Origin: Bacillota bacterium
Lineage (GTDB): Bacteria > Armatimonadota > HRBIN16
Assembly: GCA_023511455.1 (NCBI GenBank)
Contig: JAIMBJ010000004.1
Span: 124,001-188,000 of the forward strand
Direction of reading: 5' to 3'
DNA: 64,000 nucleotides
Made by a program: the position numbers and the translations under genes. The notes under the pieces were generated by a model, which saw only the letters and a list, made by a program, of their open reading frames with translations, was not told the DNA's origin and made no database searches. Positions 1-64,000 of the stretch are shown here, one piece after another (position 1 is the stretch's first letter; the number at the start of each line of letters is the position of its first letter).

Positions 1-1787
1 GAGGCGACTGGACAAAGAGACTGGGAACCGTTGACGTATTGTGTTGCTCGCCGGCATCACTGGACAGGCGCGAGATAGAAACCGTGCGAGCCTGGGCACG
101 ACGCGGCAAAGGCTTGCTGCTGGCAGATTTGGGATGGGGCTGGCTACAGCTGAACCCCGGCAAGCAAATCACCGACCACCACGGCAATCTGTTACTGGCA
201 GACGCAGGCATCTACTGGGCAGACGGTTACCTGTCTACCACCTCACCGCGGGGATACCGTACCGACATTACCCCACCAGCGGAGTGTCACGCGCTGGTGG
301 CATTGCATACGCTGCGGCAATCCCCTCCCTCTTCCGAACCCACGGCGCAGAAACGGCTGCTTCAGGCGGAGTGGACACTGGAACAAGCGTTGCGCACGGT
401 TCCTTCCTCGCAAAAGCGATTTCTCTCCGAACTGCAGAAAGCCTGTGCGCGGGTACCCCAGGAGCTGATGTCCCTGAGCAAACCCGTAACGCAGGCGGAG
501 CCGCTAGCCCGCCTTGCCATCGCAGTGCAGACGGAGCAGATAAAGCGCTTGCCGCCAGAAAAGGTGAAAGCGCATCCTTCCGCGCAGACTTTTCCAGGTG
601 CCGTTCCTCCAGACGTGCCCCGAGTGGAACGCACCATCTCCGTTGATACGCGCATTCCCCGATGGCACAGCACCGGTTTATACGCCGCCCCCGGTGAAGT
701 CATCACTGTGGAGATACCTTCATCTGCTGCGGACAAGGGACTCTCGTTACGTATCGGCGTGCATACCGATACGCTGTGGCACCTGCCAAAGTGGGAACGT
801 GCTCCCGAAATCAGTTTCAGCTTCCCGCTGAAATCGGCAATTACTCGCGCCGCGAGCGCGTTCGGCGGCACCATCGTGATAGAAGTACCTGAAGGATGTT
901 CGCTCGGCAGGATAACCACCACCATTCGTGGCGCAGTGGAAGCCCCTTATTTCGTGCGGGGCAAAACCGGTCTGGAAGAGTGGAAACGCTCTATCCGCTA
1001 CGCCCCTGCGCCCTGGGCAGAGTTGCAGGGTAAGCGCGTGATACTCAGCGTGCCGTCGCGCGTGGTACGCACCCTGGATGACCCTGAAAGCTTGCTGGCA
1101 TTCTGGGACGCGGTCGTCGATGCCTGCGCCGATTTAGCGGGTATCCCTGCGGAACGCCCCTTCCCCGAGCGATACGTCTGTGACAGGCAGATTTCCGCTG
1201 GCTATATGCACTCCGGCTATCCCATCATGACGTGGATGGATGTGGCGGATCTGGTGGTTGACCTGCCGCGTCTGCGTCGGGAAGGCTCGTGGGGACATTT
1301 CCATGAAATGGGGCATAACCATCAGAGTCCCGACTGGACTTTTGAAGGCACCGGTGAAGTCACGGTGAACCTCTTCTCTATGTACATCTACCATAAGGTG
1401 CTGGGTCAGCCGTTTGACCAGGGGCACCCCGCCATCCGCGACCGCGAGAAGCGGTTACAGCGCGTGAAGGAATACCTGGCGCGCGGCGCGCGTTTCGAGG
1501 AATGGAAAAACGACCCGTTCCTGGCGTTGACCATGTACATCCATGTCATCGAGGCTTTCGGCTGGGAACCCATGAAACAGGTGATCGCGGAATACCGGCA
1601 GCTGCCAGCGCAGGAGCGTCCGCACACGGACGACCAGAAACGCGACCAGTGGATGATACGCCTGTCGAGGGCGGTGGGGAGAAACCTCGCGCCGTTCTTT
1701 GACCTGTGGGGAGTACCCATTTCGCAACAGGCGCGCGATGCGGTTCAACACCTCCCTGTGTGGTTACCGCCGGAGCTGCAGGGCTGA
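1..1787 (+). CDS. M60-like zinc metallopeptidase, 5' end cut by the window edge
   Basis: The reading frame is open to base 1 and reads as protein upstream of the first possible start (TTG at 39), so the gene begins outside the window. The N-terminal part (ADLGWGWLQLNPGK) looks like the Rossmann/GATase-like domain that often precedes M60 (enhancin-type) domains. The catalytic motif is HEMGHNHQ (HExxH) at about bases 1302-1325, followed within about 20 residues by FEGTGEVTVN, which supplies the third zinc-ligand Glu of gluzincins. M60 peptidases cleave glycoproteins such as mucins, so a secreted role in degrading glycosylated protein is likely, but the signal peptide region is not visible. The neighbour is convergent. 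The family call is firm; the substrate is inferred. Confidence 0.82.
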   Translation, partial: GDWTKRLGTVDVLCCSPASLDRREIETVRAWARRGKGLLLADLGWGWLQLNPGKQITDHHGNLLLADAGIYWADGYLSTTSPRGYRTDITPPAECHALVALHTLRQSPPSSEPTAQKRLLQAEWTLEQALRTVPSSQKRFLSELQKACARVPQELMSLSKPVTQAEPLARLAIAVQTEQIKRLPPEKVKAHPSAQTFPGAVPPDVPRVERTISVDTRIPRWHSTGLYAAPGEVITVEIPSSAADKGLSLRIGVHTDTLWHLPKWERAPEISFSFPLKSAITRAASAFGGTIVIEVPEGCSLGRITTTIRGAVEAPYFVRGKTGLEEWKRSIRYAPAPWAELQGKRVILSVPSRVVRTLDDPESLLAFWDAVVDACADLAGIPAERPFPERYVCDRQISAGYMHSGYPIMTWMDVADLVVDLPRLRREGSWGHFHEMGHNHQSPDWTFEGTGEVTVNLFSMYIYHKVLGQPFDQGHPAIRDREKRLQRVKEYLARGARFEEWKNDPFLALTMYIHVIEAFGWEPMKQVIAEYRQLPAQERPHTDDQKRDQWMIRLSRAVGRNLAPFFDLWGVPISQQARDAVQHLPVWLPPELQG

Positions 1788-1870
1788 TACGTGGACTGCG
1801 GCTCAGCGGGAGCCTCGCCCTCCAGCTCCGGGATGCCCCTATCAGGCACCGCTGCTATTTTTGATACTCG

Positions 1871-2614
1871 CTAGCCTTCGTCGTAGCCCTTCAGCGGGCG
1901 ATACCAGATGTTGCGGTAACGCACCAGGTCGCCGTGGTCCTGCAGGCGGAGCGGGCCTGTCGGCGGATGCGGCGTGTACGAGGGCAGAATGCGATGCTGT
2001 GTCGCCCCCATCAGATCGGTGGCGTGATGCACCACCACGCCGTTGTGCAGCACGGTAACCATCGCCGGGCGCACCAGCTTCTCCCCGTCGAATCGTGGGG
2101 CAAGCCAGATGATGTCGTAGGTCTGCCACTCGCCCGGCTTGCGGCAGGCGTTCACCAGCGGCGGATACTGCCCGTAAATGGCAGCGGTGGTGCCGTCGGG
2201 ATAGGTGATGTTGTCGTAGCAATCCAGCACCTGAATCTCGTAGCGTCCCATCAGGAACACGCCGCTGTTGCCGCGTCCCTGACCCTCTCCCTTCACAACG
2301 GCAGGTGCAGCCCACTCGATATGCAGCTGGCAATCACCGAAGTGCTCCTTCGTCTGGATGTCGCCCGTGCCCGGCACCACCTCCATATACCCGTTTTCCA
2401 CCTTCCACCGTGCCTCGCCGCCGTTCACCGACTCCCACCCAGCAAGGCTGGTGCCGTCAAACAGCATCACCGCGTCTGAAGGTGGTTCGCCGGGTTTCTC
2501 CTGCGTGCTGCAGGTGCCGGGCGTGACCACACGGGGTTGCGGTCGGTTGCCGTCATGCACTCGCCACCGGGTACCCGGCAAGAATGGGGTATCGTCATAA
2601 CCAATCTGTGCCAT
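1871..2614 (-). CDS. DUF1080 family (3-keto-disaccharide hydrolase-like) protein
   Basis: A 247-residue protein with the DUF1080 layout: an opening [11 protein letters not shown], a central [17 protein letters not shown] strand pair, [14 protein letters not shown], and the closing [18 protein letters not shown]. The fold is a concanavalin-like beta sandwich. Some members hydrolyse 3-keto-glycosides, and the family is expanded in Planctomycetes, Bacteroidetes and Armatimonadota. The start ATG at 2614 has a strong Shine-Dalgarno AAGGAGGA. The first 60 residues show no signal peptide, which is unusual because most homologues are secreted. The gene stands alone, convergent with the M60-like peptidase, so no operon partner points to its substrate. 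Confidence 0.85.
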
Positions 2615-2819
2615 AGCGATTCCTCCTTACTCTGGTGTATACTCATTACACGGCATCTGTGTATCCTCCTGCCGTGAGGGTAGCATCGCCTATACGCAGG
2701 GGTATCACTTAAAAATATGCGTTTTCATGGCAAGAAAAATGAAACATTCTGGCAGTTGCTGCGTCTATGCAATCGACAGGGCGTAGCAGAGACACACTTC
2801 CCGAAGAGGTGAAACTGCG

Positions 2820-3851
2820 ATGGTATCGCCAACAACCACCCTGGAACGCTTGCGCCATTATTTACGGCAAAACCAGTCTCGCCTGCGAGCGGCGCCGACG
2901 CAGGCGGAACAGGTGGACATGCTTGCGCAAATACAGCAGCCCTCCGATGACTACCCTGTAGCAAGCCTCAGGGTGGTTGAGCACGCCGAGATGCGGGCGA
3001 TAGCCGTGCGCCCTGTCTCCCAGTCCAATGCCCTCAAACACTTTCTGGACGGCATCCAGCGACAGCGCATCCTCTACTACGAGGGAATGGTGCCCGTGTT
3101 CTATGCCTACCTGTCGGCGGTGGTGCGCTCTCGGGTAGATAGGAAGATGTGCTGTCTGCCGCAAACTGGCTCCCTCGTACGAAGAGACGCCCTGTATGCG
3201 CCTTTACGTTATGTGGATGCTCAGGGATTGCGCCAGCAGGGCATTCCTCTCCGCGACGTGGAGATTGACGAGCCGCTTCCCGCACATCCTGCGCTAATCC
3301 AGCTCACGGCGAACCGCATCTCCAACGACCGCGAGGTACTGGAACGCGAGCTGGCTGAGCAATGGATGAACTGGCTCAGCACAAAAGGCTCGGAAGACTG
3401 GCTGGTGGTGGATGGAGCCATCGCTGAACTTGTTCGAATAATCCCCAATGCAAAGGTTATCGGTCTGGCAAAGACGAGTGTGGGCGTGGAACGTGCGCTC
3501 ACTCCAGAGCAGATGCAGGTCGTGTACGGTTTGCGCAAGGCGGAACGCAGCAGCGTGTTTACAGTAACGCGCCCCGGTCAGGCGACGGTTTACTCGTGGT
3601 TTCTGCGCCTGCACGACCCGACGAAGGGCAGTCTGCTGTACGGGTTGTTACGCGTCGAGATGCCCGCCAACCAAAGCCTGTTGAAGCAGGTAGACACCCT
3701 CTCTACGTGGATTCTGGAAGACCGTGTGCCCCTAGCCGTGCCCGACACGCGCTACGACCGCCTGCTCTACCCCATGCGGGACTGCGAACAGTATCTGCGC
3801 GCACACGCCCCGAGCGCGGCGCAGCTGGAAGCGCTGGCGCAGCTGGTGTAG
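2820..3851 (+). CDS. NurA-like nuclease (5'-3' end-resection partner of HerA)
   Basis: A 343-residue protein recognised as NurA-like from ordered motifs. These are FLDG (about 76-79) where NurA has its first metal-binding DGS-type Asp, an acidic helix REVLERELAE (171-180), DWLVVDGA (193-200) with the second Asp, VIGLAKTS (213-220) and LYGLLRVEMP near the C-terminus. NurA nucleases resect DNA ends together with a hexameric HerA ATPase. A HerA-like ATPase starts 770 bp downstream on the same strand, with a Uma2-type gene inserted between on the other strand. ATG at 2820 has an AGAGGTG Shine-Dalgarno about 8 nt upstream. Sequence similarity is at motif level only, so this is probable rather than certain. 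Confidence 0.68.
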   Translation: MVSPTTTLERLRHYLRQNQSRLRAAPTQAEQVDMLAQIQQPSDDYPVASLRVVEHAEMRAIAVRPVSQSNALKHFLDGIQRQRILYYEGMVPVFYAYLSAVVRSRVDRKMCCLPQTGSLVRRDALYAPLRYVDAQGLRQQGIPLRDVEIDEPLPAHPALIQLTANRISNDREVLERELAEQWMNWLSTKGSEDWLVVDGAIAELVRIIPNAKVIGLAKTSVGVERALTPEQMQVVYGLRKAERSSVFTVTRPGQATVYSWFLRLHDPTKGSLLYGLLRVEMPANQSLLKQVDTLSTWILEDRVPLAVPDTRYDRLLYPMRDCEQYLRAHAPSAAQLEALAQLV

Positions 3852-3852
3852 A

Positions 3853-4542
3853 TTACAACTCGTCGACGTCTTCCACGCCGAGTTCACGCAACCGCGCCGC
3901 GAGTCGTTCCGCCCGTTGACGTTCCTGCTCTGCCAGTCGACGCGCCTCTTCCCGCTGGCGTTCCATCTCCTCAGGCGACAGGAACCGCTCGCCATCGGGA
4001 CGCACCAGCACCAGCTGCCCTTCATCGAGACCGAACCGAATGCCCAGACGGGGGCTCACCCAGCCCTCCAGTTCCTCAATGGGTTGCAATCGCCCCTCAC
4101 GCCGTACCCAGCCGTCCAGACTGCCCCGGTCGGGGTCGTACAGATAGTATTCCTCCACGCCATACCGGTCATAAAAGGCGAGTTTGTCCATCAGCTCGTG
4201 GAAGCGGTTGTTGGGAGAGACAATCTCGAACACCACTTGCGGTGGCACATTCTCTTCTCGCCACTGCCGGTATGCGGTTCGGTCTCCCTTTGGTCTTCCG
4301 AAGACAACCATCACATCGGGGGCGCAGCGTATTTCCGGATGCCCATATTCGGGATACCACAGCAAATCTGCCGCCACAAACACATTCGGGTCGTCCCGGA
4401 ACATGCCCGCCAGCCCCGTGTAGATGGTCACTATCCAGCGCAGCTGTTTGGTGTTGTCTGCCATGGGCTTTCCATCGCTCGCCGGGTAGAGCGCTTCCTC
4501 CTTGCGAAGTTCTCTCTCCAGTTCCGGAGACAGGATGACCAT
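3853..4542 (-). CDS. Uma2 family (PD-(D/E)XK-fold) putative endonuclease with coiled-coil tail
   Basis: The Uma2/DUF820 pattern is clear: APDVMVVFG (catalytic Asp), then VVFEIVSPNN (the ExK-like strand; as in many Uma2 proteins, no clean Lys), DKLAFYDRYGVEEYYLYDPD and the closing GIRFGLDEGQLVLVRPDG. The last about 45 residues are Arg/Glu-rich and helical, the frequent Uma2 coiled-coil tail. The fold is nuclease-like; biological roles in the family are mostly unproven. The ATG at 4542 was chosen over an in-frame TTG at 4563. The gene lies head to tail with the NurA-like gene (stops 1 bp apart) and divergent from the HerA-like gene, so it interrupts that pair. Uma2 genes are multicopy and mobile in many genomes, which fits an insertion. 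Confidence 0.85.
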   Translation of the reverse strand: MVILSPELERELRKEEALYPASDGKPMADNTKQLRWIVTIYTGLAGMFRDDPNVFVAADLLWYPEYGHPEIRCAPDVMVVFGRPKGDRTAYRQWREENVPPQVVFEIVSPNNRFHELMDKLAFYDRYGVEEYYLYDPDRGSLDGWVRREGRLQPIEELEGWVSPRLGIRFGLDEGQLVLVRPDGERFLSPEEMERQREEARRLAEQERQRAERLAARLRELGVEDVDEL

Positions 4543-4620
4543 CTCCCCCACCTGCCTTGACAATCGTCTACGTGTTTATGTTACCATAAGAGAGAGGCGA
4601 TTGTATAGCGAGGTATCCCG

Positions 4621-6621
4621 ATGGCAACGCCAGCAAACGACAAACCGATTGGGCGAGTGGTGGGTACGGAACGCAAGCCGAACACCGCCTTCACCTTCAA
4701 CTTCTGGTGCAACCCCGACGCACCCGTCGGCATCGGCACGATTGTGGTGGTGCGCAGCGAGGCGCGTACCGTGTGGGGGGTGGTCACCGAGGGCTTCGGT
4801 TATAACGACCTCGAGACCCCCATCTACGATTACATCGGCTCGGATGGGGTGGCGGAAGCCGAAACTCCCACTGTGCGCCCAGAGATGCGTTTGTACGTCG
4901 CCTCCGTACTGCGCCAGCAGCCGGAAGAACCGGTGCAGCCCGCCCCAATCGCGCCCGTATACTTAGCCGACGAGACGGAGGTGTGCATGGCGTTGCGCAT
5001 GGACTCGTTCGACGCGCGCGGCATCCCGATTGGCGTCTACCGCAACGGCGAGCGGCTTTCGCCCATTCTGCTGGACAGCCGCTTCCTGCTGGGTCCTGAA
5101 GCGGGGCATCTCAACGTGACGGGGACCTCCGGACTCGCCGCCAAAACCAGCGCGATTATGTTCCTGATTCAAGCCACTTTCCAAAAGCTGTCTGAAGACA
5201 GGACAGTGGCGGCGCTGTTGTTTAACGTGAAGGGCGGCGACCTGATGTTTATCGACCTGCCGCCCGAAGACGATTTCCTGACTGACGAGGATAAGCGCAT
5301 GTACGACGCGCTGGGCGTGCAGCCGAAACCGTTTGAAAAGGTGGAATACTACGCCCCGTTCAAGCAGGACAGGGTCAACCTGAACACGCTGCGCACCCAT
5401 CCCGACCTGCGCCACAACGTCTACCCCCTGCACTGGGGGCTGAAAGAGGTGCTGGACTACACCGAAGTGATGCTGAATCGCGACGACATTGACGTGAAAG
5501 CCGATGCCTTCCTGCAGTTTATCAAACAGCGCGTGGTAGACCCCGGCAAGTTCGAGTTCGACAAAGAGGAACAGGACGCCGGTGCGCCCCCGGTCATGAC
5601 TGTCAGCAACTTCTCCGAGTTAACGCGCTGGCTGGACACGGTGCTGCGGGTGGCAGAGAAGCGTGGACGCGAAGCGTGGCGATCGCACGCCTACCCCACC
5701 ATCCGGAAGGTGTATAACCGCCTGAGCAACCTGACCACCCGCTATCGCGGACTGGTGGGCGAGAGCGGTTACGTCTCCGACCTGCCTGACCGCTTTGAGG
5801 ACAGAACCGTTTATGTCATCGACGTTTCGCAGCTGGAGCAGGAGGAGCAGGACCTCATCATCACGCGCGTGATTGCCGAGCTGCGCAAGCGCATGGAGAG
5901 CCATCAACTGGGCGTAGACCACCTGATTGTGGTGGTGGACGAGCTGAACAAGTACGCGCCCTCCTTCGGCAGGGAAACCTACATGTTGCGCACCCTGCTG
6001 GACATCACCGAACGCGGACGCTATCTGGGGCTGGTGCTGTTTGGGGCGCAGCAGTTTCGTTCACAGGTGGAGCGGCGCGTGGCGGGCAACTGCGCCACCA
6101 GCCTGTACGGGCGCATCGAGATGGAGGAGCTGGCGCAGCCGGGATACAGCGTGTTCGGGCAGGCAGTGAAGGAGAAACTCGCGGCGTGCGAGCCGGGCGA
6201 GGTGCTGGTGCGCCATCCCCACTTCACACAGCCGGTGTTTGTGCGCTTCCCCCGCCCCTGCTACCTGCGCGGTTCGGATGGCATTCGCCGCTACCCGCCG
6301 CAGGAGAAGCCGTTTGACGTTGCCGTGTGGGAGACCTTACGGCAGATTGCCCCGCAACTGGAGTATACAGCGGTCAAAACAGTTATTGACGACCACGCCG
6401 CGCAGAGCAACGGGATGGACGTGAACCGCGTATCCGAAGCGATGCACCGCGTGCTGCTGGAGCGTCCGGAGCCGTCGCGCGTGCTGGAGCGGTTCAAAGC
6501 GTATTTACCAAAACCGCTTGCCGTTTCTGTGGTGTCGTCGCCTGCAGGACTCACGGGTCCTGCCTTCGATCCTGCAGCGGGCGACAACTACGACCCTGAC
6601 GACCCGTTCTCGGCATTTTGA
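4621..6621 (+). CDS. HerA-like hexameric ATPase (FtsK/HerA superfamily, DUF87)
   Basis: A 666-residue protein with an N-terminal HAS-barrel-like beta domain (about 1-150), a P-loop GTSGLAAKTS at 168-177 and a Walker B DEL at about 440 in VVVDELNKYAPS. An arginine-rich C-terminal ATPase part includes LFGAQQFRSQVERRV. HerA ATPases pump or unwind DNA for the NurA nuclease in end resection. The P-loop lacks the usual Gly just before Lys (AAKTS instead of GSGKS/T), a form I associate with bacterial HerA-like proteins rather than a dead site. ATG at 4621 is preceded by GAGG at 7 nt. The NurA-like gene upstream is the expected partner, although the Uma2 gene separates them. Confidence 0.8.
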   Translation: MATPANDKPIGRVVGTERKPNTAFTFNFWCNPDAPVGIGTIVVVRSEARTVWGVVTEGFGYNDLETPIYDYIGSDGVAEAETPTVRPEMRLYVASVLRQQPEEPVQPAPIAPVYLADETEVCMALRMDSFDARGIPIGVYRNGERLSPILLDSRFLLGPEAGHLNVTGTSGLAAKTSAIMFLIQATFQKLSEDRTVAALLFNVKGGDLMFIDLPPEDDFLTDEDKRMYDALGVQPKPFEKVEYYAPFKQDRVNLNTLRTHPDLRHNVYPLHWGLKEVLDYTEVMLNRDDIDVKADAFLQFIKQRVVDPGKFEFDKEEQDAGAPPVMTVSNFSELTRWLDTVLRVAEKRGREAWRSHAYPTIRKVYNRLSNLTTRYRGLVGESGYVSDLPDRFEDRTVYVIDVSQLEQEEQDLIITRVIAELRKRMESHQLGVDHLIVVVDELNKYAPSFGRETYMLRTLLDITERGRYLGLVLFGAQQFRSQVERRVAGNCATSLYGRIEMEELAQPGYSVFGQAVKEKLAACEPGEVLVRHPHFTQPVFVRFPRPCYLRGSDGIRRYPPQEKPFDVAVWETLRQIAPQLEYTAVKTVIDDHAAQSNGMDVNRVSEAMHRVLLERPEPSRVLERFKAYLPKPLAVSVVSSPAGLTGPAFDPAAGDNYDPDDPFSAF

Positions 6622-6658
6622 TACGGTACAGGCTAAAAGCGAAAGGAACGTGAGCGCG

Positions 6659-7363
6659 ATGCCTTCTGCCCCTGCAGCGGCTGACCATCTCTGTCAGCTG
6701 ATACAAAACAAGAATCTGCTCCAAATGCCGTCGAGGTTGCTGGTTGCCGGCTGCGGCAATGGTTCGGAAGCACTTCACCTTTACCATAATCTGCAAATCC
6801 CTGTCGTCGCGTTCGACATTAAAGAACACCCCTCGTGGCATTCAAAACCGCCAGGGGTGTGGTTTCTCCGAGCGGATGTCGGGCGTTTACCCTTCCCGGA
6901 TGAAAGCTTCGACGCTGTTTTTTATCACCATGTCATCGAACATGTCCCCGACCCCGAAGCCAGCTTGCGGGAGCTTGGTCGGGTACTGTGTAACGGGGGC
7001 TGGATGTACATCGGCACCCCCAATCGTCGCCGGGTAGTTGGCTATTTAGGGTCTCCCAACGCTACATGGAGGCAGAAGCTGGCGTGGAATCTCGTAGATT
7101 ACAAAGCGAGGTTGCGCGGGCGGTTCCGCAACGAGCTGGGCGCACATGCCGGATTCACCCAAGCGGAACTGCAGGCAATGCTATCGCCCTATTTCGCAAG
7201 AGTGCAGTGGCTAACCGCCGACTACCTTCGCTTCAAGTACGGCACGAAGCTGCCAGCACCCTTCCTCAAATTACTGGTCAGCAGATGGGGCGTGCAGTTT
7301 CTGGCGCCGGCAATCTATGCACTCTGCCGGAAGGGCGAAACACCGGCAACGGCAGAGCAGTGA
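6659..7363 (+). CDS. Class I SAM-dependent methyltransferase
   Basis: A Methyltransf_11-type protein. Motif I is LLVAGCGNGSEAL, the acidic ribose-binding residue lies in VVAFDIKEH, motif II is DVGRLPFPDESFDAVFYHHVIEHVP and motif III is LCNGGWMYIGTPN. The C-terminal quarter is basic and hydrophobic and may contact membrane or a glycan-lipid substrate. ATG at 6659 was chosen because AAAGGA lies 11 nt upstream; GTG at 6650 and the much longer open frame from 6518 (overlapping the HerA-like gene) are less likely. The substrate cannot be told from the sequence. The gene follows the HerA-like gene by 37 bp and may be cotranscribed. Confidence 0.8.
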   Translation: MPSAPAAADHLCQLIQNKNLLQMPSRLLVAGCGNGSEALHLYHNLQIPVVAFDIKEHPSWHSKPPGVWFLRADVGRLPFPDESFDAVFYHHVIEHVPDPEASLRELGRVLCNGGWMYIGTPNRRRVVGYLGSPNATWRQKLAWNLVDYKARLRGRFRNELGAHAGFTQAELQAMLSPYFARVQWLTADYLRFKYGTKLPAPFLKLLVSRWGVQFLAPAIYALCRKGETPATAEQ

Positions 7364-7368
7364 GGGCG

Positions 7369-8032
7369 TCACCCCAATTTGCGGTACTCCGCCTCCAGCT
7401 GCTGCCGCTCGGCTTCGGAGGGCATGGAACGCCGTAGGATGCCCCTGTAGCGGATAATGCCCCGGCTGTCCAGCAGAATCACCTGCTTCTGGATTAAGGG
7501 GTTGCGCACGCCGGTGTCGTCGTTCGCCCACTCGTCGCTCACCATCATCCAGAAGCCGATGCGCGGGTGTTGTAACGCGCGATAAAGTTGCTGCAAATCG
7601 CGCCGGTTCGACGACGCATAAGCAGAGGGCGTAACCACCACACCGACCAGATGAAGGTCCGGGCAACGTGCAAGCAGGTCACGCCATCCCTGCCACTGTT
7701 CGGGTTTCCACGCCGCTGCACCATCGAACCACAGGGGGAACCAGAGTAACACGGGCTTCCCCCGTCTCGTACACAGCCACCCTGCCGAAGGTCTCCGAGG
7801 GCACGTTCAATGCGGGGAACGGATTGCCCACCGCGAAGCCGCGCCGCGTCTGCCGCATGGCTTCCCACTTTCTTGACCAGGCAACCGCTTCCTCGCGCAT
7901 GGCCAGCAAGCGCTGCTGGCGCTGTTGATGCTCGCGCCACAACACCACCTGCCAGGCAACTACCGGAATCAACACAAGCACCAGCACCGTCAAGCCTTCA
8001 CGAGACACAAGCCACGAAAACACACTTCTCAT
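7369..8032 (-). pseudogene. Frameshifted membrane-anchored thioredoxin/peroxiredoxin-like protein
   Basis: Two overlapping minus-strand frames make one protein. The upstream frame (8032 to 7679) encodes an N-terminal membrane anchor, a charged helix and GNPFPALNVPSETFGRVAVYETGEA, the usual entry to a TlpA/AhpC-type fold. The downstream frame (up to 7752) continues with VLLWFPLWFDG, GVVVTPSAYA and VILLDSRGIIRYRGI, a typical end of such a fold. A one-base change near 7740-7756, in a stretch with G5 and C3 runs, would join them. The expected CxxC is absent, so even the repaired protein would not be a classical oxidoreductase. The start ATG at 8032 has GGAGGTGA. It may be a real mutation or a sequence error. 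Confidence 0.65.
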
Positions 8033-8085
8033 CGTTCACCTCCGCGTTTTTCAACTGGTGAAGCAGGGCATTCACCTTCATACCT

Positions 8086-8721
8086 TTACAGCTCCATCGC
8101 ATCCTGAAACGTGGAAGCCGCGGTACCCGTAGCTGCCATTCCCCCCTTCATGCTCAGGTCCACACTGCCGTCCTTGCGCAACACGACGACAGGGGACTCC
8201 GGGAAAAACCAGGCACGGCGGTCTATCGGGTAACTGGCTCCAAGGTAAAAGGGCTCGCGATGCTCACGACAAATCACCACAGGAGTCCTCTCCCCTCGTT
8301 TCTCCATCACCTCGCTGAATGTCATGTGTCCTTCCCGAAGGGCAATCTCGTCCAGCGCCTGACGACAAAAGGTAAAATAGGATGACCAACCACCGGGTGG
8401 GCGAAACGTTTTCTACAGCTCTTTGATTGCTTCTGCTGCCACGCGGGCTTCCCACGGGCAAATCATGATGTCCATCGACGCATATTGCGGTACCAGCTAA
8501 TTAACGTAACAAGGCCAGTCCTCCGTTTGGTAATCCGCCTGATACATCTTGATGGCTTGCCCAATCTGACGGAGCTGGCTCTGACACACCGAGACGTAGG
8601 TGCGGCGCAGTGACTGGGAGATCGCCGGATACGGCAACGCAGCTAATATCGCAATAATGCTCACTGCAGCGAGTATCTCTATCAGTGTAAACGCTTGGAG
8701 TCTTGTGTGTCTACAGATCAT
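8086..8721 (-). pseudogene. Prepilin-like (type IV pilin/DUF1559-style) gene with two in-frame TAG stops
   Basis: The frame starts at ATG 8721 with a class III prepilin signal: a short basic leader, then AFTLIEILAAVSIIAILAAL and CQSQLRQIGQAIKMYQADY, as in H-X9-DG prepilins. After 74 codons a TAG follows YVN, then LVPQYASMDIMICPWEARVAAEAIKEL, a second TAG, and an open frame to 8086. All three segments are in the same frame (8721 and 8325 differ by 132 codons), and the middle has the expected pilin-like IMICPW motif. The simplest reading is a pseudogene made by two nonsense changes. TAG is the normal terminator of several nearby genes (topA, metH, ppdK), so general reassignment is excluded. Confidence 0.6.
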
Positions 8722-8761
8722 CGTTTCCCCCCCTTTTTATACCCGCCGGCACCTCAACGGA

Positions 8762-9118
8762 TTACAATCCGTAGCATTCTGGATCCGGCCACCGATCTTT
8801 TTGCCTGCATTCGCAGTCTGCCTGTCCATCCCTGTTGCAATCATAAAATCGCTTGACAGTGAGTCCCATCTTACCTAGAGCACAGCACTCGAAATTCATA
8901 AACACCCTCCACGGCGGGCAGTTGACTGTGCAGTCCGAACCGCTACAACCGCAGTTGTTCGGGTCTTCGCATCCCCTTTCGCAGGTGCTAACCCTGCAAG
9001 GATGTACACTTGCCCAGACACGCACCGGGAACAGCACGACAGCAACGTCCAGCGTTGCTGCCAGCAGAAGCATCAGGCACAGACGCACTGCACCACGGAA
9101 AAGTCCCTTGTAGTTCAT
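8762..9118 (-). CDS. Small secreted cysteine-rich protein of unknown function
   Basis: 118 residues: a signal peptide (basic start, hydrophobic LCLMLLLAATLDVAVVLF, then an A-S-like cleavage site) and an about 80-residue mature part with 13 cysteines, including CGCSGSDC and an ECC pair. Near the end, DCNRDGQADCE resembles a calcium loop of dockerin or thrombospondin type 3 repeats (DxNxDGxxD). ATG at 9118 was chosen over a longer frame because AGAAGG precedes it and the signal peptide starts there. I recognise no family. The density of Cys suggests a disulfide-bonded exported protein. It lies downstream of a mini sigma-region-4 protein and upstream of the broken prepilin. Confidence 0.6.
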   Translation of the reverse strand: MNYKGLFRGAVRLCLMLLLAATLDVAVVLFPVRVWASVHPCRVSTCERGCEDPNNCGCSGSDCTVNCPPWRVFMNFECCALGKMGLTVKRFYDCNRDGQADCECRQKDRWPDPECYGL

Positions 9119-9208
9119 CTTAAAGCCTTCTTTTCCGGTTGCGTTTCCATTATAAATAAACGCATCAGCCTTCCAAAATGGGACAACCAGACGCCGTTTT
9201 TCGCACAA

Positions 9209-9478
9209 TTAACCCCCCTCGCCTGCCACGTGCCGCTCCCGCCGGCGCAGCCTGGCGATCGCACGCTGGTACACCTTGCGCACGCTGTCGGTATGGCAAT
9301 CCATCCGCTGGGAAATCTCTTCGAAGGTGTACTGCTCCTCGAGGTGCATTCGGACAATCTGTGCTTCATCCGCCACGTCCGCAGCAACGTCGGCATCGAA
9401 GCCGTCATGGCGAAAGCGCTTAGCCGCGCGGGCAAGCCATCTTCGATAGCCCGTGCCATCGCGACCAACGCTCCGCAT
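9209..9478 (-). CDS. Small sigma-70 region 4-like DNA-binding protein
   Basis: About 89 residues whose second half, YTFEEISQRMDCHTDSVRKVYQRAIARL, is a textbook region 4 helix-turn-helix of a sigma-70 family (ECF-like) factor. No region 2 is encoded upstream in any frame, so this is either a stand-alone region 4 regulator or a remnant of a sigma factor. ATG at 9478 has GAGG at about 8 nt; GTG at 9487 is an alternative. The genes downstream on the same strand are the Cys-rich secreted protein, the broken prepilin and the thioredoxin-like pseudogene, which may once have been its regulon. Confidence 0.55.
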   Translation of the reverse strand: MRSVGRDGTGYRRWLARAAKRFRHDGFDADVAADVADEAQIVRMHLEEQYTFEEISQRMDCHTDSVRKVYQRAIARLRRRERHVAGEGG

Positions 9479-9622
9479 CGAGACCACCTCAATCTTGCGT
9501 TGCGGATTGCCCCCATTATAATGCGTTGCGTCTCTGCGGTCAAGGAACCCCCCTTGACACTATCCACCCGCTGCTGGTACATATACCTGCGTGCCTGAGA
9601 AAGCACCAGAGGCAGGACGGAT

Positions 9623-10525
9623 ATGTGCAAAGAGGAACTCGTTCCAACCCATTGCGGTTTTGTGGCGATTGTGGGCAAGCCGAATGTGGGCAAGTCCACG
9701 CTGTTGAACGTCATGCTGGGGGTGAAGGTGTCCGCCATCACATCGCGCCCACAGACCACACGGCGGGGTGTGCGCGGTATCTACACCGAAGGCAACCGCC
9801 AGGTGGTGTTTGTGGATACACCCGGCTGGCATCAGCCGAAGGATCGACTGGGAGAGTACATGATCGAGCAGATAGACGGCGCGCTCGAGGATATCGATCT
9901 CGTGCTGTGGGTGGTGGACCTGCGTCATCCCCCCACCCCTGAAGATGAAGACCTGGCGAGCCGATTACAGAAGGTGCAGGCGCCAGTGTGGATGGTAGGC
10001 AATAAAGTGGACGCCGCGAAGTATCCCGAACAGGCGATGCAGGCGTACAGTGCGCTGTTGCCGAATGCGCAGCGGCACATCATGCTTTCCGCGCTGAAAG
10101 ACCCCAAAGCGGTCTACCGCCTGCGCGAGGAGATATTGCTGGCGATGCCCGAATCGCCTTTCTATTATCCAGTGGACATTCGCTCCGACCAGTCGCGCCA
10201 GGACTGGGCAGCCGAGATTGTGCGCGAGCAGGCGATGAGCCTGTTGCGGGAGGAGATACCGTATACCATCGCCGTGCGCGTGACCGACTGGGAACAGCGT
10301 GAAAACGGGGTACAGTATATCCGTGCGGAGCTGATTGTGGAGCGTGAGAACCATAAATCCATCGTCATCGGCAAGGGAGGCAGGATGCTGAAGCAGATTG
10401 GGCAGGAGGCGCGTAAACAGCTGGAGCTGTTTTTGGGAAGCAAGGTGTATCTGGAACTGGTGGTGAAGGTGATGCCCGATTGGCGACGCAATCCCAAAGC
10501 ATTGCAGGAGCTGGGCTATGAGTAG
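9623..10525 (+). CDS. era: GTPase Era (30S ribosome assembly)
   Basis: 300 residues, normal for Era. GTPase motifs are GKPNVGKS (G1), a T-rich switch RPQTTRRGV (G2), DTPG (G3) and NKVD (G4). A C-terminal KH domain carries [21 protein letters not shown]. Era binds the 3' end of 16S rRNA and takes part in 30S maturation, acting at the inner membrane and ribosome. The stop overlaps the start of topA by 8 bases, indicating cotranscription and probably translational coupling. The ribosome binding site is weak (GAGGCAGGACGG). Confidence 0.97.
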
Positions 10526-12806
10526 GAAAAAGACAGGGTCCGCCAAACCGCTGATTATCGTGGAGTCGCCTGCGAAGACCAAAACGCTGAAAAACTTCCT
10601 GGGCGACGACTATCGGGTGGAAGCCTCGATGGGGCACGTGCGCGACCTGCCGGAGAAGGAGTTCGGCGTGGACCTGAGTAACGGCTTCACTCCCAAATAC
10701 GAAACGTTGCCCGAACGGCAGGATGTGCTGAAAAAACTGGCAGAGGCGGCGGCAAGTGCCCCCGAAGTATACCTGGCGTCCGACCCCGACCGTGAGGGCG
10801 AAGCCATCGCCTGGCACCTGAAGGAAGCGCTTCGCCTGCAAAACGCCCGACGCATCGAGTTTAACGAGATTACCCGGCAGGCGGTTCAGCAGGCACTGCA
10901 GCACCCGCGCGACATCGATATGAACCGCGTCAACGCACAGCAGGCACGGCGTATCTTAGACCGCATTGTGGGTTACAAGCTCAGCCCCCTGCTCTGGAAG
11001 AAAGCCAGCCGCAACACGCTGAGCGCGGGACGGGTGCAGTCGGTCGCGGTGCGGCTGGTGGTGGAGCGCGAGCGCGAAATCGAAGCCTTTGTGCCTGAAG
11101 AGTACTGGACCATCACCGCCCGCCTGACCCCCGACACCGAAGCGAACGCCTTCGACGCCACGCTGCGCCTGCGCGACGGCGAGAAGGTGGAGCTGCACAA
11201 CGAACAGGAAGCCAGCGCCGTGCTGCAGGAGCTGGAGGGAGCACAGTATGTGGTGCAGAAGATAAAGCGCACCGAGCGCAAGCGCAACCCGTCCCCGCCG
11301 TTCATCACCAGCACCCTGCAACAGGAGGCGGCGCGTAAACTGGGCTTCAGTGCGAAACGCACCATGCAGATTGCCCAGCAGCTGTATGAAGGCGTGGAGC
11401 TGGGTGCGCAGGGCTCCGTCGGATTGATTACCTACATGCGCACCGACTCCACCCGCGTCGCCGCCGAAGCGCAGCAGCAGGCACGCGAATACATCGGCAA
11501 AGAGTTCGGCGACCGCTATGTGCCCGAAAAGCCGCCTCAGTATCGCTCACGGCGGGGAGCGCAGGAGGCACACGAAGCCATCCGCCCCACCTCGGTAACG
11601 CGCACCCCCGAGTCGGTGAAAAGCTACCTGTCCAAAGACCAGTATGAGCTGTACCGCCTCATCTGGCAGCGTTTCATTGCCAGCCAGATGGCACCGGCGG
11701 TGCTGGATGTGGTGACGGTAGACATTCAGGCAGGAAGGTACACTTTCCGTGCCACCGGCTCCAGCGTCAAGTTTGACGGATTCATGCGCGTCTACGTCGA
11801 GGGCAAAGACAACGGCGAACTCAGCGACGAGGAGCGTCCCCCGCTACCGCCGATGCTGGAAGGCCAGGTGCTTACGTTGCTCGCGCTGCTGCCCGAACAG
11901 CATTTCACCGAGCCACCCCCTCGCTACACCGAAGCCACATTGGTGAAAGCGCTGGAAGAGAAGGGCATCGGCAGACCCAGCACCTATGCGACCATTCTCT
12001 CTACCATTGTGGAGCGCGGATACGTGGAGCTGAAAGAGAAGCGATTCTATCCCACCGCGCTGGGCATTGCCGTGACCGACTATCTGGTGAAGCACTTTCC
12101 CGATGTGATGGACGTGCAGTTCACCGCTTCCGTCGAGCAGCAGCTGGACGAGATTGAGGAAGGCAAGCAGGCGTGGACGGAGGTGCTGCGCGCCTTTTAT
12201 GAACCGTTCGCACAACGGCTCACGGAGACGGAAAGGAACGGTGAATTCGTGCGCATCGAGGCGAAGGAGACCGATTACACCTGTCCGACCTGCGGCGCGA
12301 AGATGCTGCTGCGCGAGGGGCGTTACGGCAAGTTTCTCGGTTGCTCGCGCTACCCGGAGTGCAAAACGATTGTCAACGTGACCCGCAGCGGCGAACCCGT
12401 CCCACCAGACAAGCCGTCCGACGAGGTCTGCGAGAAGTGCGGTTCGCCCATGGTTATCCGCTGGGGCAGGTACGGCGAATACCTCGCCTGCACCAACGAG
12501 CAGTGCAAGGCGCACCGACCGCTGGAGAAGAGCACGGGCATCACCTGCCCTGCCTGCCAGCAGGGACAGCTGGTAGAGCGACGCGCACGCAAAGGCAAGC
12601 TGCGTGGCAAGGTCTTCTACGGCTGCAACCGCTACCCTGCCTGCGACTTCACCTTGTGGGACAAGCCGGTGGACAGAACGTGCCCGAAGTGCGGCTCGCT
12701 ACTGGTGGAAAAGCGCACCGGTAAGCGATTGACCATCGCCTGCTCCAGCAAAGCCTGTGACTACCGCGAGGAGCCGTCGGCGGAGGCGCAGGCACTGGCG
12801 TCCTAG
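10518..12806 (+). CDS. topA: DNA topoisomerase I (type IA)
   Basis: 762 residues. The Toprim domain starts at [13 protein letters not shown] and holds the acidic motif [13 protein letters not shown]. The catalytic tyrosine lies in [12 protein letters not shown], and the type IA gate domains follow. The C-terminal about 170 residues hold four Cys4 zinc ribbons (CPTC...CSRYPEC, CEKC...CTNEQC, CPAC...CNRYPAC, CPKC...CSSKAC). It relaxes negative supercoils through a 5'-phosphotyrosine intermediate. It overlaps era by 8 bases and is followed after 14 bp by the RecQ-like gene. A topA-dprA neighbourhood is common in bacteria; here a helicase gene sits between them. Confidence 0.97.
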
Positions 12807-12820
12807 AGGAGTGGTATGCG

Positions 12821-14923
12821 TTGGATGACCTTTTCGAGCGTGCCCAGACGTTGTTGCGTCACGGGCTACAAGATGCGACTGCTACGTTCCGCGACGGGCA
12901 ATGGGAAGCGATAGAGTCGCTGGTACGTAACCGCCAGCGTTTGCTGCTGGTGCAACGCACCGGCTGGGGCAAAAGCATCGTCTACTTCATCGCGGCTCGA
13001 TTGCTCCGCGAGCAAAACGGTAACCACGGTGTATCACTGCTGATATCGCCGCTATTGTCACTGATGCGCAACCAGATGGACATGGCGCACCGCATGGGTA
13101 TCCGCGCGGAAACCATTCACTCTGCCAACACGGAGCGGTGGATCGAGGTCAAAAACCTTTTGTATCAAGACCAGATTGACGTTCTCTTAATTAGCCCAGA
13201 GCGCCTGGCGAATCAGGAGTTCGAGGCAGAGGTGCTTCAGCCCATTGCGTCGCGGATTCTGCTGTTCATTGTGGACGAAGCGCACTGCATCTCCGACTGG
13301 GGACACGACTTCCGCCCCGACTACCGGCGAATCACCCGCGTGCTGAAACTACTGCCGAGAAACGTGCCCGTTCTGGCCACTACGGCTACCGCGAATGACC
13401 GCGTTGTTGCCGACATCAAACAACAGCTGGGCGACGACCTTCGTATCAATCGAGGAGCACTGGCACGGCGTAGCCTGCGGCTGCAAAACGTGATACTGCC
13501 CTCGCAAGCGGAACGACTGGCTTGGCTCGCGGCACACTTGTCCGAACTGCCTGGCAGCGGCGTCATCTACACGCTGACCGTCGCTGATGCAGAGCGCGTC
13601 GCCCTATGGCTCCAGCACAAAGGGTGGCAGGTGTATCCGTATCATGCCGACATTGAAAACTCGGAACGCGAAAGGCGAGAGCGACTGCTGCTGCACAACC
13701 AAGTCAAAGCGCTTGTAGCCACTGTCGCTTTGGGCATGGGATTTGACAAACCCGACTTAGGCTTCGTGGTGCACTTTCAGAGGCCTGGGTCGGTGGTGCA
13801 TTATTACCAGCAAATCGGCAGAGCAGGCAGGTCTCTGGAAAATGCACTGGTCATCCTTTTGGGTGGCGAAGAAGACGATGAGATTGTGGATTACTTCATC
13901 CGTACCGCTCTCCCCCCGCAAGCGCACACCGAAGCAGTACTACACGCATTAAGCCACAGCCCAAACGGGCTAACTCTCGTTGAGCTGGAGCGCAAGGTCA
14001 ATCTCTCACGACAACAACTGGACAAGGTGCTTCGCCTACTGCTATCAGAGACCCCTGCTCCACTGTTTTACTTGGGTCGACGCTACCAATTAGCCCCTGT
14101 GGCATACAGGATGGACCATGAACGTATTGCGAGGCTAACCGCCCTGCGTCGCGCCGAACAAGAGCAGATGCGGCAGTATATGCAAAGCCAGCAGTGCCTG
14201 ATGCAGTTCCTGCAGATAGCGCTGGATGACCCCTATGCAGAACCCTGTGGCCGATGCGCTGTCTGCGTTGGTAGCGACATAATCGCGCCAGAGGTAGAGG
14301 ACTCTTTGGTGCGAGAAGCCATACTCTTCTTACGCCGTGCCGATGTTCCAATACCGCCCCGAAAGATGTGGCCGAGTAAGGAAGGACTGATGATTACCGG
14401 CGGGCAGGGAAAGATTCCCGAGCTGCTTCAAGCGGAAGAAGGACGCGCACTATGCCTGTGGGGTGATGCTGGCTGGGGGAGTTTGGTGCGTAAGGGCAAG
14501 TATCAGGACGGTTTTTACGACGATGACCTGGTAAAGGGGATGGAGGAGATGATACACCGTTGGCAACCCCAACCTGCGCCCCGCTGGATTACCTGTGTGC
14601 CTTCCCTGCGCCATCCCAGCCTGGTGCCCGACTTCGCCCAAAGGTTAGCACAGCGGCTCCAGTTGCCCTTTGTGCCGTGTGTGAAAAAAGTGCGCGAAAC
14701 CAAGCCGCAAAAGGAGATGCAAAACAGTTTCCATCAGGTGCGCAACCTGGATGGAGCGTTTGCCATTGAGCGGTGGTCCGGCATCGCAGAGCCTGTTTTT
14801 CTGGTAGACGATGTGGTAGACTCAGGATGGACGCTCACCGTAGTGGCTTTCCTGCTACGAAGGGCAGGAAGCGGTGCCGTCTTTCCGATTGCACTTGCCA
14901 AACAGGTTCTGCGTGGGGAGTAA
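12821..14923 (+). CDS. RecQ-family helicase fused to a C-terminal ComF-like phosphoribosyltransferase domain
   Basis: A 700-residue two-part protein. The RecQ core has Walker A GWGKS at 48-52, DEAH at 152-155, the ATTATA motif and the QIGRAGR motif VI, followed by a zinc site (Cys459, Cys476, Cys479, Cys482). There is no HRDC domain. From about residue 540 the sequence follows a ComF-type PRTase: WITCVPSLRHPSL, FAQRLAQRLQLPF, QVRNLDGAFAI and the PRPP-loop motif VFLVDDVVDSGWTL at 659-672. The start is TTG at 12821, with AGAGGAG about 10 nt upstream. The next gene begins 3 nt after the stop and is DprA-like. Helicase, PRTase and DprA echo ComFA/ComFC/DprA of competence and the PRTase-DprA pair of ShosTA defence. 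Confidence 0.85.
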   Translation: MDDLFERAQTLLRHGLQDATATFRDGQWEAIESLVRNRQRLLLVQRTGWGKSIVYFIAARLLREQNGNHGVSLLISPLLSLMRNQMDMAHRMGIRAETIHSANTERWIEVKNLLYQDQIDVLLISPERLANQEFEAEVLQPIASRILLFIVDEAHCISDWGHDFRPDYRRITRVLKLLPRNVPVLATTATANDRVVADIKQQLGDDLRINRGALARRSLRLQNVILPSQAERLAWLAAHLSELPGSGVIYTLTVADAERVALWLQHKGWQVYPYHADIENSERERRERLLLHNQVKALVATVALGMGFDKPDLGFVVHFQRPGSVVHYYQQIGRAGRSLENALVILLGGEEDDEIVDYFIRTALPPQAHTEAVLHALSHSPNGLTLVELERKVNLSRQQLDKVLRLLLSETPAPLFYLGRRYQLAPVAYRMDHERIARLTALRRAEQEQMRQYMQSQQCLMQFLQIALDDPYAEPCGRCAVCVGSDIIAPEVEDSLVREAILFLRRADVPIPPRKMWPSKEGLMITGGQGKIPELLQAEEGRALCLWGDAGWGSLVRKGKYQDGFYDDDLVKGMEEMIHRWQPQPAPRWITCVPSLRHPSLVPDFAQRLAQRLQLPFVPCVKKVRETKPQKEMQNSFHQVRNLDGAFAIERWSGIAEPVFLVDDVVDSGWTLTVVAFLLRRAGSGAVFPIALAKQVLRGE

Positions 14924-14926
14924 AGT

Positions 14927-15946
14927 ATGCCGTCTTTGCAACCAAGCACCGAGGTGGCTTGTCTGCTGTGTGCACACACGGGCAATGAGCCGGCTGCGCC
15001 GCTGGCGCAGAAAGAATACGTTCAGCTGCGACAGTGGCTGCGGGAACGTCACCATCCGATAGAGGCTCTGCTCGAACCCGGTGTCTCTTCTCTGCTGTGC
15101 GAGATCGCAGAGTCAACCTCACTGGACGCAGAAAGGTTAGCGGCTCTTCTGCGCCGCGGCAGCCAGATTGCGCTGTGGTTGGAGCGTTGGACAAACGCGG
15201 GGATGTGGATTGCCTCATGGGAAGACGTCGAGTATCCCCCGATACTGCGCCAGAAGCTGGGAGACGCCTCCCCTGTCTTGTTACATGGTTTCGGGAACCC
15301 GCAGCTCTTACATACAAGAGGACTCGCCATTGTGGGTTCACGACACACCAGTGAGACGTTACTACAGCAGGCATATGCCATCGCCAGCCGCTGCGCCAGC
15401 CACCGCGAGAACGTCATCTCCGGAGGGGCGCGGGGCGTGGACTCGTTCGCGATGAAGGGCGCACTGGAAGAGGGCGGCACCTGCGTAGGGGTGTTGGCGG
15501 CCGACCTTGCCCGAACCGCCACGTCGCACACACTTCGAGATTACCTGCTCACAGATAAACTCTGTTTAATTTCGCCCTATCATCCGGTGGCCGGTTTCAC
15601 GGCGGGAAACGCCATGGGACGCAACAAGATTATCTACGCGCTTGCCGAGTTTGCGCTCGTTATCGCCAGCGACATGGGCAAGGGAGGCACCTGGGCTGGC
15701 GCGTTGGAGAACCTTCGCGCCGGATGGACGCCGATTTTCGTCTACACTGGTAACGATGCTCCGGAAGGCAATATGGCGCTCCGCGACGCGGGAGCTTATC
15801 CCTTTACCCTGCCAGAAGATGTACAGATTTCCGTGTTGTCGCACTTGCGCCACTCCATTGCCGGCACGTCTGCACCGCCGTCTTCGCGTCCCCGCAAACG
15901 CAAATCGACGGTATCACAACCTGCATTGCCTCTGGATACCGGGTGA
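14927..15946 (+). CDS. Divergent DprA/Smf-like protein paired with the RecQ-PRTase protein
   Basis: 339 residues. After an N-terminal helical region (about 1-95), a DprA Rossmann fold is recognisable: LAIVGSRHTS at about 134-143, ISGGARGVDSFAMKGAL (nucleotide-binding loop), a region matching the RNRII strand as GRNKIIYALAEFALVIAS, and GKGGTWAGALENLRAGW where canonical DprA has SGSLxTAxxA. DprA binds ssDNA and loads RecA; LOG/DprA-like relatives also act as nucleotide-linked immunity proteins. The altered second loop separates this protein from housekeeping DprA. The C-terminus is basic and Pro/Ser-rich instead of a clear winged helix. It starts 3 nt after the RecQ-PRTase stop, so the two are surely cotranscribed. 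Confidence 0.8.
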   Translation: MPSLQPSTEVACLLCAHTGNEPAAPLAQKEYVQLRQWLRERHHPIEALLEPGVSSLLCEIAESTSLDAERLAALLRRGSQIALWLERWTNAGMWIASWEDVEYPPILRQKLGDASPVLLHGFGNPQLLHTRGLAIVGSRHTSETLLQQAYAIASRCASHRENVISGGARGVDSFAMKGALEEGGTCVGVLAADLARTATSHTLRDYLLTDKLCLISPYHPVAGFTAGNAMGRNKIIYALAEFALVIASDMGKGGTWAGALENLRAGWTPIFVYTGNDAPEGNMALRDAGAYPFTLPEDVQISVLSHLRHSIAGTSAPPSSRPRKRKSTVSQPALPLDTG

Positions 15947-15960
15947 CCATACCAGCAAAC

Positions 15961-16017
15961 GTTTTCGCCTCCCACCTGTAATGCGAAAACGCCCTTGCGG
16001 GCACGCCCGCAAGGGCG
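15961..16017 (+). terminator. Double hairpin after the dprA-like gene
   Basis: Two consecutive inverted repeats. The first has arms GTTTTCGC (15961-15968) and GCGAAAAC (15983-15990). The second is a perfect 13-bp stem CGCCCTTGCGGGC (15990-16002) with its complement at 16005-16017 and a formal two-base loop. It sits between the end of the dprA-like gene and the convergent end of the PEP-CTERM gene. There is no U tract, so it may be a bidirectional terminator or a transcript-stabilising structure. Confidence 0.55.
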
Positions 16018-16048
16018 ACATGAGGGCGTGAATGACCTGCTAGAGGTG

Positions 16049-16834
16049 CTACTTGCGCCGGCGAAGCAGCACCATTGCTGGAGCCGCGAAACCGCTCAGC
16101 CACAGCAACATCGTGCCCGGCTCGGGTACTACGTTCAGCTGAAGTATTTTGTAGTTCCAGTCGCTGTCTCCTTCGCACTTCCAGCGGATGTAACCAATCG
16201 CGTGGGTCTGGTATCGCAACACCAGAGCAGCCAGCGCGTCCACGTCAGCCTGATTTACCTCATTGTAGGGGTTTCCATCCGTGCTGAGGGGGGCCGCTAA
16301 ATCGTCGTATGCCCACCAGGCAAAGCCAAAGGTGCCGATCACACCATCCGGGTTATTGTCGCCATCCTTGTCGTACTCAATCCAGCTGCCTGGTTGTATC
16401 CAGCCGTTCGTCGGGATGCCCCCCACCAGAACAGCCTTTACCAGGTCATTCGCTTCCCAATCATAAACATAGTCAACACCCTCCCAGTCCACCATCCAGT
16501 TGACCTGGAAGTTACAACTCTGGAGCTGGGCAATGGTTTTGCCGGGCACCCAGTAAATCCAGTGAAGCCGTTTGCCAAGGTCCCCGGTGCTGTAGACAAT
16601 CATCTCTTTGGGCTCGTAGTAGTTCGTGCCCGGGTGTGCGCCGCTACGCATGTTCACGAAGGTGCCCGCTGCTGCGTCCGCCTTCGCAGCCGTCCACCAG
16701 GGTCCCCAAAGGGGTGACCCTTATACGTTTGGGGCGGTATCGGCATACAGGGCAGGGGTTATCGTGCCCGCAGAGGCAAAACCGACCAGCGTGAACAGCG
16801 CCAGCACTGTTACCCACAACGACCGAACGCGCAT
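16049..16834 (-). pseudogene. PEP-CTERM surface protein gene with a premature TAA
   Basis: The ATG at 16834 (Shine-Dalgarno GGGAGGAGG) opens a signal peptide, RSLWVTVLALFTLVGFASAG. Codon 38 is TAA (16721-16723), and the same frame then continues open for another 223 residues (GSPLWGPWWTAAKADAAAG...). It ends in a canonical PEP-CTERM tail: VVPEPGTMLL, a transmembrane stretch and RRRK. PEP-CTERM proteins are sorted by exosortase to the cell surface or exopolysaccharide. Frame and protein character are preserved on both sides, so a single nonsense change (from TAC or TAT) is the simplest explanation. A consensus sigma-54 promoter lies upstream. Confidence 0.7.
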
Positions 16835-16886
16835 CGTACTTACCTCCTCCCAGGTTTGAGATTTAGATATCCGACCCATTATAAAC

Positions 16887-16902
16887 GCAAGATTCGTGCC
16901 AA
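16887..16902 (-). promoter_or_regulatory. Sigma-54 (RpoN) -24/-12 promoter for the PEP-CTERM gene
   Basis: Minus strand TTGGCACGAATCTTGC: the -24 GG and -12 GC are separated by exactly 10 bases, matching the sigma-54 consensus YTGGCACGN4TTGCW at nearly every position. The predicted transcription start is near 16875, about 40 bases before the ATG at 16834. PEP-CTERM systems are known to be linked to the PrsK/PrsR sensor and sigma-54 activator. Confidence 0.7.
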
Positions 16903-17000
16903 AACGCAGGTTTCATCCCCGTACAATTACTGGGTTTTCAAAAATTTGGTCTCTCAGGCGGTTTATAGAGGCGTTTATCAAGAATAAATGATGCGTACTG

Positions 17001-17966
17001 TCACTCCTTGACCTCTCGTACATACGCTCTCGCGCCTGGCACGGTGCGTATCAACTGTCTCCCTGCTTCCTTGCCCAACACGCACAGCGCGGTTGCCAGG
17101 CTGTCGGAGGTGATACCGTCACGCGCGATAACGGTCGCAGCCACGCGAGATGTTACCCCCCAGCCAGTGCGCGGGTCGACAATATGCGAGTATCGCTTGC
17201 CCTCGTATTCCACATACTGCTCGGTATCCCCCGACGACGAGATAGCCCCCCGCGCGAGGTAGACCCATCGGCGCTCGGGAGCAGCGTTTGCCACCTCAAT
17301 CCGCCAGCCTGCCCTGCCGGGCGGCGCAAGCCCCGCTACGATGTCGCCTCCCGCCTCCAGCAGCGCGTGACGGATGCCGTGCTCCTGCAAGACCTTCAGC
17401 GCGCAGTCCAGCGCATACCCTTTCGCGATGCCCCCTAAGTCCAAGCGCATCCCGGGCACCAGCAGCTGTACTGTCCGCTCCCTCTCGTCTAACACCATCT
17501 TTTCGTAGCCCACCCGTTGCCGCGCCTCCTGCAACTCCTGCTCCGTGGGAAACCCTCCGCCTCGCCTCGCGCGTCGCCACAGCTGCACGTAGGGACCTAC
17601 TGTCACGTCAAATGCCCCTCCTGTCCGCCGCGACAGCTCCTGCGCCCGTTTCAGCACGGTAAACAGCTCCTCACTGACCCGTACCGGCTCGCCACCCGCC
17701 CTCGCACAAAGCTGCATCAACTCGCTATCCGCCCGGTAGTCGCTCATGACCTGCTCGATCTCGGCGATTCGTTCAAACGCGGCAGCGCAGGCACGCTCTG
17801 CGACGCTCTGGCTGGGGGCATACACCGTGATGCGCACTTGCACTCCCATCGCCATCTGGCTATACTGATAGCGGTGCAGCGGCGCCGCATTCAGGCGTAA
17901 CGCACCGCAGGCAAACCATGTCCATACAAGCAGAAGAGTTCGAAGGAGGATGAAGCGGAACGTCAT
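17001..17966 (-). CDS. apbE: FAD:protein FMN transferase ApbE
   Basis: About 321 residues with a signal peptide or anchor (FILLRTLLLVWTWFACGAL). ApbE landmarks are MGVQVRITVYA, MSDYRADSEL, the flavin-site DLGGIAKGYALD, LLEAGGDI, SHIVDPRTGW and the Mg-binding DSLATALCVLG. The enzyme transfers FMN from FAD to Thr of exported redox proteins, for example the NqrB/C and RnfD/G subunits. ATG at 17966 was chosen over 17993 because the signal peptide begins there and GGGTGA precedes it. The start codon overlaps the start of the divergent FGE-fold gene within the sequence TCATGA. Confidence 0.93.
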   Translation of the reverse strand: MTFRFILLRTLLLVWTWFACGALRLNAAPLHRYQYSQMAMGVQVRITVYAPSQSVAERACAAAFERIAEIEQVMSDYRADSELMQLCARAGGEPVRVSEELFTVLKRAQELSRRTGGAFDVTVGPYVQLWRRARRGGGFPTEQELQEARQRVGYEKMVLDERERTVQLLVPGMRLDLGGIAKGYALDCALKVLQEHGIRHALLEAGGDIVAGLAPPGRAGWRIEVANAAPERRWVYLARGAISSSGDTEQYVEYEGKRYSHIVDPRTGWGVTSRVAATVIARDGITSDSLATALCVLGKEAGRQLIRTVPGARAYVREVKE

Positions 17967-18879
17967 GAAAGCTGGTTCACCCCTTTCCACCATGCTGCCC
18001 CGAAGCTTCTACAGAAGCCTGGCGTTCACCTGCAGTGTTATTCTGGTCATCCTGGCTGCAGGAGCTGCGCAGATGAAACGGGCACAGAAGGCGGCGATGA
18101 ACACCGCGGCTCAAACCGGAGGCAAAACCCTTTCTGCCTATACCGAAACCATTCCTGGCACGGTCGTGAAGTTCGAGATGGTGCCTGTGCCCGGCGGAAC
18201 ATATACCATCAACGACCCCAAAACCGGCAAGCCCAAGCAGGTGACCATCAAGCCGTTCTATATCGGCAAGACGGAGGTCACGTGGGACGAATTCGACGTG
18301 TTCGTGCATAAGCTGGACGCGCCCGATACCCAGAAAACCGGCGGAGCCGACGCCGTCTCTCGTCCCAGCAAGCCTTACGGTGCGGTAGACCGCGGTTTCG
18401 GGCACAAGGGCTACCCTGCTATCAGCATGAGCTATCTGTCCGCGCAGAAGTACTGCGAGTGGCTCTCCGCCAAAACGGGCAAGAAGTACCGCTTGCCCAC
18501 CGAAGCCGAGTGGGAATACGCATGCCGCGCGGGAGTGCTGCCCGCCGGACCAATCACTGATACCGAACTGCTGGACAAGCTCGCCTGGCACTGGGGAAAC
18601 TCTGATGACAAGACGCACAAGGTGGGCACGAAACAGCCCAATGCCTGGGGCATTCACGACATGCTGGGCAACGTCGCCGAGTGGTGCCGGCCGATGGACG
18701 ACGAGGTGCCTGTAGTTCGTGGCGGCTCGTTCTATGATGAACCCGACAAGGTGCATCCCGCCGCCCGCAAGAAATACACGCCTGACTGGCAGATGAACGA
18801 CCCACAGAACCCGAAAAGCCAGTGGTGGCTCACCGATGCACCCTTTGTGGGCTTCCGCGTGGTATGTGAGACTCAGTAA
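17965..18879 (+). CDS. FGE-sulfatase-fold (SUMF1-type) secreted protein lacking the catalytic cysteines
   Basis: About 304 residues: an N-terminal membrane/signal segment (FTCSVILVILAAGAAQ), then a formylglycine-generating-enzyme-fold domain (MVPVPGGTYTI, FYIGKTEVTWDEF, YPAISMSYLSAQKYCEWLS, KKYRLPTEAEWEYACRAG, HDMLGNVAEWC, VVRGGSFYDEPD, PFVGFRVVC). In genuine FGE the segment after RGGSF holds the copper-binding cysteines; here it reads YDEPDKVHPAARKK with no Cys. It is therefore probably a binding or scaffold member, not a sulfatase activator. ATG at 17965 is assumed; 17950 is also in frame but lies on top of the GGAGG. It is divergent from apbE with overlapping starts. Confidence 0.85.
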   Translation: MKAGSPLSTMLPRSFYRSLAFTCSVILVILAAGAAQMKRAQKAAMNTAAQTGGKTLSAYTETIPGTVVKFEMVPVPGGTYTINDPKTGKPKQVTIKPFYIGKTEVTWDEFDVFVHKLDAPDTQKTGGADAVSRPSKPYGAVDRGFGHKGYPAISMSYLSAQKYCEWLSAKTGKKYRLPTEAEWEYACRAGVLPAGPITDTELLDKLAWHWGNSDDKTHKVGTKQPNAWGIHDMLGNVAEWCRPMDDEVPVVRGGSFYDEPDKVHPAARKKYTPDWQMNDPQNPKSQWWLTDAPFVGFRVVCETQ

Positions 18880-18895
18880 GCTAGGGAGATAACCA

Positions 18896-19246
18896 TTGAA
18901 GGTACCGAACTGGCAACATGCCCAAATACCTGCGCCCAAAATAACAGGGTACCTCCTTTCAGAGACACATCGCGATGGCAGGCACAAAGCGGCTTTCTTG
19001 AAGTCCTTTGGTTTCTCGGCAGCCAGCTAGGAACGGCTGGCAGAATCCCTGCAACAACATGTTGCAGAGAACAACGTAGTACGGGTAGAACCATCACCCT
19101 TTGGGATGAGATATATCGTAGAAGGTCCCTTGAGGACACCAAAGGGAATATCACCCATTGTTCGCAGCGTGTGGTTCATCGAAAGTGGTACCAAGGTACC
19201 TAGACTGGTAACCGCCTATCCTTTAAAGAGCGTACGAACCTACTGA
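18896..19246 (+). pseudogene. DUF6883-like gene interrupted by an in-frame TAG
   Basis: Starting at TTG 18896 (AGGGAG upstream), the frame encodes KVPNWQHAQIP...SETHRDGRHKAAFLKSFGFSAAS. It then has TAG at 19028-19030 and continues in the same frame as ERLAESLQQHVAENN...GMRYIVEGPL...SVWFIESGTKVPRLVTAYP to TGA at 19244-19246 (117 codons in all). RGRHKA and W-I-x-x-G-x-x-x-P-R-L-x-T-x-Y-P are the DUF6883 hallmarks. DUF6883 genes usually sit directly before DUF4926 genes, and a DUF4926 gene follows here. The stop falls where a Trp (TGG) is common in relatives, so one base change explains it. Confidence 0.6.
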
Positions 19247-19268
19247 AAAGCAAAGGAGGTCTATACAC

Positions 19269-19502
19269 ATGCAAGTACATGAAGAGGTCGTTCTGGAGGT
19301 CGACCTTCCCGAATACGGGCTTACAAAAGGAGATATCGGCACGATAGTACTCGTGCACGGTGAACATGAAGGCTATGAAGTAGAGTTCATGACGCTGCAT
19401 GGCGAGACAATAGCAGTGGTCAGTCTACTGCCGTCCCATGTACGCCCCATTGCCTCTCATGAGATAGCGCACGCACGGACACTGGAGCGCATTCCTGCCT
19501 GA
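19269..19502 (+). CDS. DUF4926 domain protein
   Basis: 77 residues matching the small beta-barrel DUF4926 pattern: VVLEVDLPEYGLTKGDIGTIVLVH, then GYEVEFMTLHGETIAVVSL. ATG at 19269 has a strong AAAGGAGG. The function is unknown. The family is usually the second gene of a DUF6883-DUF4926 pair, sometimes suspected to be a toxin-antitoxin-like or accessory pair; here the first gene is interrupted. The stop is almost in contact with the start of the downstream GH3 gene. Confidence 0.85.
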   Translation: MQVHEEVVLEVDLPEYGLTKGDIGTIVLVHGEHEGYEVEFMTLHGETIAVVSLLPSHVRPIASHEIAHARTLERIPA

Positions 19503-19503
19503 G

Positions 19504-21096
19504 GTGCTGGAAACGGTGGAAACGGTTATCGAAAAGCTGAGCCTTTCCGAACGCATCGGGCAGGTGCTGTGCTTCGGATGGCAGGGCGATTCCCCCGAAG
19601 AGGCACGCACTGTCAACGCACATGCCCGTGTCCTGGTGGAAGAGATGCAGGTGGGTGGAGTGGTACTGCTGGGCAGGAACGTGGATTCGCAGCGACCCGA
19701 GCAAATCCGCCAGACGCTCGCCGAGTTGCAGCGACGATCACGCATTCCCCTGTTCATCGCCATTGATCAGGAGGGCGGCATGGTCAATCGCCTGCGTGCG
19801 CCTTTCCATGAGTTCCCGGGCAACATGGCGCTGGGAGCCACCCGCAACGCGCACTATGCCTATCGTCAGGCGCAGGCGCAGGCACGAGAGCTGCTCGCAC
19901 TGGGCATCAACTGGAACTTTGCGCCCGTAATGGACGTGAACAACAACCCCGACAACCCTATCATCGGCGTGCGTTCGTACGGCGCAGACCCCGAGCTGGT
20001 CGCGCAAATGGGCACAGCGGCGATCCGTGGCTATCAGGAGACCGGCTTGCTCGCCTGCGCCAAGCACTTCCCCGGGCACGGCGATACTTCGGTGGACTCG
20101 CACCTTGCTCTGCCTGTCATTCCGGGAGACCGCCAGCGGCTGGAGTCGGTGGAGCTGGTGCCGTTTCGCGCCGCTATCTCGGCAGGCGTCGGAGCCATCA
20201 TGACCACACATATCCTCTTCCCCGCACTGGACGCCGAGCGACCGGCCACCCTCTCGCGAACTATCCTTACCGGATTGCTCCGCGAGCAGCTGGGCTACCA
20301 TGGTCTGGTGATTACTGACTGCCTGGAGATGAAAGCCATTGCCGATACGGTGGGCACCGCTCGGGGAGCGGTAGAGGCACTGAAAGCGGGGGCGGATATG
20401 GTGCTCATCGCGCACACGCTGGAGGTGCAACGTGCGGCGGTGCAGGCGATACGTAAGGCGATAGACAGCGGGGAACTACCTGAGGCAAGGCTGAACCATG
20501 CGGTAACGCGCGTGTTCACAGCCAAACAGCGGTTCCTTTCCGCTTTGCCCACCGCGGAAGGGGAACCTTGGCGCGAACCAGCGCACGACGCATTGGAGCA
20601 GGAGATTGCCCGCGCCAGCATCGCCGTCGTCCGTTCGGCACGGAACAAGGGCTACCGTCTGCGAAAAGGCGAAACCCTCGCGGTTATCTCGGCGCACCAT
20701 AGCCTGCCGCGACTGGCGGAGGAGATTCGTCGCTATCAACCCGATGCGCTGGTAGCACATCTGGAACCCGCTCTGCCCGAAGAGCAGGTGCAGGAAGCCC
20801 TGCAACGACTGGCATCGGTGAAGCAATGCCTGTTCGCTACCGCGCCGCCCGAACCGTGGAGTGATGCCCCCATTGACCAGGCAAAGCAGGCGGAACTGGC
20901 GCGCGCACTGCACAAACGGTTCGGGGAGCGTCTCATCGTCGTCGCCCTGCGCGAACCCTACGATATCCGTCGCTTCCCGGAAGTGGATAACTATCTGTGC
21001 ACCTTCGGTTATCGTCCTTGCTCGCTGCGGGCATTGGCAGACGCACTGTTTGGGCTGTTTACACCGCAGGGAAAGCCGCCAGTCAGCTTACCCTGA
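19504..21096 (+). CDS. nagZ: Beta-N-acetylhexosaminidase, GH3 (NagZ-type with C-terminal GH3 domain)
   Basis: 530 residues. The catalytic domain (about 1-345) carries FIAIDQEGGMVNRL, KHFPGHGDTSVDSHLALP (the NagZ His-Asp general acid/base loop) and VITDCLEMKAI with the nucleophile Asp. A second alpha/beta domain (about 350-530) resembles Glyco_hydro_3_C, as in Bacillus-type NagZ (YbbD). The activity is removal of GlcNAc from muropeptides in cell-wall recycling. The start is taken at GTG 19504; GTG 19516 is possible. No signal peptide is seen, which fits a cytoplasmic recycling role. Confidence 0.93.
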   Translation: MLETVETVIEKLSLSERIGQVLCFGWQGDSPEEARTVNAHARVLVEEMQVGGVVLLGRNVDSQRPEQIRQTLAELQRRSRIPLFIAIDQEGGMVNRLRAPFHEFPGNMALGATRNAHYAYRQAQAQARELLALGINWNFAPVMDVNNNPDNPIIGVRSYGADPELVAQMGTAAIRGYQETGLLACAKHFPGHGDTSVDSHLALPVIPGDRQRLESVELVPFRAAISAGVGAIMTTHILFPALDAERPATLSRTILTGLLREQLGYHGLVITDCLEMKAIADTVGTARGAVEALKAGADMVLIAHTLEVQRAAVQAIRKAIDSGELPEARLNHAVTRVFTAKQRFLSALPTAEGEPWREPAHDALEQEIARASIAVVRSARNKGYRLRKGETLAVISAHHSLPRLAEEIRRYQPDALVAHLEPALPEEQVQEALQRLASVKQCLFATAPPEPWSDAPIDQAKQAELARALHKRFGERLIVVALREPYDIRRFPEVDNYLCTFGYRPCSLRALADALFGLFTPQGKPPVSLP

Positions 21097-21151
21097 ACGC
21101 TTTGACCCCGCCACTCGAGGCTTTTCCCAGCGACTGCAAAGGCACTTTCCT

Positions 21152-21438
21152 GTCATGCTGAGCATAAGCAAAGCATCTCATCCTTGTCACCCTGAGCGTT
21201 AACGAGGAGTCTCCGGGATTCTTCACTTCGTTCAGAATGACATTCTGTTGTCATGCTGAGCATAAGCAAAGCATCTCATCCTTTTCACCACGAGCGTGAA
21301 CGAAGAGTCTCCGAGATTCTTCACTTCGTTCAGAATGACATTCTGTTGTCATGCTGAGCATAAGCGAAGCATCTCATCCTTGTCACCCCGAGCGTGAACG
21401 AGGGGTCTCCGAGATTCTTCACTTCGTTCAGAATGGCA
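21152..21438. repeat. Three tandem 98-bp units of a REP-like 28-bp module
   Basis: GTCATGCTGAGCATAAGC begins at 21152, 21250 and 21348, an exact 98-bp period. Each unit contains three variants of one about 28-bp module: two in direct orientation (GTCATGCTGAGC... and GTCACCCTGAGCG...) and one inverted (ending TTCGTTCAGAATGAC). Each unit can therefore fold into a long imperfect hairpin. The same module occurs at 43455-43551. The array fills the gap between the convergent nagZ and metH genes; nothing coding is seen here. Confidence 0.85.
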
Positions 21439-21492
21439 GGTTATGTCGCCTTAAATCGCCAGGTGAGGAATAGCCCTTTAACAAGGTAACCC

Positions 21493-24400
21493 CTACCTTA
21501 TATTAAAATACTTCGCCTCGGGGTGATGCACGATGATGGCGGAGGTGCTCTGTTCGGGAACCAGCTGGTATTCCTCTGTGAGCGTCACACCGATGCGTTC
21601 AGGGCGAAGCAGTTCGAATAGCTTCGCCTGGTCCTCCAGGTTCGGGCAGGCGGGGTAGCCGAAGGAGTAGCGACATCCCCGATATTTCAGCGAGAAGAGC
21701 AGGCGTATCTCTTTTGCGTCCTCATCGGCGATGCCCAGCTCCTCGCGAATGCGCTTGTGCCAGTACTCCGCCAGCGCTTCCGCCGCTTCCACACCCAACC
21801 CATGCAGGTACAGGTAGTCCTGATACTGATGCTGGGCAAACAGTTCCCTTTCCGCCTCACTGACGCGGCTGCCGATGGTCACCAGATGGAATGCCACCAC
21901 ATCGCGCTCGCCGCTGTCTATCGGTCGGAAGAAGTCGGAGATGCACTTATGGGGCGGCGAAGGCTGGCGGGGGAAGGTAAAGCGCACCCACTCGGTCTCA
22001 CCGTCCTCACGATAGACGATGAGGTCGTCGCCCTGCGAATTCGCCCAGAAATAGCCGTACACCACCTTCGGCTGGAACAACCCCTCCTCTTTTGCCCGTT
22101 GCTTCCACCGCTCGAAAATGGGGCGCACGTGTTCTTCGAGGAAGCGGTTGAACTCCTCGTTGCTCATCTTGCCGCGGCGAAACTGCCACTGCCCCCGAAA
22201 CAGCATGACCTGATTGATATAGGGGTAAATCTCGTCCAGAGGAATATCCTCCACCACGCGCGTGCCGATGAAAGGCGGTTTGGGCACAGGCACGTCGGTG
22301 CGCACCGCGCTGCGTTTTGGAGTAGCCACTGCAGGCGCAGGTTCCTCCTGCAAAAGCTCGGAGGAGTCGGCAATCTTGGGACGATGGGCAACGGTGACCG
22401 ATGTCGCCCCCTCCAGAGGCACGTCTGGATTACACAGGTGCTCCATAATCACCAGCCCTTCGAAAGCATCCTGCCCGTAAAAAACGCGCCCCTTGTAGAT
22501 ACGACGCAGGTCCTCCTCCACATAGCGACGGGTCAGCGCGGCTCCGCCCAGTAGTACGGGATAATGCCACTTGCCGCGGCGGTTCATCTCTTCCAGATTT
22601 TCGCGCATGACAATGGTGGACTTCACCAGAAGACCACTCATACCGATAGCGTCTGCCTGATGCTCGTCTGCCGCCTCCAACATGCGGTCAATCGGCACTT
22701 TGATGCCCAGGTTCACCACCCGATAGCCGTTGTTGGACAGGATGATGTCCACCAGATTCTTGCCGATGTCATGCACATCTCCCGCCACCGTAGCCAGCAC
22801 AATGGTGCCTTTCTGCACATCCTCGGTGCGTTCCATGAAGGGTGTGAGGTAGTTCACCGCCGCCTTCATCACTTCCGCCGACTGCAGCACGAAGGGCAAC
22901 TGCATCTCGCCCCTTGCAAACAGGTCACCCACAACCTTCATCCCTTCCAGCAGGATGTTGTTGATGATGTCCAGCGGGCGATGGGTTTTCAACGCCTCAT
23001 CCAGCGATTGTTCCAGCCCGCTGCGCCTGCCCTCGATGATGGCACGCTTCAAACGCTCCTCTACGGGTAACGATTGCCAGCTATCCTCGCTTTTGACTGT
23101 CGCTCCCGCCTTCTCGAACAGCTTCATGAACTCCACCAGAGGGTCGTAGCCCTCACGCCGCTCATCGAAGATGAGCTGCCGGGCGACCTCACGCTGTTCC
23201 TCGGCAATACGGTGCAGGGGCACAATCTTGGACGGGTGCACAATCGCGGCGTCGAGTCCAGCTTCCAGACTATAGTGCAGGAAGACCGAGTTCAACACGT
23301 GCCGCGCGGCAGGTTTCAAACCGAACGAGACGTTGCTCACCCCCAGAATGGTGTGGCATTGCGGGAACTCCTGCTTGAACTGTCGGATGGCTTCTATAGT
23401 GGCGATACCGTCCTGCCGCAGGTCTTCCGCTCCCGAGCCGAGCGGGAAGGTCAGTGCGTCAAAGAAGATGTCTTCTGGCGGGATACCGTAATCCTCAGTG
23501 ATGACCTTCACCAGCCGACGCGCCACACGCATTTTCCACTCGGTGGTGCGAGCCTGCCCCTCCTCGTCAATTGCCAGAGCAACCACCGCCGCGCCGTATT
23601 TCCGGCACATGGGCAACACCTGGTGCAGTCGCTTCCCGCCGTCCTCAAAGTTCACCGAGTTAACGATACACTTTCCGCCCAGCCTTTTCAGCGCAGCTTC
23701 GATGACGGGTGGTTCCGTCGAGTCTATCATGAGGGGCAGAGTGCTTTGCGTGGCGAGGCGACGGATGACTTCGGTCATATCGCGCACGCCGTCGCGTCCC
23801 ACATAGTCCACACACACGTCCAGCACGTTCGCGCCTTCGGCGGTTTGCTCCCGCACCATCTGTACCATGTCGTCGTAGTTGTCGTTCAGCAGGAGCTCGC
23901 GGAATTGTTTGGAACCGTTAGCGTTCAGCCTCTCGCCCACTATCAGGAAGGAGTTCTCCTGCTCGTAAGGCACGGATTGGTACAGGCTGGAACAGGCGGG
24001 AACCACCTCGGGGCTGCGCCGGGCGGGTTCGCGGAAGCCAATGGTTTCCACCACGCGGCGAATGTGCTCGGGTGTGGTGCCGCAGCACCCCCCGACGAAG
24101 TTCACGCCAAACTCCTCCACGAACTGCAGATGATACCGCGCCAGCTCGTCAGGGGTGAGCGGGTAGAAGGTTTTGCCGTCGCGCAGTTCGGGCAGGCCGG
24201 CATTGGGCTGGACACTGATGAGACGGGGCGACTGGTGGTGCAGGTAGCGCACGTGTTCCACCATCAGCTCGGGACCAGTAGCGCAGTTCATCCCAATCAC
24301 CGCCACATCGGGAAAAGCCAGAAGAGTGGTTAGCGCCGCGCCGATTTCACTTCCCAACAGCATCGTGCCTGTCGTCTCGAGGGTGACCTGCACCAAGAGG

Positions 24401-24951
24401 GGCACGGTGCGCCCTGTAGCACGCATGGCGTTGCGACAGCCGTTAATGGCTGCCTTTGCCTGCAGCAGGTCCTGCACGGTTTCAATCAACAGAAGGTCTA
24501 CACCACCGTCCAGCAGTCCCCGCGCCTGTTCGGTGTAGGTAACCTCGAGTTCGTCAAAGGTAATATGCTCCAGCGTAGGCAGTTTGGTACCGGGACCGAT
24601 AGAGCCAGCCACGAAGCGTTTGCGGTCGGCTGTGCTGAAGGATGAGGCGACTTCCCGTGCGATTTGTGCCCCTTTGAGGTTCAGTTCATAGACGCGGTGG
24701 GCAATACCATATTCGCCCAGATTCATGGCGTTCGCACCGAAGGTGTTGGTCTCCACGATGTCTGCGCCCGCCTCGAAGTAACGCGCGTGAATCTGGGCAA
24801 TCAGGTGCGGACGGGTGGCGTTGAGCACCTCGTTGCACCCTTCCAGCCCCTCGAAATCATCTGCGGTGAGATGCAGGGACTGGATTTGCGTGCCCATCGC
24901 CCCGTCGAAAAAGAGCACTCGTGACCGGGCTGTGTGCAGGATGTTGTCCAT
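21493..24951 (-). CDS. metH: Cobalamin-dependent methionine synthase
   Basis: 1152 residues with all four MetH modules. The homocysteine-binding barrel starts at FFDGAMGTQIQSL and has zinc Cys pair FVGGCCGTTPEH. Then come the pterin-binding barrel (NSFLIVGERLNANGSKQF, CVDYVGRDGVRDM), the B12 module with the DxHxxG loop DVHDIGKNL, and the AdoMet-reactivation domain (YFWANSQGDDL, SFGYPACPNLEDQ, ending EYQLVPEQSTSAIIVHHPEAKYF). It transfers methyl from methyltetrahydrofolate to homocysteine. It is slightly shorter than E. coli MetH. No clear Shine-Dalgarno precedes ATG 24951, and I found no cobalamin riboswitch in the 148-bp gap upstream. Confidence 0.97.
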   Translation of the reverse strand: MDNILHTARSRVLFFDGAMGTQIQSLHLTADDFEGLEGCNEVLNATRPHLIAQIHARYFEAGADIVETNTFGANAMNLGEYGIAHRVYELNLKGAQIAREVASSFSTADRKRFVAGSIGPGTKLPTLEHITFDELEVTYTEQARGLLDGGVDLLLIETVQDLLQAKAAINGCRNAMRATGRTVPLLVQVTLETTGTMLLGSEIGAALTTLLAFPDVAVIGMNCATGPELMVEHVRYLHHQSPRLISVQPNAGLPELRDGKTFYPLTPDELARYHLQFVEEFGVNFVGGCCGTTPEHIRRVVETIGFREPARRSPEVVPACSSLYQSVPYEQENSFLIVGERLNANGSKQFRELLLNDNYDDMVQMVREQTAEGANVLDVCVDYVGRDGVRDMTEVIRRLATQSTLPLMIDSTEPPVIEAALKRLGGKCIVNSVNFEDGGKRLHQVLPMCRKYGAAVVALAIDEEGQARTTEWKMRVARRLVKVITEDYGIPPEDIFFDALTFPLGSGAEDLRQDGIATIEAIRQFKQEFPQCHTILGVSNVSFGLKPAARHVLNSVFLHYSLEAGLDAAIVHPSKIVPLHRIAEEQREVARQLIFDERREGYDPLVEFMKLFEKAGATVKSEDSWQSLPVEERLKRAIIEGRRSGLEQSLDEALKTHRPLDIINNILLEGMKVVGDLFARGEMQLPFVLQSAEVMKAAVNYLTPFMERTEDVQKGTIVLATVAGDVHDIGKNLVDIILSNNGYRVVNLGIKVPIDRMLEAADEHQADAIGMSGLLVKSTIVMRENLEEMNRRGKWHYPVLLGGAALTRRYVEEDLRRIYKGRVFYGQDAFEGLVIMEHLCNPDVPLEGATSVTVAHRPKIADSSELLQEEPAPAVATPKRSAVRTDVPVPKPPFIGTRVVEDIPLDEIYPYINQVMLFRGQWQFRRGKMSNEEFNRFLEEHVRPIFERWKQRAKEEGLFQPKVVYGYFWANSQGDDLIVYREDGETEWVRFTFPRQPSPPHKCISDFFRPIDSGERDVVAFHLVTIGSRVSEAERELFAQHQYQDYLYLHGLGVEAAEALAEYWHKRIREELGIADEDAKEIRLLFSLKYRGCRYSFGYPACPNLEDQAKLFELLRPERIGVTLTEEYQLVPEQSTSAIIVHHPEAKYFNIR

Positions 24952-25099
24952 GGCTGACTGTAGTATACCCGATATTGGTAGCCGAGGGGGCGTAGGAGAG
25001 TGGAATCATTCCGCGACTGGCTGTTGCATGCTCCGAACGGTGTACGAGACCAGACCACAAGAGGCAATATGCCCCCAGCCTCTCCCCCAGAACAGCACA

Positions 25100-26188
25100 T
25101 CAGGGTACCAACAACACCTTGATGGACTCTTTGCCCTCGTGGACCATCTCGATGCCCTGTCGGAACTCGGAGAGAGGCAGCTGGTGCGTCACGATGCCCT
25201 CCGTCTTCAGCAACCCACGGCTCAGGTAGTCGATGACCTTGGGGTAGCAGTAGGGTCCCAGATGGGAACCGTAGACGTTCAGCTCCTTCACATCGCCCAG
25301 TATCGTCCAGTCGACCGTCACCGGCTCCTGCAGCACGCTGAACACCACAAAATTGCCTGCCTTGCGGATAATATCCAGTCCCAACAGAATACCCTGCGGG
25401 TGTCCGGTGGCTTCGATGTATACGTCGCAGCCGTAGCCGTCGGTCAACCTTTTGATTTCGGCACGCACATCCTCACGCGAGGGGTTCAGCACCATGTCCG
25501 CCCCCAGGCGTTTTGCCACTTCCAGCCGGTGGTCGCGCAGGTCGAGCGCAATCAACAGACCCGGATTCTTCAGCCGTGCGCACGCCACCATGCCCAGTCC
25601 CAGCGGACCCATTCCTGCAATCACCACGACGTCGCCAAACTGGATTTGCCCGCGGTCTACCGCGTGCATCGAGCAAGCCAGAGGCTCGATCAACGCCGCC
25701 TGCTCGGGGGAAAGGTTTTCGGGGATGCGATACACACGCGCGTTGGCAGGGAAGCGCGTATACTGCGCCCAACCACCCTGCGCCTTCTCGCGGAAACCGA
25801 AAATCTCGCGGTCGCGACACAACCAGTACATGCCGCGGTCGCACATCCGGCACATGCCACAGGGCACTATCTGTTCGGCAATGGCGCGATCGCCTACCTG
25901 CAAACCGAAACGCTCGGCCGCGCCTTCACCCAGCGCAACCACCCGCCCAACAAATTCATGCCCCGGCACCACCGGTGGCTGCACGTAGCGCGGGCGCGTG
26001 GCGTCGCCCCAGATGGACGCATTGCCGTAGAAGCACTTGACATCACTCGCACAGATGCCACACGCCTCCACCTGTACGATAACCTCTCCTAGGCGAGGTT
26101 CGGGCACGGGTACCTGCTCCAGGCGGTAGTCCTCCGGCGCGTGGCAACGCACCGCCTGCATCCTTTCGGGTAGTGCTGTCCCACTCAT
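25100..26188 (-). CDS. Zinc MDR dehydrogenase, tetritol/threitol dehydrogenase-like
   Basis: 362 residues of the zinc medium-chain dehydrogenase family. The catalytic zinc site is CGICASDVKCF with GHEFVG. The structural zinc cluster is CGMCRMCDRGMYWLC. The Rossmann motif is VVIAGMGPLGLGMVA. ASDVKCFYG...WGD plus AEQIVPC and MYWLCRDREIFGF resemble erythritol/L-threitol dehydrogenases. It probably oxidises a polyol with NAD(P). ATG 26188 starts a stretch with a non-homologous 10-residue leader. On the same strand upstream is a small Pro-rich membrane protein. Exact substrate unproven. Confidence 0.85.
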   Translation of the reverse strand: MSGTALPERMQAVRCHAPEDYRLEQVPVPEPRLGEVIVQVEACGICASDVKCFYGNASIWGDATRPRYVQPPVVPGHEFVGRVVALGEGAAERFGLQVGDRAIAEQIVPCGMCRMCDRGMYWLCRDREIFGFREKAQGGWAQYTRFPANARVYRIPENLSPEQAALIEPLACSMHAVDRGQIQFGDVVVIAGMGPLGLGMVACARLKNPGLLIALDLRDHRLEVAKRLGADMVLNPSREDVRAEIKRLTDGYGCDVYIEATGHPQGILLGLDIIRKAGNFVVFSVLQEPVTVDWTILGDVKELNVYGSHLGPYCYPKVIDYLSRGLLKTEGIVTHQLPLSEFRQGIEMVHEGKESIKVLLVP

Positions 26189-26306
26189 CGCATAGTCACC
26201 TCATCCTGCTGTGTTGCCGCGCTTTGAACAGCGAACGCAGCAAGGTAAGCCATTGCCAGAGTGCAATGGTCTCGTCCTGCTGCGCAATGGCTCACCTGCT
26301 CCTGGG

Positions 26307-26573
26307 TTAGTAGCCTTCCGACTGTGGTGGCCGTTGCGGCGCGGCGGGTGTGCCGGGCTGTGCAGGTGCCGCCGGTGCAGGACCTGCGGGTGCGCCGCCA
26401 GGCGCCATACCAGGCGGTGGTACGCCCGGGCCGCCAACCGGAGGTGCCGCGTTCGGATCGATGGGTACAACCGCTGGCTCGGCAAAGAAGTAACGCCATC
26501 CCGCTATCACAATCACTGCCAGCACCACTAAAATCACAATCGCCGCCGTGACCGGACTGATTTCCTTTTTCAT
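26307..26573 (-). CDS. Small single-pass membrane protein with Pro/Ala/Gly-rich tail (SPVTA family, copy 1)
   Basis: 88 residues: a cytoplasmic start MKKEISPVTA, a transmembrane helix (AIVILVVLAVIVIAGW) and a periplasmic low-complexity tail of Pro, Ala and Gly. A second protein with the same layout ([10 protein letters not shown]) is encoded at 44487-44729. The Shine-Dalgarno GGGAGGG precedes the ATG. I know no characterised family. The repeated start motif and single helix suggest a conserved small membrane protein, not a spurious ORF. The second copy lies directly upstream of a prepilin gene. Confidence 0.7.
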   Translation of the reverse strand: MKKEISPVTAAIVILVVLAVIVIAGWRYFFAEPAVVPIDPNAAPPVGGPGVPPPGMAPGGAPAGPAPAAPAQPGTPAAPQRPPQSEGY

Positions 26574-26700
26574 CCCTTGCCCTCCCGGAAACTGAGGATT
26601 ATTTTTTGCTTCGTGCTGGTTGCGTGCGATTCCTTCTCGGCAGGGAAGTACACATGGTGCATCGAATCCAACACGCAGTCATTTCGGGTGGGAGGAGAGG

Positions 26701-27531
26701 ATGCGATATATCCTGTGTATCGGGGCACATCCTGACGACGTGGAAGGCAGTATCGGCGGCACGGTCACGCTGATGCGACAGCGGGGCGATGTCGTGCGTT
26801 TCCTCAGCGTGACCGATGGCGGCAAGGGACACTACCGCGAGGACTATGCGGCGAACCCCCGGTTGCTGGTGGAACGACGCATGGCGGAGGCTCATCAGGC
26901 GGCTGCACTGGTCGGGGCAGATTTTGTGTGTCTGGGCGCGCCCGATGGAGGAGTGACTGTGAATCATGAGACCACCTCCTCGATGATACGCACGATTCGT
27001 TCGTTCGGGGAGCCCGGCAGGGGACCCGACCTGATTCTGGTGAACCGTCCTTATGACTATCACCGTGACCATCGGGTGACGGCGCAGCTGGTGCTGGACG
27101 CGGCGTACCTGCTGACGGTGCCTCTGGTGTGTGCCGACGTGCCTGCGCTGAAACGGATGCCCGTCATCATGTACTGGCACGATGATTTCACCGAGCCGAC
27201 CCTTTTCCGCGCCGACGTGGTGGTCTGCATCGACCAGGTGATGGAGACGAAAATCGAGATGGTATGTGCCCACGAATCGCAGTTTGCCGAGTGGATACCC
27301 TACGCGATGGGTATGTCTCCCCTGCCCCTCAGTCGGGCGAGGATGCGCGAATGGGTGACGGCATGGATGCACCGTGAAGCACGAAGCGCTAAAGCCGCGG
27401 CGCAGCGCAGCACTCCTCGTCTTGCTCCGCTTCAGGATTGCGAGTTCGCCGACGCGTTCCAAATCAGCGAATATGGGACGCAACCGACCGATGAATGGCT
27501 TCGGGAGATGTTCGATTTTGCGCCGTGGTGA
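26701..27531 (+). CDS. PIG-L family de-N-acetylase
   Basis: 276 residues with the PIG-L zinc motif GAHPDDVEGSIGG at the N-terminus and the distal HRDH in YDYHRDHRVTAQLVLDA. The family removes acetyl groups from GlcNAc-containing substrates (GlcNAc-PI, mycothiol/bacillithiol precursors, chitooligosaccharides). ATG 26701 has GGAGG at 5 nt and directly starts the HPDD strand, so the longer open frame from 26620 was rejected. The C-terminal 40 residues are basic and variable. Substrate unknown; low-molecular-weight thiol synthesis or glycan deacetylation are both possible. Confidence 0.9.
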   Translation: MRYILCIGAHPDDVEGSIGGTVTLMRQRGDVVRFLSVTDGGKGHYREDYAANPRLLVERRMAEAHQAAALVGADFVCLGAPDGGVTVNHETTSSMIRTIRSFGEPGRGPDLILVNRPYDYHRDHRVTAQLVLDAAYLLTVPLVCADVPALKRMPVIMYWHDDFTEPTLFRADVVVCIDQVMETKIEMVCAHESQFAEWIPYAMGMSPLPLSRARMREWVTAWMHREARSAKAAAQRSTPRLAPLQDCEFADAFQISEYGTQPTDEWLREMFDFAPW

Positions 27532-27561
27532 CTTTTGGGAACAAAAACGGCGATTTTATGC

Positions 27562-27567
27562 TATAAT
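27562..27567 (+). promoter_or_regulatory. -10 element (TATAAT) of the tmRNA promoter
   Basis: A perfect TATAAT lies 17 bases before the mature 5' end of tmRNA (27584); the short leader would be removed by RNase P. No convincing -35 hexamer at normal spacing was seen. Confidence 0.55.
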
Positions 27568-27583
27568 AATAGTGGCTACCCGT

Positions 27584-27941
27584 GGGGGCGATTGGTGTCG
27601 ACAGGGTAGAGGCGCGCTCAGGCTGCGAGCCGAGGTGCCGTTGGCCTCGTAAAAAAGCGGCAAAAAAATAGGAGCGACTCCTCAGTACGCTCTCGCTGCC
27701 TAATTAAGAGGCAGCCGTCCAGCCGTCTCCTGCCGGCCGAGGCGGATGTGGGCGTGTGCTATGCCGGCTAGCCCGAACGGAAACGTTCACCGCCGTTTGG
27801 GCGAAAGTGCAGGGTGAACTGGCTGTGGGGTAAGCCTGCCATCGGGCGTACCCGACGGCGAGAGACAAAACGATGGCTACGCTCGTAGACGCCTGGGGCA
27901 AATCACTCTGGACGAGGGTTCGAGTCCCTCCGCCTCCACCA
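27584..27941 (+). ncRNA. ssrA: Transfer-messenger RNA (tmRNA)
   Basis: A 358-nt single-piece tmRNA. The 5' GGGGGCG pairs with CGCCTCC before the encoded 3' ACCA (27938-27941) to form the acceptor stem. The T arm is present (GAGGGTTCGAGTCCCTC). The tag frame reads GKKIGATPQYALAA from GGC at 27659 to TAA at 27701-27703, ending in the typical YALAA degradation signal, although the exact resume codon is an inference. It rescues stalled ribosomes with SmpB and marks the nascent peptide for proteolysis. Confidence 0.95.
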
Positions 27942-27962
27942 AGTGCATGTTTACCTGGATTG

Positions 27963-28232
27963 CTAAAAACGCCTCAGTAGCTTCTCGTAATCACTGTGGC
28001 TACCAATCCAAAACCATGTAACGTGACTACCCTGCAGTATTCCCAATGCCCGGTAGGATAGACTGATACGCACAGAATAGATGGAGTGCGTGGGACTTAC
28101 GCATTTGAATTGCAGACTCGGGTGATGTGGGTCGGATTTCCACATCTGGTAACAGCGGATTGCCTGCGCCTGTACCTCAACCGGTAACGCTTCAAAAAGC
28201 TCCCTGAAACTGCGTGTAATACTCGATGTCAC
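27963..28232 (-). CDS. RelE/ParE-superfamily toxin
   Basis: 89 residues with a ParE/RelE-like pattern: SFRELFEALPVEVQAQAIRCYQMWKSDPHHPSLQFK (two helices and a strand), YSVRISLSYRALGILQG and the closing VTWFWIGSHSDYEKLL. Such toxins cleave ribosome-bound mRNA or poison gyrase. The GTG start (28232) overlaps the antitoxin stop in a GTGA junction, the usual coupled arrangement with the antitoxin first. The pair is inverted relative to, and 21 bp away from, the tmRNA 3' end. Confidence 0.85.
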   Translation of the reverse strand: MTSSITRSFRELFEALPVEVQAQAIRCYQMWKSDPHHPSLQFKCVSPTHSIYSVRISLSYRALGILQGSHVTWFWIGSHSDYEKLLRRF

Positions 28233-28468
28233 TGTTTCTCCTCGAAGTCGCTCAGGAATTGTTCCAGAGGCACCGTTTTTCCTTCGTCAATCTCCGCCCG
28301 CACTGCCGCTGCAATCCTCCGCCATTGTTCATCGGTGGTGGAGGCAAACTGGTTTTCCCACCGCACCTCATCCGCCATTTCCGCCAGCAATCGGGCAGCA
28401 ATGGCATCCTGAACATCCGATGGGAGCTTCTTAATCTCCGCAATCGCGCGCTCAAGCAGGGTTGTCAT
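28229..28468 (-). CDS. Antitoxin partner of the RelE/ParE-like toxin
   Basis: About 79 residues, mostly helical and acidic at the C-terminus (DEGKTVPLEQFLSDFEEKQ). It has no clear DNA-binding motif; the start is MTTLLERAIAEIKKLP. ATG 28468 was chosen (GGGAGG at 6 nt) over the longer frame from 28498. The position directly before and overlapping the toxin identifies it. Two tandem 11-bp repeats in front of the gene may be its operator. Confidence 0.8.
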   Translation of the reverse strand: MTTLLERAIAEIKKLPSDVQDAIAARLLAEMADEVRWENQFASTTDEQWRRIAAAVRAEIDEGKTVPLEQFLSDFEEKQ

Positions 28469-28489
28469 TCCCAACCTCCCTCTTTTTGC

Positions 28490-28511
28490 GATGATCACCA
28501 GATGATCACCA
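28490..28511. promoter_or_regulatory. Tandem 11-bp direct repeat, candidate toxin-antitoxin operator
   Basis: GATGATCACCA occurs twice back to back (28490-28500 and 28501-28511), each with a palindromic TGATCA core, 22 bp upstream of the antitoxin ATG. The position fits autoregulation by the antitoxin or complex. Confidence 0.4.
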
Positions 28512-28566
28512 ATACTATGATACCCAATACTCCCGACAGCTGCTCAAAACCCCGTAAGAATACCTG

Positions 28567-28595
28567 TTGCACTTTTTGGCGCAGGTAACTATACT
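28567..28595 (+). promoter_or_regulatory. Sigma-70 type promoter of the PEP-CTERM gene at 28638
   Basis: TTGCAC (28567-28572) and TATACT (28590-28595) with a 17-bp spacer, 43 bp before the ATG. Unlike the PEP-CTERM gene at 16049-16834, no sigma-54 element is present here. Confidence 0.55.
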
Positions 28596-28637
28596 GATGG
28601 TGTACCTGATGCCATGCCAGGAAAGGAGGGCAGTATC

Positions 28638-29393
28638 ATGAAGATTCGTCTGTTTCTGGCGGCAGTTGTGGTGATGGCGCTGGCAGCTACCGCAGCGCAA
28701 GCACAGCTGGCGTGGTACGATTCGAAGGGATTCGAGGCACCTACCTTCCGACCGGGCGTTCTGAACGGACAGGACGGCTGGATCAGCGAGGGCGGCGGCA
28801 CATCCGGAGATACCGCACGGGTAGTAGTCTCCCCCGAGCCAGTGTCCGGTGGGCAAGCAGTCCGCCTGGAAGTGGGAGACAGCCAGGGCGACTACTCGCT
28901 GATGGCGCGTGAGATCCCCGACCCGCTGGCAGCCTGGTGGAAGGTGGTCATCGTGACCTTCGACATCTACCGCATCGGACCCAACCAAAAGCAAAACCTG
29001 TGGTGGTACTGGTTCGACAACGGTGAGCCTACCTACGGCTTGCAGTGGGATATGTCGAACGCCACCCACCCATTTGGCTGGAACCCCGGCGCCACTTCTA
29101 CTCCCACCATCTTTGACCGGTATGTCACGCTGAAGATGATGTGGGACTTCAACCAGGGGAAGGCGTACTCCTGGTACGACGGGGTGATGGTGGACAATGG
29201 TATCCCCATCAGCGGTATCACCTCGCTAACCGGCTGGGGTATCTACCTGTCGCACGATGCGGCAACCGGCACGGGCGCAGATGTGGTTTGGATTGACAAC
29301 TTCGCCATCCACGTGGTACCCGAACCGGCAAGCATCGTTGCGCTGGCGGGTGGAGTGCTTGCGCTGATGGGAATCAAACGACGCCGCGCGTAG
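28638..29393 (+). CDS. PEP-CTERM sorting-domain surface protein
   Basis: 251 residues: a signal peptide (MKIRLFLAAVVVMALAATAAQA), an about 200-residue beta-rich middle (YDSKGFEAPTFRPGVLNGQDGW, then LamG-like strands and VVWIDNFAIH) and a canonical PEP-CTERM tail (VVPEPASIVALAGGVLALMGIKRRRA). It is expected to be exported, processed by an exosortase and exposed on the surface or in the matrix. ATG 28638 has AAAGGAGG; the earlier in-frame start at 28614 lacks one. A rho-independent terminator follows directly. Middle-domain function unknown; it resembles concanavalin-type jelly rolls. Confidence 0.88.
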   Translation: MKIRLFLAAVVVMALAATAAQAQLAWYDSKGFEAPTFRPGVLNGQDGWISEGGGTSGDTARVVVSPEPVSGGQAVRLEVGDSQGDYSLMAREIPDPLAAWWKVVIVTFDIYRIGPNQKQNLWWYWFDNGEPTYGLQWDMSNATHPFGWNPGATSTPTIFDRYVTLKMMWDFNQGKAYSWYDGVMVDNGIPISGITSLTGWGIYLSHDAATGTGADVVWIDNFAIHVVPEPASIVALAGGVLALMGIKRRRA

Positions 29394-29404
29394 CTGGTAG
29401 ATGC

Positions 29405-29433
29405 GGGGCAGGCGTTACGTCCTGCCCCTTTTT
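29405..29433 (+). terminator. Rho-independent terminator
   Basis: Stem GGGGCAGG (29405-29412) and CCTGCCCC (29421-29428), 8-base loop, then T5. It lies 11 bp after the PEP-CTERM stop codon. Confidence 0.9.
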
Positions 29434-29558
29434 CACTTTCGCAAAGTTTTGTGGAATACTGTCCGGCATACTTGCGGAACATGCAGATATTATGGTAGTA
29501 TTAAGGTGACGTCGGATATGTAAGAATACCGTCTAAATCTGCGAAAGGCGGTGCAACC

Positions 29559-29939
29559 ATGAGCAAAAAAGTGGGGGCAGTTGGGGTCATTGCGCTGTTC
29601 GCCGTGCTGGGAGTCGTCTTACCGGCGCGGGCGGTGGTCATCGAGGACATCGTAAAGAACCACCCAATAGTCGCCTGGCTCAACGGCTGGAATAGTTCTG
29701 CAGGAACTGCCGCGCCCGGTAGCCTCAGTAACGTCGGGGATACTTCCGCCGAACCGCAAGGGCTACCTGCGGCGAACAGTCCAGCTGTCTCACGCGATAA
29801 CATGACTGTAGAGATTGTTCCCATTCGCCTGCCGACGCTACCAGCCCATGTAGCCTTTGCCCTTTATCTGGTCGGCGCGCTGGTTTTCTACACCCTGCTG
29901 GTGTTGATTGCACAACCCGGTCCAGCAGAGTACTACTGA
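29559..29939 (+). CDS. Small exported/membrane protein of unknown function
   Basis: 126 residues: a signal peptide (VGAVGVIALFAVLGVVLPARA), a Ser/Gly/Pro-rich middle of about 70 residues, and a C-terminal transmembrane helix (HVAFALYLVGALVFYTLLVLIAQPG) ending PAEYY. The start at 29559 is supported by GAAAGGCGG upstream. It could be a bitopic envelope protein. I recognise no family. It is monocistronic, bounded by the terminator at 29405 and the palindrome at 29974. Confidence 0.6.
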   Translation: MSKKVGAVGVIALFAVLGVVLPARAVVIEDIVKNHPIVAWLNGWNSSAGTAAPGSLSNVGDTSAEPQGLPAANSPAVSRDNMTVEIVPIRLPTLPAHVAFALYLVGALVFYTLLVLIAQPGPAEYY

Positions 29940-29973
29940 AAAGCTCCGAATCCCGTTTCGCCTGGCACCTCCG

Positions 29974-30004
29974 CACTCCCCGGCAACCTGATTGCCGGGG
30001 AGTG
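29974..30004. terminator. Perfect 13-bp hairpin between convergent genes
   Basis: Arms CACTCCCCGGCAA (29974-29986) and TTGCCGGGGAGTG (29992-30004), 5-base loop CCTGA, no U tract. It sits between the convergent stops at 29939 and 30016, suiting a bidirectional terminator. Confidence 0.6.
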
Positions 30005-30015
30005 TTCGTGACGGA

Positions 30016-31689
30016 CTACCGGCTCCCCTTGACCACCGGTAGCAGGATATGACTCGGACGCTTGGCATCCATGTAGATGGTGTTGTGTGCCGGACGGGTA
30101 CGTTCGCTGGCACGGAAAGGCTCGCCGGTATTGGGGTTGGGGTCAAAAGCGGGAGCGTTGCTCGAGGTGATGTGCACCCGAATCCGATGCCCTCTGTTGA
30201 ATACAATGCTGGTGCTCCACAGGTCAATCTCAAAGCGATAGGGCGTACCCGGTTGCATAAGCTTTTCCTTGGAAAACCCTTCGCGGAAGCGGGCACGCAG
30301 GATGCCCTCGCAGATGTTGATGGAGCGTCCGTCGGGGTATACGTCGCACAACTTCGCCGCGAAGTCGGTGTCCGGTGCATCACTGGAAGCCCACAGGATC
30401 ACCTTGACCCTGCCGGTAACCTCCACCGGCTCACGCAGGGGTTCGCTGGTAAACACCAGCACATCGGAACGGCTTTCTATCTTGCGCTGATCCATCGCTC
30501 CGGCAGGCAGGGTCAGCCGCGGCCCTCCTACCGTTGGCACGGGGTCTCTGGGGTCGTAGGTGTAGCTGAGCGTGCCGCCCTCTTCGGGTTTGCGCGTGGA
30601 TAGCGAGCGGTCGGGATGCAGGTAGAACGGAGTTGGTGTCGCGTTCACGGGAGGCCACCGGTCGGCGGTGCGCCACTCGTTGCCGGGGGCGCTGCGGTCG
30701 GTCACATCGCCCATCACGTAGTAGGTCACCGCTGGCTCACGGTCAACCCCGTTGTCCACACCCTTCAGATAGTGGTCAAACCACCGCCAGATGTCGTGCG
30801 CGGTTGTGGGTGGATTCTTGGCATTGGGGAAGGTGAGTTCGCCCGCTTTCTCCTGGAACACTCCATGCGTCCAGGGTCCCATCAGCAGTTTCTGCTTGCC
30901 TCGTGCGCCGGGTCCGCCTCGTGTTTGCATCCCGACGAAGGCGTCTATGGTTGCCTGCGCGAAGATATCGTACCAGCCGCCGATGTGGATGGCGGGCGCG
31001 TTCGTATAGCGAAAGCGGGTGGTCATGTCTCGCCCGCGCCAGTAGGCATCGTAGGTGGGATGAGATGTCCAGATCTTAAGCGCATCGGGGCTAAACGCGC
31101 TGATGCGCAGCCAGTCCTCAATCATCGCTTTGCGAAACACACCGCCCCAGTATACCACGCCATGGTACAGGCTCGGTGCGCCCACCGTGATATTCTGCGC
31201 GGTTACCCTCTTCGTTCCAGTGCCAGCCAGCAGGTACTGCGTGATGCCCAGTGCGGAACCGCCCCACGTGCCGATTTTGCCGTTGCACCAGGGCTGGCGG
31301 GCTATCCATTCCACAGTATCCTCACCGTCGCGTAGTCTGCCCCAGCCATCGGTTTCAAAAGGCAGGTTCTCTCCTTCCGAGCCGAACCGTCCGCGCGTGT
31401 TTTGAATGACCATCACATATCCCCGCCGCGCCGCATCCTGCGCAATACCCTCACCCAGTTTGCGGTCGTACGGGGAACGCAGCAGAATCACGGGGAAGGG
31501 TCCATCGCCTTCGGGGAAGTAGATGTCGGTCGCCAGACGCACGCCATCCCGCATGGGCACCATGACGGTTTCCTTTTTCACCGGCGGCTGCAGCTTCGAC
31601 AGCACCGCCCGCACGACACACCCCACGCCGATGACGCATATTCCGATGGTCAGTACGGTTCGCCACCATTTTGCCCTGTGCATCACCAT
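30016..31689 (-). CDS. CocE/NonD family (X-Pro dipeptidyl-peptidase S15-type) hydrolase, membrane-anchored
   Basis: 557 residues with an N-terminal membrane anchor (VLTIGICVIGVGCVVRAVL). The S15 alpha/beta hydrolase follows: MVPMRDGVRLATDIYFP, RGYVMVIQNTRGRFGSEG, and nucleophile elbow GTWGGSALG. A cap with HIGGWYDIFAQ and MGPWTHG follows, and then the C-terminal beta-sandwich (X-Pro_dipeptidyl-C) with VTGRVKVILWASSDAPDTDFAAKL and HRIRVHITSSNAP. Members cleave esters or acyl bonds (cocaine esterase, glutaryl acylase, proline peptidases). ATG 31689 has GGAGGAG. Substrate not inferable. Confidence 0.9.
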   Translation of the reverse strand: MVMHRAKWWRTVLTIGICVIGVGCVVRAVLSKLQPPVKKETVMVPMRDGVRLATDIYFPEGDGPFPVILLRSPYDRKLGEGIAQDAARRGYVMVIQNTRGRFGSEGENLPFETDGWGRLRDGEDTVEWIARQPWCNGKIGTWGGSALGITQYLLAGTGTKRVTAQNITVGAPSLYHGVVYWGGVFRKAMIEDWLRISAFSPDALKIWTSHPTYDAYWRGRDMTTRFRYTNAPAIHIGGWYDIFAQATIDAFVGMQTRGGPGARGKQKLLMGPWTHGVFQEKAGELTFPNAKNPPTTAHDIWRWFDHYLKGVDNGVDREPAVTYYVMGDVTDRSAPGNEWRTADRWPPVNATPTPFYLHPDRSLSTRKPEEGGTLSYTYDPRDPVPTVGGPRLTLPAGAMDQRKIESRSDVLVFTSEPLREPVEVTGRVKVILWASSDAPDTDFAAKLCDVYPDGRSINICEGILRARFREGFSKEKLMQPGTPYRFEIDLWSTSIVFNRGHRIRVHITSSNAPAFDPNPNTGEPFRASERTRPAHNTIYMDAKRPSHILLPVVKGSR

Positions 31690-31860
31690 AACTCCTCCAC
31701 AGATGTTTGAAATAACTCTTCGCAGACCATGCGCCGGGTTCCTGTGTGTGGCTGGGTGTCATCATTTGCCACCCTCGGGCGACAACGCCTGTTGTGATGT
31801 TGACATCCCCTACTGGGCATGATAGCTTATAGCAGGCATCACTATCCAGAGGAGGCACCT

Positions 31861-32289
31861 GTGGATACTCTGAAGCTATTCCATACCACCATCCACAAAG
31901 AGACCCGGGGAAACGGGCACACGATAGACCTGACACCGGAACTGCAAGCAGCGGTGCGCGAAAGCGGCATACAGGCCGGAACGGTCACCCTGTTCGTGAT
32001 AGGCTCCACGGCGGGATTGACCACTATGGAGTTTGAGCCGGGGCTGGTGAGTGACCTGCAGCGCGCTTTCGAGGCAATCGCGCCTGCCAGCGCCTCCTAT
32101 GCACACGAGGCTCGCTGGGGCGATGATAACGGACATGCCCATGTGCGTGCATCGCTGCTGGGTCCCTCCCTCACCATCCCCGTGGTTCAGGGACAGGCGA
32201 CGCTGGGCACCTGGCAGCAGGTGGTCTTGACCGACTTCGACACGCGCCCACGGCAACGGCAGGTCGTCATCCAGATAATGGGGCAATAA
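31861..32289 (+). CDS. YjbQ/UPF0047 family protein
   Basis: 142 residues matching YjbQ throughout: THTTIHKETRG-type start, IDLTPELQAAVRESGIQAGTVTLFVIGSTAGLTTMEFEPGL, the family His cluster ending GHAHVRASLLGPSLTIPVVQGQ, and WQQVVLTDFDTRPRQR. Family members have weak thiamine-phosphate synthase activity; the physiological role is unclear. GTG 31861 has AGAGGAGG at 5 nt, better than the upstream frame start at 31819. Confidence 0.93.
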   Translation: MDTLKLFHTTIHKETRGNGHTIDLTPELQAAVRESGIQAGTVTLFVIGSTAGLTTMEFEPGLVSDLQRAFEAIAPASASYAHEARWGDDNGHAHVRASLLGPSLTIPVVQGQATLGTWQQVVLTDFDTRPRQRQVVIQIMGQ

Positions 32290-32294
32290 GCAAC

Positions 32295-32891
32295 TCAGTT
32301 GGCGTCGCGCAGCGCGCGCAATCGCTTCGCGAACTCGCGCGGAGGCTCGTAGCCGACCAGTGTCAAATCCTTCACCCACTCGCCACGCGCGTTGAGAAAT
32401 GCCACCGTCGGCAAGCCCTCCGCGCCGTACCTCTTCGCAATCTCCACCGTCTCCGGCGGGGGCGTGCTGGAGGTCATATCCACCCGAAACACCGCAAAGT
32501 CCTTCGCCAGCCGGGCGACCTCGCCGTCGGTGAAGGTCTCACGCTCTAACATGCGGCAGAATGGACACCAATCCGCAGTGAACACCAGAACCACTGGCTT
32601 TCCCTGCCGGGTAGCCTGCTCAATGGCGGCTTTACTGGCGGGGAGCATCTGCACCTCGCCTTTGCCCGCCAAGACGCCTGGCTGCGCCACCCACAACGCC
32701 CCGATAATCAACACCACGCCGACCGCCGCTGGCAGTCCCCGCCGTCCGAGTAGCAGCACACCAGCCACGCCAATACTCAGCGTCATCAGCACCCGAACCA
32801 CTTCCAGCGGCATCATCTCACGCGCTTGCCAGAGAACACCGGCAACCACCAGCAGAATAGACACCGGTAACCAGAAACTGAACCGTTGCAT
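32295..32891 (-). CDS. Membrane-anchored thioredoxin-fold protein
   Basis: 198 residues: three hydrophobic segments (about 5-24, 30-47, 53-70), then a thioredoxin domain with active site ADWCPFCR, GLPTVAFLN as the cis-Pro strand, and a C-terminal helix. It is close to DsbD-gamma or thioredoxin_7-type domains. It lies 10 bp after and on the same strand as the dsbD-like gene. It probably accepts electrons from that protein to reduce periplasmic disulfides or peroxides. Confidence 0.88.
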   Translation of the reverse strand: MQRFSFWLPVSILLVVAGVLWQAREMMPLEVVRVLMTLSIGVAGVLLLGRRGLPAAVGVVLIIGALWVAQPGVLAGKGEVQMLPASKAAIEQATRQGKPVVLVFTADWCPFCRMLERETFTDGEVARLAKDFAVFRVDMTSSTPPPETVEIAKRYGAEGLPTVAFLNARGEWVKDLTLVGYEPPREFAKRLRALRDAN

Positions 32892-32901
32892 CGTATCCCC
32901 C

Positions 32902-34752
32902 TTATCGCTTCGCTGTCTGTGTCGTCAGCGAATGGAATTGTGCCATCCGTTTCAGGAAAGCATCCGGCGGTTCGAACTGCACCAAACGCAATGCCCTTTG
33001 CTCTTGACCAGAACCGTCCAGAAAGACAATGGTGGGCACGCCGACAATGCTGAACCGTTTCTTCAAATCCTGCACGGCAGGACTATCGTCGCGTGTCAGG
33101 TCCGCCTTCATTGCCACGATGCCCTCAAACGCCTGCACCACGCGCGGGTCGGAGAAAGTGTTTGCTTCCAGCTCCTTGCAAGGCAGGCACCAGTCGGCGT
33201 AAAAATCGATGACCACCGGCTTGCCTTCGGCAACAGCCTGCTGCAGCGCTGCCTCGCTGTAGGCTTGCCAGGCGATATGACTGCCTTTTGCCTTCTGGGT
33301 GGGAAGCGCAATCATCACCGCCCACGCCACCAGCGCAACGCCAAGCAGTCGTTTGAACCAGAAGAAGCCGCGCACCGTTCTGGCCAGCTTGTCTATGGCA
33401 GCCAGATAGACCCCCACGCCTGCGAGAAAAGCGAACATCAGCCACTTATATACCATCGCTGGCAGGATGGGGCTGAGGAAGAATATTGCCACGCCAATCA
33501 GGGCAAAGCCGAAAAGATGCTCCACTGCCACCATCCACTCGCCGCTGCGAGGCAGACGGCGAATCGCCCCCGAGAACATCGCCAGCACCACATACGGAAC
33601 ACCCAGCCCGATGCCCAGCGTTAGGAACAGCAGAAAGCCCAGTGGCACATTGCCTGTGCCGGAAACCACCGCCGCCAGCGCGACAACCACGGGACCCACG
33701 CATGGCGCTGCTGTCACACCCACCAGCAAGCCCATCAACAATGCGCCCAGCCAGCCTTCGCGCAGACGCGCCTTGTTGCGTAAGCCCGCTGGCAGCTGCA
33801 ACTGATACACCCCAAACATGCTCAGCGCAAGGGCAACCAGTATCACCGCGAAACCACACAGCACCCAGGGGTTTTGTAGCTGGAAGCCGAACGTCTTGCC
33901 CAGCGCCGCCGCTGCTGTGCCCAGCGCCGCATACATCAACGCCATTCCGAACACATACACCAGCGCCAGACCAAACGTACGCCCCGCGCTGCCTGCCGTC
34001 TGCCGGCTGAAGAAGGAGATAGTGATGGGGATCAGCGGGTACACGCAGGGCGTGAGGTTCAACAAAAGCCCCAACAACAAAATGATGGGCAGGGCGATGG
34101 CGAATCGCCCGGTGTTCAGCAGGTCCTGCAGTTTCTGCAGGTATGCGCCGCCGGGTGTGGAAGAGAACGTGCCTGCCGATGCTGCGCCTTTGGAGGCGGG
34201 CGACGCGCCAGCCTGTTCCGCCTGCGCCACCGCCTGCTCACCCCCTGCGTCGATGCTTGCTGCCGAAGGGGCGACCTTCAGCTTCAGGCTGAACGGCAGG
34301 TCTCCGGGCGGGTAACAGGACTTCTCATCGCACGCCTGATAGTTCACCTTGCCGCGCAACGTTACTTCGCCTGGCTTCAGCGTTTTGGCAGCAGTTGCGG
34401 GGATACGAATCACCGTTTTGCCCTCGTAAACGGCTATCTTCTTGCCGCCGGTAAAGGCGAACTCTCGCTCATGCCCTTTCGGATACTGCGGCTGCCCGAA
34501 GGTGATGCCCGCTACCGGCTCCATGCTTACCCTTGTCGGGATGAGGAACTTCTCGCTTGCCGGGTTGGCGTTGACGTGGTAGGGCGGCTTGACGTCCAGC
34601 GTCACCACTATCTGAAACGCCTTGCCAGGCGCAATCTGTTTGACCGAAGCCGTTGCCTGTACGCGCAGGGCATCCTTCGGCGGCGCGAACTGCGCAACGG
34701 CTGCAACGGTCAGCAGCAGTACTCCCAGAACAGCAATTAGCGTTCGGTGCAT
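32902..34752 (-). CDS. dsbD: Thiol:disulfide interchange protein DsbD
   Basis: About 616 residues. Signal peptide; DsbD-alpha-like domain (about 25-165) with the Cys pair in QACDEKSCYPP; an Ala/Ser-rich linker; eight-helix CcdA-like core with the proline-flanked cysteines LTPCVYPL and AAPCVGP; and a thioredoxin gamma domain with ADWCLPCKE. It carries reducing power from cytoplasmic thioredoxin across the inner membrane. ATG 34752 was chosen (GAGGTGAGG upstream) over GTG 34761. It forms an operon with the thioredoxin-fold gene downstream. Confidence 0.94.
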   Translation of the reverse strand: MHRTLIAVLGVLLLTVAAVAQFAPPKDALRVQATASVKQIAPGKAFQIVVTLDVKPPYHVNANPASEKFLIPTRVSMEPVAGITFGQPQYPKGHEREFAFTGGKKIAVYEGKTVIRIPATAAKTLKPGEVTLRGKVNYQACDEKSCYPPGDLPFSLKLKVAPSAASIDAGGEQAVAQAEQAGASPASKGAASAGTFSSTPGGAYLQKLQDLLNTGRFAIALPIILLLGLLLNLTPCVYPLIPITISFFSRQTAGSAGRTFGLALVYVFGMALMYAALGTAAAALGKTFGFQLQNPWVLCGFAVILVALALSMFGVYQLQLPAGLRNKARLREGWLGALLMGLLVGVTAAPCVGPVVVALAAVVSGTGNVPLGFLLFLTLGIGLGVPYVVLAMFSGAIRRLPRSGEWMVAVEHLFGFALIGVAIFFLSPILPAMVYKWLMFAFLAGVGVYLAAIDKLARTVRGFFWFKRLLGVALVAWAVMIALPTQKAKGSHIAWQAYSEAALQQAVAEGKPVVIDFYADWCLPCKELEANTFSDPRVVQAFEGIVAMKADLTRDDSPAVQDLKKRFSIVGVPTIVFLDGSGQEQRALRLVQFEPPDAFLKRMAQFHSLTTQTAKR

Positions 34753-34949
34753 GGACCTCACCTCGCAAACGGTTTCTCTTCCCTATACGATAGATACCTC
34801 GAACTCGGTTTCGGATGCACGACGGGCCTGTGCTTGACACTATCGATGTCCCTCTGCTACCATTATCCCGAACCGACAAATCACCTAGGGGGCAACCTCG
34901 TGGTGAATGCGCGTTTTCGTCGGCAGAATGCATCGACAGGAGGCATCAC

Positions 34950-36608
34950 ATGACCAACCACTGGAATGAACGCTGGGATGCGCTGGCAGACCGCCTGGCG
35001 CAGATGACGCTGGAGCGCTACCCCGAGATGGCGTCCTACCTGGGCGTACATACGTACGACCATCAAGTATACGACAACTCCGAGACCGCACGCGACGCAG
35101 AGATACGCGCACTCTACAGTCTCTTGAGAGAGATACAGTCCATCCCGCGCGATGCGCTCAGCCCGGAACGCGCTCTGGACCACGCGCTGGCGGAGAGCGA
35201 GATTCACCATCGGCTGATTGACCTCGAAGCGTGGCGCAGCTGGACACACGACCCCGATGTGCCCAACAGCATCGTGGTGGGTGGAGCGTTTGCGCTGGCA
35301 AAGCGTTCCTTTGCCCCGCCGGAAGAGCGGCTGAAAGCGGTCATCTCCCGTTTGAAACAAGCGCCGGGGGTGTTCGAGCACGCCCGCCGCCAGCTCAGTG
35401 AGCCGGCGCGTGTGCCCACCGAAATCGCTATCCAGCAGGTCAAAGCCACCGTAGGCTTCTTCGAGCAATCGCTTCCCGCCGCGTTCCGCACAGTAACAGA
35501 CACCTCGCTCTGGAACGAGTTCGAGGAGGCTAATCGGACTGTCATTGATACCTATCGCGCCTATGCAGCGTGGCTGGAGGAGGAGGTGCTTCCCCGCGCG
35601 GAACATTCCTTTGCCATTGGAGAACGGCTGTACAGCCTGCGCTTAAAATGGGGTGAGGGGGTGGACATGCCGCTAGAACGGCTGATTGCCATCGGGCAGC
35701 AAGAGCTGCAACGGCTGCAAGAGGAGTTCACTGCCACCGCTGCGCGTATAGACGCCACCCGCTCGCCACGAGAGGTCTTCGAGGAAATGGCAAAAGACCA
35801 CCCAACTGCCGACCAGCTCATCCCGTTCACGCAACAAATGCTGGAGGAGCTGCGGCAGTTTTGCATTGACCGAGACGTCGTTACCATCCCATCCGACGTG
35901 CGCTGTCGGGTGGAGGAGACGCCCGAGTTCATGCGTGAGCTGACCTTTGCCAGCATGGACACGCCAGGTCCCTTTGAAGAGGTGGCCACCGAGGCGTTCT
36001 ACAACGTCACCCTGCCCGCCCCCGACTGGTCGCCAGAGGACGTGGAAGGGCACCTGCGCGCGTTCAACCGCTACAACCTGACCGCTATCAGCATCCACGA
36101 GGCGTATCCCGGGCACTACGTCCAGTTCCTGTGGCTGAAACACGCCCCCACGCGCCTGCGCAAGATGCTCGGCTCCTACTCCAACGCGGAGGGCTGGGCG
36201 CACTATTGCGAGGAGCTGTTCATGGAGCTGGGCTACAGGGCAGAGGACCCGCGCTACCGTCTGGCGCAGCTGCATGAGGCACTGCTTCGCGCCTGCCGAT
36301 ACGTCGCTGGCTTCGGGATGCACACACAGGGAATGAGTGTGGACGAGGCGAAGCAGCTGTTCATCGAACAGGCGCACATGGAACCCATCAACGCCGAACG
36401 CGAGGCGAAGCGCGGCACGGTGGACCCGATGTACTGCAACTACACGCTGGGTAAACTGTTGCTGCTTAAACTGCGCGAGGACATGAAGCGCAAGCAGGGC
36501 GCCGCGTTCCGCCTGCGACAGTTCCACGATGACTACCTGAAGGCAGGCTTTCCGCCCATCCCCCTGTTGCGCGAACAGATGCTGGGCGAGGTGGGAGAGG
36601 TGCTCTGA
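34950..36608 (+). CDS. DUF885 family metallopeptidase-like protein
   Basis: 552 residues with the DUF885 signature: an N-terminal helix that includes RYPEMASYLGVHTYDHQVYD, SIHEAYPGHYVQFL (HExxxGH zinc motif) and EGWAHYCEELFMELGY with the downstream Glu. It ends in a helical segment YCNYTLGKLLLLKLREDMK. The family is related to M32/M3-like peptidases; substrates are largely unknown. ATG 34950 (ACAGGAGG at 7 nt) was preferred to the open frame from 34815, which carries no conserved sequence. No signal peptide is evident. Confidence 0.92.
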   Translation: MTNHWNERWDALADRLAQMTLERYPEMASYLGVHTYDHQVYDNSETARDAEIRALYSLLREIQSIPRDALSPERALDHALAESEIHHRLIDLEAWRSWTHDPDVPNSIVVGGAFALAKRSFAPPEERLKAVISRLKQAPGVFEHARRQLSEPARVPTEIAIQQVKATVGFFEQSLPAAFRTVTDTSLWNEFEEANRTVIDTYRAYAAWLEEEVLPRAEHSFAIGERLYSLRLKWGEGVDMPLERLIAIGQQELQRLQEEFTATAARIDATRSPREVFEEMAKDHPTADQLIPFTQQMLEELRQFCIDRDVVTIPSDVRCRVEETPEFMRELTFASMDTPGPFEEVATEAFYNVTLPAPDWSPEDVEGHLRAFNRYNLTAISIHEAYPGHYVQFLWLKHAPTRLRKMLGSYSNAEGWAHYCEELFMELGYRAEDPRYRLAQLHEALLRACRYVAGFGMHTQGMSVDEAKQLFIEQAHMEPINAEREAKRGTVDPMYCNYTLGKLLLLKLREDMKRKQGAAFRLRQFHDDYLKAGFPPIPLLREQMLGEVGEVL

Positions 36609-36612
36609 CCAC

Positions 36613-37806
36613 TCAGGAGCTGAGCAGAATCGCCTCCCGTTCGAACAGACGGGTGGCAACCTGAAGGCTGACGACTGCCACGACACAGGACGCCAGCAGC
36701 GAAAGCAACAGGAAGGAAGGCTCCATTACCCCTGTCAGCACCTGTTTGATGATAATCGCGCTATTGAGCACGGGCACAGCAGCCAGCCACAGTCCCGACT
36801 CGGTGCGTGCGAACATCGATGCCACCGCTGGCAGCACCACCAGCGTGCTGAGCGGTATCAGATAGGTCTGTGCTTCTTTCTGGTTGCGTGCGAAGGTGGA
36901 GATAATGGTCAGCACCGCCGAGTAGAACACGGTCAGTGGAATCAGCGTGACCACCAGTATGCCCATCGCCCACGACGAAACGCTGAACTTACCAGCCTGT
37001 TCACTGAAGATTTGCCCGCTCGCAGGAAGGGCAAACGCCAGCAACATGCCCAGCATGGCGAAGACGGCTGCTACCATGCACACCACGGCGACCGTGAGGA
37101 ACTTGCCCCACACAATCTGCCGGCGGGTGGCAGGCGTAGCCAGCAGCGTTTCCATTGTGCCACGCTCCTTCTCCCCGGCGATGAGGTCAAACGCGGGCGA
37201 CACCGCCCCGAAAAACGCCGACAGCACAATGACGTACGGCAGGATGATGCTCAGTATCAGATTGCCTGCTGGGTTCTCGGTCTGGATTGCCTGGGTGGTC
37301 AGGGCGATGGGTTGAGTAAACTCCGCTCCGATGAAGCGGCGGGCGAGGCGTCGCTGCACCCACTCGGCGCTCAGCTGTTCGCTCACCGTCCGAAGGCGTT
37401 GCACCGCATCGCGCGAACTGTCATTTAAGGGGTCAAACAGCACCTGCACCTGCGCGGTACTCTCGTTATGCAGCCGCTGGTCAAAGTCCGCCGCCAGCAG
37501 AACCACCGCCTTTACCACACGATGGCGCAGCTGAGTCTCCGCCTGTTCCCGCTCCTGCAATCGGCGCACGGCAAAACCCGCCTTCTCCAGTGCCGCAATG
37601 AACTCCTCACCACCTCTGGGGGCGACCACGGCGACGGGAATAATCACCTTCTGGGCGGACTCCTGACGCTGCTGCACCATCAACCCGATACCCCATAGCA
37701 GCAGGGGCGTCAGCAACAACGGGGAGACGATGGTGGAGAACAGCACGCGCCGGTCGCGAAGCACCTCGCGCAGTTCCTTCCAGAACACCACGAACGTGCG
37801 GTTCAT
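36613..37806 (-). CDS. ABC-2 type exporter permease, NatB-like
   Basis: 397 residues: an N-terminal helix after FVVFWKELREVLRDRRVLFSTIVSP (typical NatB start), a large extracytoplasmic loop of about 150 residues, then five helices in the C-terminal half, including the conserved GEKERGTMETLLATP motif at the membrane edge. ATG 37806 overlaps the stop of the ATPase gene by 4 bases; GGAGGA precedes it. The longer frame from 37941 was rejected because it overlaps the ATPase. Confidence 0.9.
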   Translation of the reverse strand: MNRTFVVFWKELREVLRDRRVLFSTIVSPLLLTPLLLWGIGLMVQQRQESAQKVIIPVAVVAPRGGEEFIAALEKAGFAVRRLQEREQAETQLRHRVVKAVVLLAADFDQRLHNESTAQVQVLFDPLNDSSRDAVQRLRTVSEQLSAEWVQRRLARRFIGAEFTQPIALTTQAIQTENPAGNLILSIILPYVIVLSAFFGAVSPAFDLIAGEKERGTMETLLATPATRRQIVWGKFLTVAVVCMVAAVFAMLGMLLAFALPASGQIFSEQAGKFSVSSWAMGILVVTLIPLTVFYSAVLTIISTFARNQKEAQTYLIPLSTLVVLPAVASMFARTESGLWLAAVPVLNSAIIIKQVLTGVMEPSFLLLSLLASCVVAVVSLQVATRLFEREAILLSS

Positions 37807-38549
37807 GCGGGATCCTCCTTCTCGCCGATGAGGCTGAGAAACACCAGCTCCAGCGCGCGTTCTCCCGTGCGCGTGCGCAGTTCGTCCAGCGTGCCAATCG
37901 CCACGATGCGCCCGCGATGGATGACGGCGATGCGGTCGCACAGTCGCTCTGCCTCGCTCATGATGTGCGTGGAGAAGAGAATCGTATGCCCTCTGCGGCG
38001 ACTGTCATCGATGAACTGCATGATGGTGCGCGAAGTCACCACATCCAGCCCTGCGGTTGGCTCGTCCATGAACATCACCGGCGGGTTGTGGAGGATACTG
38101 CGGGCAATGCTCACGCGCTGTTGCTGACCGGTGGAGAGGCGGTCGCATCGCCCGTCGATGAAATCCTGCATACGCAGTGTCTCCACCAGCTCGTCCACAC
38201 GGCGGCACAGGTGCTCGCGGGATAAGCCGTACAGCGTGCCAAAGTAGTGCAGTATCTCGCGTGCGGTCAGGCGCCCATACAATGCGGTGGAACCGGTCAG
38301 ATAGCCAATGTGCTGACGCACCTCCTGAGGCTGGGTGCGGACGTTGTAACCGGCAACGGTGGCATCGCCTGCGGAGGGAGCGAGAATGGTGCCCAGCACG
38401 CGCAGCAGAGTGGTCTTTCCGGCGCCATTGACTCCCAGAATGCCGAACACCTCTCCCGGACGCGCCTCGAAGCTCACCTCCTCGAGCGCAACCACCTGCC
38501 CGCGCTTGCGGTCGGAGAAGATCTTGCTTAAACCGCTGGCAGTAACCAT
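37803..38549 (-). CDS. ABC transporter ATP-binding protein, NatA-like
   Basis: 248 residues: Walker A GVNGAGKTT, Q-loop region, signature LSTGQQQRVSIAR and Walker B VMFMDEPTAGLD, with the switch His in STHIMSEAERL. It works with the NatB-like permease encoded immediately downstream (stop and start overlap). Such pairs export Na+, drugs or lipids; the substrate is not deducible. ATG 38549 has AGGAGAG at 6 nt, which decides it over 38579. Confidence 0.94.
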   Translation of the reverse strand: MVTASGLSKIFSDRKRGQVVALEEVSFEARPGEVFGILGVNGAGKTTLLRVLGTILAPSAGDATVAGYNVRTQPQEVRQHIGYLTGSTALYGRLTAREILHYFGTLYGLSREHLCRRVDELVETLRMQDFIDGRCDRLSTGQQQRVSIARSILHNPPVMFMDEPTAGLDVVTSRTIMQFIDDSRRRGHTILFSTHIMSEAERLCDRIAVIHRGRIVAIGTLDELRTRTGERALELVFLSLIGEKEDPA

Positions 38550-38620
38550 TCCAATCTCTCCTATCGGCAAAAGAGACACCGAACCAGAGGTATGGGTTTC
38601 ACCAAGTATGGAGTATTGTA

Positions 38621-38714
38621 CGCCCTCACCCCCAACCCCTCTCCCGAAGTTTTGGAAGAGGGGTGCTGTTTACCCTCACCCCCTGCCCCTCTCCCACGCG
38701 GTGGGAGAGGGGTG
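38621..38714. repeat. Tandem C-rich hairpin repeat
   Basis: Two similar units, each starting CCCTCACCCC. Unit 1 has stem ACCCCTCT (38635-38642) with AGAGGGGT (38657-38664). Unit 2 has a perfect 12-bp stem CCCCTCTCCCAC (38686-38697) and its complement (38701-38712), loop GCG. It lies between the NatA-like ATPase and the divergent RpiR gene and is similar to the palindrome at 47957-48020; no coding content. Confidence 0.65.
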
Positions 38715-38808
38715 TTTCGCCCTGTGGTCACACAATATTTTCTTCTTTGATATATCCTGTTGACAATTTTTTTCTGCCTCCTTATAATGGGAGTAGGAGG
38801 CGATAGAC

Positions 38809-39666
38809 GTGGCTTCGGTACTGGAAAAAGTTTCCGCGCTGTATACCTCGCTGAACGAGGCAGAGCGCAAGGTGGCTGACTTCGTGCTGAACCATCCCGA
38901 AGAGGCGCGCGGCTGCAGCGTCATCCACCTCAGCGACCGCAGCGGCGTCAGCGAAACTACGGTGGTGCGATTCTGCCGCTCCATCGGCTTCAAAGGATAC
39001 GCGGACTTCAAACTGGCTCTCGTGGCAGACCTGGCTCCCCAACGCGAGCCGGTGCCCGACTTGCACGGCGACGTGTCGCCCGAAGATGACCTTCCCCGCG
39101 TAGTACAGAAGGTGCTGAACATGGATATGCAGGCGGTCGCCAGCACGATGGAGCTGCTGGATATGGCGCAGTTCGAGCGGGCAGTAGAGGCACTGGCTCG
39201 TGCGCGGCGGGTGGCGATATTCGGGGTGGGCAGCTCCCTGCCGGTGTGCATGGACCTGCAATACCGCCTGCAGCGGTGCGGAGTGAACAGCCTCTTTTCG
39301 GTAGATGACCACATGCAAGCCATCAACGCTGCGCTGCTGGAGCCGGGCGATGTGGGGCTGGCGGTCTCCTACTCGGGCACAAGCCGGGAGACCATTGAGT
39401 CCACCGAGCTGGCGAAAGAGGCAGGAGCGCAGACCATCTGCGTCACCAGTTTCCGACGCTCCCCCTTAGCGAAACTTTGCGACATCTGCCTGGTGACCTC
39501 CGCAGGGCGCACGCAATGGCTGGACGAAACCATCACCGCGCGGATTGTGCAGCTGGCTCTTTTTGACGCGCTGTGCGTCGCGCTCGCACGCCGAAAGCGC
39601 CATGAATCGCAACCGATTTTGAACCGAATCGCTCGAGCTGTGGAACGAAAGAGGCATACGGTATGA
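38809..39666 (+). CDS. RpiR/MurR-family transcriptional regulator
   Basis: 285 residues. The N-terminal HTH_6 domain (about 1-77) carries SALYTSLNEAERKVADFVLNHP and DRSGVSETTVVRFCRSIGFKGYADFK. The C-terminal SIS domain (about 120-260) has VAIFGVGSS and the sugar-phosphate loop AVSYSGTSRETIE. Such regulators respond to phosphosugars. GTG 38809 has TAGGAGG. The stop overlaps the next gene's ATG (ATGA), so it is the first gene of the polyol-phosphate operon 38809-43453 and probably its regulator. Confidence 0.94.
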   Translation: MASVLEKVSALYTSLNEAERKVADFVLNHPEEARGCSVIHLSDRSGVSETTVVRFCRSIGFKGYADFKLALVADLAPQREPVPDLHGDVSPEDDLPRVVQKVLNMDMQAVASTMELLDMAQFERAVEALARARRVAIFGVGSSLPVCMDLQYRLQRCGVNSLFSVDDHMQAINAALLEPGDVGLAVSYSGTSRETIESTELAKEAGAQTICVTSFRRSPLAKLCDICLVTSAGRTQWLDETITARIVQLALFDALCVALARRKRHESQPILNRIARAVERKRHTV

Positions 39667-41333
39667 ACACTCCCTTACGACTCCTGCTGGGCATTAAAAC
39701 CGACCCGATAGAATACCGTTACTCATATCCGTGGCTGTTCCGGCTGGCGGCGGAGGAAGGTGTGGAATACATCCAGCTGGGCAGCACATTCGAGTTCTAC
39801 CTTCTGCCCGACGAGTTTTTCCACTGGTTGCGCGAGCAGGCGGAGAAAGCCGGTGTTCGACTCTACAGCCTGTTCACGGCGCATCGCGAACTGGGCGGCT
39901 TCTTCCGCAACGAGCCGGGCTGGGAAGCGGTCGCGCGGCGCATGTTCGAGCGATACATCCAGATTGGAGGCATACTGGGCGCGCGCTCGGTGGGGCACAA
40001 TCCGGGCGCAGTGCTGCGCGACGAGATGCACACCAAACCACAGGGTATCGCCCGCTACGTGAAACACTTCAAGGAGCTGATGCACGTTGCGCACGAGCAT
40101 GGCGTGGCGTGGCTGACCATCGAGCCGATGTCGTGCCTTGCGGAGCCCCCTACCCTGCCGGAGGAGATCCGGCAGATGGGCGAGGAAGTGACCGCCTACC
40201 ACCGCCAGCATCCCGACAGCACCGCCTGCATGGGCTTTTGCGCGGATGTCTCGCATGGCTACGCCGACGCGCAAGGACACGTGGTATGGGACAACCTGCA
40301 GACCTTCGAAGCCACCCTGCCCTACCTGTACGAGGTGCACCTGAAAAACACCGATGCCCTGTTCCACTCCACCTTCGGGTTCGGTGCAGAGGAGAGAGCG
40401 ACAGGAGTTGTGCAGGTGGAACGGTTTCGCGACCTGTTGCACGCCAATGTCCATCGGTTGCCCGTGCAGCAGGTGGTGGGCTATCTGGAGATTTCGGGAC
40501 CGAAGCTGGGACGAGACTACAGCGACATGCATCTGGAAAAGTCGCTGCGCGAATCGCTACGATACCTGCGCGAGGCGTGGTGTGCCCCCGCGCAACCGTG
40601 CCATGAGCCGGTCAATCTCCCATCGGTAGACGTTGAACCCGTTCGCTTCTCGGCATCGCTCATGTGCGCTGACCAGCTGAATCTGGAAGCACACATCCGG
40701 CAGCTGGAAGCGCTCGGTATTCACTACTTCCATGTCGACCTGATGGACGCGCACTTCACGCCCAACATGCCGCTCGGGCTGGTGGTTCTCGAGCAGCTTC
40801 GCGAACGCACGCATCTGCCCTTCGACGTGCACCTGATGGTGGAGGACAACGATTTCTTCATCCGCAAGGTGTTGCCGCTGGGGGTACAGATGATTTCTGT
40901 ACACACAGAATCTTCTCGACACCTTGACCGCACGCTCAGCCTGATTCGCGAGGGGGGCGCGATGGCAGGCGTTGCGCTCAACCCTGCAACACCGCTCATT
41001 GTGCTCGACTATGTACTGCACAAGGTGGATTTCGTGTTGCTGATGGGTGTGAACCCCGGCTTCGCGGGGCAGCAGCTGGTTCCCATCACCCTGCGCAAAA
41101 TTGCCGATTGCCGCCGCTTTCTGGACGAGCGAGGCTTCACGCACATACCCATTCAGGTGGACGGCAATGTGAGCTTCGAGAACATCCCGAAGATGGTGGC
41201 GGCGGGAGCCGATATTCTGGTGCTCGGCTCCAGCAGCCTGTATCATCCGCAGGGCACGTTGTGGCAGAACCATCGGCGGGTGGTGCAGGCGGCGCGTGAG
41301 GGGCTTCGACAGCGGGCGGGAGGCGAGGCGTAG
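39663..41333 (+). CDS. Bifunctional protein: sugar isomerase (xylose isomerase-like TIM barrel) fused to ribulose-phosphate/allulose-phosphate 3-epimerase
   Basis: A 556-residue fusion. Residues about 1-305 are an AP endonuclease-family 2 barrel typical of sugar isomerases/epimerases (VEYIQLGSTFEFYLLPDEF, TIEPMSCLAEPPTLPEE, FCADVSHGYAD, EVHLKNTDALFHSTF). Residues about 325-545 are an Rpe/AlsE-type epimerase: FHVDLMDAHFTPNMP, DVHLMVEDNDFF, LLMGVNPGFAGQQ, VDGNVSFENIPKMVAAGADILVLGSSSL. VDGNV replaces the usual VDGGI, as in AlsE-like enzymes. Both halves act on ketose (phosphate) carbons, so a consecutive isomerase/epimerase is suggested. It overlaps rpiR by 4 bases and abuts the GatD-like gene, so operon function is coherent. 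The exact substrate is inference. Confidence 0.82.
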   Translation: MNTPLRLLLGIKTDPIEYRYSYPWLFRLAAEEGVEYIQLGSTFEFYLLPDEFFHWLREQAEKAGVRLYSLFTAHRELGGFFRNEPGWEAVARRMFERYIQIGGILGARSVGHNPGAVLRDEMHTKPQGIARYVKHFKELMHVAHEHGVAWLTIEPMSCLAEPPTLPEEIRQMGEEVTAYHRQHPDSTACMGFCADVSHGYADAQGHVVWDNLQTFEATLPYLYEVHLKNTDALFHSTFGFGAEERATGVVQVERFRDLLHANVHRLPVQQVVGYLEISGPKLGRDYSDMHLEKSLRESLRYLREAWCAPAQPCHEPVNLPSVDVEPVRFSASLMCADQLNLEAHIRQLEALGIHYFHVDLMDAHFTPNMPLGLVVLEQLRERTHLPFDVHLMVEDNDFFIRKVLPLGVQMISVHTESSRHLDRTLSLIREGGAMAGVALNPATPLIVLDYVLHKVDFVLLMGVNPGFAGQQLVPITLRKIADCRRFLDERGFTHIPIQVDGNVSFENIPKMVAAGADILVLGSSSLYHPQGTLWQNHRRVVQAAREGLRQRAGGEA

Positions 41334-42398
41334 ATGAAAGCGCTGGTGCTTCATGCGGTGGGCGATTTGCGCTACGAGGAGGTGCCCACGCCTCAGCCCG
41401 GCGTGGGCGAGGTGCTGGTGCGGGTGGCTTATTGCGGCGTGTGCGGCTCGGACATCCCGCGAATCTTTTCCAAAGGCACCTACCGCTTCCCCCTGATATG
41501 CGGGCACGAGTTCGCTGGGGTGGTGGAACAGTGCGGCGAGGGCGTGACGCAGTTCGCGCCCGGCGAGCGGGTAACGGTGTTTCCGCTGATATGGTGTGGG
41601 CGATGCTCCGCGTGCGAGAAGGGCAGGTATGTGCAGTGCGAATCGTACGACTACCTCGGTTCGCGGCGGGACGGCGCGTTCGCAGAGTACGTGGTCGCTC
41701 CGGCGAGGAACCTGCTGCGCGTGCCGCAGGGGGTGAGTCTGCAGGAGGCGGCGATGACCGAGCCGGCTTCGGTGGCGCTGCACGCCTTACGCCGCGCGGG
41801 GGGATGCCAGCCGGGCGAAACGGTCGCCATCTTCGGTGCGGGACCGATTGGACTGATGGTGGCGCAGTGGGCACGCCTTATGGGCGCGTCGCAGGTGCTG
41901 CTGTTTGACATCGTAGAGCAGAAGCTGGCGCTGGCACGCGAGCTGGGCTTTGCGCACGCTTACCATTCCGCTCAGAAAGCGCCCGAAGAGGTTATCGCCT
42001 CCCTGACCACAGGGCAGGGCGCGCACCTGTGCATCGAGGCGGTAGGCGTACCGCCGACGCTGCTGCAAGCCTGCACCTGTGCCCGGCGGGGCGGGCGTGT
42101 GGTTATTCTGGGCAACCCCTCAGCGGAGGTGACCTTCTCGCCAAGCTTGCTATCGCAGTTGATGCGGCGTGAGGTGAACCTATACGGTACCTGGAACTCG
42201 GATTATGCGGTGTATAGCGCGGATGACGACTGGCACACGACCCTGCAGGCGATGGCATCGGGTCTGCTGAACCTTCGACCGCTGGTCACCCATCGCGTGC
42301 CGTTAAGCCGCGCTACGGAAATCCTTCATGCGATGCACGAGAGGAAGGGCTTTTTCACCAAAGTGTTAATACATCCTGACGGACAGGAGGAAGACTGA
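41334..42398 (+). CDS. Zinc MDR polyol dehydrogenase, galactitol-1-phosphate 5-dehydrogenase (GatD)-like
   Basis: 354 residues. Catalytic zinc motif CGVCGSDIPRIF with GHEFAGVV; structural cysteines CGRCSACEKGRYVQC; YDYLGSRRDGAFAEYVV, the GatD signature; Rossmann motif AIFGAGPIGLMVAQ; YGTWNSDYAVY in the substrate lobe. Oxidation of a hexitol phosphate (galactitol-1-phosphate or similar) to a ketose phosphate is likely. The start ATG directly follows the stop of the fusion gene, and its own stop overlaps the next gene's start by 1 base. Assignment is by similarity only. Confidence 0.82.
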   Translation: MKALVLHAVGDLRYEEVPTPQPGVGEVLVRVAYCGVCGSDIPRIFSKGTYRFPLICGHEFAGVVEQCGEGVTQFAPGERVTVFPLIWCGRCSACEKGRYVQCESYDYLGSRRDGAFAEYVVAPARNLLRVPQGVSLQEAAMTEPASVALHALRRAGGCQPGETVAIFGAGPIGLMVAQWARLMGASQVLLFDIVEQKLALARELGFAHAYHSAQKAPEEVIASLTTGQGAHLCIEAVGVPPTLLQACTCARRGGRVVILGNPSAEVTFSPSLLSQLMRREVNLYGTWNSDYAVYSADDDWHTTLQAMASGLLNLRPLVTHRVPLSRATEILHAMHERKGFFTKVLIHPDGQEED

Positions 42399-43453
42399 TG
42401 CTGGCTGCGGTTCTGGAGGAGCTGGGCAAACTGGTGCTTCAGGAAGTGCCGGAGCCCGAAATCGACGACGATTCCGCACTGCTGAGGGTGGAGGCGGTGA
42501 GCATTTGCGGCTCGGATGTGCGCATCCTGTATCACGGTAACCCGCGCGTGAAGCCACCTGCCATCATCGGGCACGAGGCGGCGGGAGTGGTGGTGAAGGT
42601 GGGCAAGAACGTGACACGGGTCAAAGAGGGCGACCGCGTGGCGATAGGCGCGGACGTGCCCTGCGGACAGTGCCGCTGGTGTCGCAACGGTCTGGGCAAT
42701 AACTGCGCTATCAACTACGCCGTGGGCTACCAGATACCCGGCGCGTTCGCACAGTACATGAAACTGCCCAAGCTGTTGCTGGACGAGGGACCCGTCACGC
42801 CTATCCCCGATAGCATGGACTACGATACCGCCGCGCTGGCGGAGCCGCTCGCCTGCGCGATTAACGGTATGGAGCTGGTGAACATGGGGCTGGGCAAAAG
42901 CGTGGTCATCATTGGTTTGGGACCCATCGGCTGTATGCTGATTGACCTTGCCCGCGCGATGGGCGCGACAAAGATTATCGCCGTGCAGCGCAGCAAGGCA
43001 AGGCTGGAGCTGGCTCGCTTCTACGGAGCGGACGTGTACATTGCTGCAGAAGAGGAGGACGTGGTCGCGCGCTGCATCGAGGAGACAGGCGGTGAGGGTC
43101 CCGACATCGTGATTACCGCCAGCGCGTCAGTAGAGGCACACGAGCAAGCCATCGAGATGGTGGCACATCGGGGCTACGTGAACCTGTTCGGAGGCTTACC
43201 CAGAGGCACTCGGCCGATGAGCGTTTACTCCAACACGATTCATTATAAAGAGTGCTTTGTCACTGGCTCACACGGGGCGGTGCCACGCCACCACGAGCTC
43301 GCGGTGCAGTTGCTGGCGCAGGGGAAGGTGCGCGTGGCGCCGCTGATTACCCATCGTTTCCCCCTGTCGCAGATTCACCGCGCTTTCGAGGTGATGCAGA
43401 GCCGCGAGGGCATGAAGGTGATGCTACATCCGCACGGGAACTCGTCGTCATAA
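42398..43453 (+). CDS. Zinc MDR dehydrogenase (sorbitol/iditol dehydrogenase-like)
   Basis: 351 residues: CGSDVRILYHGN, GHEAAGVVVKVG, structural zinc cluster CGQCRWCRNGLGNNC, Rossmann motif VVIIGLGPIGCMLIDLA and the substrate-lobe line FGGLPRGTRPMSVYSNTIHYKE. It resembles sorbitol/L-iditol 2-dehydrogenases and sugar-phosphate reductases. It is the last gene of the RpiR operon and may oxidise a second polyol or the opposite end of the same substrate. The 1-base overlap with the GatD-like gene means translational coupling. Confidence 0.82.
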   Translation: MLAAVLEELGKLVLQEVPEPEIDDDSALLRVEAVSICGSDVRILYHGNPRVKPPAIIGHEAAGVVVKVGKNVTRVKEGDRVAIGADVPCGQCRWCRNGLGNNCAINYAVGYQIPGAFAQYMKLPKLLLDEGPVTPIPDSMDYDTAALAEPLACAINGMELVNMGLGKSVVIIGLGPIGCMLIDLARAMGATKIIAVQRSKARLELARFYGADVYIAAEEEDVVARCIEETGGEGPDIVITASASVEAHEQAIEMVAHRGYVNLFGGLPRGTRPMSVYSNTIHYKECFVTGSHGAVPRHHELAVQLLAQGKVRVAPLITHRFPLSQIHRAFEVMQSREGMKVMLHPHGNSSS

Positions 43454-43454
43454 A

Positions 43455-43551
43455 TGTCATTCTGAGCGAAGCGAAGAATCTCTGAGAAGCTTCGCTGACG
43501 CTGAGCATGACAAAAGACGCAACTGTCATTCTGAGCGAAGCGAAGAATCTC
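43455..43551. repeat. REP-like 28-bp module, three copies
   Basis: TGTCATTCTGAGCGAAGCGA... at 43455-43482, an inverted degenerate copy at about 43484-43512 (ending GAGCATGACA) and a direct copy at 43524-43551. It is the same family as in the array at 21152-21438. It lies directly after the dehydrogenase stop; the first two copies can form a hairpin. Confidence 0.8.
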
Positions 43552-43579
43552 TTTTCGCGTAACTCCTAACACGGAAAAA

Positions 43580-43605
43580 GGGGGCAGACCTGCGGGTCTG
43601 CCCCC
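43580..43605 (-). terminator. Rho-independent terminator of the prepilin gene
   Basis: On the minus strand an 11-bp stem GGGGGCAGACC/GGTCTGCCCCC with a 4-base loop (43591-43594) is followed by T5 (minus strand, 43575-43579), 16 bases beyond the stop of the gene at 43621-44448. Confidence 0.85.
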
Positions 43606-43620
43606 CTGCACGTGACAGGA

Positions 43621-44448
43621 TTACTGCGGTGCGCGGTCTGGCGGCCAACCGGTGGCGGGGATGGTCGTCCACTTGCGCCCGTAGTTGACCAGCTTGGCAT
43701 GTCCATCGAAGAAACAAACATTGTACCCTTGCGAGTGGTTCAAGATGGTGCGCCTGCCGGGATCGGAGGCATCGGCGCCGTCCCAGCCGAACACACCGCG
43801 CTCGGTGAACAGGATGCGCTCGGCGATGTAGTCGGACTTCTCATCCGGCGGCATGTCGTTCAGGTTCTTGTAGGTGCCGTCCGGATACCGCACGCACGGG
43901 AACGGACCGGGGTAGCCTGCGCTGCTGCCCGGACACCAGGTGTTGTACACCCAGTTGGGGAACCACTGGTAAGACTGCATGCCGGTCTGCATATTTGCAG
44001 CCGAGGGGTCGCGATACCTGTCGGACGGGCAGTACCAGATGTTCTTGTTCTTCTGATACGGACCCAGCTGCACCGTCATCAGCGTGCGGTAGAATTGGCT
44101 GCCGTAAGCGCAACGGGTGTAGTTGGGACCGCCATCGCCGGGGTTAAACCCTTCCCACCAGCCAAAGCAGTCCGCCCAGGGTTCTCCGCGGTCACCCGCA
44201 TAGTTGTTGACATCCGGGTTCACTTCCCAGTTGCGGGGACCGGGGTAGGTGCCCATGGGGAACTTCTCGTCATAGTCCTGCGAGTACATGCGCACGGAGA
44301 GACCGATCTGCTTGAAGTTGGACAGGCAGGACGTCTGACGAGCCTTTTCCCGTGCCTGTGCGAACACAGGGAACAAGATGGCTGCCAGTATCGCAATAAT
44401 CGCGATGACCACCAGCAGCTCGATCAGGGTAAACGCGTGTCGTTTCAT
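43621..44448 (-). CDS. H-X9-DG prepilin-like protein (DUF1559 type)
   Basis: 275 residues: class III prepilin leader [42 protein letters not shown], and C-terminal H-X9-DG motif in [20 protein letters not shown]. This family is highly expanded in Planctomycetes, Lentisphaerae and Armatimonadota; the function is poorly known but the leader implies export and processing by prepilin peptidase. It is the intact counterpart of the broken gene at 8086-8721. A good Shine-Dalgarno (AAAGGAGGG) precedes it. Upstream on the same strand are the small membrane protein and the GntR/LacI regulator. Confidence 0.92.
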
Positions 44449-44486
44449 GATGTGAAACCCTCCTTTTTGTAATGTATTTTTGATGT

Positions 44487-44729
44487 TTAGCGTCCAGCGG
44501 GAGCTGGCGCGGGCGCGCCCTGTGTGCCGCCCGGAGCTGCAGCACCAGGCGTTATTCCGCCTAGCCTGCGCTGGAACTCCGCTTGCACATCAGGGGGCAT
44601 CGGCGGCGGCTCTGCCCCTCCGCCTGCCTTCATGCGTCCCTCTGTCATCCACCAGTAAACCCCGCCGATGACCAGCAGTACGACAACGATGATAATGACG
44701 GCGGTCACGGGGGACACCTCACGCTTCAT
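44487..44729 (-). CDS. Small single-pass membrane protein (SPVTA family, copy 2)
   Basis: 80 residues: [10 protein letters not shown], a transmembrane helix ([18 protein letters not shown]), then a Gly/Pro/Ala-rich tail. It shares its first 10 residues (conservatively) and layout with the protein at 26307-26573. Its start overlaps the end of the GntR/LacI regulator gene by 11 bases, and the prepilin gene follows 38 bp later, so a role alongside that exported protein is suggested. GGAGGG precedes the ATG. No characterised family recognised. Confidence 0.72.
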
Positions 44730-45870
44730 ACTCAGAACCTCCCTCCTTGGGTTGGATGCGCCGCGGGATACGCGGCTCGCGCCAGTGAACCGGTACCGAC
44801 AGGATGTACGTGCGCGGAACAGACTGCCTGCCGCTGAGCCACTCGTCCAGAACGTCTACCGCGATTTCGCCCAGTCGGGCGAAGTCGGGCTGTGAGGTGG
44901 GGAAGGTCGGCTGGAAGAAGCGAGAGGCTTCTAGGTCATCGAACCCCACCACCCGGATTTGCTCTGGCACCGCCACACCCGCCTTTTGCAACGCGCGGAT
45001 GAGCGACATGGCTGTTTGATCCTCCCATGCAATGAGCGCATCCGGAGGCGGGGACAGTTGCAGCAGCCGGTGAACCACCTCTTCCGGGTCAACCAACGCT
45101 TCCTCTACATGCAGGGAGCGCGTCAGGTTAATCCAGTTGCGATACTTCGGAGGAACAGGCACACCCGCATCCTGCATCGCTGCCAGCCAGCCATCCCGCC
45201 GCTCGTGGATGGAACGGTGCAGACAGTCTTCGTTCAACGGGAGAAAGGCGATGTTACGGTGCCCGTGTGCCAGCAGCGTCTGCGTCATCTCATAGCCGAG
45301 CCGGTAGTTGTCAAACACAACCAGCGGGCGTCCCCATTCCTCGTAGCCGATGTCAAAGAGGACGATAGGCACCTCTTGCCAGCGGCGTCGGAGGTAGTCC
45401 TCTGCCAGCTCGTGCCGCCAGCGGGTCACCGGATAGAGGATGATGCCCTGCGCCCCTGCCTGCAAGTGCTGCTCGACCAGTTTCTCTTCGTGCCGGATGT
45501 CGTCTTCGGAGCTCGCCATCAGCAGTTGATAGCCCCTCTGGCGAGCGCGTCGCTCGATGCCATAATAGGCGCGAAGCACCAGTGACGCACCCGCCCGCGG
45601 CGCAATAAAGCTCACCAGACGGGTGCGTGTGCTGACCGCAGGCACCGAGCGCAGGTAGACGCCACTACCCTGCCGGGACTCGATCAACCCTTCCGCCGCG
45701 AGCAGCGCCAGCGCTTTAGCCACAGTGGGTCGGCTCGCACCCAGCATCTCGCGCAGCTGGAACTGCGTAGGCAACCTGTCTCCCGGACGGGCATCCGGAC
45801 GGCTGATCCATTCCGCCTTGATGCGCTCCGCCAACAGCACGTATGTCGGTAACCGTTTCACCGTGCTCAT
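44719..45870 (-). CDS. GntR-HTH/LacI-type transcriptional regulator
   Basis: About 383 residues. The N-terminal GntR winged helix (about 1-70) has RPGDRLPTQFQLREMLGASRPTVAKALALLAAEGLIESRQGSGVYL. The remainder is a periplasmic-binding-protein-like (LacI/GalR) sensor with LVSFIAPRAG, YPVTRWRHELAEDYL and DALIAWEDQTAMSLIRALQKAG. Likely ligand: a sugar. ATG 45870 was chosen because the longer frame from 45912 would run across the promoter. That promoter (TTGACA, 17 bp, TATAAT) ends 9 bases before the ATG, so the mRNA is predicted leaderless. Probable targets are the small membrane protein and prepilin downstream. Confidence 0.9.
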   Translation of the reverse strand: MSTVKRLPTYVLLAERIKAEWISRPDARPGDRLPTQFQLREMLGASRPTVAKALALLAAEGLIESRQGSGVYLRSVPAVSTRTRLVSFIAPRAGASLVLRAYYGIERRARQRGYQLLMASSEDDIRHEEKLVEQHLQAGAQGIILYPVTRWRHELAEDYLRRRWQEVPIVLFDIGYEEWGRPLVVFDNYRLGYEMTQTLLAHGHRNIAFLPLNEDCLHRSIHERRDGWLAAMQDAGVPVPPKYRNWINLTRSLHVEEALVDPEEVVHRLLQLSPPPDALIAWEDQTAMSLIRALQKAGVAVPEQIRVVGFDDLEASRFFQPTFPTSQPDFARLGEIAVDVLDEWLSGRQSVPRTYILSVPVHWREPRIPRRIQPKEGGSEYEA

Positions 45871-45879
45871 GGTGCTTTC

Positions 45880-45908
45880 ATTATAAAACCCCTGAGCAAA
45901 TTTGTCAA
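45880..45908 (-). promoter_or_regulatory. Consensus sigma-70 promoter of the GntR/LacI regulator
   Basis: Minus strand TTGACA (45903-45908), 17-bp spacer, TATAAT (45880-45885): both hexamers are perfect. The ATG begins at 45870, so transcription should start within about 3 bases of it. Confidence 0.8.
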
Positions 45909-45950
45909 GCAATTGGGAATTGAAAACCAGATTTTTTCGGGAAAATCCCC

Positions 45951-45979
45951 TTGACGGAGTGGCTTTCTTGTGGTAGATT
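45951..45979 (+). promoter_or_regulatory. Promoter of tRNA-Thr
   Basis: TTGACG (45951-45956) and TAGATT (45974-45979), 17-bp spacer, 9 bp before the tRNA 5' end. Confidence 0.65.
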
Positions 45980-45988
45980 CGTTACCGG

Positions 45989-46064
45989 GCCGACGTAGCT
46001 CAACAGGCAGAGCAGCGGTCTTGTAAACCGCAGGCTAGGGGTTCGAGTCCCCTCGTCGGCTCCA
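45989..46064 (+). tRNA. tRNA-Thr(TGT)
   Basis: A full cloverleaf: acceptor GCCGACG/CGTCGGC, D stem GCTC/GAGC, anticodon stem GCGGT/ACCGC with loop CTTGTAA (anticodon TGT), T arm with TTCGAGT, discriminator T and encoded CCA. Confidence 0.96.
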
Positions 46065-46141
46065 GCAGGTGTCGCCGACGCCAGACAGGGACCCGGATGT
46101 CCGCCGGCACGATACTGCCGTGGCAGGGGAAGGAGCGCACA

Positions 46142-47905
46142 GTGACGCTCGGCACTGTTTTGGGAAAGTATCGTATCCTTCGCGAATTCGGCGGGGGCGG
46201 GATGGCATGTGTCTATGAGGCGGAGGACCAGAGCATTGGAAGGAAGGTGGCGCTGAAGGTTCTCATAGTGCCTCCTGCTGTACCTGAATCCGACAAATCC
46301 CTCCTTATCGAACGGTTCCAGCAAGAAGCGCGTGCCGCAGGTACCCTCTCCCATTCCAACGTGGTTACCCTCTATGAAGTCGGCGAGACAGACGGCGTGC
46401 ACTATATCGCGATGGAGCTGCTCGCAGGTACCACCGTGCGCGAACTGCTGCGTGCGCGGGGCAAGATACCTGTGGATGAGGCACTGAACATCCTGCTGCA
46501 AGTAGCCCGCGCGCTGGATTACGCCCACAGGCAGGGAGTGATTCATCGCGACGTCAAACCGGACAACATCGTGGTGACCGAAGAGGGAGTGGTGAAACTC
46601 ACCGACTTCGGAATCGCACGCGCGGCGAACGACCTGCTGCGCACACAAAAGGGGATCCTCGTTGGCTCACCCGCTTACATGTCCCCAGAGCAGATTCTGG
46701 GTGAACCTGTAGATTACCGTACAGACATCTACTCGCTGGGCGTGACTGCTTACGAGATGCTGACAGGGCGCAAACCGTTCGATGCCCCTGCCGTCACCGC
46801 GATGATGCATCGCATCGTTTACGACGAGCCCGACGCCGCTCCCGAACTACCCCGCTCCGCTGAGGCAGCCCTGCGCCATGCGCTGGCAAAAAAGCCCGAA
46901 GAGCGACCCTCTTCCGCTGTTGCCTTTGTGGAAGAACTCAGTGCCGCTTACTACGGCACCGCGGTGGTTTCACCGGAAGCGCGGATTGTGGCATCCTCCC
47001 ATCCTTTGCATCGTGACAAGGAGAAAGCACGGATGAGCCCTTATTCTTCATTCTCATCGTCGCCCTCGCGGCGCCCCTACTGGATAGCTGGAGAGCTGGC
47101 TGTGGTGCTGCTGGTTGCAGGTATCCTTATGTGGTATTCGCTGTCGCCGTCGAAAGAACAGTTTGGCGTGCGAATCGTGGACGTGGGCGAAACGGCAACA
47201 TCTACACCTGCCGTGGCCACCAATTATGTGCTGAACGACTTCGAGTTGAACCCCGGCTCGTGGCAGGCGGAAAACAAGGGCCTGAGGCTGGAACGAGTTC
47301 GCGGCGGCGCGAGTCAGGCGGCATACTGGCTGAAGGTCAGCGGGGTGCAACTAGCTGCGGGTGAACATGCCGCCATTTCGTGCCTGCCCGAAACGCGCGA
47401 TTGGTCGCGATTCGGGGGGATTATTTCGCTGGATGTGCTGGTACCCGGCACCGCGCCACCCGACCTGCGCCTGACGCTGGAAGTGGAAGACTCCACTGGA
47501 GGCTTGCAGGTGATGCCTGGAGAAGGGGTGCTGCTCACTCCGGGCAGGTGGGCAGCGATGACATGGAACGCTGGCGCTGTCGCCCGCGATGTGGCGCGCC
47601 TGCGGGTGAAGCTGCTGTGTGGGCAAACTCCCTACAGGGGCTATTTCGGTATCGACCACGTGCGGGCACAGGGCGCGGCAACAAGCCCTGCCGCGTTGCG
47701 TTACAAAGTGCGTATTGGACCGTTTACAGACCAGGTCTCGCTGGAACGGGAAACCGCGCGGTTGAAATCGCTGGGGAAGTCGCCATTTGTGGTGCGCGAG
47801 GGCGACAAGCGTTACCTGCAGGTAGGAGCATTCACCACTATCGAATCCGCCCGACGCGAGCTGGAGGCTCTGGTTGCAGAGGGCTACACGGAGATTCGTC
47901 AGTAG
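46142..47905 (+). CDS. Transmembrane Ser/Thr protein kinase (Hanks type) with C-terminal SPOR domain
   Basis: About 587 residues. The kinase domain carries FGGGGMACVYEA (Gly loop), VALKVL, HRDVKPDNIV, DFGIAR and GSPAYMSPEQ, so it is catalytically complete. A single transmembrane helix follows at about 310-330 (WIAGELAVVLLVAGILMWY). The external part has an about 170-residue beta-sandwich-like domain (FELNPGSWQAENKGL...DHVRAQG) and a terminal SPOR repeat (YKVRIGPFTDQVSLERETARLKSLG, YLQVGAFTTIESARRELEAL). SPOR domains bind denuded septal peptidoglycan, so the kinase may sense wall state. GTG 46142 (GGAAGGAG at 6 nt) was chosen over ATG 46097. Confidence 0.9.
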   Translation: MTLGTVLGKYRILREFGGGGMACVYEAEDQSIGRKVALKVLIVPPAVPESDKSLLIERFQQEARAAGTLSHSNVVTLYEVGETDGVHYIAMELLAGTTVRELLRARGKIPVDEALNILLQVARALDYAHRQGVIHRDVKPDNIVVTEEGVVKLTDFGIARAANDLLRTQKGILVGSPAYMSPEQILGEPVDYRTDIYSLGVTAYEMLTGRKPFDAPAVTAMMHRIVYDEPDAAPELPRSAEAALRHALAKKPEERPSSAVAFVEELSAAYYGTAVVSPEARIVASSHPLHRDKEKARMSPYSSFSSSPSRRPYWIAGELAVVLLVAGILMWYSLSPSKEQFGVRIVDVGETATSTPAVATNYVLNDFELNPGSWQAENKGLRLERVRGGASQAAYWLKVSGVQLAAGEHAAISCLPETRDWSRFGGIISLDVLVPGTAPPDLRLTLEVEDSTGGLQVMPGEGVLLTPGRWAAMTWNAGAVARDVARLRVKLLCGQTPYRGYFGIDHVRAQGAATSPAALRYKVRIGPFTDQVSLERETARLKSLGKSPFVVREGDKRYLQVGAFTTIESARRELEALVAEGYTEIRQ

Positions 47906-47956
47906 CCTGCCAGTATTCCTGTCGCGACCGTGACTCGGAGAACAGCCCGGCAGGAG

Positions 47957-48020
47957 CCTCGCCCCGTGGAAGGAAAGCCCGCCCCTCTTCCAGCGCGTGG
48001 AAGAGGGGCATGGGGCGAGG
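47957..48020. terminator. Nested palindrome between convergent kinase and ppdK genes
   Basis: Inner stem GCCCCTCTTCCA (47981-47992) with its complement (47998-48009), 5-base loop; outer arms CCTCGCCCC (47957-47965) and GGGGCGAGG (48012-48020). No U tract. It is related in composition to the repeat at 38621-38714. Confidence 0.6.
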
Positions 48021-48021
48021 G

Positions 48022-50700
<2,679 letters not shown>

Positions 50701-50829
50701 ATCCTTCCACCCGTCGCATAGAGTTTTGCGTCGCCTGTCGGCGAACCGGGCGATGCAGTGCACCGCCCTTATATAGGATAACACATTTTTGGCACAGGTC
50801 AAGGGGAATGGCAATTATCGCAAGATAAG

Positions 50830-50861
50830 CACACCGCCCCGCGGGGTGACGGGGCGGTGTG
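50830..50861 (-). terminator. Hairpin after the sigma/anti-sigma operon
   Basis: 11-bp inverted repeat CACACCGCCCC (50830-50840) and GGGGCGGTGTG (50851-50861) with 10-base loop. It is placed 26 bp beyond the stop of the anti-sigma gene; no U tract. Confidence 0.55.
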
Positions 50862-50886
50862 TTTGGGTAGGGCGGACGGGATGGGG

Positions 50887-51774
50887 TTACCGGGCAGTTA
50901 AGACGGTGGTGCCGTCCTCGGCACGCGAAATCTCCAGTTTCAATTCCGCCGCTACCTTTTCTAACAGCTCATCCAGCGCCACGCCGGTAGACCTCAGGCT
51001 CACACGTGTCAGCGGGTCCGTCTCGCCCATCAGCACCAGAGGCACGCCGTATGCCCCGGCGATGCGCGAAAGCGTCTCCTCCACCGTTTTCTCTTTCACT
51101 ACCAGCACAGGCTTGGAGTCCTGCGACAAGATTTCCGCAGGCAACCACGCACGCAACACGCTGCCGTTGTCCCAGCTGACCCGCACCTCCAGCACAGATG
51201 CGCCCGCCGACAAGGGCAAAACCACCGGCGTCTCTTTGGCTACGAGCCCACGCCACACAGTCCTGGTTCCTGATGCGACCTCAACCACTGTAGGCTGAGG
51301 GGCATTCATTTTCAGCATCCAGCGCAGGTCACCCTGCTCCGCCCGGAACGGCTCGAAGCGCACGGGCAGGATCCGGGTTTTCACCGGAGTGACCGGGCTG
51401 CCACCACTCGAAACCACGCTCAACGCGATAGCATCTGTTCGCTCATTGTGTGACCACAGCACCAGCGCAAGGATTGCCAGCACGGCTGCCGCCGCAAAAG
51501 CGAAGCGCGGGCGCCATGCCAGCTCCCACCAGCGCAGGGGGGAACCGGCTGGTACTCTCGCGTAAACCTCCTGCATGATGCGGGCGTGCAGGGAATCGGG
51601 TGCCTTCACAGGCTGCACCTGCGCCATCATCTGCCACAACGCACGAACATCTTCCAGCTCGGCGCGGCAGGAGGCACACCCGGCGGCGTGTTCCTCCATC
51701 TTCGCCGCCAGAGGAGGCGCTATGCTTCGCTCGATGTATGCCGATATGAGTTCCCGAAACTGTTCACAACGCAT
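50887..51774 (-). CDS. Zinc-finger anti-sigma factor with C-terminal STN-like domain
   Basis: 295 residues. The N-terminal zf-HC2 motif is CEQFRELISAYIE...EEHAAGCASCRAEL (H-x3-C-x2-C). One transmembrane helix follows at about 92-109 (FAFAAAAVLAILALVLW). There is an external beta-rich region. The last 70 residues (KTVEETLSRIAGAYGVPLVLMGETDPLTRVSLRSTGVALDELLEKVAAELKLEISRAEDGTTVLT) have the layout of the secretin/TonB short N-terminal (STN) domain. It binds the ECF sigma encoded 52 bp upstream and probably senses an envelope signal through the STN-like part. That domain combination is not the common anti-sigma layout. Confidence 0.82.
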   Translation of the reverse strand: MRCEQFRELISAYIERSIAPPLAAKMEEHAAGCASCRAELEDVRALWQMMAQVQPVKAPDSLHARIMQEVYARVPAGSPLRWWELAWRPRFAFAAAAVLAILALVLWSHNERTDAIALSVVSSGGSPVTPVKTRILPVRFEPFRAEQGDLRWMLKMNAPQPTVVEVASGTRTVWRGLVAKETPVVLPLSAGASVLEVRVSWDNGSVLRAWLPAEILSQDSKPVLVVKEKTVEETLSRIAGAYGVPLVLMGETDPLTRVSLRSTGVALDELLEKVAAELKLEISRAEDGTTVLTAR

Positions 51775-51825
51775 GGTTCCAACACCACTCTTCCGCTGGT
51801 AGGCTCTTCGTTGCGTTTGACGAAC

Positions 51826-52413
51826 TTATCCGCCAAAAAGTTCCCGCGAGGGTTGCAAAATCTCACGCAACGCCAGCCGGGCGCGGTTCAGTCGGCTTTT
51901 AACCGTGCCCACCGGCAGATTCAGCATCTGTGCGATCTCTTCATACGAGAGGTTTTCAAAGTGATACAACACGATGAGGATGCGACGTTCCGGAGGAAGC
52001 TGCGCAATCGCCTTCTGCAAAACCTCTTCGCGTTCCTCTTGCTCCACCAGCTCCTCAGGGCCTGGGCTGGTGTCTTCTATCTGGCGCGTGAGGGTATCGC
52101 CGTCCAGCTCGAGCTGCTCTTCTAACGAGACGTTATGGCGCCCCTTCGACCGCTTGCGCATGTCCAGAAAGGTGTTGACCACCACCCGATGCAGCCACGT
52201 GCCGAAGTTGGCTTCACCGCGAAAGGTATGTAGCCCCTGAAAGACGCGCACAAAGGCTTCTACCACCACATCGCTGGCATCGTCGTAGTTGCCCGACAGG
52301 CGGTAAGCCAGATTGTACGCCTGCTTCTCGTATCGGCGTACGAGCTCGTCAAACGCTTCGCGATCGCCAGTGCGACATCGCTCAATCAGCTGCCGGTCTT
52401 CAAGAGGTGCCAT
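51826..52413 (-). CDS. ECF-type RNA polymerase sigma factor (RpoE/SigW-like)
   Basis: 195 residues with sigma region 2 (CRTGDREAFDELVRRYEKQAYNLAYRLSGNYDDASDVVVEAFVRVF...TFRGEANFGTWLHRVVVNTFLDMRKR) and region 4 (LPPERRILIVLYHFENLSYEEIAQMLNLPVGTVKSRLNRARLALRE). ATG 52413 was chosen over 52470 (GAGAGG upstream, conserved start). It pairs with the zinc-finger anti-sigma factor downstream; its likely targets are envelope-stress genes. DUF4446 gene precedes it by 10 bp, the three forming one operon. Confidence 0.96.
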   Translation of the reverse strand: MAPLEDRQLIERCRTGDREAFDELVRRYEKQAYNLAYRLSGNYDDASDVVVEAFVRVFQGLHTFRGEANFGTWLHRVVVNTFLDMRKRSKGRHNVSLEEQLELDGDTLTRQIEDTSPGPEELVEQEEREEVLQKAIAQLPPERRILIVLYHFENLSYEEIAQMLNLPVGTVKSRLNRARLALREILQPSRELFGG

Positions 52414-52423
52414 GGTGTACCTC

Positions 52424-52933
52424 TCATGCTGGCGAGAGAGCGTTTCGCAACGCCTGCTGCTCTTCTTCACTTAGCGGGTGCGAGGGCTGTCCCTGCCGCA
52501 CCGCCTTGGCATATACCCGCACATCCGAGCGACTGTAAACGCTGGTCAGGATGATACCGTTTTGCCAGGCGTCCAGCATCGCCAGCGAAAAGCTTTGTTG
52601 CCCCCCAACGTCTTCGAATGCATCATAACGCACCAGTCCCACGTGCTGCACACACAGAGGTATCCGCTCCTCGAGGGCGGAAACCCGCTGTTCCACCTGC
52701 CGCTGACGGGTATCCACTTCCTCCACCCGTGCGAGGTGGTCCATCAACACCCTTTCCAGGCTCGCACCGCTCGCACCTGCAGTCAACCTCTGGAGGCGTC
52801 TGCTCAACGAGCGTACCCGCACCAGCAGCAGTGTCAACAACAGCACCCACAACAGGTGCAGAAGCAGACACACGACAAGCCACATCTCCGCATTCTGCCC
52901 GACGCTTTCCTGCACTCCCTGCCACAGGGACAT
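52424..52933 (-). CDS. DUF4446 family membrane protein
   Basis: 169 residues: one N-terminal transmembrane helix (WLVVCLLLHLLWVLLLTLLLV), a coiled-coil stretch (VLMDHLARVEEVDTRQRQVEQRVSALEERI), and the DUF4446 core VGLVRYDAFEDVGGQQSFSLAMLDAWQNGIILTSVYSRSDVRVYAK. Function unknown; found mostly in Firmicutes, Armatimonadota and neighbours. ATG 52933 has GGAGG. First gene of the sigma/anti-sigma operon and divergent from lepB. Confidence 0.9.
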   Translation of the reverse strand: MSLWQGVQESVGQNAEMWLVVCLLLHLLWVLLLTLLLVRVRSLSRRLQRLTAGASGASLERVLMDHLARVEEVDTRQRQVEQRVSALEERIPLCVQHVGLVRYDAFEDVGGQQSFSLAMLDAWQNGIILTSVYSRSDVRVYAKAVRQGQPSHPLSEEEQQALRNALSPA

Positions 52934-53013
52934 GCTTCCGACCTCCTCTTGAATGCACTGTCCTCGAAGAGTATACTCAAGACGGAACCATTCACACAAA
53001 GGGAGGCTCCGAA

Positions 53014-53445
53014 ATGCAACCGGACCCGGTCGAAAAACCAGCCGAAAAAACCGAACAGACTGCGAAACAACGACGTTGGTTCAGACAAGCCGTAGCTTTA
53101 TTTGTCTTTTTGATTATAGCCTTCCTCTATCACAGCTTTTTCACCCTTTCAGTGGTCAGGGGCAAGTCGATGGAACCTGCCTTCCGCGACGGACAGGTCG
53201 TGCTGGTGGGCAAGGGCGGGTTGCTATTCGGTCCGCTGAAGCATGGTGATGTGGTGGTGTTTACGCGGAACGGACAGCTGCTGGTGAAACGGGTGGTCGC
53301 TCTGCCCTATGAAACCGCCCCAGACGGCACCCGCGTGCCCGCCAATCATATTTACGTGGTTGGTGATAACCTGGAGGTATCGGAAGATAGTCGTACATTC
53401 GGTCCTATCCCTCTCAGCAGCGTTATCGGAAAGGTACTATACTGA
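53014..53445 (+). CDS. lepB: Signal peptidase I
   Basis: 143 residues. A basic cytoplasmic N-terminus, one transmembrane helix (ALFVFLIIAFLYHSFFTLSVV), the catalytic Ser in GKSMEPAF, the Lys in VKRVVALP, and VVGDNLEVSEDSRTFGPI. It removes signal peptides of exported proteins. It is short, like minimal Gram-positive or thermophile forms. ATG 53014 has GGGAGG at 7 nt; the open frame starting at 52618 is not conserved. The Omp85-like gene follows by 17 bp. Confidence 0.93.
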   Translation: MQPDPVEKPAEKTEQTAKQRRWFRQAVALFVFLIIAFLYHSFFTLSVVRGKSMEPAFRDGQVVLVGKGGLLFGPLKHGDVVVFTRNGQLLVKRVVALPYETAPDGTRVPANHIYVVGDNLEVSEDSRTFGPIPLSSVIGKVLY

Positions 53446-53462
53446 AAAGGAGGTTGCTTACA

Positions 53463-54959
53463 GTGTCTAAGTACTGGATGGCTTTCATCGGCGTTCTGGC
53501 TCTCACCACTGTGGTCGTGGCTCAGCCGCAGACAGTAACCGCCATTCGCTTTTACGGTTCACAATCCGACGGCTCCACCGTGCTTCCTGCCGAGCAGATA
53601 CTGTCGGTGATGCAGACGCAGGTGGGCGGCGTTTTCGACGAGGAGCGGTTGCGTGAGGATGCTGAGGCCATTCAGAAGCTGTATGAACAGCAGGGCTATC
53701 CGCTGGCGCGCGTGGTCGGGTTTGAAAGGCAAACGGACGGCACGGTGATTGTACGCATCGCGGAGGGGATGATCCGCGGCGTGCGTGTCACAGGCAATCG
53801 GCGCACGCGCAGCAGCGCGATCCTGCGCAACCTGCAGCTGCGTCCGGGTGAGATTTACTCCCTGCCCAAACTCCAGCGTGAGCGCGAGCGTCTGGGCAGG
53901 TTGCCCTACCTGAAGGATGTGCAGGTGGCTCCCGAGCCCGCCGATGAGCTGGGACAGGTACTGGTGAACATCATCGTCGATGAACTGAACACCACCCAGC
54001 TGGCAGCGGCGGTGGGCTACACCTCACGACGCGGATGGCTGGGCTATGTCGAGTTCTCGGACTCCAACCTGTTTGGAGGCGGACAGAGCCTGCAACTGCA
54101 GTGGCAGCGAGGCACTTTTTTCTACGATGGAGGACCCGAAGAGGGCGAACAACGCCAGGCATACCTGTTCCAATATACCGACCCCTTTCTGACCGACTGG
54201 GGATTGACTATCGGTATTAAGGCATACGACCTGCAATCCGTATTTCGCCCCAGTTTCTCACAAACCGACGTCACCCTGCGCACTTTCGAGAAACGGCGAG
54301 GCTATACACTGTTACTGGGCAAACAGTGGAGCGACCACCTGCAGGTAACGGCGACCTTCCGCAACGACGAAGTGGACTACGACGATGCGCCGCCATACCT
54401 GCTTTCCTTCGGGCAGAAGGTGCAGAATCGCGGGCGGGTGGTAGCACCTGGCGTGCAGGTACAGTACGACTCGCGCGACAACCGAATCAACCCCCGAGGG
54501 GGGATTTTGGCTTTGGGCAGATGGGAAGCGGCTCAGCGGTCGTGGGGCGGAGACTTCGCCTTTGACCGTGCAACGCTCGACCTGCGCGGTTACTGGCCCG
54601 CACCGCGAGATGGAACCTTCGCCTTGCGGGCGGTAACGGGCTTTGCCACTAGGGACTTGCCCCTGTCCGAAAGCTTCTGGCTGGGCGGTTTCGACCTGCG
54701 CGGTTACGAGTTTGACGAGTTTCGCGGTGACCGCATGGTGTTATTCAGCGGCGAGATGCGCTTCCCCCTGCTGGAAGGCATTCAGGGAGTGGTTTTCCTC
54801 GACGCGGGGGATGCCTGGCGCAGAGGCGAGAGTGTCCAGCTGAACGTGGGGGGCGGCGTCGGCGTGCGTTTCTTCACCCCCTTCGGCGCGATTCGGCTGG
54901 ACGTGGCAGCGGGAAAGCGCAGGGTGTTTACCTACGTCACGCTGGGTCAACCGTTCTAG
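53463..54959 (+). CDS. Omp85-family outer-membrane protein (BamA/TamA-like) with two POTRA domains
   Basis: 498 residues. Signal peptide (YWMAFIGVLALTTVVVAQ), two POTRA modules (about 25-105: VTAIRFYGSQSDG...LVARVVGFERQTDG; 106-175: IRGVRVTGNRRTRSSAILRNLQLRPGEIYS), then an about 300-residue beta-barrel with FGGGQSLQLQ, YDSRDNRINPRGG and the conserved C-terminal VRFFTPFGAIRLDVA. It inserts outer-membrane proteins or exports substrates, proof of a diderm envelope. GTG 53463 (AAGGAGG at 9 nt) was chosen over TTG 53454. It is cotranscribed with lepB. Confidence 0.9.
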   Translation: MSKYWMAFIGVLALTTVVVAQPQTVTAIRFYGSQSDGSTVLPAEQILSVMQTQVGGVFDEERLREDAEAIQKLYEQQGYPLARVVGFERQTDGTVIVRIAEGMIRGVRVTGNRRTRSSAILRNLQLRPGEIYSLPKLQRERERLGRLPYLKDVQVAPEPADELGQVLVNIIVDELNTTQLAAAVGYTSRRGWLGYVEFSDSNLFGGGQSLQLQWQRGTFFYDGGPEEGEQRQAYLFQYTDPFLTDWGLTIGIKAYDLQSVFRPSFSQTDVTLRTFEKRRGYTLLLGKQWSDHLQVTATFRNDEVDYDDAPPYLLSFGQKVQNRGRVVAPGVQVQYDSRDNRINPRGGILALGRWEAAQRSWGGDFAFDRATLDLRGYWPAPRDGTFALRAVTGFATRDLPLSESFWLGGFDLRGYEFDEFRGDRMVLFSGEMRFPLLEGIQGVVFLDAGDAWRRGESVQLNVGGGVGVRFFTPFGAIRLDVAAGKRRVFTYVTLGQPF

Positions 54960-54971
54960 CGGAGGTTTCGT

Positions 54972-57356
54972 ATGGGGAATAGCCTTCTGCTTGTGCTGGC
55001 GATGCTTGGACTGACGGCGATGGTTGCGGAGGTCTATGCGGCGAACATGCCTGTCTTTCCCCCGCCGCGCGACTTCAAGACCGATGGCGTGTGGTACATG
55101 CAGCTGCCGATTCGCATCACCGCACCGCCAGAGCTTCAGCCTGCAGCCGATTTACTCCAGAAGGAGCTGCAAGCATTGCTGGGCAAGCACTCGGTTTCTC
55201 CGCAAGGCAAAACCCTCATCTCGCTGCAGATGTCGCCTGAACAGCTGACGCGGGAAGAAGAGTACCTGATTGAAGCTGGCAGGGGACAGATTGCCATCCG
55301 TTGCCACGATGTGCAGGGCGCGTTCTGGGCAGTACATACGCTGAGGCAGGTGCTGACATCCAGTAGTGTGGAGCGAACCCCGCAAGGATGGAAACTGCCA
55401 CAGTTCAGCGTCCGGGACTACCCGGAGACTCCCCATCGCGGCTTTATGATACAGGCGGCATGGGCTTCTGACATCCACGCTATCCGAACGATGGTGGAGC
55501 TGCTGGCACGTATGAAGTTACGTTACGTCGCTATCGAGTTCGGCAGCCAGCTGGTGCTCGATTACGACCCGAAAATGGCAACGGGTGCAAGGTTCAGCAA
55601 AAAGCAGGCGAAAGAGCTTATCGAATATGCCCGAAGCTTGGGTCTCGAGCCTATCGGATACCTGAACCTGTTGGGGCACCTGGAACGTGCCTACCAGAAA
55701 TTGCCCTACACCAATCACGGGGGCATCATGATTCAGGACGAACAGGTGTACGAACGCTTCGTCTTCCCCATCCTGAGCGAGATGCTCGACCTGTATGGAC
55801 CAGTCAGGTGGTTTCACGGTGGCATGGATGAAGCGTGGGAGCTGTTTGAGTGGCTCTCCAAACAGGGTTACGATAGCGCAGCGCTGTTAGCGCAGCATGT
55901 CCGCCGTGTCCATGAGTACCTGCAGGCGCGTGGAGTGCGCCTGATTATCTGGCATGACATGCTGTTTGCGCCTGAGTTGGAGAAAGAGCTGGGCGCGCCT
56001 GTGGGACCCGCCAACGGAGGGGCACCGCGCAACACTAGCGCCGCCATTGACAAATTACCGAAGAGCGTCATTCTCAACTACTGGTTCTACGACCCACTGC
56101 CAGCCTATCCTGCTCTGGATTGGCTCCAGCGCAAGGGTTTTGAGGTGTGGGCAAGCCCCTGGCAGACCCCGTTCAGTCTGGTACGGTATGCGCAGTCTCG
56201 CGCCGCACCCACGATGGGTACCATCTGGGCAGACCCGCCCGGCTGTCTGACGGACGCAGCGTTTCTGGCGGTTCCGGTAATGTATGCGTGGGCAGCGTGG
56301 AACCCCGCCTCTGCTCCTGCGGAGACGGTTCCCGAGCTGAGGGTGCAGCAGCAAGCCGTTGAAGCCGCCCTGCGCGCCCTGTGGGGCAGACCACGGCTGG
56401 GCACCGACGCTCAGCAGGCGAGACTCATCCTGCCTGAACGCAAATCCATCCGATACCTGAAGCTACCCGACCAGCTGGATGACGTGCCTGAGCAGGTCTA
56501 CGGTGTCCCGTTCGACTTCAGTGCGCCGTTGCAGCTCTCGGCGGTCGAGGCGGATACCTCTGCCGACCTGCGGCGCGCGAAGACCGTCGTTTTGCCAGAC
56601 GGGAGAAAGGTCGCATTGGACGGGGTCAACAAGTGGCGGGGTGAAGATGAGCTCATCCTGTATACTGGCGACCTGCCGTCTACAGGCACGAACGTGCATG
56701 GTGGCGAGGCTTTGTTCTCGTCGCGGGGACAGCTGGTGAGTTCTGGGGGTTACGGAGGTGGAAACCGCACCATCCCCGCAGGAGGGTTTGCGCTCTCTGC
56801 GCACATGGGCCCCTCCTCGCAAAAGTATCATGCCATCATGAGCCTCCGCCTTGGCGATTTCGTGCAGATTCTGGATGAAGAGGGCAATCGCTTGCTGAGT
56901 AGCACTGTCCGCGTGAGACTGTCTGACGGCAGTCAACACACGGTCGACGTGCAGCAGCCCGAGCTGTCCAAATCGCTGACAGAGCGCAGCAGGTGGAGCA
57001 TCTCGTTGAACGAACGGCTTCGCCGCTTCTATTTCGTGGTGGCTACCCAGCACGAGATGCCCGCCCTGCGAACGGTGGGAGAGTTTATCATACGGTATCA
57101 GGATGGTTCGGAGGCGGTTGTGCCCATTCGCGCCCAGGCGGAGTCGTCATCGAGTCGTGTTACAGGCTTTGTCCTGCCCGATGGCAACAACCGCTGGTTC
57201 GCCTGGCGCCACGGGCTGGCTGCTCCGATACTGGTGAAAGAGTGGAGCAACCCAACTCCGGAAAAGGTCATTTCCGAACTGGTATTCGCGCCAACCGTCG
57301 AGGGGCTTCTGGCAGGACTTCACCTGAAAGGTATCACGGCGGAAGGTCTTGAATAA
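54972..57356 (+). CDS. Secreted GH20-type beta-N-acetylhexosaminidase-like protein
   Basis: 794 residues: signal peptide (LLLVLAMLGLTAMVAEVYA), a GH20b-like N-terminal domain (about 40-160: GQIAIRCHDVQGAFWAVHTLRQVL), then a TIM barrel (FMIQAAWASDIHAIRTMVELLARMKLRYVAIE, VRWFHGGMDEAWELFEWL with the catalytic Asp-Glu pair, WFYDPLPAYPALDWL, WASPWQTP). The C-terminal 300 residues are beta-rich of unknown function. The catalytic pair is preserved, so activity on hexosaminides is likely. 12 bp after the Omp85-like gene, probably the same operon. Confidence 0.85.
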   Translation: MGNSLLLVLAMLGLTAMVAEVYAANMPVFPPPRDFKTDGVWYMQLPIRITAPPELQPAADLLQKELQALLGKHSVSPQGKTLISLQMSPEQLTREEEYLIEAGRGQIAIRCHDVQGAFWAVHTLRQVLTSSSVERTPQGWKLPQFSVRDYPETPHRGFMIQAAWASDIHAIRTMVELLARMKLRYVAIEFGSQLVLDYDPKMATGARFSKKQAKELIEYARSLGLEPIGYLNLLGHLERAYQKLPYTNHGGIMIQDEQVYERFVFPILSEMLDLYGPVRWFHGGMDEAWELFEWLSKQGYDSAALLAQHVRRVHEYLQARGVRLIIWHDMLFAPELEKELGAPVGPANGGAPRNTSAAIDKLPKSVILNYWFYDPLPAYPALDWLQRKGFEVWASPWQTPFSLVRYAQSRAAPTMGTIWADPPGCLTDAAFLAVPVMYAWAAWNPASAPAETVPELRVQQQAVEAALRALWGRPRLGTDAQQARLILPERKSIRYLKLPDQLDDVPEQVYGVPFDFSAPLQLSAVEADTSADLRRAKTVVLPDGRKVALDGVNKWRGEDELILYTGDLPSTGTNVHGGEALFSSRGQLVSSGGYGGGNRTIPAGGFALSAHMGPSSQKYHAIMSLRLGDFVQILDEEGNRLLSSTVRVRLSDGSQHTVDVQQPELSKSLTERSRWSISLNERLRRFYFVVATQHEMPALRTVGEFIIRYQDGSEAVVPIRAQAESSSSRVTGFVLPDGNNRWFAWRHGLAAPILVKEWSNPTPEKVISELVFAPTVEGLLAGLHLKGITAEGLE

Positions 57357-57398
57357 CAGCCGATTTCAAATTGGAAACCACACTGGGCGGGTGTTAGC

Positions 57399-57427
57399 TT
57401 GACTTTTTGCAGAGCCCACTGTATAAT
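57399..57427 (+). promoter_or_regulatory. Promoter of tRNA-Arg
   Basis: TTGACT (57399-57404), 17-bp spacer, TATAAT (57422-57427), 14 bp before the tRNA. Confidence 0.8.
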
Positions 57428-57441
57428 AGTGTTGTCAGCAC

Positions 57442-57517
57442 GCGCCCGTAGCTCAGTGGATAGAGCGTGAGGTTGCGGACCTCAAGGTCGGGGGTTCAAG
57501 TCCCTCCGGGCGCGCCA
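57442..57517 (+). tRNA. tRNA-Arg(GCG)
   Basis: Acceptor GCGCCCG/CGGGCGC, anticodon stem TGAGG/CCTCA with loop TTGCGGA (anticodon GCG, codon CGC), A20 in the D loop and C35 as Arg identity elements, T arm TTCAAGT, discriminator G and encoded CCA. The anticodon is unusual: most bacteria read CGN with an inosine-modified ACG tRNA. Confidence 0.88.
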
Positions 57518-57624
57518 TTTTCTTTCGACGGCTCCCACTCCCATTTGACAAGAGCACCCTTCTCATGTTACAGTGACAACCGGTATTTTTACCGGCACTC
57601 CAACAGGACGAGGTCACGCGAGAA

Positions 57625-58359
57625 ATGGCGAGGACGCTTCGGATACTGACCGGGTTCATTGTCGCGAGTCTGTTTCCGCTGGTGCTGAACAGTTGTGGAG
57701 GAGGCGGAGGCGCAGGGGGACCCGTGTCGCAGTACATTCAGCTGACCAACGGCAAGGTAGTCGTAGAGCAGGGCGAAGGGGTAGTAGTTATCAAGGCGGA
57801 CGAGTCGCAACTGCCCGGCGTGGGGTTTGTGCAGGACGCTGTGGAGGTCAAACTGTATGCAGGCGACGGCTTCGCCAATCCCCGAACCGACACGCCACCG
57901 TCGTCCAGCCTGATACGCACCTTCCGCGTCAGCCGCGACGGCACCCTGCTGGACGACCTCAGCCTGCCTGTGGGTATCTATACGGCGGTAGCGGAAGACA
58001 TCTACGTGGTGCAGGACGGGAAGGAGTTTCGCAGCGCGCTGACCGCATACGTGTTCGAGGTGTTCGAGTCTGGGGGCATCCTGCGTACCACATTGCCCCT
58101 CAAGTTTGAGGCACGTTTCCCTGCGTTGGGGGCGGTGATCGAGGACTCCTACGTCCGTTTTCTCACCGATGCAGGTGCGGTAGCTGGCAATTCACGCCTG
58201 TTTGTGCAACACGCTAACGGCACAGTGGACATGACGCGCACCTTCGTTGGACAAACAGAGGCAGGCAATCCAGTGGCTGCAGTGAGCTTCGAAGCACTGC
58301 CCGGAGGTCCCACGCTGGGCAATGTTTCGCGACTGGTGCTGAAGGCGTTCAAGCCATGA
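57625..58359 (+). CDS. Lipoprotein of unknown function
   Basis: 244 residues. Lipoprotein signal LTGFIVASLFPLVLNSC with lipobox Cys at about 24, then a GGGGGAGG spacer and a beta-rich exported domain (VVVEQGEGVVVIKADES, DAVEVKLYAGDGFANP, GIYTAVAEDIYVV, FLTDAGAVAGNSRLFVQHANGTVDM), possibly immunoglobulin-like. No family recognised. The stop overlaps the start of the next gene (ATGA), so the two are coupled. Start ATG 57625 lies in a region with only a modest Shine-Dalgarno (GCGAGAA). Confidence 0.65.
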   Translation: MARTLRILTGFIVASLFPLVLNSCGGGGGAGGPVSQYIQLTNGKVVVEQGEGVVVIKADESQLPGVGFVQDAVEVKLYAGDGFANPRTDTPPSSSLIRTFRVSRDGTLLDDLSLPVGIYTAVAEDIYVVQDGKEFRSALTAYVFEVFESGGILRTTLPLKFEARFPALGAVIEDSYVRFLTDAGAVAGNSRLFVQHANGTVDMTRTFVGQTEAGNPVAAVSFEALPGGPTLGNVSRLVLKAFKP

Positions 58360-59150
58360 GAAGAGTTTACCTCATTTTGGGACTGATGGCGCATTTGGCA
58401 ACAGGCGCGCTGGGGCAGCCCGCAGGTGACGTGCAGTTCTCCACCGTTTGGCGAGGCGCAGAAGTAGAGGGGCGCACCCTGTGGGTGAACGAACAGTCGG
58501 TCACCTTGCGGGTGGACGCCCGCACGCAGGCGCAGGTCGGCTGGCAGAGGTTTGTAGCGAAGGGGCGCGTGCGTACGAACCGCTTCTACACAACCTCGCG
58601 GTGGTATGGGCTTCAGCATGTACTGCGCCAGGAAAACGACCGCCAGCTGGTGCTTTCACTGCGCCGGCTGGAAGCCAGTGAGGGCACGGCGGATGTGGCG
58701 GAAGGGCTTTTCACCTACGCGGCTCCGCGTATCGATACCATCAGCCTGCTCTCCGTGCAACGCGATGGCAAGCAGACCACCGGCTACCGCCTGTCCTACT
58801 CGCGCACGAGAGCCGGCACCGAGGCGGCAGATACCGTTGGACTAACCTGCGTCGTGCTCCCCGCGCGTGCCGCACGCTGGCAGGTGCAGATGGAAGGCGG
58901 GGTTTACGCCGACCGTCACAGGGATACGACCTATCGCCCTGTGTTCGCAGCGACGATCAGCTCCCGCCTGGGGCGGGGATTACAGGCATGGCTGGGAGTG
59001 ACCTTCGCCCCTCGAGGTTTTCCGACTGCGGGCACCTCGCTGGAAGCCCTGACCGCTTTCAGCCTGTATCGCCCTGGCAGTCTCATCGAAAACTGGCGTG
59101 ACCGCCCGGCAGGCTTTCTCAGTCTGCAAATAACCAGCAGCCTCGATTGA
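58356..59150 (+). CDS. Exported protein of unknown function, probable partner of the lipoprotein
   Basis: 264 residues: signal peptide (VYLILGLMAHLATGALGQ), then a beta-strand-rich protein with alternating hydrophobic residues (VTLRVDARTQAQVGWQRF, ATISSRLGRGLQAWLGVTFAPRGF, LSLQITSSLD) that ends without a charged tail. The ending and strand pattern would suit a small outer-membrane barrel, but this is not proven. It overlaps the lipoprotein gene by 4 bases. No known family recognised. Confidence 0.6.
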   Translation: MRRVYLILGLMAHLATGALGQPAGDVQFSTVWRGAEVEGRTLWVNEQSVTLRVDARTQAQVGWQRFVAKGRVRTNRFYTTSRWYGLQHVLRQENDRQLVLSLRRLEASEGTADVAEGLFTYAAPRIDTISLLSVQRDGKQTTGYRLSYSRTRAGTEAADTVGLTCVVLPARAARWQVQMEGGVYADRHRDTTYRPVFAATISSRLGRGLQAWLGVTFAPRGFPTAGTSLEALTAFSLYRPGSLIENWRDRPAGFLSLQITSSLD

Positions 59151-59259
59151 GTTACGCTCCCGGAGTATCACTATTGTGATGCAAGGCAACAGCGAACGGC
59201 TGGAAGGCGAATCCCCGGGGGAGCCGTTAGCCTCCAGTACACACGCCCCTGTTTCGCGA

Positions 59260-59928
59260 CTATGCCTCCTGCTCCTCCGCGAACACGTTGCGCAACTGTG
59301 GTGCGTTCTGCGCCGACACCAGCGCGATCACGCTGTCGCCGGGCTGCAGCTCCGTGTCGGCATGGGGAAGCACCGCGTTTTCCTGCCGAATGATACACAC
59401 AATCAGCGTGTCAGGCGGGAGCGGAAGGTCATGAATACGCTTGCCAACCACCGGTGTGCGGGGCCCCAGCTCGACATCGACGATTTCGATGTTACCGCGC
59501 TTCAAAGCCGCCAGAGGAATAATCTCGCCGGTCTCGATCTCCTGTTCGATCAGGTGATAGATAATGTTGGTGCTGCTGACGGTGGCATCGATACCGAGCT
59601 GCTGAAAGATGCCCTCGTTACGCGGGTCGTTGATGCGCGCAACGGTTCGTGGAACATTGAAGTACCACTTGGCAATCTGGCTGATAATCAGGTTATCCTC
59701 ATCATCGCCGGTGCAGGCAACCACGATATCCGCGCGGTCTGCACCCGCTTCACGCATGGTATGGATTTCGTCGCCGCGCCCGCGCATCACCATCTCACCC
59801 AGCTCGTCCTGTAGAAGCGCGCACCGCCTCTTGTCGCGCTCAATCAGCAGCACCTCATGCCCGGCGTTCATCAGAGTCTTCGCCAGGTAGTAGCCCACAT
59901 TGCCAGCACCTACGATGATCACGTACAT
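59260..59928 (-). CDS. TrkA-type K+ uptake/regulatory protein (RCK_N + RCK_C)
   Basis: 222 residues: Rossmann RCK_N starting VIIVGAGNVGYYLAKTLMNAGHEVLLIERD, acidic VACTGDDEDNLIISQIAKWYF, and a C-terminal RCK_C (VDVELGPRTPVVGKRIHDLPLPPDTLIVCIIRQ...LQPGDSVIALVSAQN). It binds NAD(H) and gates a TrkH/Ktr K+ channel. Encoded 16 bp downstream of the shorter TrkA-like gene, the paired arrangement known from CeoB/CeoC of actinobacteria. No channel gene is in the window. Confidence 0.92.
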   Translation of the reverse strand: MYVIIVGAGNVGYYLAKTLMNAGHEVLLIERDKRRCALLQDELGEMVMRGRGDEIHTMREAGADRADIVVACTGDDEDNLIISQIAKWYFNVPRTVARINDPRNEGIFQQLGIDATVSSTNIIYHLIEQEIETGEIIPLAALKRGNIEIVDVELGPRTPVVGKRIHDLPLPPDTLIVCIIRQENAVLPHADTELQPGDSVIALVSAQNAPQLRNVFAEEQEA

Positions 59929-59944
59929 TGTCGCACTACCTCAC

Positions 59945-60397
59945 TCAGTCTTCCAGCTCGGGGGGAAGCACATTATACTCCTCGACCGAACCCAGCGGGC
60001 GGTCATACGCCAGGTCGCGGATAATCGAGGAGCCGATGAGCCCGTAGCATATCGTGTAGATACCCCGTTCGCGGTAAGCCTGCGCCCGGATGGGGTCGTT
60101 CACTTTGGCAACTACCTTGGGCACGCGGAACCGCTCTTTGGCGATTTGCGCCGCCATCAGGTTGCGATTGTCGCCTTCGGTCAGGGCGGCGAAGAGGTCC
60201 GCCTGCTCGATACCCGCCTTTTTCAGGATGTCCTCATCCAGCCCGTTGCCGGGTATCACCGCACCGGAGAACTTACCACCCAGTCGCTCCAGAGAGTCGC
60301 TGTTCCACTCTATCAGCGTTACCTTATGTCCCTCTGCTGCCATGATGCGAGCCAGTGCAGCCCCTGTACGTCCACACCCCAGAATGACTATTCTCAT
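59945..60397 (-). CDS. TrkA-type protein, RCK_N domain only
   Basis: 150 residues: VILGCGRTGAALARIMAAEGHKVTLIEWN (NAD-binding), GDNRNLMAAQIAKERF and a truncated end (GSSIIRDLAYDRPLGSVEEYNVLPPELED) with no RCK_C. Probably the partner of the full-length TrkA-like protein encoded downstream in the same operon; the short form plus long form make mixed octameric rings in some systems. Confidence 0.88.
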   Translation of the reverse strand: MRIVILGCGRTGAALARIMAAEGHKVTLIEWNSDSLERLGGKFSGAVIPGNGLDEDILKKAGIEQADLFAALTEGDNRNLMAAQIAKERFRVPKVVAKVNDPIRAQAYRERGIYTICYGLIGSSIIRDLAYDRPLGSVEEYNVLPPELED

Positions 60398-60600
60398 CGG
60401 AAGCCCCAGCCCCTGTTCTTCTAGATTGAACCGAACTTCAGTATACGCCGATGTCTGCCTGTTGTCAACCGCTGGCAGGCACAGAGGTATTCGGCATCTG
60501 CTTCGCGAAATATCTTCTGGTTCCTCTGTTATAGATTCCCCCGACCGTTGCGTAAGTCATAACGGGAAGTGTGCAAGATGAGAAAGGAAGGAAACTGCCT

Positions 60601-61716
60601 ATGAGATGGTCATGGAAACTGGGTGAGTACGCGGGTATTGCAGTGTACGTGCATGCAACATTTCTTCTCCTTATCGGCAGCATTGCCCTTCTGCACTGGC
60701 TTCAGATTGGCACCTTACAGGCGGTTGTGAGCGGAGTGGTCTTTATCCTGCTCCTTTTCGGCTGCGTACTGCTGCACGAGTTCGGTCACGCTCTTGCTGC
60801 GAAGCGATACGGCATTCGCACCCGCGACATCACGCTGTTACCGATAGGGGGCGTGGCGCGTCTGGAAAGAATGCCAGATAGGCCGGTCGAGGAGCTGTGG
60901 GTGGCACTGGCAGGTCCTGCGGTAAACGTAGTGTTATTCATCGTTCTCTATCTGTTTCTGCAGGCAAAGGCAACCCTGTTGCCGATGGAACAGTTCGACG
61001 CGGTCAGGGGGTCGATCTGGTCGAGGCTCATGATAGTGAACCTGTTCCTCGCGGCGTTTAACCTGCTGCCTGCCTTCCCGATGGATGGCGGGCGGGTATT
61101 GCGCGCCTTGCTGGCAATGCGCATGGACTACGTGCAAGCCACCAATATCGCCGCGGCGCTGGGACAGGGCATGGCTTTCCTGTTCGGTTTTCTGGGATTG
61201 CTTTTTAATCCGTTCCTGCTTTTTATCGCGTTCTTTGTGTGGATTGGCGCGGCGCAGGAAGCCAGCATGGTACAGATTAAATCCGCGCTGGGCGGTATTC
61301 CGGTACAGCGTGCGATGCTAACCGAGTTCCGTACCGTCTCACCGGATGACCCGCTGGAGAGGGTCATTGAACTCATTCTGAAGGGCTGGCAACAGGACTT
61401 TCCGGTGATAGAAAACGGGCGTGTTGCCGGTGTACTCACCCGTGGTGACCTGTTGAACGCGCTGGCGTCGCACAGGGAACAGCAGCTGGTGCGGGATGTG
61501 ATGCAGAGGGAGTTTGAGGTGGTAGACGCTGCTGAAATGCTGGAAAACGTGCTGCCGCGCCTGCAAGCATGTGCCTGCCACTCCATGCCTGTGATGCGCG
61601 GTGATGAACTGGTGGGCTTGCTGACAATGGATAATGTGGGTGAGTTCATGCTGATACAGTCCGCTCTGGACACCGCGGCGCGAAGAGCCTCCCGGCGAGG
61701 TAACACGGCGTGGTAG
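60601..61716 (+). CDS. Site-2 protease-family zinc metalloprotease with CBS domains (M50)
   Basis: 371 residues: six hydrophobic segments, catalytic HEFGHAL in the second segment pair, the distal NLLPAFPMDGGRVLRALLA (LDG-type) motif, then two CBS domains (about 240-365: FRTVSPDDPLERVIELILKGWQQDFPVIENGRVAGVLTRGDLL and VVDAAEMLENVLPRLQACACHSMPVMRGDELVGLLTMDNV). Intramembrane proteolysis of a regulator or signal peptide is expected, perhaps gated by adenine nucleotides. ATG 60601 (AAGGAAGGA at 8 nt) was chosen over 60571. Confidence 0.94.
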   Translation: MRWSWKLGEYAGIAVYVHATFLLLIGSIALLHWLQIGTLQAVVSGVVFILLLFGCVLLHEFGHALAAKRYGIRTRDITLLPIGGVARLERMPDRPVEELWVALAGPAVNVVLFIVLYLFLQAKATLLPMEQFDAVRGSIWSRLMIVNLFLAAFNLLPAFPMDGGRVLRALLAMRMDYVQATNIAAALGQGMAFLFGFLGLLFNPFLLFIAFFVWIGAAQEASMVQIKSALGGIPVQRAMLTEFRTVSPDDPLERVIELILKGWQQDFPVIENGRVAGVLTRGDLLNALASHREQQLVRDVMQREFEVVDAAEMLENVLPRLQACACHSMPVMRGDELVGLLTMDNVGEFMLIQSALDTAARRASRRGNTAW

Positions 61717-61726
61717 GAGGCGTAAC

Positions 61727-62770
61727 GTGCAAAGAGTCGTGCATTTCCTGAGCAGACGTTCCAAAAACTTCTGGACAACCATCGGATTAGTGATGGTTGC
61801 CCTTATTGCCATAGTAGACTACTTCACCGAGCCAGATATCCTCATCCTGTACCTCATCCCGATTATTCTGGTCGACTGGTTCGCCGGAGAGAAACCCGGA
61901 GTCATACTGGCAGTAGCCAGCGCGATAGCGTGGTTCGCTGCAGATGTGCTCTCTACCCAGCATGACACGAGCAATGTCGTACCCTACTGGAACCTGGCAG
62001 TGCGCTCCGCAATCTTTCTCACCGTTACTTACATGCTCTCCGGTTTGCTGGCATCGCGCAAACGTCAGGAGGAGCTGATGCACTTCATCGTTCACGACCT
62101 GCGCTCCCCCCTAACGAACGTGCTTACCGGCTTGCAGACCCTGCGGCAAGTGCGCAACGGCCGGATGGACGAAACCGAGCAGGAGATGCTGGATATGGCG
62201 CTCATCTCCAGCAACCGGATACTCACCCTGGTCAACTCGCTGCTGGACCTGCCCCGCCTCGAGCACCGCAAGATGCCGGTGCAAACGCAGGAGGTAAACG
62301 TGGACGAGCTGGTCAATAACTCCCTCGCGGTAGTCGCGTTGTGGGCGGCGCAAAATCGGGTAAACATCGTTTATGAGCCGGACCCTCAGGTAAGCACCGT
62401 TATCGCCGACCCGGATATCACCACCCGCGTGCTGGTCAATCTGCTCAGCAACGCCCTCAAATACAGTCCCCCAGACACCACCATCACCATCCGTGTGCGT
62501 GCCTCCGCCAACAATACGGTAACCTTCAGCGTTACCGACCAGGGTCCGGGCATCCCACCGGAATGGGTGGAGAAGGTGTTCGACAAGTACGCGCAGGTGG
62601 AGGCGCGTAAAGGGGGGGCAAGCACCGGATTGGGGTTGACCTTCTGCCAGCTGGCAGTGGAGGCGCAGAAGGGGCGTATCTGGATTGAGAGCGAGCTGGG
62701 CAAAGGTACGACGGTGTTTTTCACTTTGCCAGCGGGCAAGGCGAAAAGAGTTCCTTTGCTGGAGGAATAG
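61727..62770 (+). CDS. Membrane sensor histidine kinase (orphan)
   Basis: 347 residues: four transmembrane helices within about the first 120 residues (VMVALIAIVDYF, ILILYLIPIILVDWFAG, VILAVASAIAWFAADVL, IFLTVTYMLSGLL), with no long external loop. HisKA with FIVHDLRSPLTNVLTG (phospho-His), HATPase_c with VLVNLLSNALKYSP (N box), VTDQGPGIPPEWVEKVFDKYAQVEARKGGASTGLGLTFCQ (G boxes). GTG 61727 has TAGGAGG. No response regulator is adjacent; the gene follows the M50 protease by 10 bp. Confidence 0.94.
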   Translation: MQRVVHFLSRRSKNFWTTIGLVMVALIAIVDYFTEPDILILYLIPIILVDWFAGEKPGVILAVASAIAWFAADVLSTQHDTSNVVPYWNLAVRSAIFLTVTYMLSGLLASRKRQEELMHFIVHDLRSPLTNVLTGLQTLRQVRNGRMDETEQEMLDMALISSNRILTLVNSLLDLPRLEHRKMPVQTQEVNVDELVNNSLAVVALWAAQNRVNIVYEPDPQVSTVIADPDITTRVLVNLLSNALKYSPPDTTITIRVRASANNTVTFSVTDQGPGIPPEWVEKVFDKYAQVEARKGGASTGLGLTFCQLAVEAQKGRIWIESELGKGTTVFFTLPAGKAKRVPLLEE

Positions 62771-62818
62771 AAGGCATTTTGCCGCGCACGAATCCCTCCT
62801 TACGCCGGAGGTAGATGA

Positions 62819-64000
62819 ATGCAAGACAACCTTTCGTTGCGCCGGATATGGCTGAACGGTCTGTTCTTTGCTGTGCTGGGTATGGTTCCGACCTTTCTGC
62901 GGGTGCATATCGAGACGTTACGTATCTTACCTGCCGTACTGCGCTCGCTGGACGCTTCAGGGCTACCGATACCAGACACGCTGGCGTGGTCGTCCACGCT
63001 GGTTCGCTGGATTTCATTCGCGGGCTCAGTGACACCACCCATGCGCGCCGCGATGCTGGTGGCGGTATATCTGTTGCTGGTGCTGATTGCCCTGCGAGCG
63101 GCTTCTCCTGCCGGAGCCATCCTGCGGAGTAACCAACAGCATGTGCCGCGTCTGCTGGGGCTGTCGGCAGTCTGGCTGCTGGTGGTACTGGCGTTCGCAG
63201 GGTGGTTTGCGCGGTCTCCTGACCTGTCGCTTGACGGCTTGATGTGGCTCTGCGGGGGGCTGTGTTTGTTTACCGCCCTGTGGTGGTCTGGCGATGGATT
63301 TGCGGGATGGTGGATTGGAGGAAGTGCCCCGCGTCTGTGGTCGCTGGTGCGATTGACGCTAGGGGGATTCAGCAGCGGACTGGTTGGCGCGCTGGTACTG
63401 CGGTTTACCGGTTTCGACTTCGGAGCGGCGCTTTACCGTTTTATGTTCGATTTTCCGGCGGTATTTGTGCCGCCAGCGGGCACACCCGCCCTGGCAGACC
63501 TGAACCCACGCGGCTGGCTGACCTTTGTGGGCATATCGCTGGCGATTGCTGCGGTGGGCAGCTTCTGCTGGGCAAGCCTGTGGACGGCGGTGGTAGCTCC
63601 TGCAGAGAATTATCAGCAGCGAGTGCGCGGGTTGGCAGGGGCACTGGTACCGCTGGCACTGACCGTGGTGACGGCGGTATGGCTATTCTTTGGGGTGGTC
63701 GTTGGCAGGATGGACTACGGGCGCAACCTGCTGCAGATGCGCGAGAGGGAGCAAATCCCTGTGGGCGCGGCGGGTACCGATACAGTGTTGCTGCCCGGGT
63801 CGGAGGGCAGTGTGCGTGTGGCGCGTATCCCCTTCCAGACCATCGTGGGCTTCCCAAACGAGCCGAGCGTGACCTATAAGGTGGAGCAGTACCTGCTCCA
63901 GCGGCGATACCAGACCACCCTGGCGCGACCGCTGCTGGTGCACCTGCACGATGTGCGTTCCATCGACTGGGACCCGGTGCGCAGTCTGGAGGTGGATCGC
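62819..64000 (+). CDS. Polytopic membrane protein, 3' end cut by the window edge
   Basis: The frame stays open from ATG 62819 (GGAGGT at 6 nt) to the last base, 394 codons so far. There are about seven hydrophobic segments (LNGLFFAVLGMVPTF, MLVAVYLLLVLIALRA, LLGLSAVWLLVVLAFAGWF, WLCGGLCLFTALWW, FSSGLVGALVLRFTG, WLTFVGISLAIAAVGSFCWASLW, LVPLALTVVTAVWLFFGVVVG). An extracytoplasmic C-terminal portion starts with GRMDYGRNLLQMREREQIPV. No family recognised; it may belong with the preceding sensor kinase gene. Confidence 0.7.
   Translation, partial: MQDNLSLRRIWLNGLFFAVLGMVPTFLRVHIETLRILPAVLRSLDASGLPIPDTLAWSSTLVRWISFAGSVTPPMRAAMLVAVYLLLVLIALRAASPAGAILRSNQQHVPRLLGLSAVWLLVVLAFAGWFARSPDLSLDGLMWLCGGLCLFTALWWSGDGFAGWWIGGSAPRLWSLVRLTLGGFSSGLVGALVLRFTGFDFGAALYRFMFDFPAVFVPPAGTPALADLNPRGWLTFVGISLAIAAVGSFCWASLWTAVVAPAENYQQRVRGLAGALVPLALTVVTAVWLFFGVVVGRMDYGRNLLQMREREQIPVGAAGTDTVLLPGSEGSVRVARIPFQTIVGFPNEPSVTYKVEQYLLQRRYQTTLARPLLVHLHDVRSIDWDPVRSLEVDR

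Follow-up and report, generated by a model that had tools for sequence, protein, structure and literature searches.

The window is a stretch of 64,000 nt (contig JAIMBJ010000004.1, positions 124,001 to 188,000). Near its left end, two plus-strand genes, nurA and herA, flank a minus-strand gene of the Uma2 family:

2820..3851, plus strand: nurA, bacterial-type NurA nuclease, 343 aa (open frame, profile, predicted fold)
3853..4563, minus strand: Uma2-family gene between nurA and herA, frame of 236 aa (open frame, Pfam)
4578..4586, minus strand: candidate extended -10 element of the Uma2 gene, TGGTAACAT (by eye)
4621..6621, plus strand: herA, bacterial-type HerA translocase, 666 aa (open frame, profile, predicted fold)
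5122..5151, plus strand: variant P-loop GTSGLAAKTS (K175, T176) in HerA, aligned to GisGvatkts of Deinococcus radiodurans HerA
6259..6618, plus strand: HerA C-terminal extension past the ATPase, a small helical region followed by a divergent linker
6592..6618, plus strand: HerA C-terminal tip DPDDPFSAF, resembling the SSB tip of the same genome (...YDPFADTEEE)

This arrangement is the one described in the initial annotation, and the NurA and HerA motifs quoted there, P-loop included, were all found in the translated frames. The nurA and Uma2 stop codons are separated by 1 bp, and 57 bp (given earlier as about 60 bp) lie between the TTG start of Uma2 (end 4563) and herA. An ATG at 4542 is the likelier Uma2 start since it is kept across the Uma2 copies occupying this slot; the protein would then have 229 aa and the gap to herA 78 bp. 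Neighbours of the pair in the window are era, topA and a RecQ-like helicase.

The window NurA had no match in Pfam, NCBIfam, PADLOC or PHROG scans. The Pfam NurA model PF09376 found nothing in its genome, nor by hmmscan up to E 10, and had matches in 7 of 14 control genomes. Absence of a NurA profile match, which the initial annotation counted against this identity, is thus true of Pfam's profile, but our NurA alignment profile matched the NurA of the D. radiodurans complex 7f6d (E 4e-4) and TM1739 of T. maritima (E 7e-4). A match of M156R to the NurA profile (E 0.015) was taken as chance. The predicted NurA model (pLDDT 85.5) has the RNase H-like NurA fold, as judged by fold comparison: its best match was D. 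radiodurans NurA (7f6d_G, Z 19.7, 280 aligned, rmsd 3.7), followed by TM1739 (Z 17.9), TdpB (8wfd_G, 14.0) and S. solfataricus NurA (13.8). The motifs FLD77G, VD198G, GxxK218 and GLxRxE280 are invariant, with D77, D198, K218 and E280, which we take to be the catalytic active-site positions, unchanged over the 14 rows of an alignment that omits L015 (the NurA of G037). Of these motifs, DG, K and R-x-E have aligned counterparts in TM1739, and K and R-x-E in 7f6d, motif I being unaligned by sequence. As judged by sequence and predicted fold, the protein is a member of a bacterial NurA branch outside the reach of the Pfam model. By analogy, it would be a Mn-dependent 5'-3' nuclease.

HerA scored below curated profile cut-offs, and PADLOC returned only a weak generic HerA match (E 0.0013). 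The HerA alignment profile matched 7f6d HerA across its full length (E 3e-81), and the best fold match of the predicted model was D. radiodurans HerA (7wrw_B, Z 36.0 over 525 residues), whose HAS barrel, RecA-like core and Walker motifs were all found in the window protein. Residues K175, T176, D440 and E441 are invariant in the HerA alignment, which leaves out L021-L023, L033-L035 and L037-L039; the part of PMC9960219 consulted gives K175 and T176 as the Walker A residues of D. radiodurans HerA. The P-loop called variant earlier is present, but it is simply of the D. radiodurans HerA type. By analogy, HerA is expected to be a hexameric DNA translocase. Profile and fold comparison with the D. 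radiodurans complex therefore bear out the NurA/HerA-like identities first proposed.

Each of the two genes was found in 9 of the 10 genomes of the genus, the window's own genome included. Among 291 genomes of the phylum, 58 carry both, 6 NurA only, 11 HerA only and 216 neither (Fisher p 1e-42); this table takes 69 HerA genomes where the coordinate tally, which leaves out G035 (its canonical HerA is weak) as well as some secondary fragments, has 68. Given the conserved reading frames and this co-occurrence, the pairing is not due to chance. In 57 of 64 named loci, no more than 164 bp separate the two genes. In most relatives herA follows nurA immediately in the same orientation, an order that is interrupted in the window; in family f31 the two genes are unlinked. 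According to the portion of PMC9960219 available to us, bacterial NurA-HerA occurs in few bacteria, e.g. Deinococcus-Thermus. Here, in contrast, Armatimonadota and Gemmatimonadota widely carry nurA-herA as a two-gene unit, and the window NurA escapes Pfam's NurA model. As judged by the titles listed, no literature on NurA-HerA in either phylum was found.

The gene between them clearly belongs to the Uma2 family (PF05685, 67.4 bits against a Pfam cut-off of 27), of which 31 matches occur in the same genome. Both ends of the gap are readable in 8 genomes of the genus: 4 have Uma2 at full length, G005 has it frame-broken, G007 keeps a remnant beside an undamaged nurA and herA, and 2 lack it; it is also full length in G006, where the contig ends before herA. 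The gene is absent at G001, G004 and G027, the empty sites in the congeners G001 and G004 having gaps of 48 bp and 91 bp, respectively. The G005 frame break consists of one extra G in a G run relative to G003 and could be a sequencing error. Within our sample, the slot Uma2 is restricted to one genus. The spacer of the empty G001 site (TAGAGAAATTTCTAC...) recurs in G002 on the right-hand side of Uma2, and G003, G005 and G009 have near-copies of it. The palindrome TAGAGAAATTTCTAC was rejected as a dispersed repeat: its exact sequence occurs once in G001, once in G002 and not at all in G000, G003, G005 and G009.

The empty sites in G001 and G004, together with the short gap in 57 of 64 loci, support an insertion into an operon, and by sequence comparison the Uma2 gene is a lineage-specific insertion. 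In the synteny check called for earlier, Uma2 was missing from some nurA-herA loci and tight pairs were common. The initial annotation had proposed that a mobile nuclease gene interrupted the operon; the interruption stands, but no mobility signature was seen. No terminal repeats were seen for Uma2, and its flanks, compared by eye across 14 paralogues, had no common borders. The branch that decides in which order gain and loss took place has weak support (76/95; 75% of bootstrap trees).

In a tree with 14 paralogues, the slot copies group together as a single clade (support 100/99). Of 10 pairs among them, 9 gave a dN/dS of 0.046-0.077 and one was saturated: intact copies are under strong purifying selection. 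This points to an independent function for Uma2, and a link to the nurA-herA pair peculiar to this lineage is unlikely. Such selection also fits poorly with a mere decaying passenger. By eye, a -10-like TGnTAACAT was seen in the slot copies of G000, G007, G002, G009, G003 and G005, and the candidate -10 of the window was missing from the promoter scan output. The promoter scan (3 sites versus a shuffled mean of 1.1) and the terminator scan (2 versus 3.5) were both uninformative.

Other selfish-type genes lie in the nurA-herA gap elsewhere, namely 23S-IVP-like genes, a PIN pair and DUF4365. On the HerA tree, the four 23S-IVP insertions require 3 changes, 2 of them forced by the starred branches. 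Where several genes have entered independently across so deep a divergence, ordinary operon erosion may be the cause rather than an insertion hotspot.

Taken together, these results make it very probable that nurA-herA is a bacterial-type end-processing pair, into which Uma2 was inserted later, and that Uma2 acts alone, outside the NurA-HerA machine. By analogy with D. radiodurans, the HerA hexamer would pump double-stranded DNA into a NurA dimer, which would cut it. Originally, nurA and herA would have been a closely spaced pair. A single Uma2, probably with its own promoter, would then have entered in the common ancestor of most of the genus, on the opposite strand and between the stop codon of nurA and the former spacer of the pair; purifying selection would have kept it in most species, while in some it was lost or broken. 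Uma2 would perhaps act as a solo toxin-like PD-(D/E)XK nuclease, by analogy with the literature; Uma2 is predicted as a PD-(D/E)XK nuclease in the part of PMC2701414 consulted. The case illustrates clearly how one selfish-type gene can enter the gap of an operon and remain there under selection.

It is very unlikely that the pair is an anti-phage defence module, TdpAB-like or another HerA-nuclease system, instead of a repair complex. Although TdpB is the third-best NurA fold match and selfish-type genes occur in the gap, fold scores are clearly higher for D. radiodurans NurA-HerA than for TdpAB (Z 19.7 and 36.0 versus 14.0 and 22.1), neither protein has a PADLOC match bar the generic HerA one, era, topA and the helicase are neighbours, and each gene is present in nearly all of the genus. 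TdpAB is accompanied by TdpC and phosphorothioate-modification genes; none of the nine window neighbours at 39..14920 bears such a name in the Pfam scan. A literature search on TdpA and TdpB gave neuropathology papers only. The initial annotation's other proposal, that Uma2 is a third, lineage-specific component tuning or guarding NurA-HerA and held by selection, is very unlikely: its low dN/dS and persistence through most of the genus would suit it, but the gene is antisense, confined within our sample to one genus, missing or reduced to a remnant beside intact pairs, and one of 31 such matches in its genome; in other lineages, unrelated genes lie in this gap.

As an end-processing pair, nurA-herA itself is ordinary; less ordinary is the HerA tail, which is very like an SSB tail. 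The extension of about 120 residues ends, after a divergent linker (identity 0.12), in an acidic D-P-F tip, i.e. acidic residues, then P and an aromatic residue. Of the 48 Armatimonadota HerAs tested, 43 end in a D-P-F tip, and of 56 HerAs on the Gemmatimonadota side, 54 carry a D-P-Y-type tip. Among the Armatimonadota SSB rows, 59 of 65 have a tip of D-P-F type; the total includes G024b, a second and doubtful row. No SSB exceeded the cut-off in G226, none at all was found in G259, and SSB was missing in 2 of 16 genomes of another set. Long background ORFs carried a tip in 19 of 197 cases, one per source, each being the HerA tip by its letters. The tip was absent in the 2 plasmid HerA relatives read among 6 plasmid records.

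From these sequences, HerA may dock via its tip on SSB partners such as RecJ. We tentatively propose, with rather more doubt than conviction, that the HerA tail imitates the organism's own SSB tip (in modified form in Gemmatimonadota) and that the hexamer docks with six tips at once on pockets for the SSB tip in repair proteins, for example RecJ, RecQ or RecO. Such docking would let NurA-HerA pass DNA ends on to RecJ, or make it a competitor of SSB for them. The D. radiodurans RecJ C-terminal domain binds SSB-Ct and HerA alike, which tip mimicry, if true, could explain. It would also offer a testable link of NurA-HerA to the RecF-pathway resection machinery, the division of labour with which is described as open in D. 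radiodurans (PMC4663267, in the part consulted). By title or opening of the abstract, no paper among those listed claimed an SSB tail or tip mimicry for HerA.

Among known systems, the pair most resembles D. radiodurans NurA-HerA (7f6d, 7wrw, 7wrx), in the full-length HerA profile match, the best fold for both proteins, the P-loop type and, in most relatives, nurA directly upstream of herA. In the methods of PMC9960219, as far as seen, D. radiodurans nurA and herA were deleted together as an operon. Unlike that system, the window pair is split by Uma2, and its HerA bears the long extension and acidic tip; for D. radiodurans HerA, excerpts of the same paper describe a short C-terminal protrusion with the last 14 residues disordered. 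TdpAB (8wfd) likewise combines a HerA-type ATPase with a NurA-fold nuclease, but is the more distant in fold. The inserted gene resembles the Uma2 family (PF05685, COG4636) in passing the Pfam cut-off and in its expanded paralogues, as known from cyanobacteria and Thermus (PMC2701414, PMC1274311, both seen in part); unlike described cassettes of paralogues, it is a single copy in an operon gap. The HerA tip resembles SSB-Ct in its acidic residues followed by P-aromatic at the end of a divergent linker, although it is carried by an ATPase and not by SSB. Up to 7 residues follow D-P-F in the Armatimonadota SSB tip and up to 5 in the HerA tip, whereas in Gemmatimonadota a DDPYGF-like HerA tip stands against a DDDLPF-like SSB end.

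Three open frames make up the locus, and their coordinates and strands agree with the arrangement proposed in the initial annotation:
2820-3851, plus strand, nurA
3853-4563, minus strand, Uma2 gene
4621-6621, plus strand, herA

The ATG at 4542 is the more likely start of the window Uma2, because it is common to the copies held between nurA and herA (slot copies) in relatives. The genome carrying the window (G000) is 3.85 Mb, and 'Chthonomonadia bacterium isolate Ch118' (L040) is among its nearest named records, together with other Armatimonadota. Elsewhere in the window, a RecQ-like helicase (12821-14923) showed a weak C-terminal phosphoribosyltransferase match below the Pfam cut-off, and no Pfam match to RQC or HRDC.

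Pfam and NCBIfam gave no name to the nuclease, and their HerA models matched the ATPase only under their cut-offs. Nevertheless, an ATPase profile of 14 relatives matched D. radiodurans HerA (7f6d_B) over almost its full length (E 3e-81), and a nuclease profile (14 relatives) matched D. radiodurans NurA (E 4e-4) and TM1739 (E 7e-4). The best fold match of the predicted NurA (pLDDT 85.5) was D. radiodurans NurA (Z 19.7), followed by TM1739 (17.9), TdpB (14.0) and archaeal NurAs (10.6-13.8), while the predicted HerA (pLDDT 75.2) matched D. radiodurans HerA with Z 36.0. These matches confirm the suspected NurA/HerA-like pair and place it in the bacterial NurA-HerA family as a new member. The P-loop GTSGLAAKTS, first described as a variant, is indeed present, yet the profile match runs through the same loop of D. 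radiodurans HerA (GisGvatkts) and the type is therefore common to this known protein, whose Walker A residues are K175 and T176 in the available part of PMC9960219.

Among 61 genomes (own, genus and phylum sample), NurA was found in 15 and HerA in 18. A profile search of 291 genomes of the phylum found NurA in 64, HerA in 69 and both in 58 (Fisher p 1e-42 for co-occurrence). Same-strand neighbouring pairs in the phylum were spaced by 8-132 bp in 29 of 40 cases; in family f31 the two genes are unlinked, lying at 2.87 and 1.74 Mb in the single-contig genome G212. For named genomes, 530 relatives were confirmed and the best 80 kept, 56 of them on the Gemmatimonadota side. HerA was accompanied by NurA in 64 of these 80, and 57 of the 64 paired loci have a gap no longer than 164 bp; for 12 of the remaining 16, whole genomes were searched, and nurA lay elsewhere in 11. 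A second HerA type is left as a stop-bearing remnant in the own genome (G000:C2:82824-83039), and the congener G009 carries an intact second NurA-HerA pair (G009:C135:8816-11314). Plasmids L277 (Candidatus Chlorohelix) and L278 (Aulosira) carry a NurA-like frame and a HerA relative, then SbcD and an SMC-family ATPase (order from annotation in L277, similar in L278), reminiscent of archaeal nurA-herA-mre11-rad50 clusters.

The Uma2 insertion in the pair, as initially proposed, was upheld by synteny among congeners and is real and lineage-specific. The gap was readable at both ends in 8 of 10 genomes of the genus. It holds a full-length Uma2 in G000, G002, G003 and G009, a frame-broken one in G005 (a G run one G longer than that of G003, possibly an error) and a remnant in the 277-bp gap of G007, and lacks Uma2 in G001 (48 bp) and G004 (91 bp). 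In G006, nurA and Uma2 are followed by a further stretch up to the contig end. Slot copies form one clade (100/99) separate from 14 paralogues, and a tree built jointly from nurA and herA places the filled sites on one side of a branch with modest support (76/95, 75% of bootstraps). The G001 spacer resumes right of Uma2 in G002 and, slightly altered, in G003, G005 and G009; it is lost from G000 and G007. Uma2 would have entered the gap once, antisense, bringing its own promoter, which a conserved TGnTAACAT suggests. Purifying selection acts on the intact slot copies: of 10 pairs, 9 have a dN/dS of 0.046-0.077 and one is saturated, compared with 0.07-0.16 for nurA. Uma2 matches number 31 in the own genome, whereas G027 and G040 have none, and the available part of PMC2701414 describes Uma2 as probably a solo toxin and as a predicted nuclease of the PD-(D/E)XK type. 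We therefore read Uma2 as a resident with a function of its own. The insertion is of modest interest.

Other genes also occupy this gap, perhaps through no more than ordinary operon erosion. Four Gemmatimonadota (L066, L067, L079, L083) carry a minus-strand 23S-rRNA-intervening-sequence-protein gene (PF05635) and G040 a plus-strand DUF4365 gene; the gap frames of L081 and L084 are presumably kinase-like and FAD-enzyme-like, judging from motifs. Upstream of herA in G008, before the contig end (C408, L043:1-595), lies a minus-strand PIN and AF2212-like pair, which is of toxin-antitoxin type; by eye, the stretch beside Uma2 in G006 (C231, L007) resembles it. A AGAAATTTCT palindrome (TAGAGAAATTTCTAC), possibly an operator, is conserved upstream of herA in the G001, G002, G003, G005, G009 and G008 spacers; it is not a dispersed repeat and is lost from the window's genome and G007.

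Past the ATPase, HerA continues for about 120 residues, with helices, a low-confidence linker (633-657, pLDDT under 50 in the predicted model) and an acidic tip:
6592-6618, plus strand, acidic D-P-F tip of HerA (end ...DPDDPFSAF)

In 37 tip-bearing Armatimonadota HerAs the helical region is conserved (e.g. G 1.00, D 0.95, R 0.81), identity over the 20 residues preceding the tip is 12%, and the tip columns reach D 0.97, P 1.00 and F 1.00, letters fixed by choosing rows for the tip. Counted without such a choice, [DE]PF followed by no more than 5 residues ends 43 of 48 Armatimonadota HerAs; the five others are G223, G188 (DPF further in) and, from family f2, G010, G024 and G037. On the Gemmatimonadota side, within the best 80 of 530 named relatives, [DE][PE][YF] followed by no more than 4 residues was present in 54 of 56, mostly DDPYGF-like. 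As background, 19 of 197 long frames from 22 sources bore the tip, one per source, and the letters show each to be the HerA tip of its source. In crystals of D. radiodurans HerA the last 14 residues are disordered, according to the available part of PMC9960219.

HerA ends resembling the tip of single-strand DNA-binding protein (SSB), acidic D-P-F in Armatimonadota or D-P-Y in Gemmatimonadota, occur in the window, L040-L119 and L240-L276. Armatimonadota SSBs carry [DE]P[FW] with at most 7 residues after it in 59 of 65 rows (YDPFADTEEE in the own genome); their D-P-F is non-terminal and found in genomes both with and without HerA. The HerA tip may dock on the pocket of SSB partners, and this tail makes the window pair a variant worth a binding test. 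In Gemmatimonadota, SSB has a DDDLPF-like tip whereas that of HerA is DPY-like, which makes the resemblance in this phylum a loose one. Armatimonadota HerA and SSB, in contrast, end in the same kind of tip, as in G245 (SSB YDPFAEE, HerA PNDPFAY) and G212 (SSB LDDPFR, HerA EDDPFL).

Follow-up and report, generated by a model that had tools for sequence, protein, structure and literature searches.

The window, the whole stretch of 64,000 nt that was analysed, contains two adjacent forward-strand open reading frames that are separated by 3 nt according to the ORF listing (Table 1). The first protein was matched by the PADLOC model PsyrT over residues 6-696 of 700 (E = 1.5e-286). The second was matched by the model PsyrA (E = 5.5e-104); the alignment spans model positions 3-302 out of 398 and leaves out the C-terminus. 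Compared with the homologues of E. coli Nissle, RqlH showed 49.6% identity over residues 8-698 and RqlI 40.6% identity. The two Nissle proteins, encoded between gntU and yhgN, were matched by the same two PADLOC models. On the basis of the PADLOC and Nissle matches, PsyrTA and RqlHI are taken as one family. Judged by sequence, the pair in the window is PsyrTA (= RqlHI), a known widespread toxin–antitoxin family, and this copy is an ordinary member of an already known system. An earlier note on this DNA had proposed a toxin/guardian module; that was the right kind of explanation, but the pair had already been named RqlHI/PsyrTA, with models and experiments available.

Table 1. Positions of genes, motifs and signals of the PsyrTA locus in the window
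Feature	Position	Strand	Basis or remark
topA, upstream gene	10518..12806	+	directly upstream of the pair
Shine-Dalgarno-like AGAGGAG, overlapping the topA end	12805..12811	+	inferred from sequence
rqlH/psyrT, RecQ-like helicase with C-terminal PRTase, 700 aa	12821..14923	+	PADLOC PsyrT
Walker A, TGWGKS, residues 47-52	12959..12976	+	invariant in 34 relatives
DEAH box, residues 152-155	13274..13285	+	across 34 relatives, no change in D, E or H and hardly any in A
RecQ-type zinc-binding cysteines, CGRCAVC, residues 476-482, with C459	14246..14266	+	motif position
C-terminal PRTase domain, about residues 540-700	14438..14920	+	PsyrT, Pribosyltran and PDB profile matches
PRPP-binding loop, DDVVDSGWT, residues 663-671	14807..14833	+	D663, W670 and T671 invariant in 34 relatives
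rqlI/psyrA, DprA-like (SLOG Rossmann) putative antitoxin, 339 aa	14927..15946	+	PADLOC PsyrA
PsyrA signature, KGGTWAGALENL, residues 252-263	15680..15715	+	G253, G254, T255, G258, A259 and E261 invariant
12-bp stem-loop after the operon, no T tract	15990..16017	+	-28.6 kcal/mol, z = -3.0

The reading frame of rqlH begins with TTG, 14 nt after the topA stop. Because of the 8-nt overlap of era and topA, the short gaps behind topA and rqlH (14 and 3 nt) and the AGAGGAG at the end of topA, the genes era-topA-rqlH-rqlI look like one transcription unit, and they probably form a single operon. No promoter-like site was found on the forward strand between these four genes. The hairpin behind rqlI, taken for a terminator in the earlier note, is indeed a strong stem-loop but, having no T tract, does not qualify as an intrinsic terminator of the standard kind. 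The window genes that were scanned gave no sign of a defence island, and the pair follows the housekeeping neighbours era-topA. At positions 46097-47905 the window also encodes a 602-aa protein that was matched by PADLOC PD-T4-6 (1.8e-87) and by other kinase models; this is probably an ordinary Ser/Thr kinase.

When the domains of RqlH were analysed with Pfam, DEAD/DEAH (6.5e-24) and Helicase_C (1.1e-14) were found, followed at the C-terminus by Pribosyltran (4.9e-5, just under the gathering score) and accompanied by a weak RecQ_Zn_bind match (0.0089, below cut-off). Together with the PsyrT match, these results agree with the earlier description of a RecQ core and a C-terminal PRTase in one protein. 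The score of RqlH with the canonical RecQ model TIGR01389 was 294.6 bits, under the curated cut-off of 640.2, and that with the broader subfamily recQ_fam was 244.8 bits, above the cut-off of 219.8. No other RecQ-family helicase above cut-off was found in the source genome. The PRTase region alone was matched by PsyrT with 1.1e-65, and a profile built from this region hit PDB entries of PRPP synthetases and PRTases at the PRPP loop (best 1.4e-6), whereas the comF model gave 1.4e-5, below its cut-off. The profile check that had been suggested for about residues 540-700 thus came out in favour of a PRTase.

Residues K49, D148 and DIVD663 of E. coli RqlH, which were mutated in PMC4670107 and are numbered as in that paper, 1 lower than in the annotated Nissle RqlH, have K51, D152 and DVVD664-667 as their counterparts in the window protein; all are kept. 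In E. coli, changing DIVD663 abolished toxicity (PMC4670107). The AlphaFold single-chain model of RqlH had a mean pLDDT of 91.8 and its best PDB match was the RecQ core 1oyw; the Foldseek matches listed for the full-length model, queried as one piece, were RecQ helicases only.

The gene following rqlH was confirmed as DprA-like by Pfam DprA (PF02481, 9.9e-34). Its product scored 346 bits with PsyrA and 75 bits with ShosA (E = 1.5e-21 for the latter), and 89.8 bits with canonical DprA (TIGR00732), under the curated cut-off of 191. A canonical dprA is present on another contig of the source genome (G000:C17, 266.6 bits). The sequence GKGGTWAGALE, regarded earlier as an altered active loop, is the family signature: GGTxxGAxE was invariant across the 30 PsyrA proteins compared, so this loop is normal for the family. 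The single-chain AlphaFold model of RqlI (mean pLDDT 92.5) found S. pneumoniae DprA (3uqz) and ShosA (8zva) as its closest PDB folds. RqlI lacks the C-terminal HTH of E. coli RqlI and canonical DprA, and judged by length 22 of 69 relatives with an adjacent partner are similarly short. The HTH of E. coli RqlI is dispensable for neutralisation, and this part is accessory rather than defining for PsyrTA/RqlHI. A short antitoxin without the HTH could suit structural work.

Conservation of the gene pair was studied in two samples. In GTDB the partner was located directly downstream in 71 of the 77 testable loci from many phyla, with six loci lacking it; these loci are the best 80 of at least 592, not a random choice, minus three at contig ends. 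In the phylum, the RqlH match extended to the end of the PRTase in 43 genomes; in four of these the locus lay at a contig end, and PsyrA was adjacent in 37 of the 39 testable genomes and missing in two. That a helicase gene and a DprA paralogue are neighbours merely by accident, for which proximity alone would speak, is refuted by this linkage, and we regard it as extremely improbable. Altogether, the PRTase segment matches PRTase profiles, a canonical dprA lies elsewhere and the linkage is conserved, and none of the three opposite outcomes, named in the earlier note as fatal to its proposal, came true. In one locus (L045, genome G259) the rqlH frame is interrupted between its helicase and PRTase parts, with the frame of the DprA-like gene still open, which may reflect decay or a sequencing error. 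RqlH homologues of a Halanaeroarchaeum plasmid (L070) and of Halorubrum (L151) had no PsyrA-like gene detected adjacent to them.

Relatives of the pair were found in various genomic contexts. On a conjugative E. coli plasmid (L067) the pair is nested in a type I R-M operon in the order hsdM-hsdS-[pair]-hsdR, and on an Acinetobacter plasmid (L071) it lies within a BREX operon between pglX and DUF262/pglZ; another relative is located on a Nostoc plasmid. The 77 nearest neighbours included three HsdR, three HsdS, two to three HsdM and one BrxL, so that about one tenth were restriction or BREX genes, a fraction without a matched control. In a member of the Blastocatellia (L105) the pair is likewise found directly behind topA, with a DprA-like ORF further upstream, and in L192 a divergent topA adjoins the pair.

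Helicase, PRTase and DprA act together in natural transformation (ComFA/ComFC and DprA), and the pair might accordingly be read as a fused counterpart of these proteins in competence or ssDNA uptake. The same three functions are combined, and the source genome has ComEC and a separate ComF-like PRTase ORF (C59), so DNA uptake may occur. However, because dprA, ComEC and the ComF-like gene already exist separately, a competence fusion is unlikely; in addition, ComF is a much poorer match to the PRTase than PsyrT, and relatives reside on plasmids and in restriction operons. Altogether we give this explanation little credit. The pair may alternatively be a dedicated ssDNA-processing module.

Within the genus, the pair was present in six of ten members, each time directly behind topA, and absent in four, in which topA was present; for G186, one of these six, rqlI was not seen, as its contig breaks off within the pair. 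The nearest relative (G185, locus L057), whose TopA is 96% identical, lacks the pair and has a clean empty site relative to window positions 12807-15973. There the topA stop is followed within about 20 nt by the stem-loop that the window has behind rqlI, and the genes downstream of the site are 91.7% identical to the window over 2,721 nt. The genome of this relative is 77% complete, and the empty site itself is fully read. Further downstream, it joins window position 16137 to 16986; the missing stretch of about 16138-16985 comprises most of a reverse-strand PEP-CTERM-like gene (16049-16657) and a stretch beyond. Another species without the pair (G179) has a TopA 96% identical to that of pair-carrying G187. 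The window copy is of interest mainly because a close relative has the same site without the pair, and the genus lends itself to a natural comparison between closely related carriers and non-carriers at a constant position.

Among the six species with the pair, RqlH identity tracked TopA identity (r = 0.95, 15 non-independent species pairs). Because RqlH divergence follows that of TopA, vertical descent with repeated loss fits best and is the simplest reading within the genus; gain is less likely. A mobile or prophage origin of the window copy was considered and is unsupported, as every pair in the genus sits next to topA and RqlH diverges in step with TopA. No full-length match was found in annotated phage records, and the viral contig set yielded only two.

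These data also bear on a role in genome maintenance, the model put forward by Russell & Mulvey, in which RqlH would be the RecQ-type repair helicase of the cell, the PRTase would make or remove a nucleotide modification and RqlI would complete the reaction, toxicity arising only when the components are unbalanced. A repair role is possible, since the genome yielded no RecQ-family helicase besides RqlH. The operon shared with era and topA and the common divergence of RqlH and TopA are in line with such a role, as is the finding that PsyrTA of E. coli NILS69, when deleted and when expressed, gave no detectable phage protection, expression slowing growth (PMC12409345). However, the pair was lost or is absent in four of the ten genus members and no replacement RecQ appeared in the PsyrT scan; moreover, relatives are carried by plasmids and nested in operons for restriction or BREX. 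We consider genome maintenance the less likely reading, though a more serious contender than competence.

Instead, we favour as the fairly probable explanation that the pair is a PsyrTA toxin–antitoxin module in which the DprA-like partner restrains a helicase-tethered PRTase whose release would be genotoxic. What the present data document for PsyrTA is family identity, intact key residues, folds, gene linkage and patchy presence. Function has been studied in E. coli, where RqlH toxicity requires the PRTase domain and the PRPP pocket, the PRTase domain alone being insufficient, and where helicase mutants showed worse toxicity (PMC4670107). RqlI, encoded in one operon with rqlH, rescued this toxicity, and its co-immunoprecipitation was lost once the PRTase domain of RqlH was removed (PMC4670107). 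As helicase mutants are worse and RqlI rescues, both the helicase and RqlI restrain toxicity in E. coli. By analogy, we infer that the window copy acts likewise, with a toxic PRTase restrained by RqlI. The RecQ part would be a 3'-5' helicase carrying the PRPP-binding PRTase domain to DNA, and RqlI would bind this domain and keep it restrained. If RqlI were lost or drawn away, most plausibly to ssDNA of an invading phage or to damaged forks, the unchecked PRTase would act on DNA or nucleotides and provoke genotoxic stress, so that the outcome would be an abortive-infection or toxin–antitoxin module. ssDNA or phage would be the trigger of RqlHI, and an anti-phage function of the window pair is plausible. 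The relatives nested in R-M and BREX operons or carried by plasmids speak for defence; the NILS69 result and the housekeeping surroundings of the window copy speak against it. The toxin–antitoxin explanation is also weakened by the parallel divergence of RqlH and TopA, as in vertical inheritance, and by the missing HTH of RqlI, dispensable though this part is in E. coli.

In addition to RqlH, ten genomes of the phylum (L046, L047, L048, L172-L178) encode a canonical-type RecQ with a C-terminal ComF/ShosT-like PRTase. These RecQ proteins have RQC and zinc domains, of three examined with Pfam two contained HTH_40, and their PRTase motifs are of the DDF/DDL-DSG type. A DprA-like gene is located nearby in nine of the ten loci, in L172 cut by the contig end and in L173 about 870 nt away; in both cases scanned it matched ShosA better than PsyrA. 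A quick unrooted tree, restricted to the helicase cores, gathered RqlH in a single group (SH-aLRT 100), separate from a mixture of these fusions and plain RecQs. This suggests, at the level of the helicase cores, that the second architecture arose by a separate joining. RecQ, PRTase and DprA-like protein may then have been joined at least twice, and the helicase-tethered PRTase under DprA control may be a recurrent design, a proposal that we make tentatively and hold at somewhat less than even chances. If confirmed, the second architecture would help to tell essential from dispensable parts of the design. Searching the phylum for the ShosT family mainly brought up free-standing ORFs with a length of about 200-280 aa; these are presumably ComF, and the search says little on ShosT itself.

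Comparison with known systems places the pair as follows. Unlike the fusion in the window, ComFA/ComFC and DprA are separate proteins with a helicase of another family. ShosTA likewise combines a PRTase toxin with a DprA-like antitoxin, and the RqlI model resembles ShosA 8zva; however, ShosTA has no helicase, whereas in the window the PRTase is fused to one and matches ShosT with 0.004 only. The link to ShosTA made earlier therefore holds for kinship, but as the identity of the pair ShosTA was rejected on scores (ShosT 0.004; ShosA 75 vs PsyrA 346 bits). In the list given in PMC9122126, the psyrTA toxin–antitoxin (Sberro 2013) stands beside ShosTA among systems with DprA-homologue antitoxins. 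RqlH of Mycobacterium smegmatis (Ordonez 2012), as cited in PMC5512222, represents a clade of RecQ-like helicases with a PRTase domain; that organism has no RqlI according to PMC4670107. The PsyrTA models of PADLOC were matched over nearly the full toxin and the antitoxin core. With the RqlH-RqlI pair of E. coli F11, studied by Russell & Mulvey 2015 (PMC4670107), the window pair shares domain order, gene order, operon and the conserved key residues, but its RqlI ends before the C-terminal HTH and its genomic context is topA, not gntU/yhgN.
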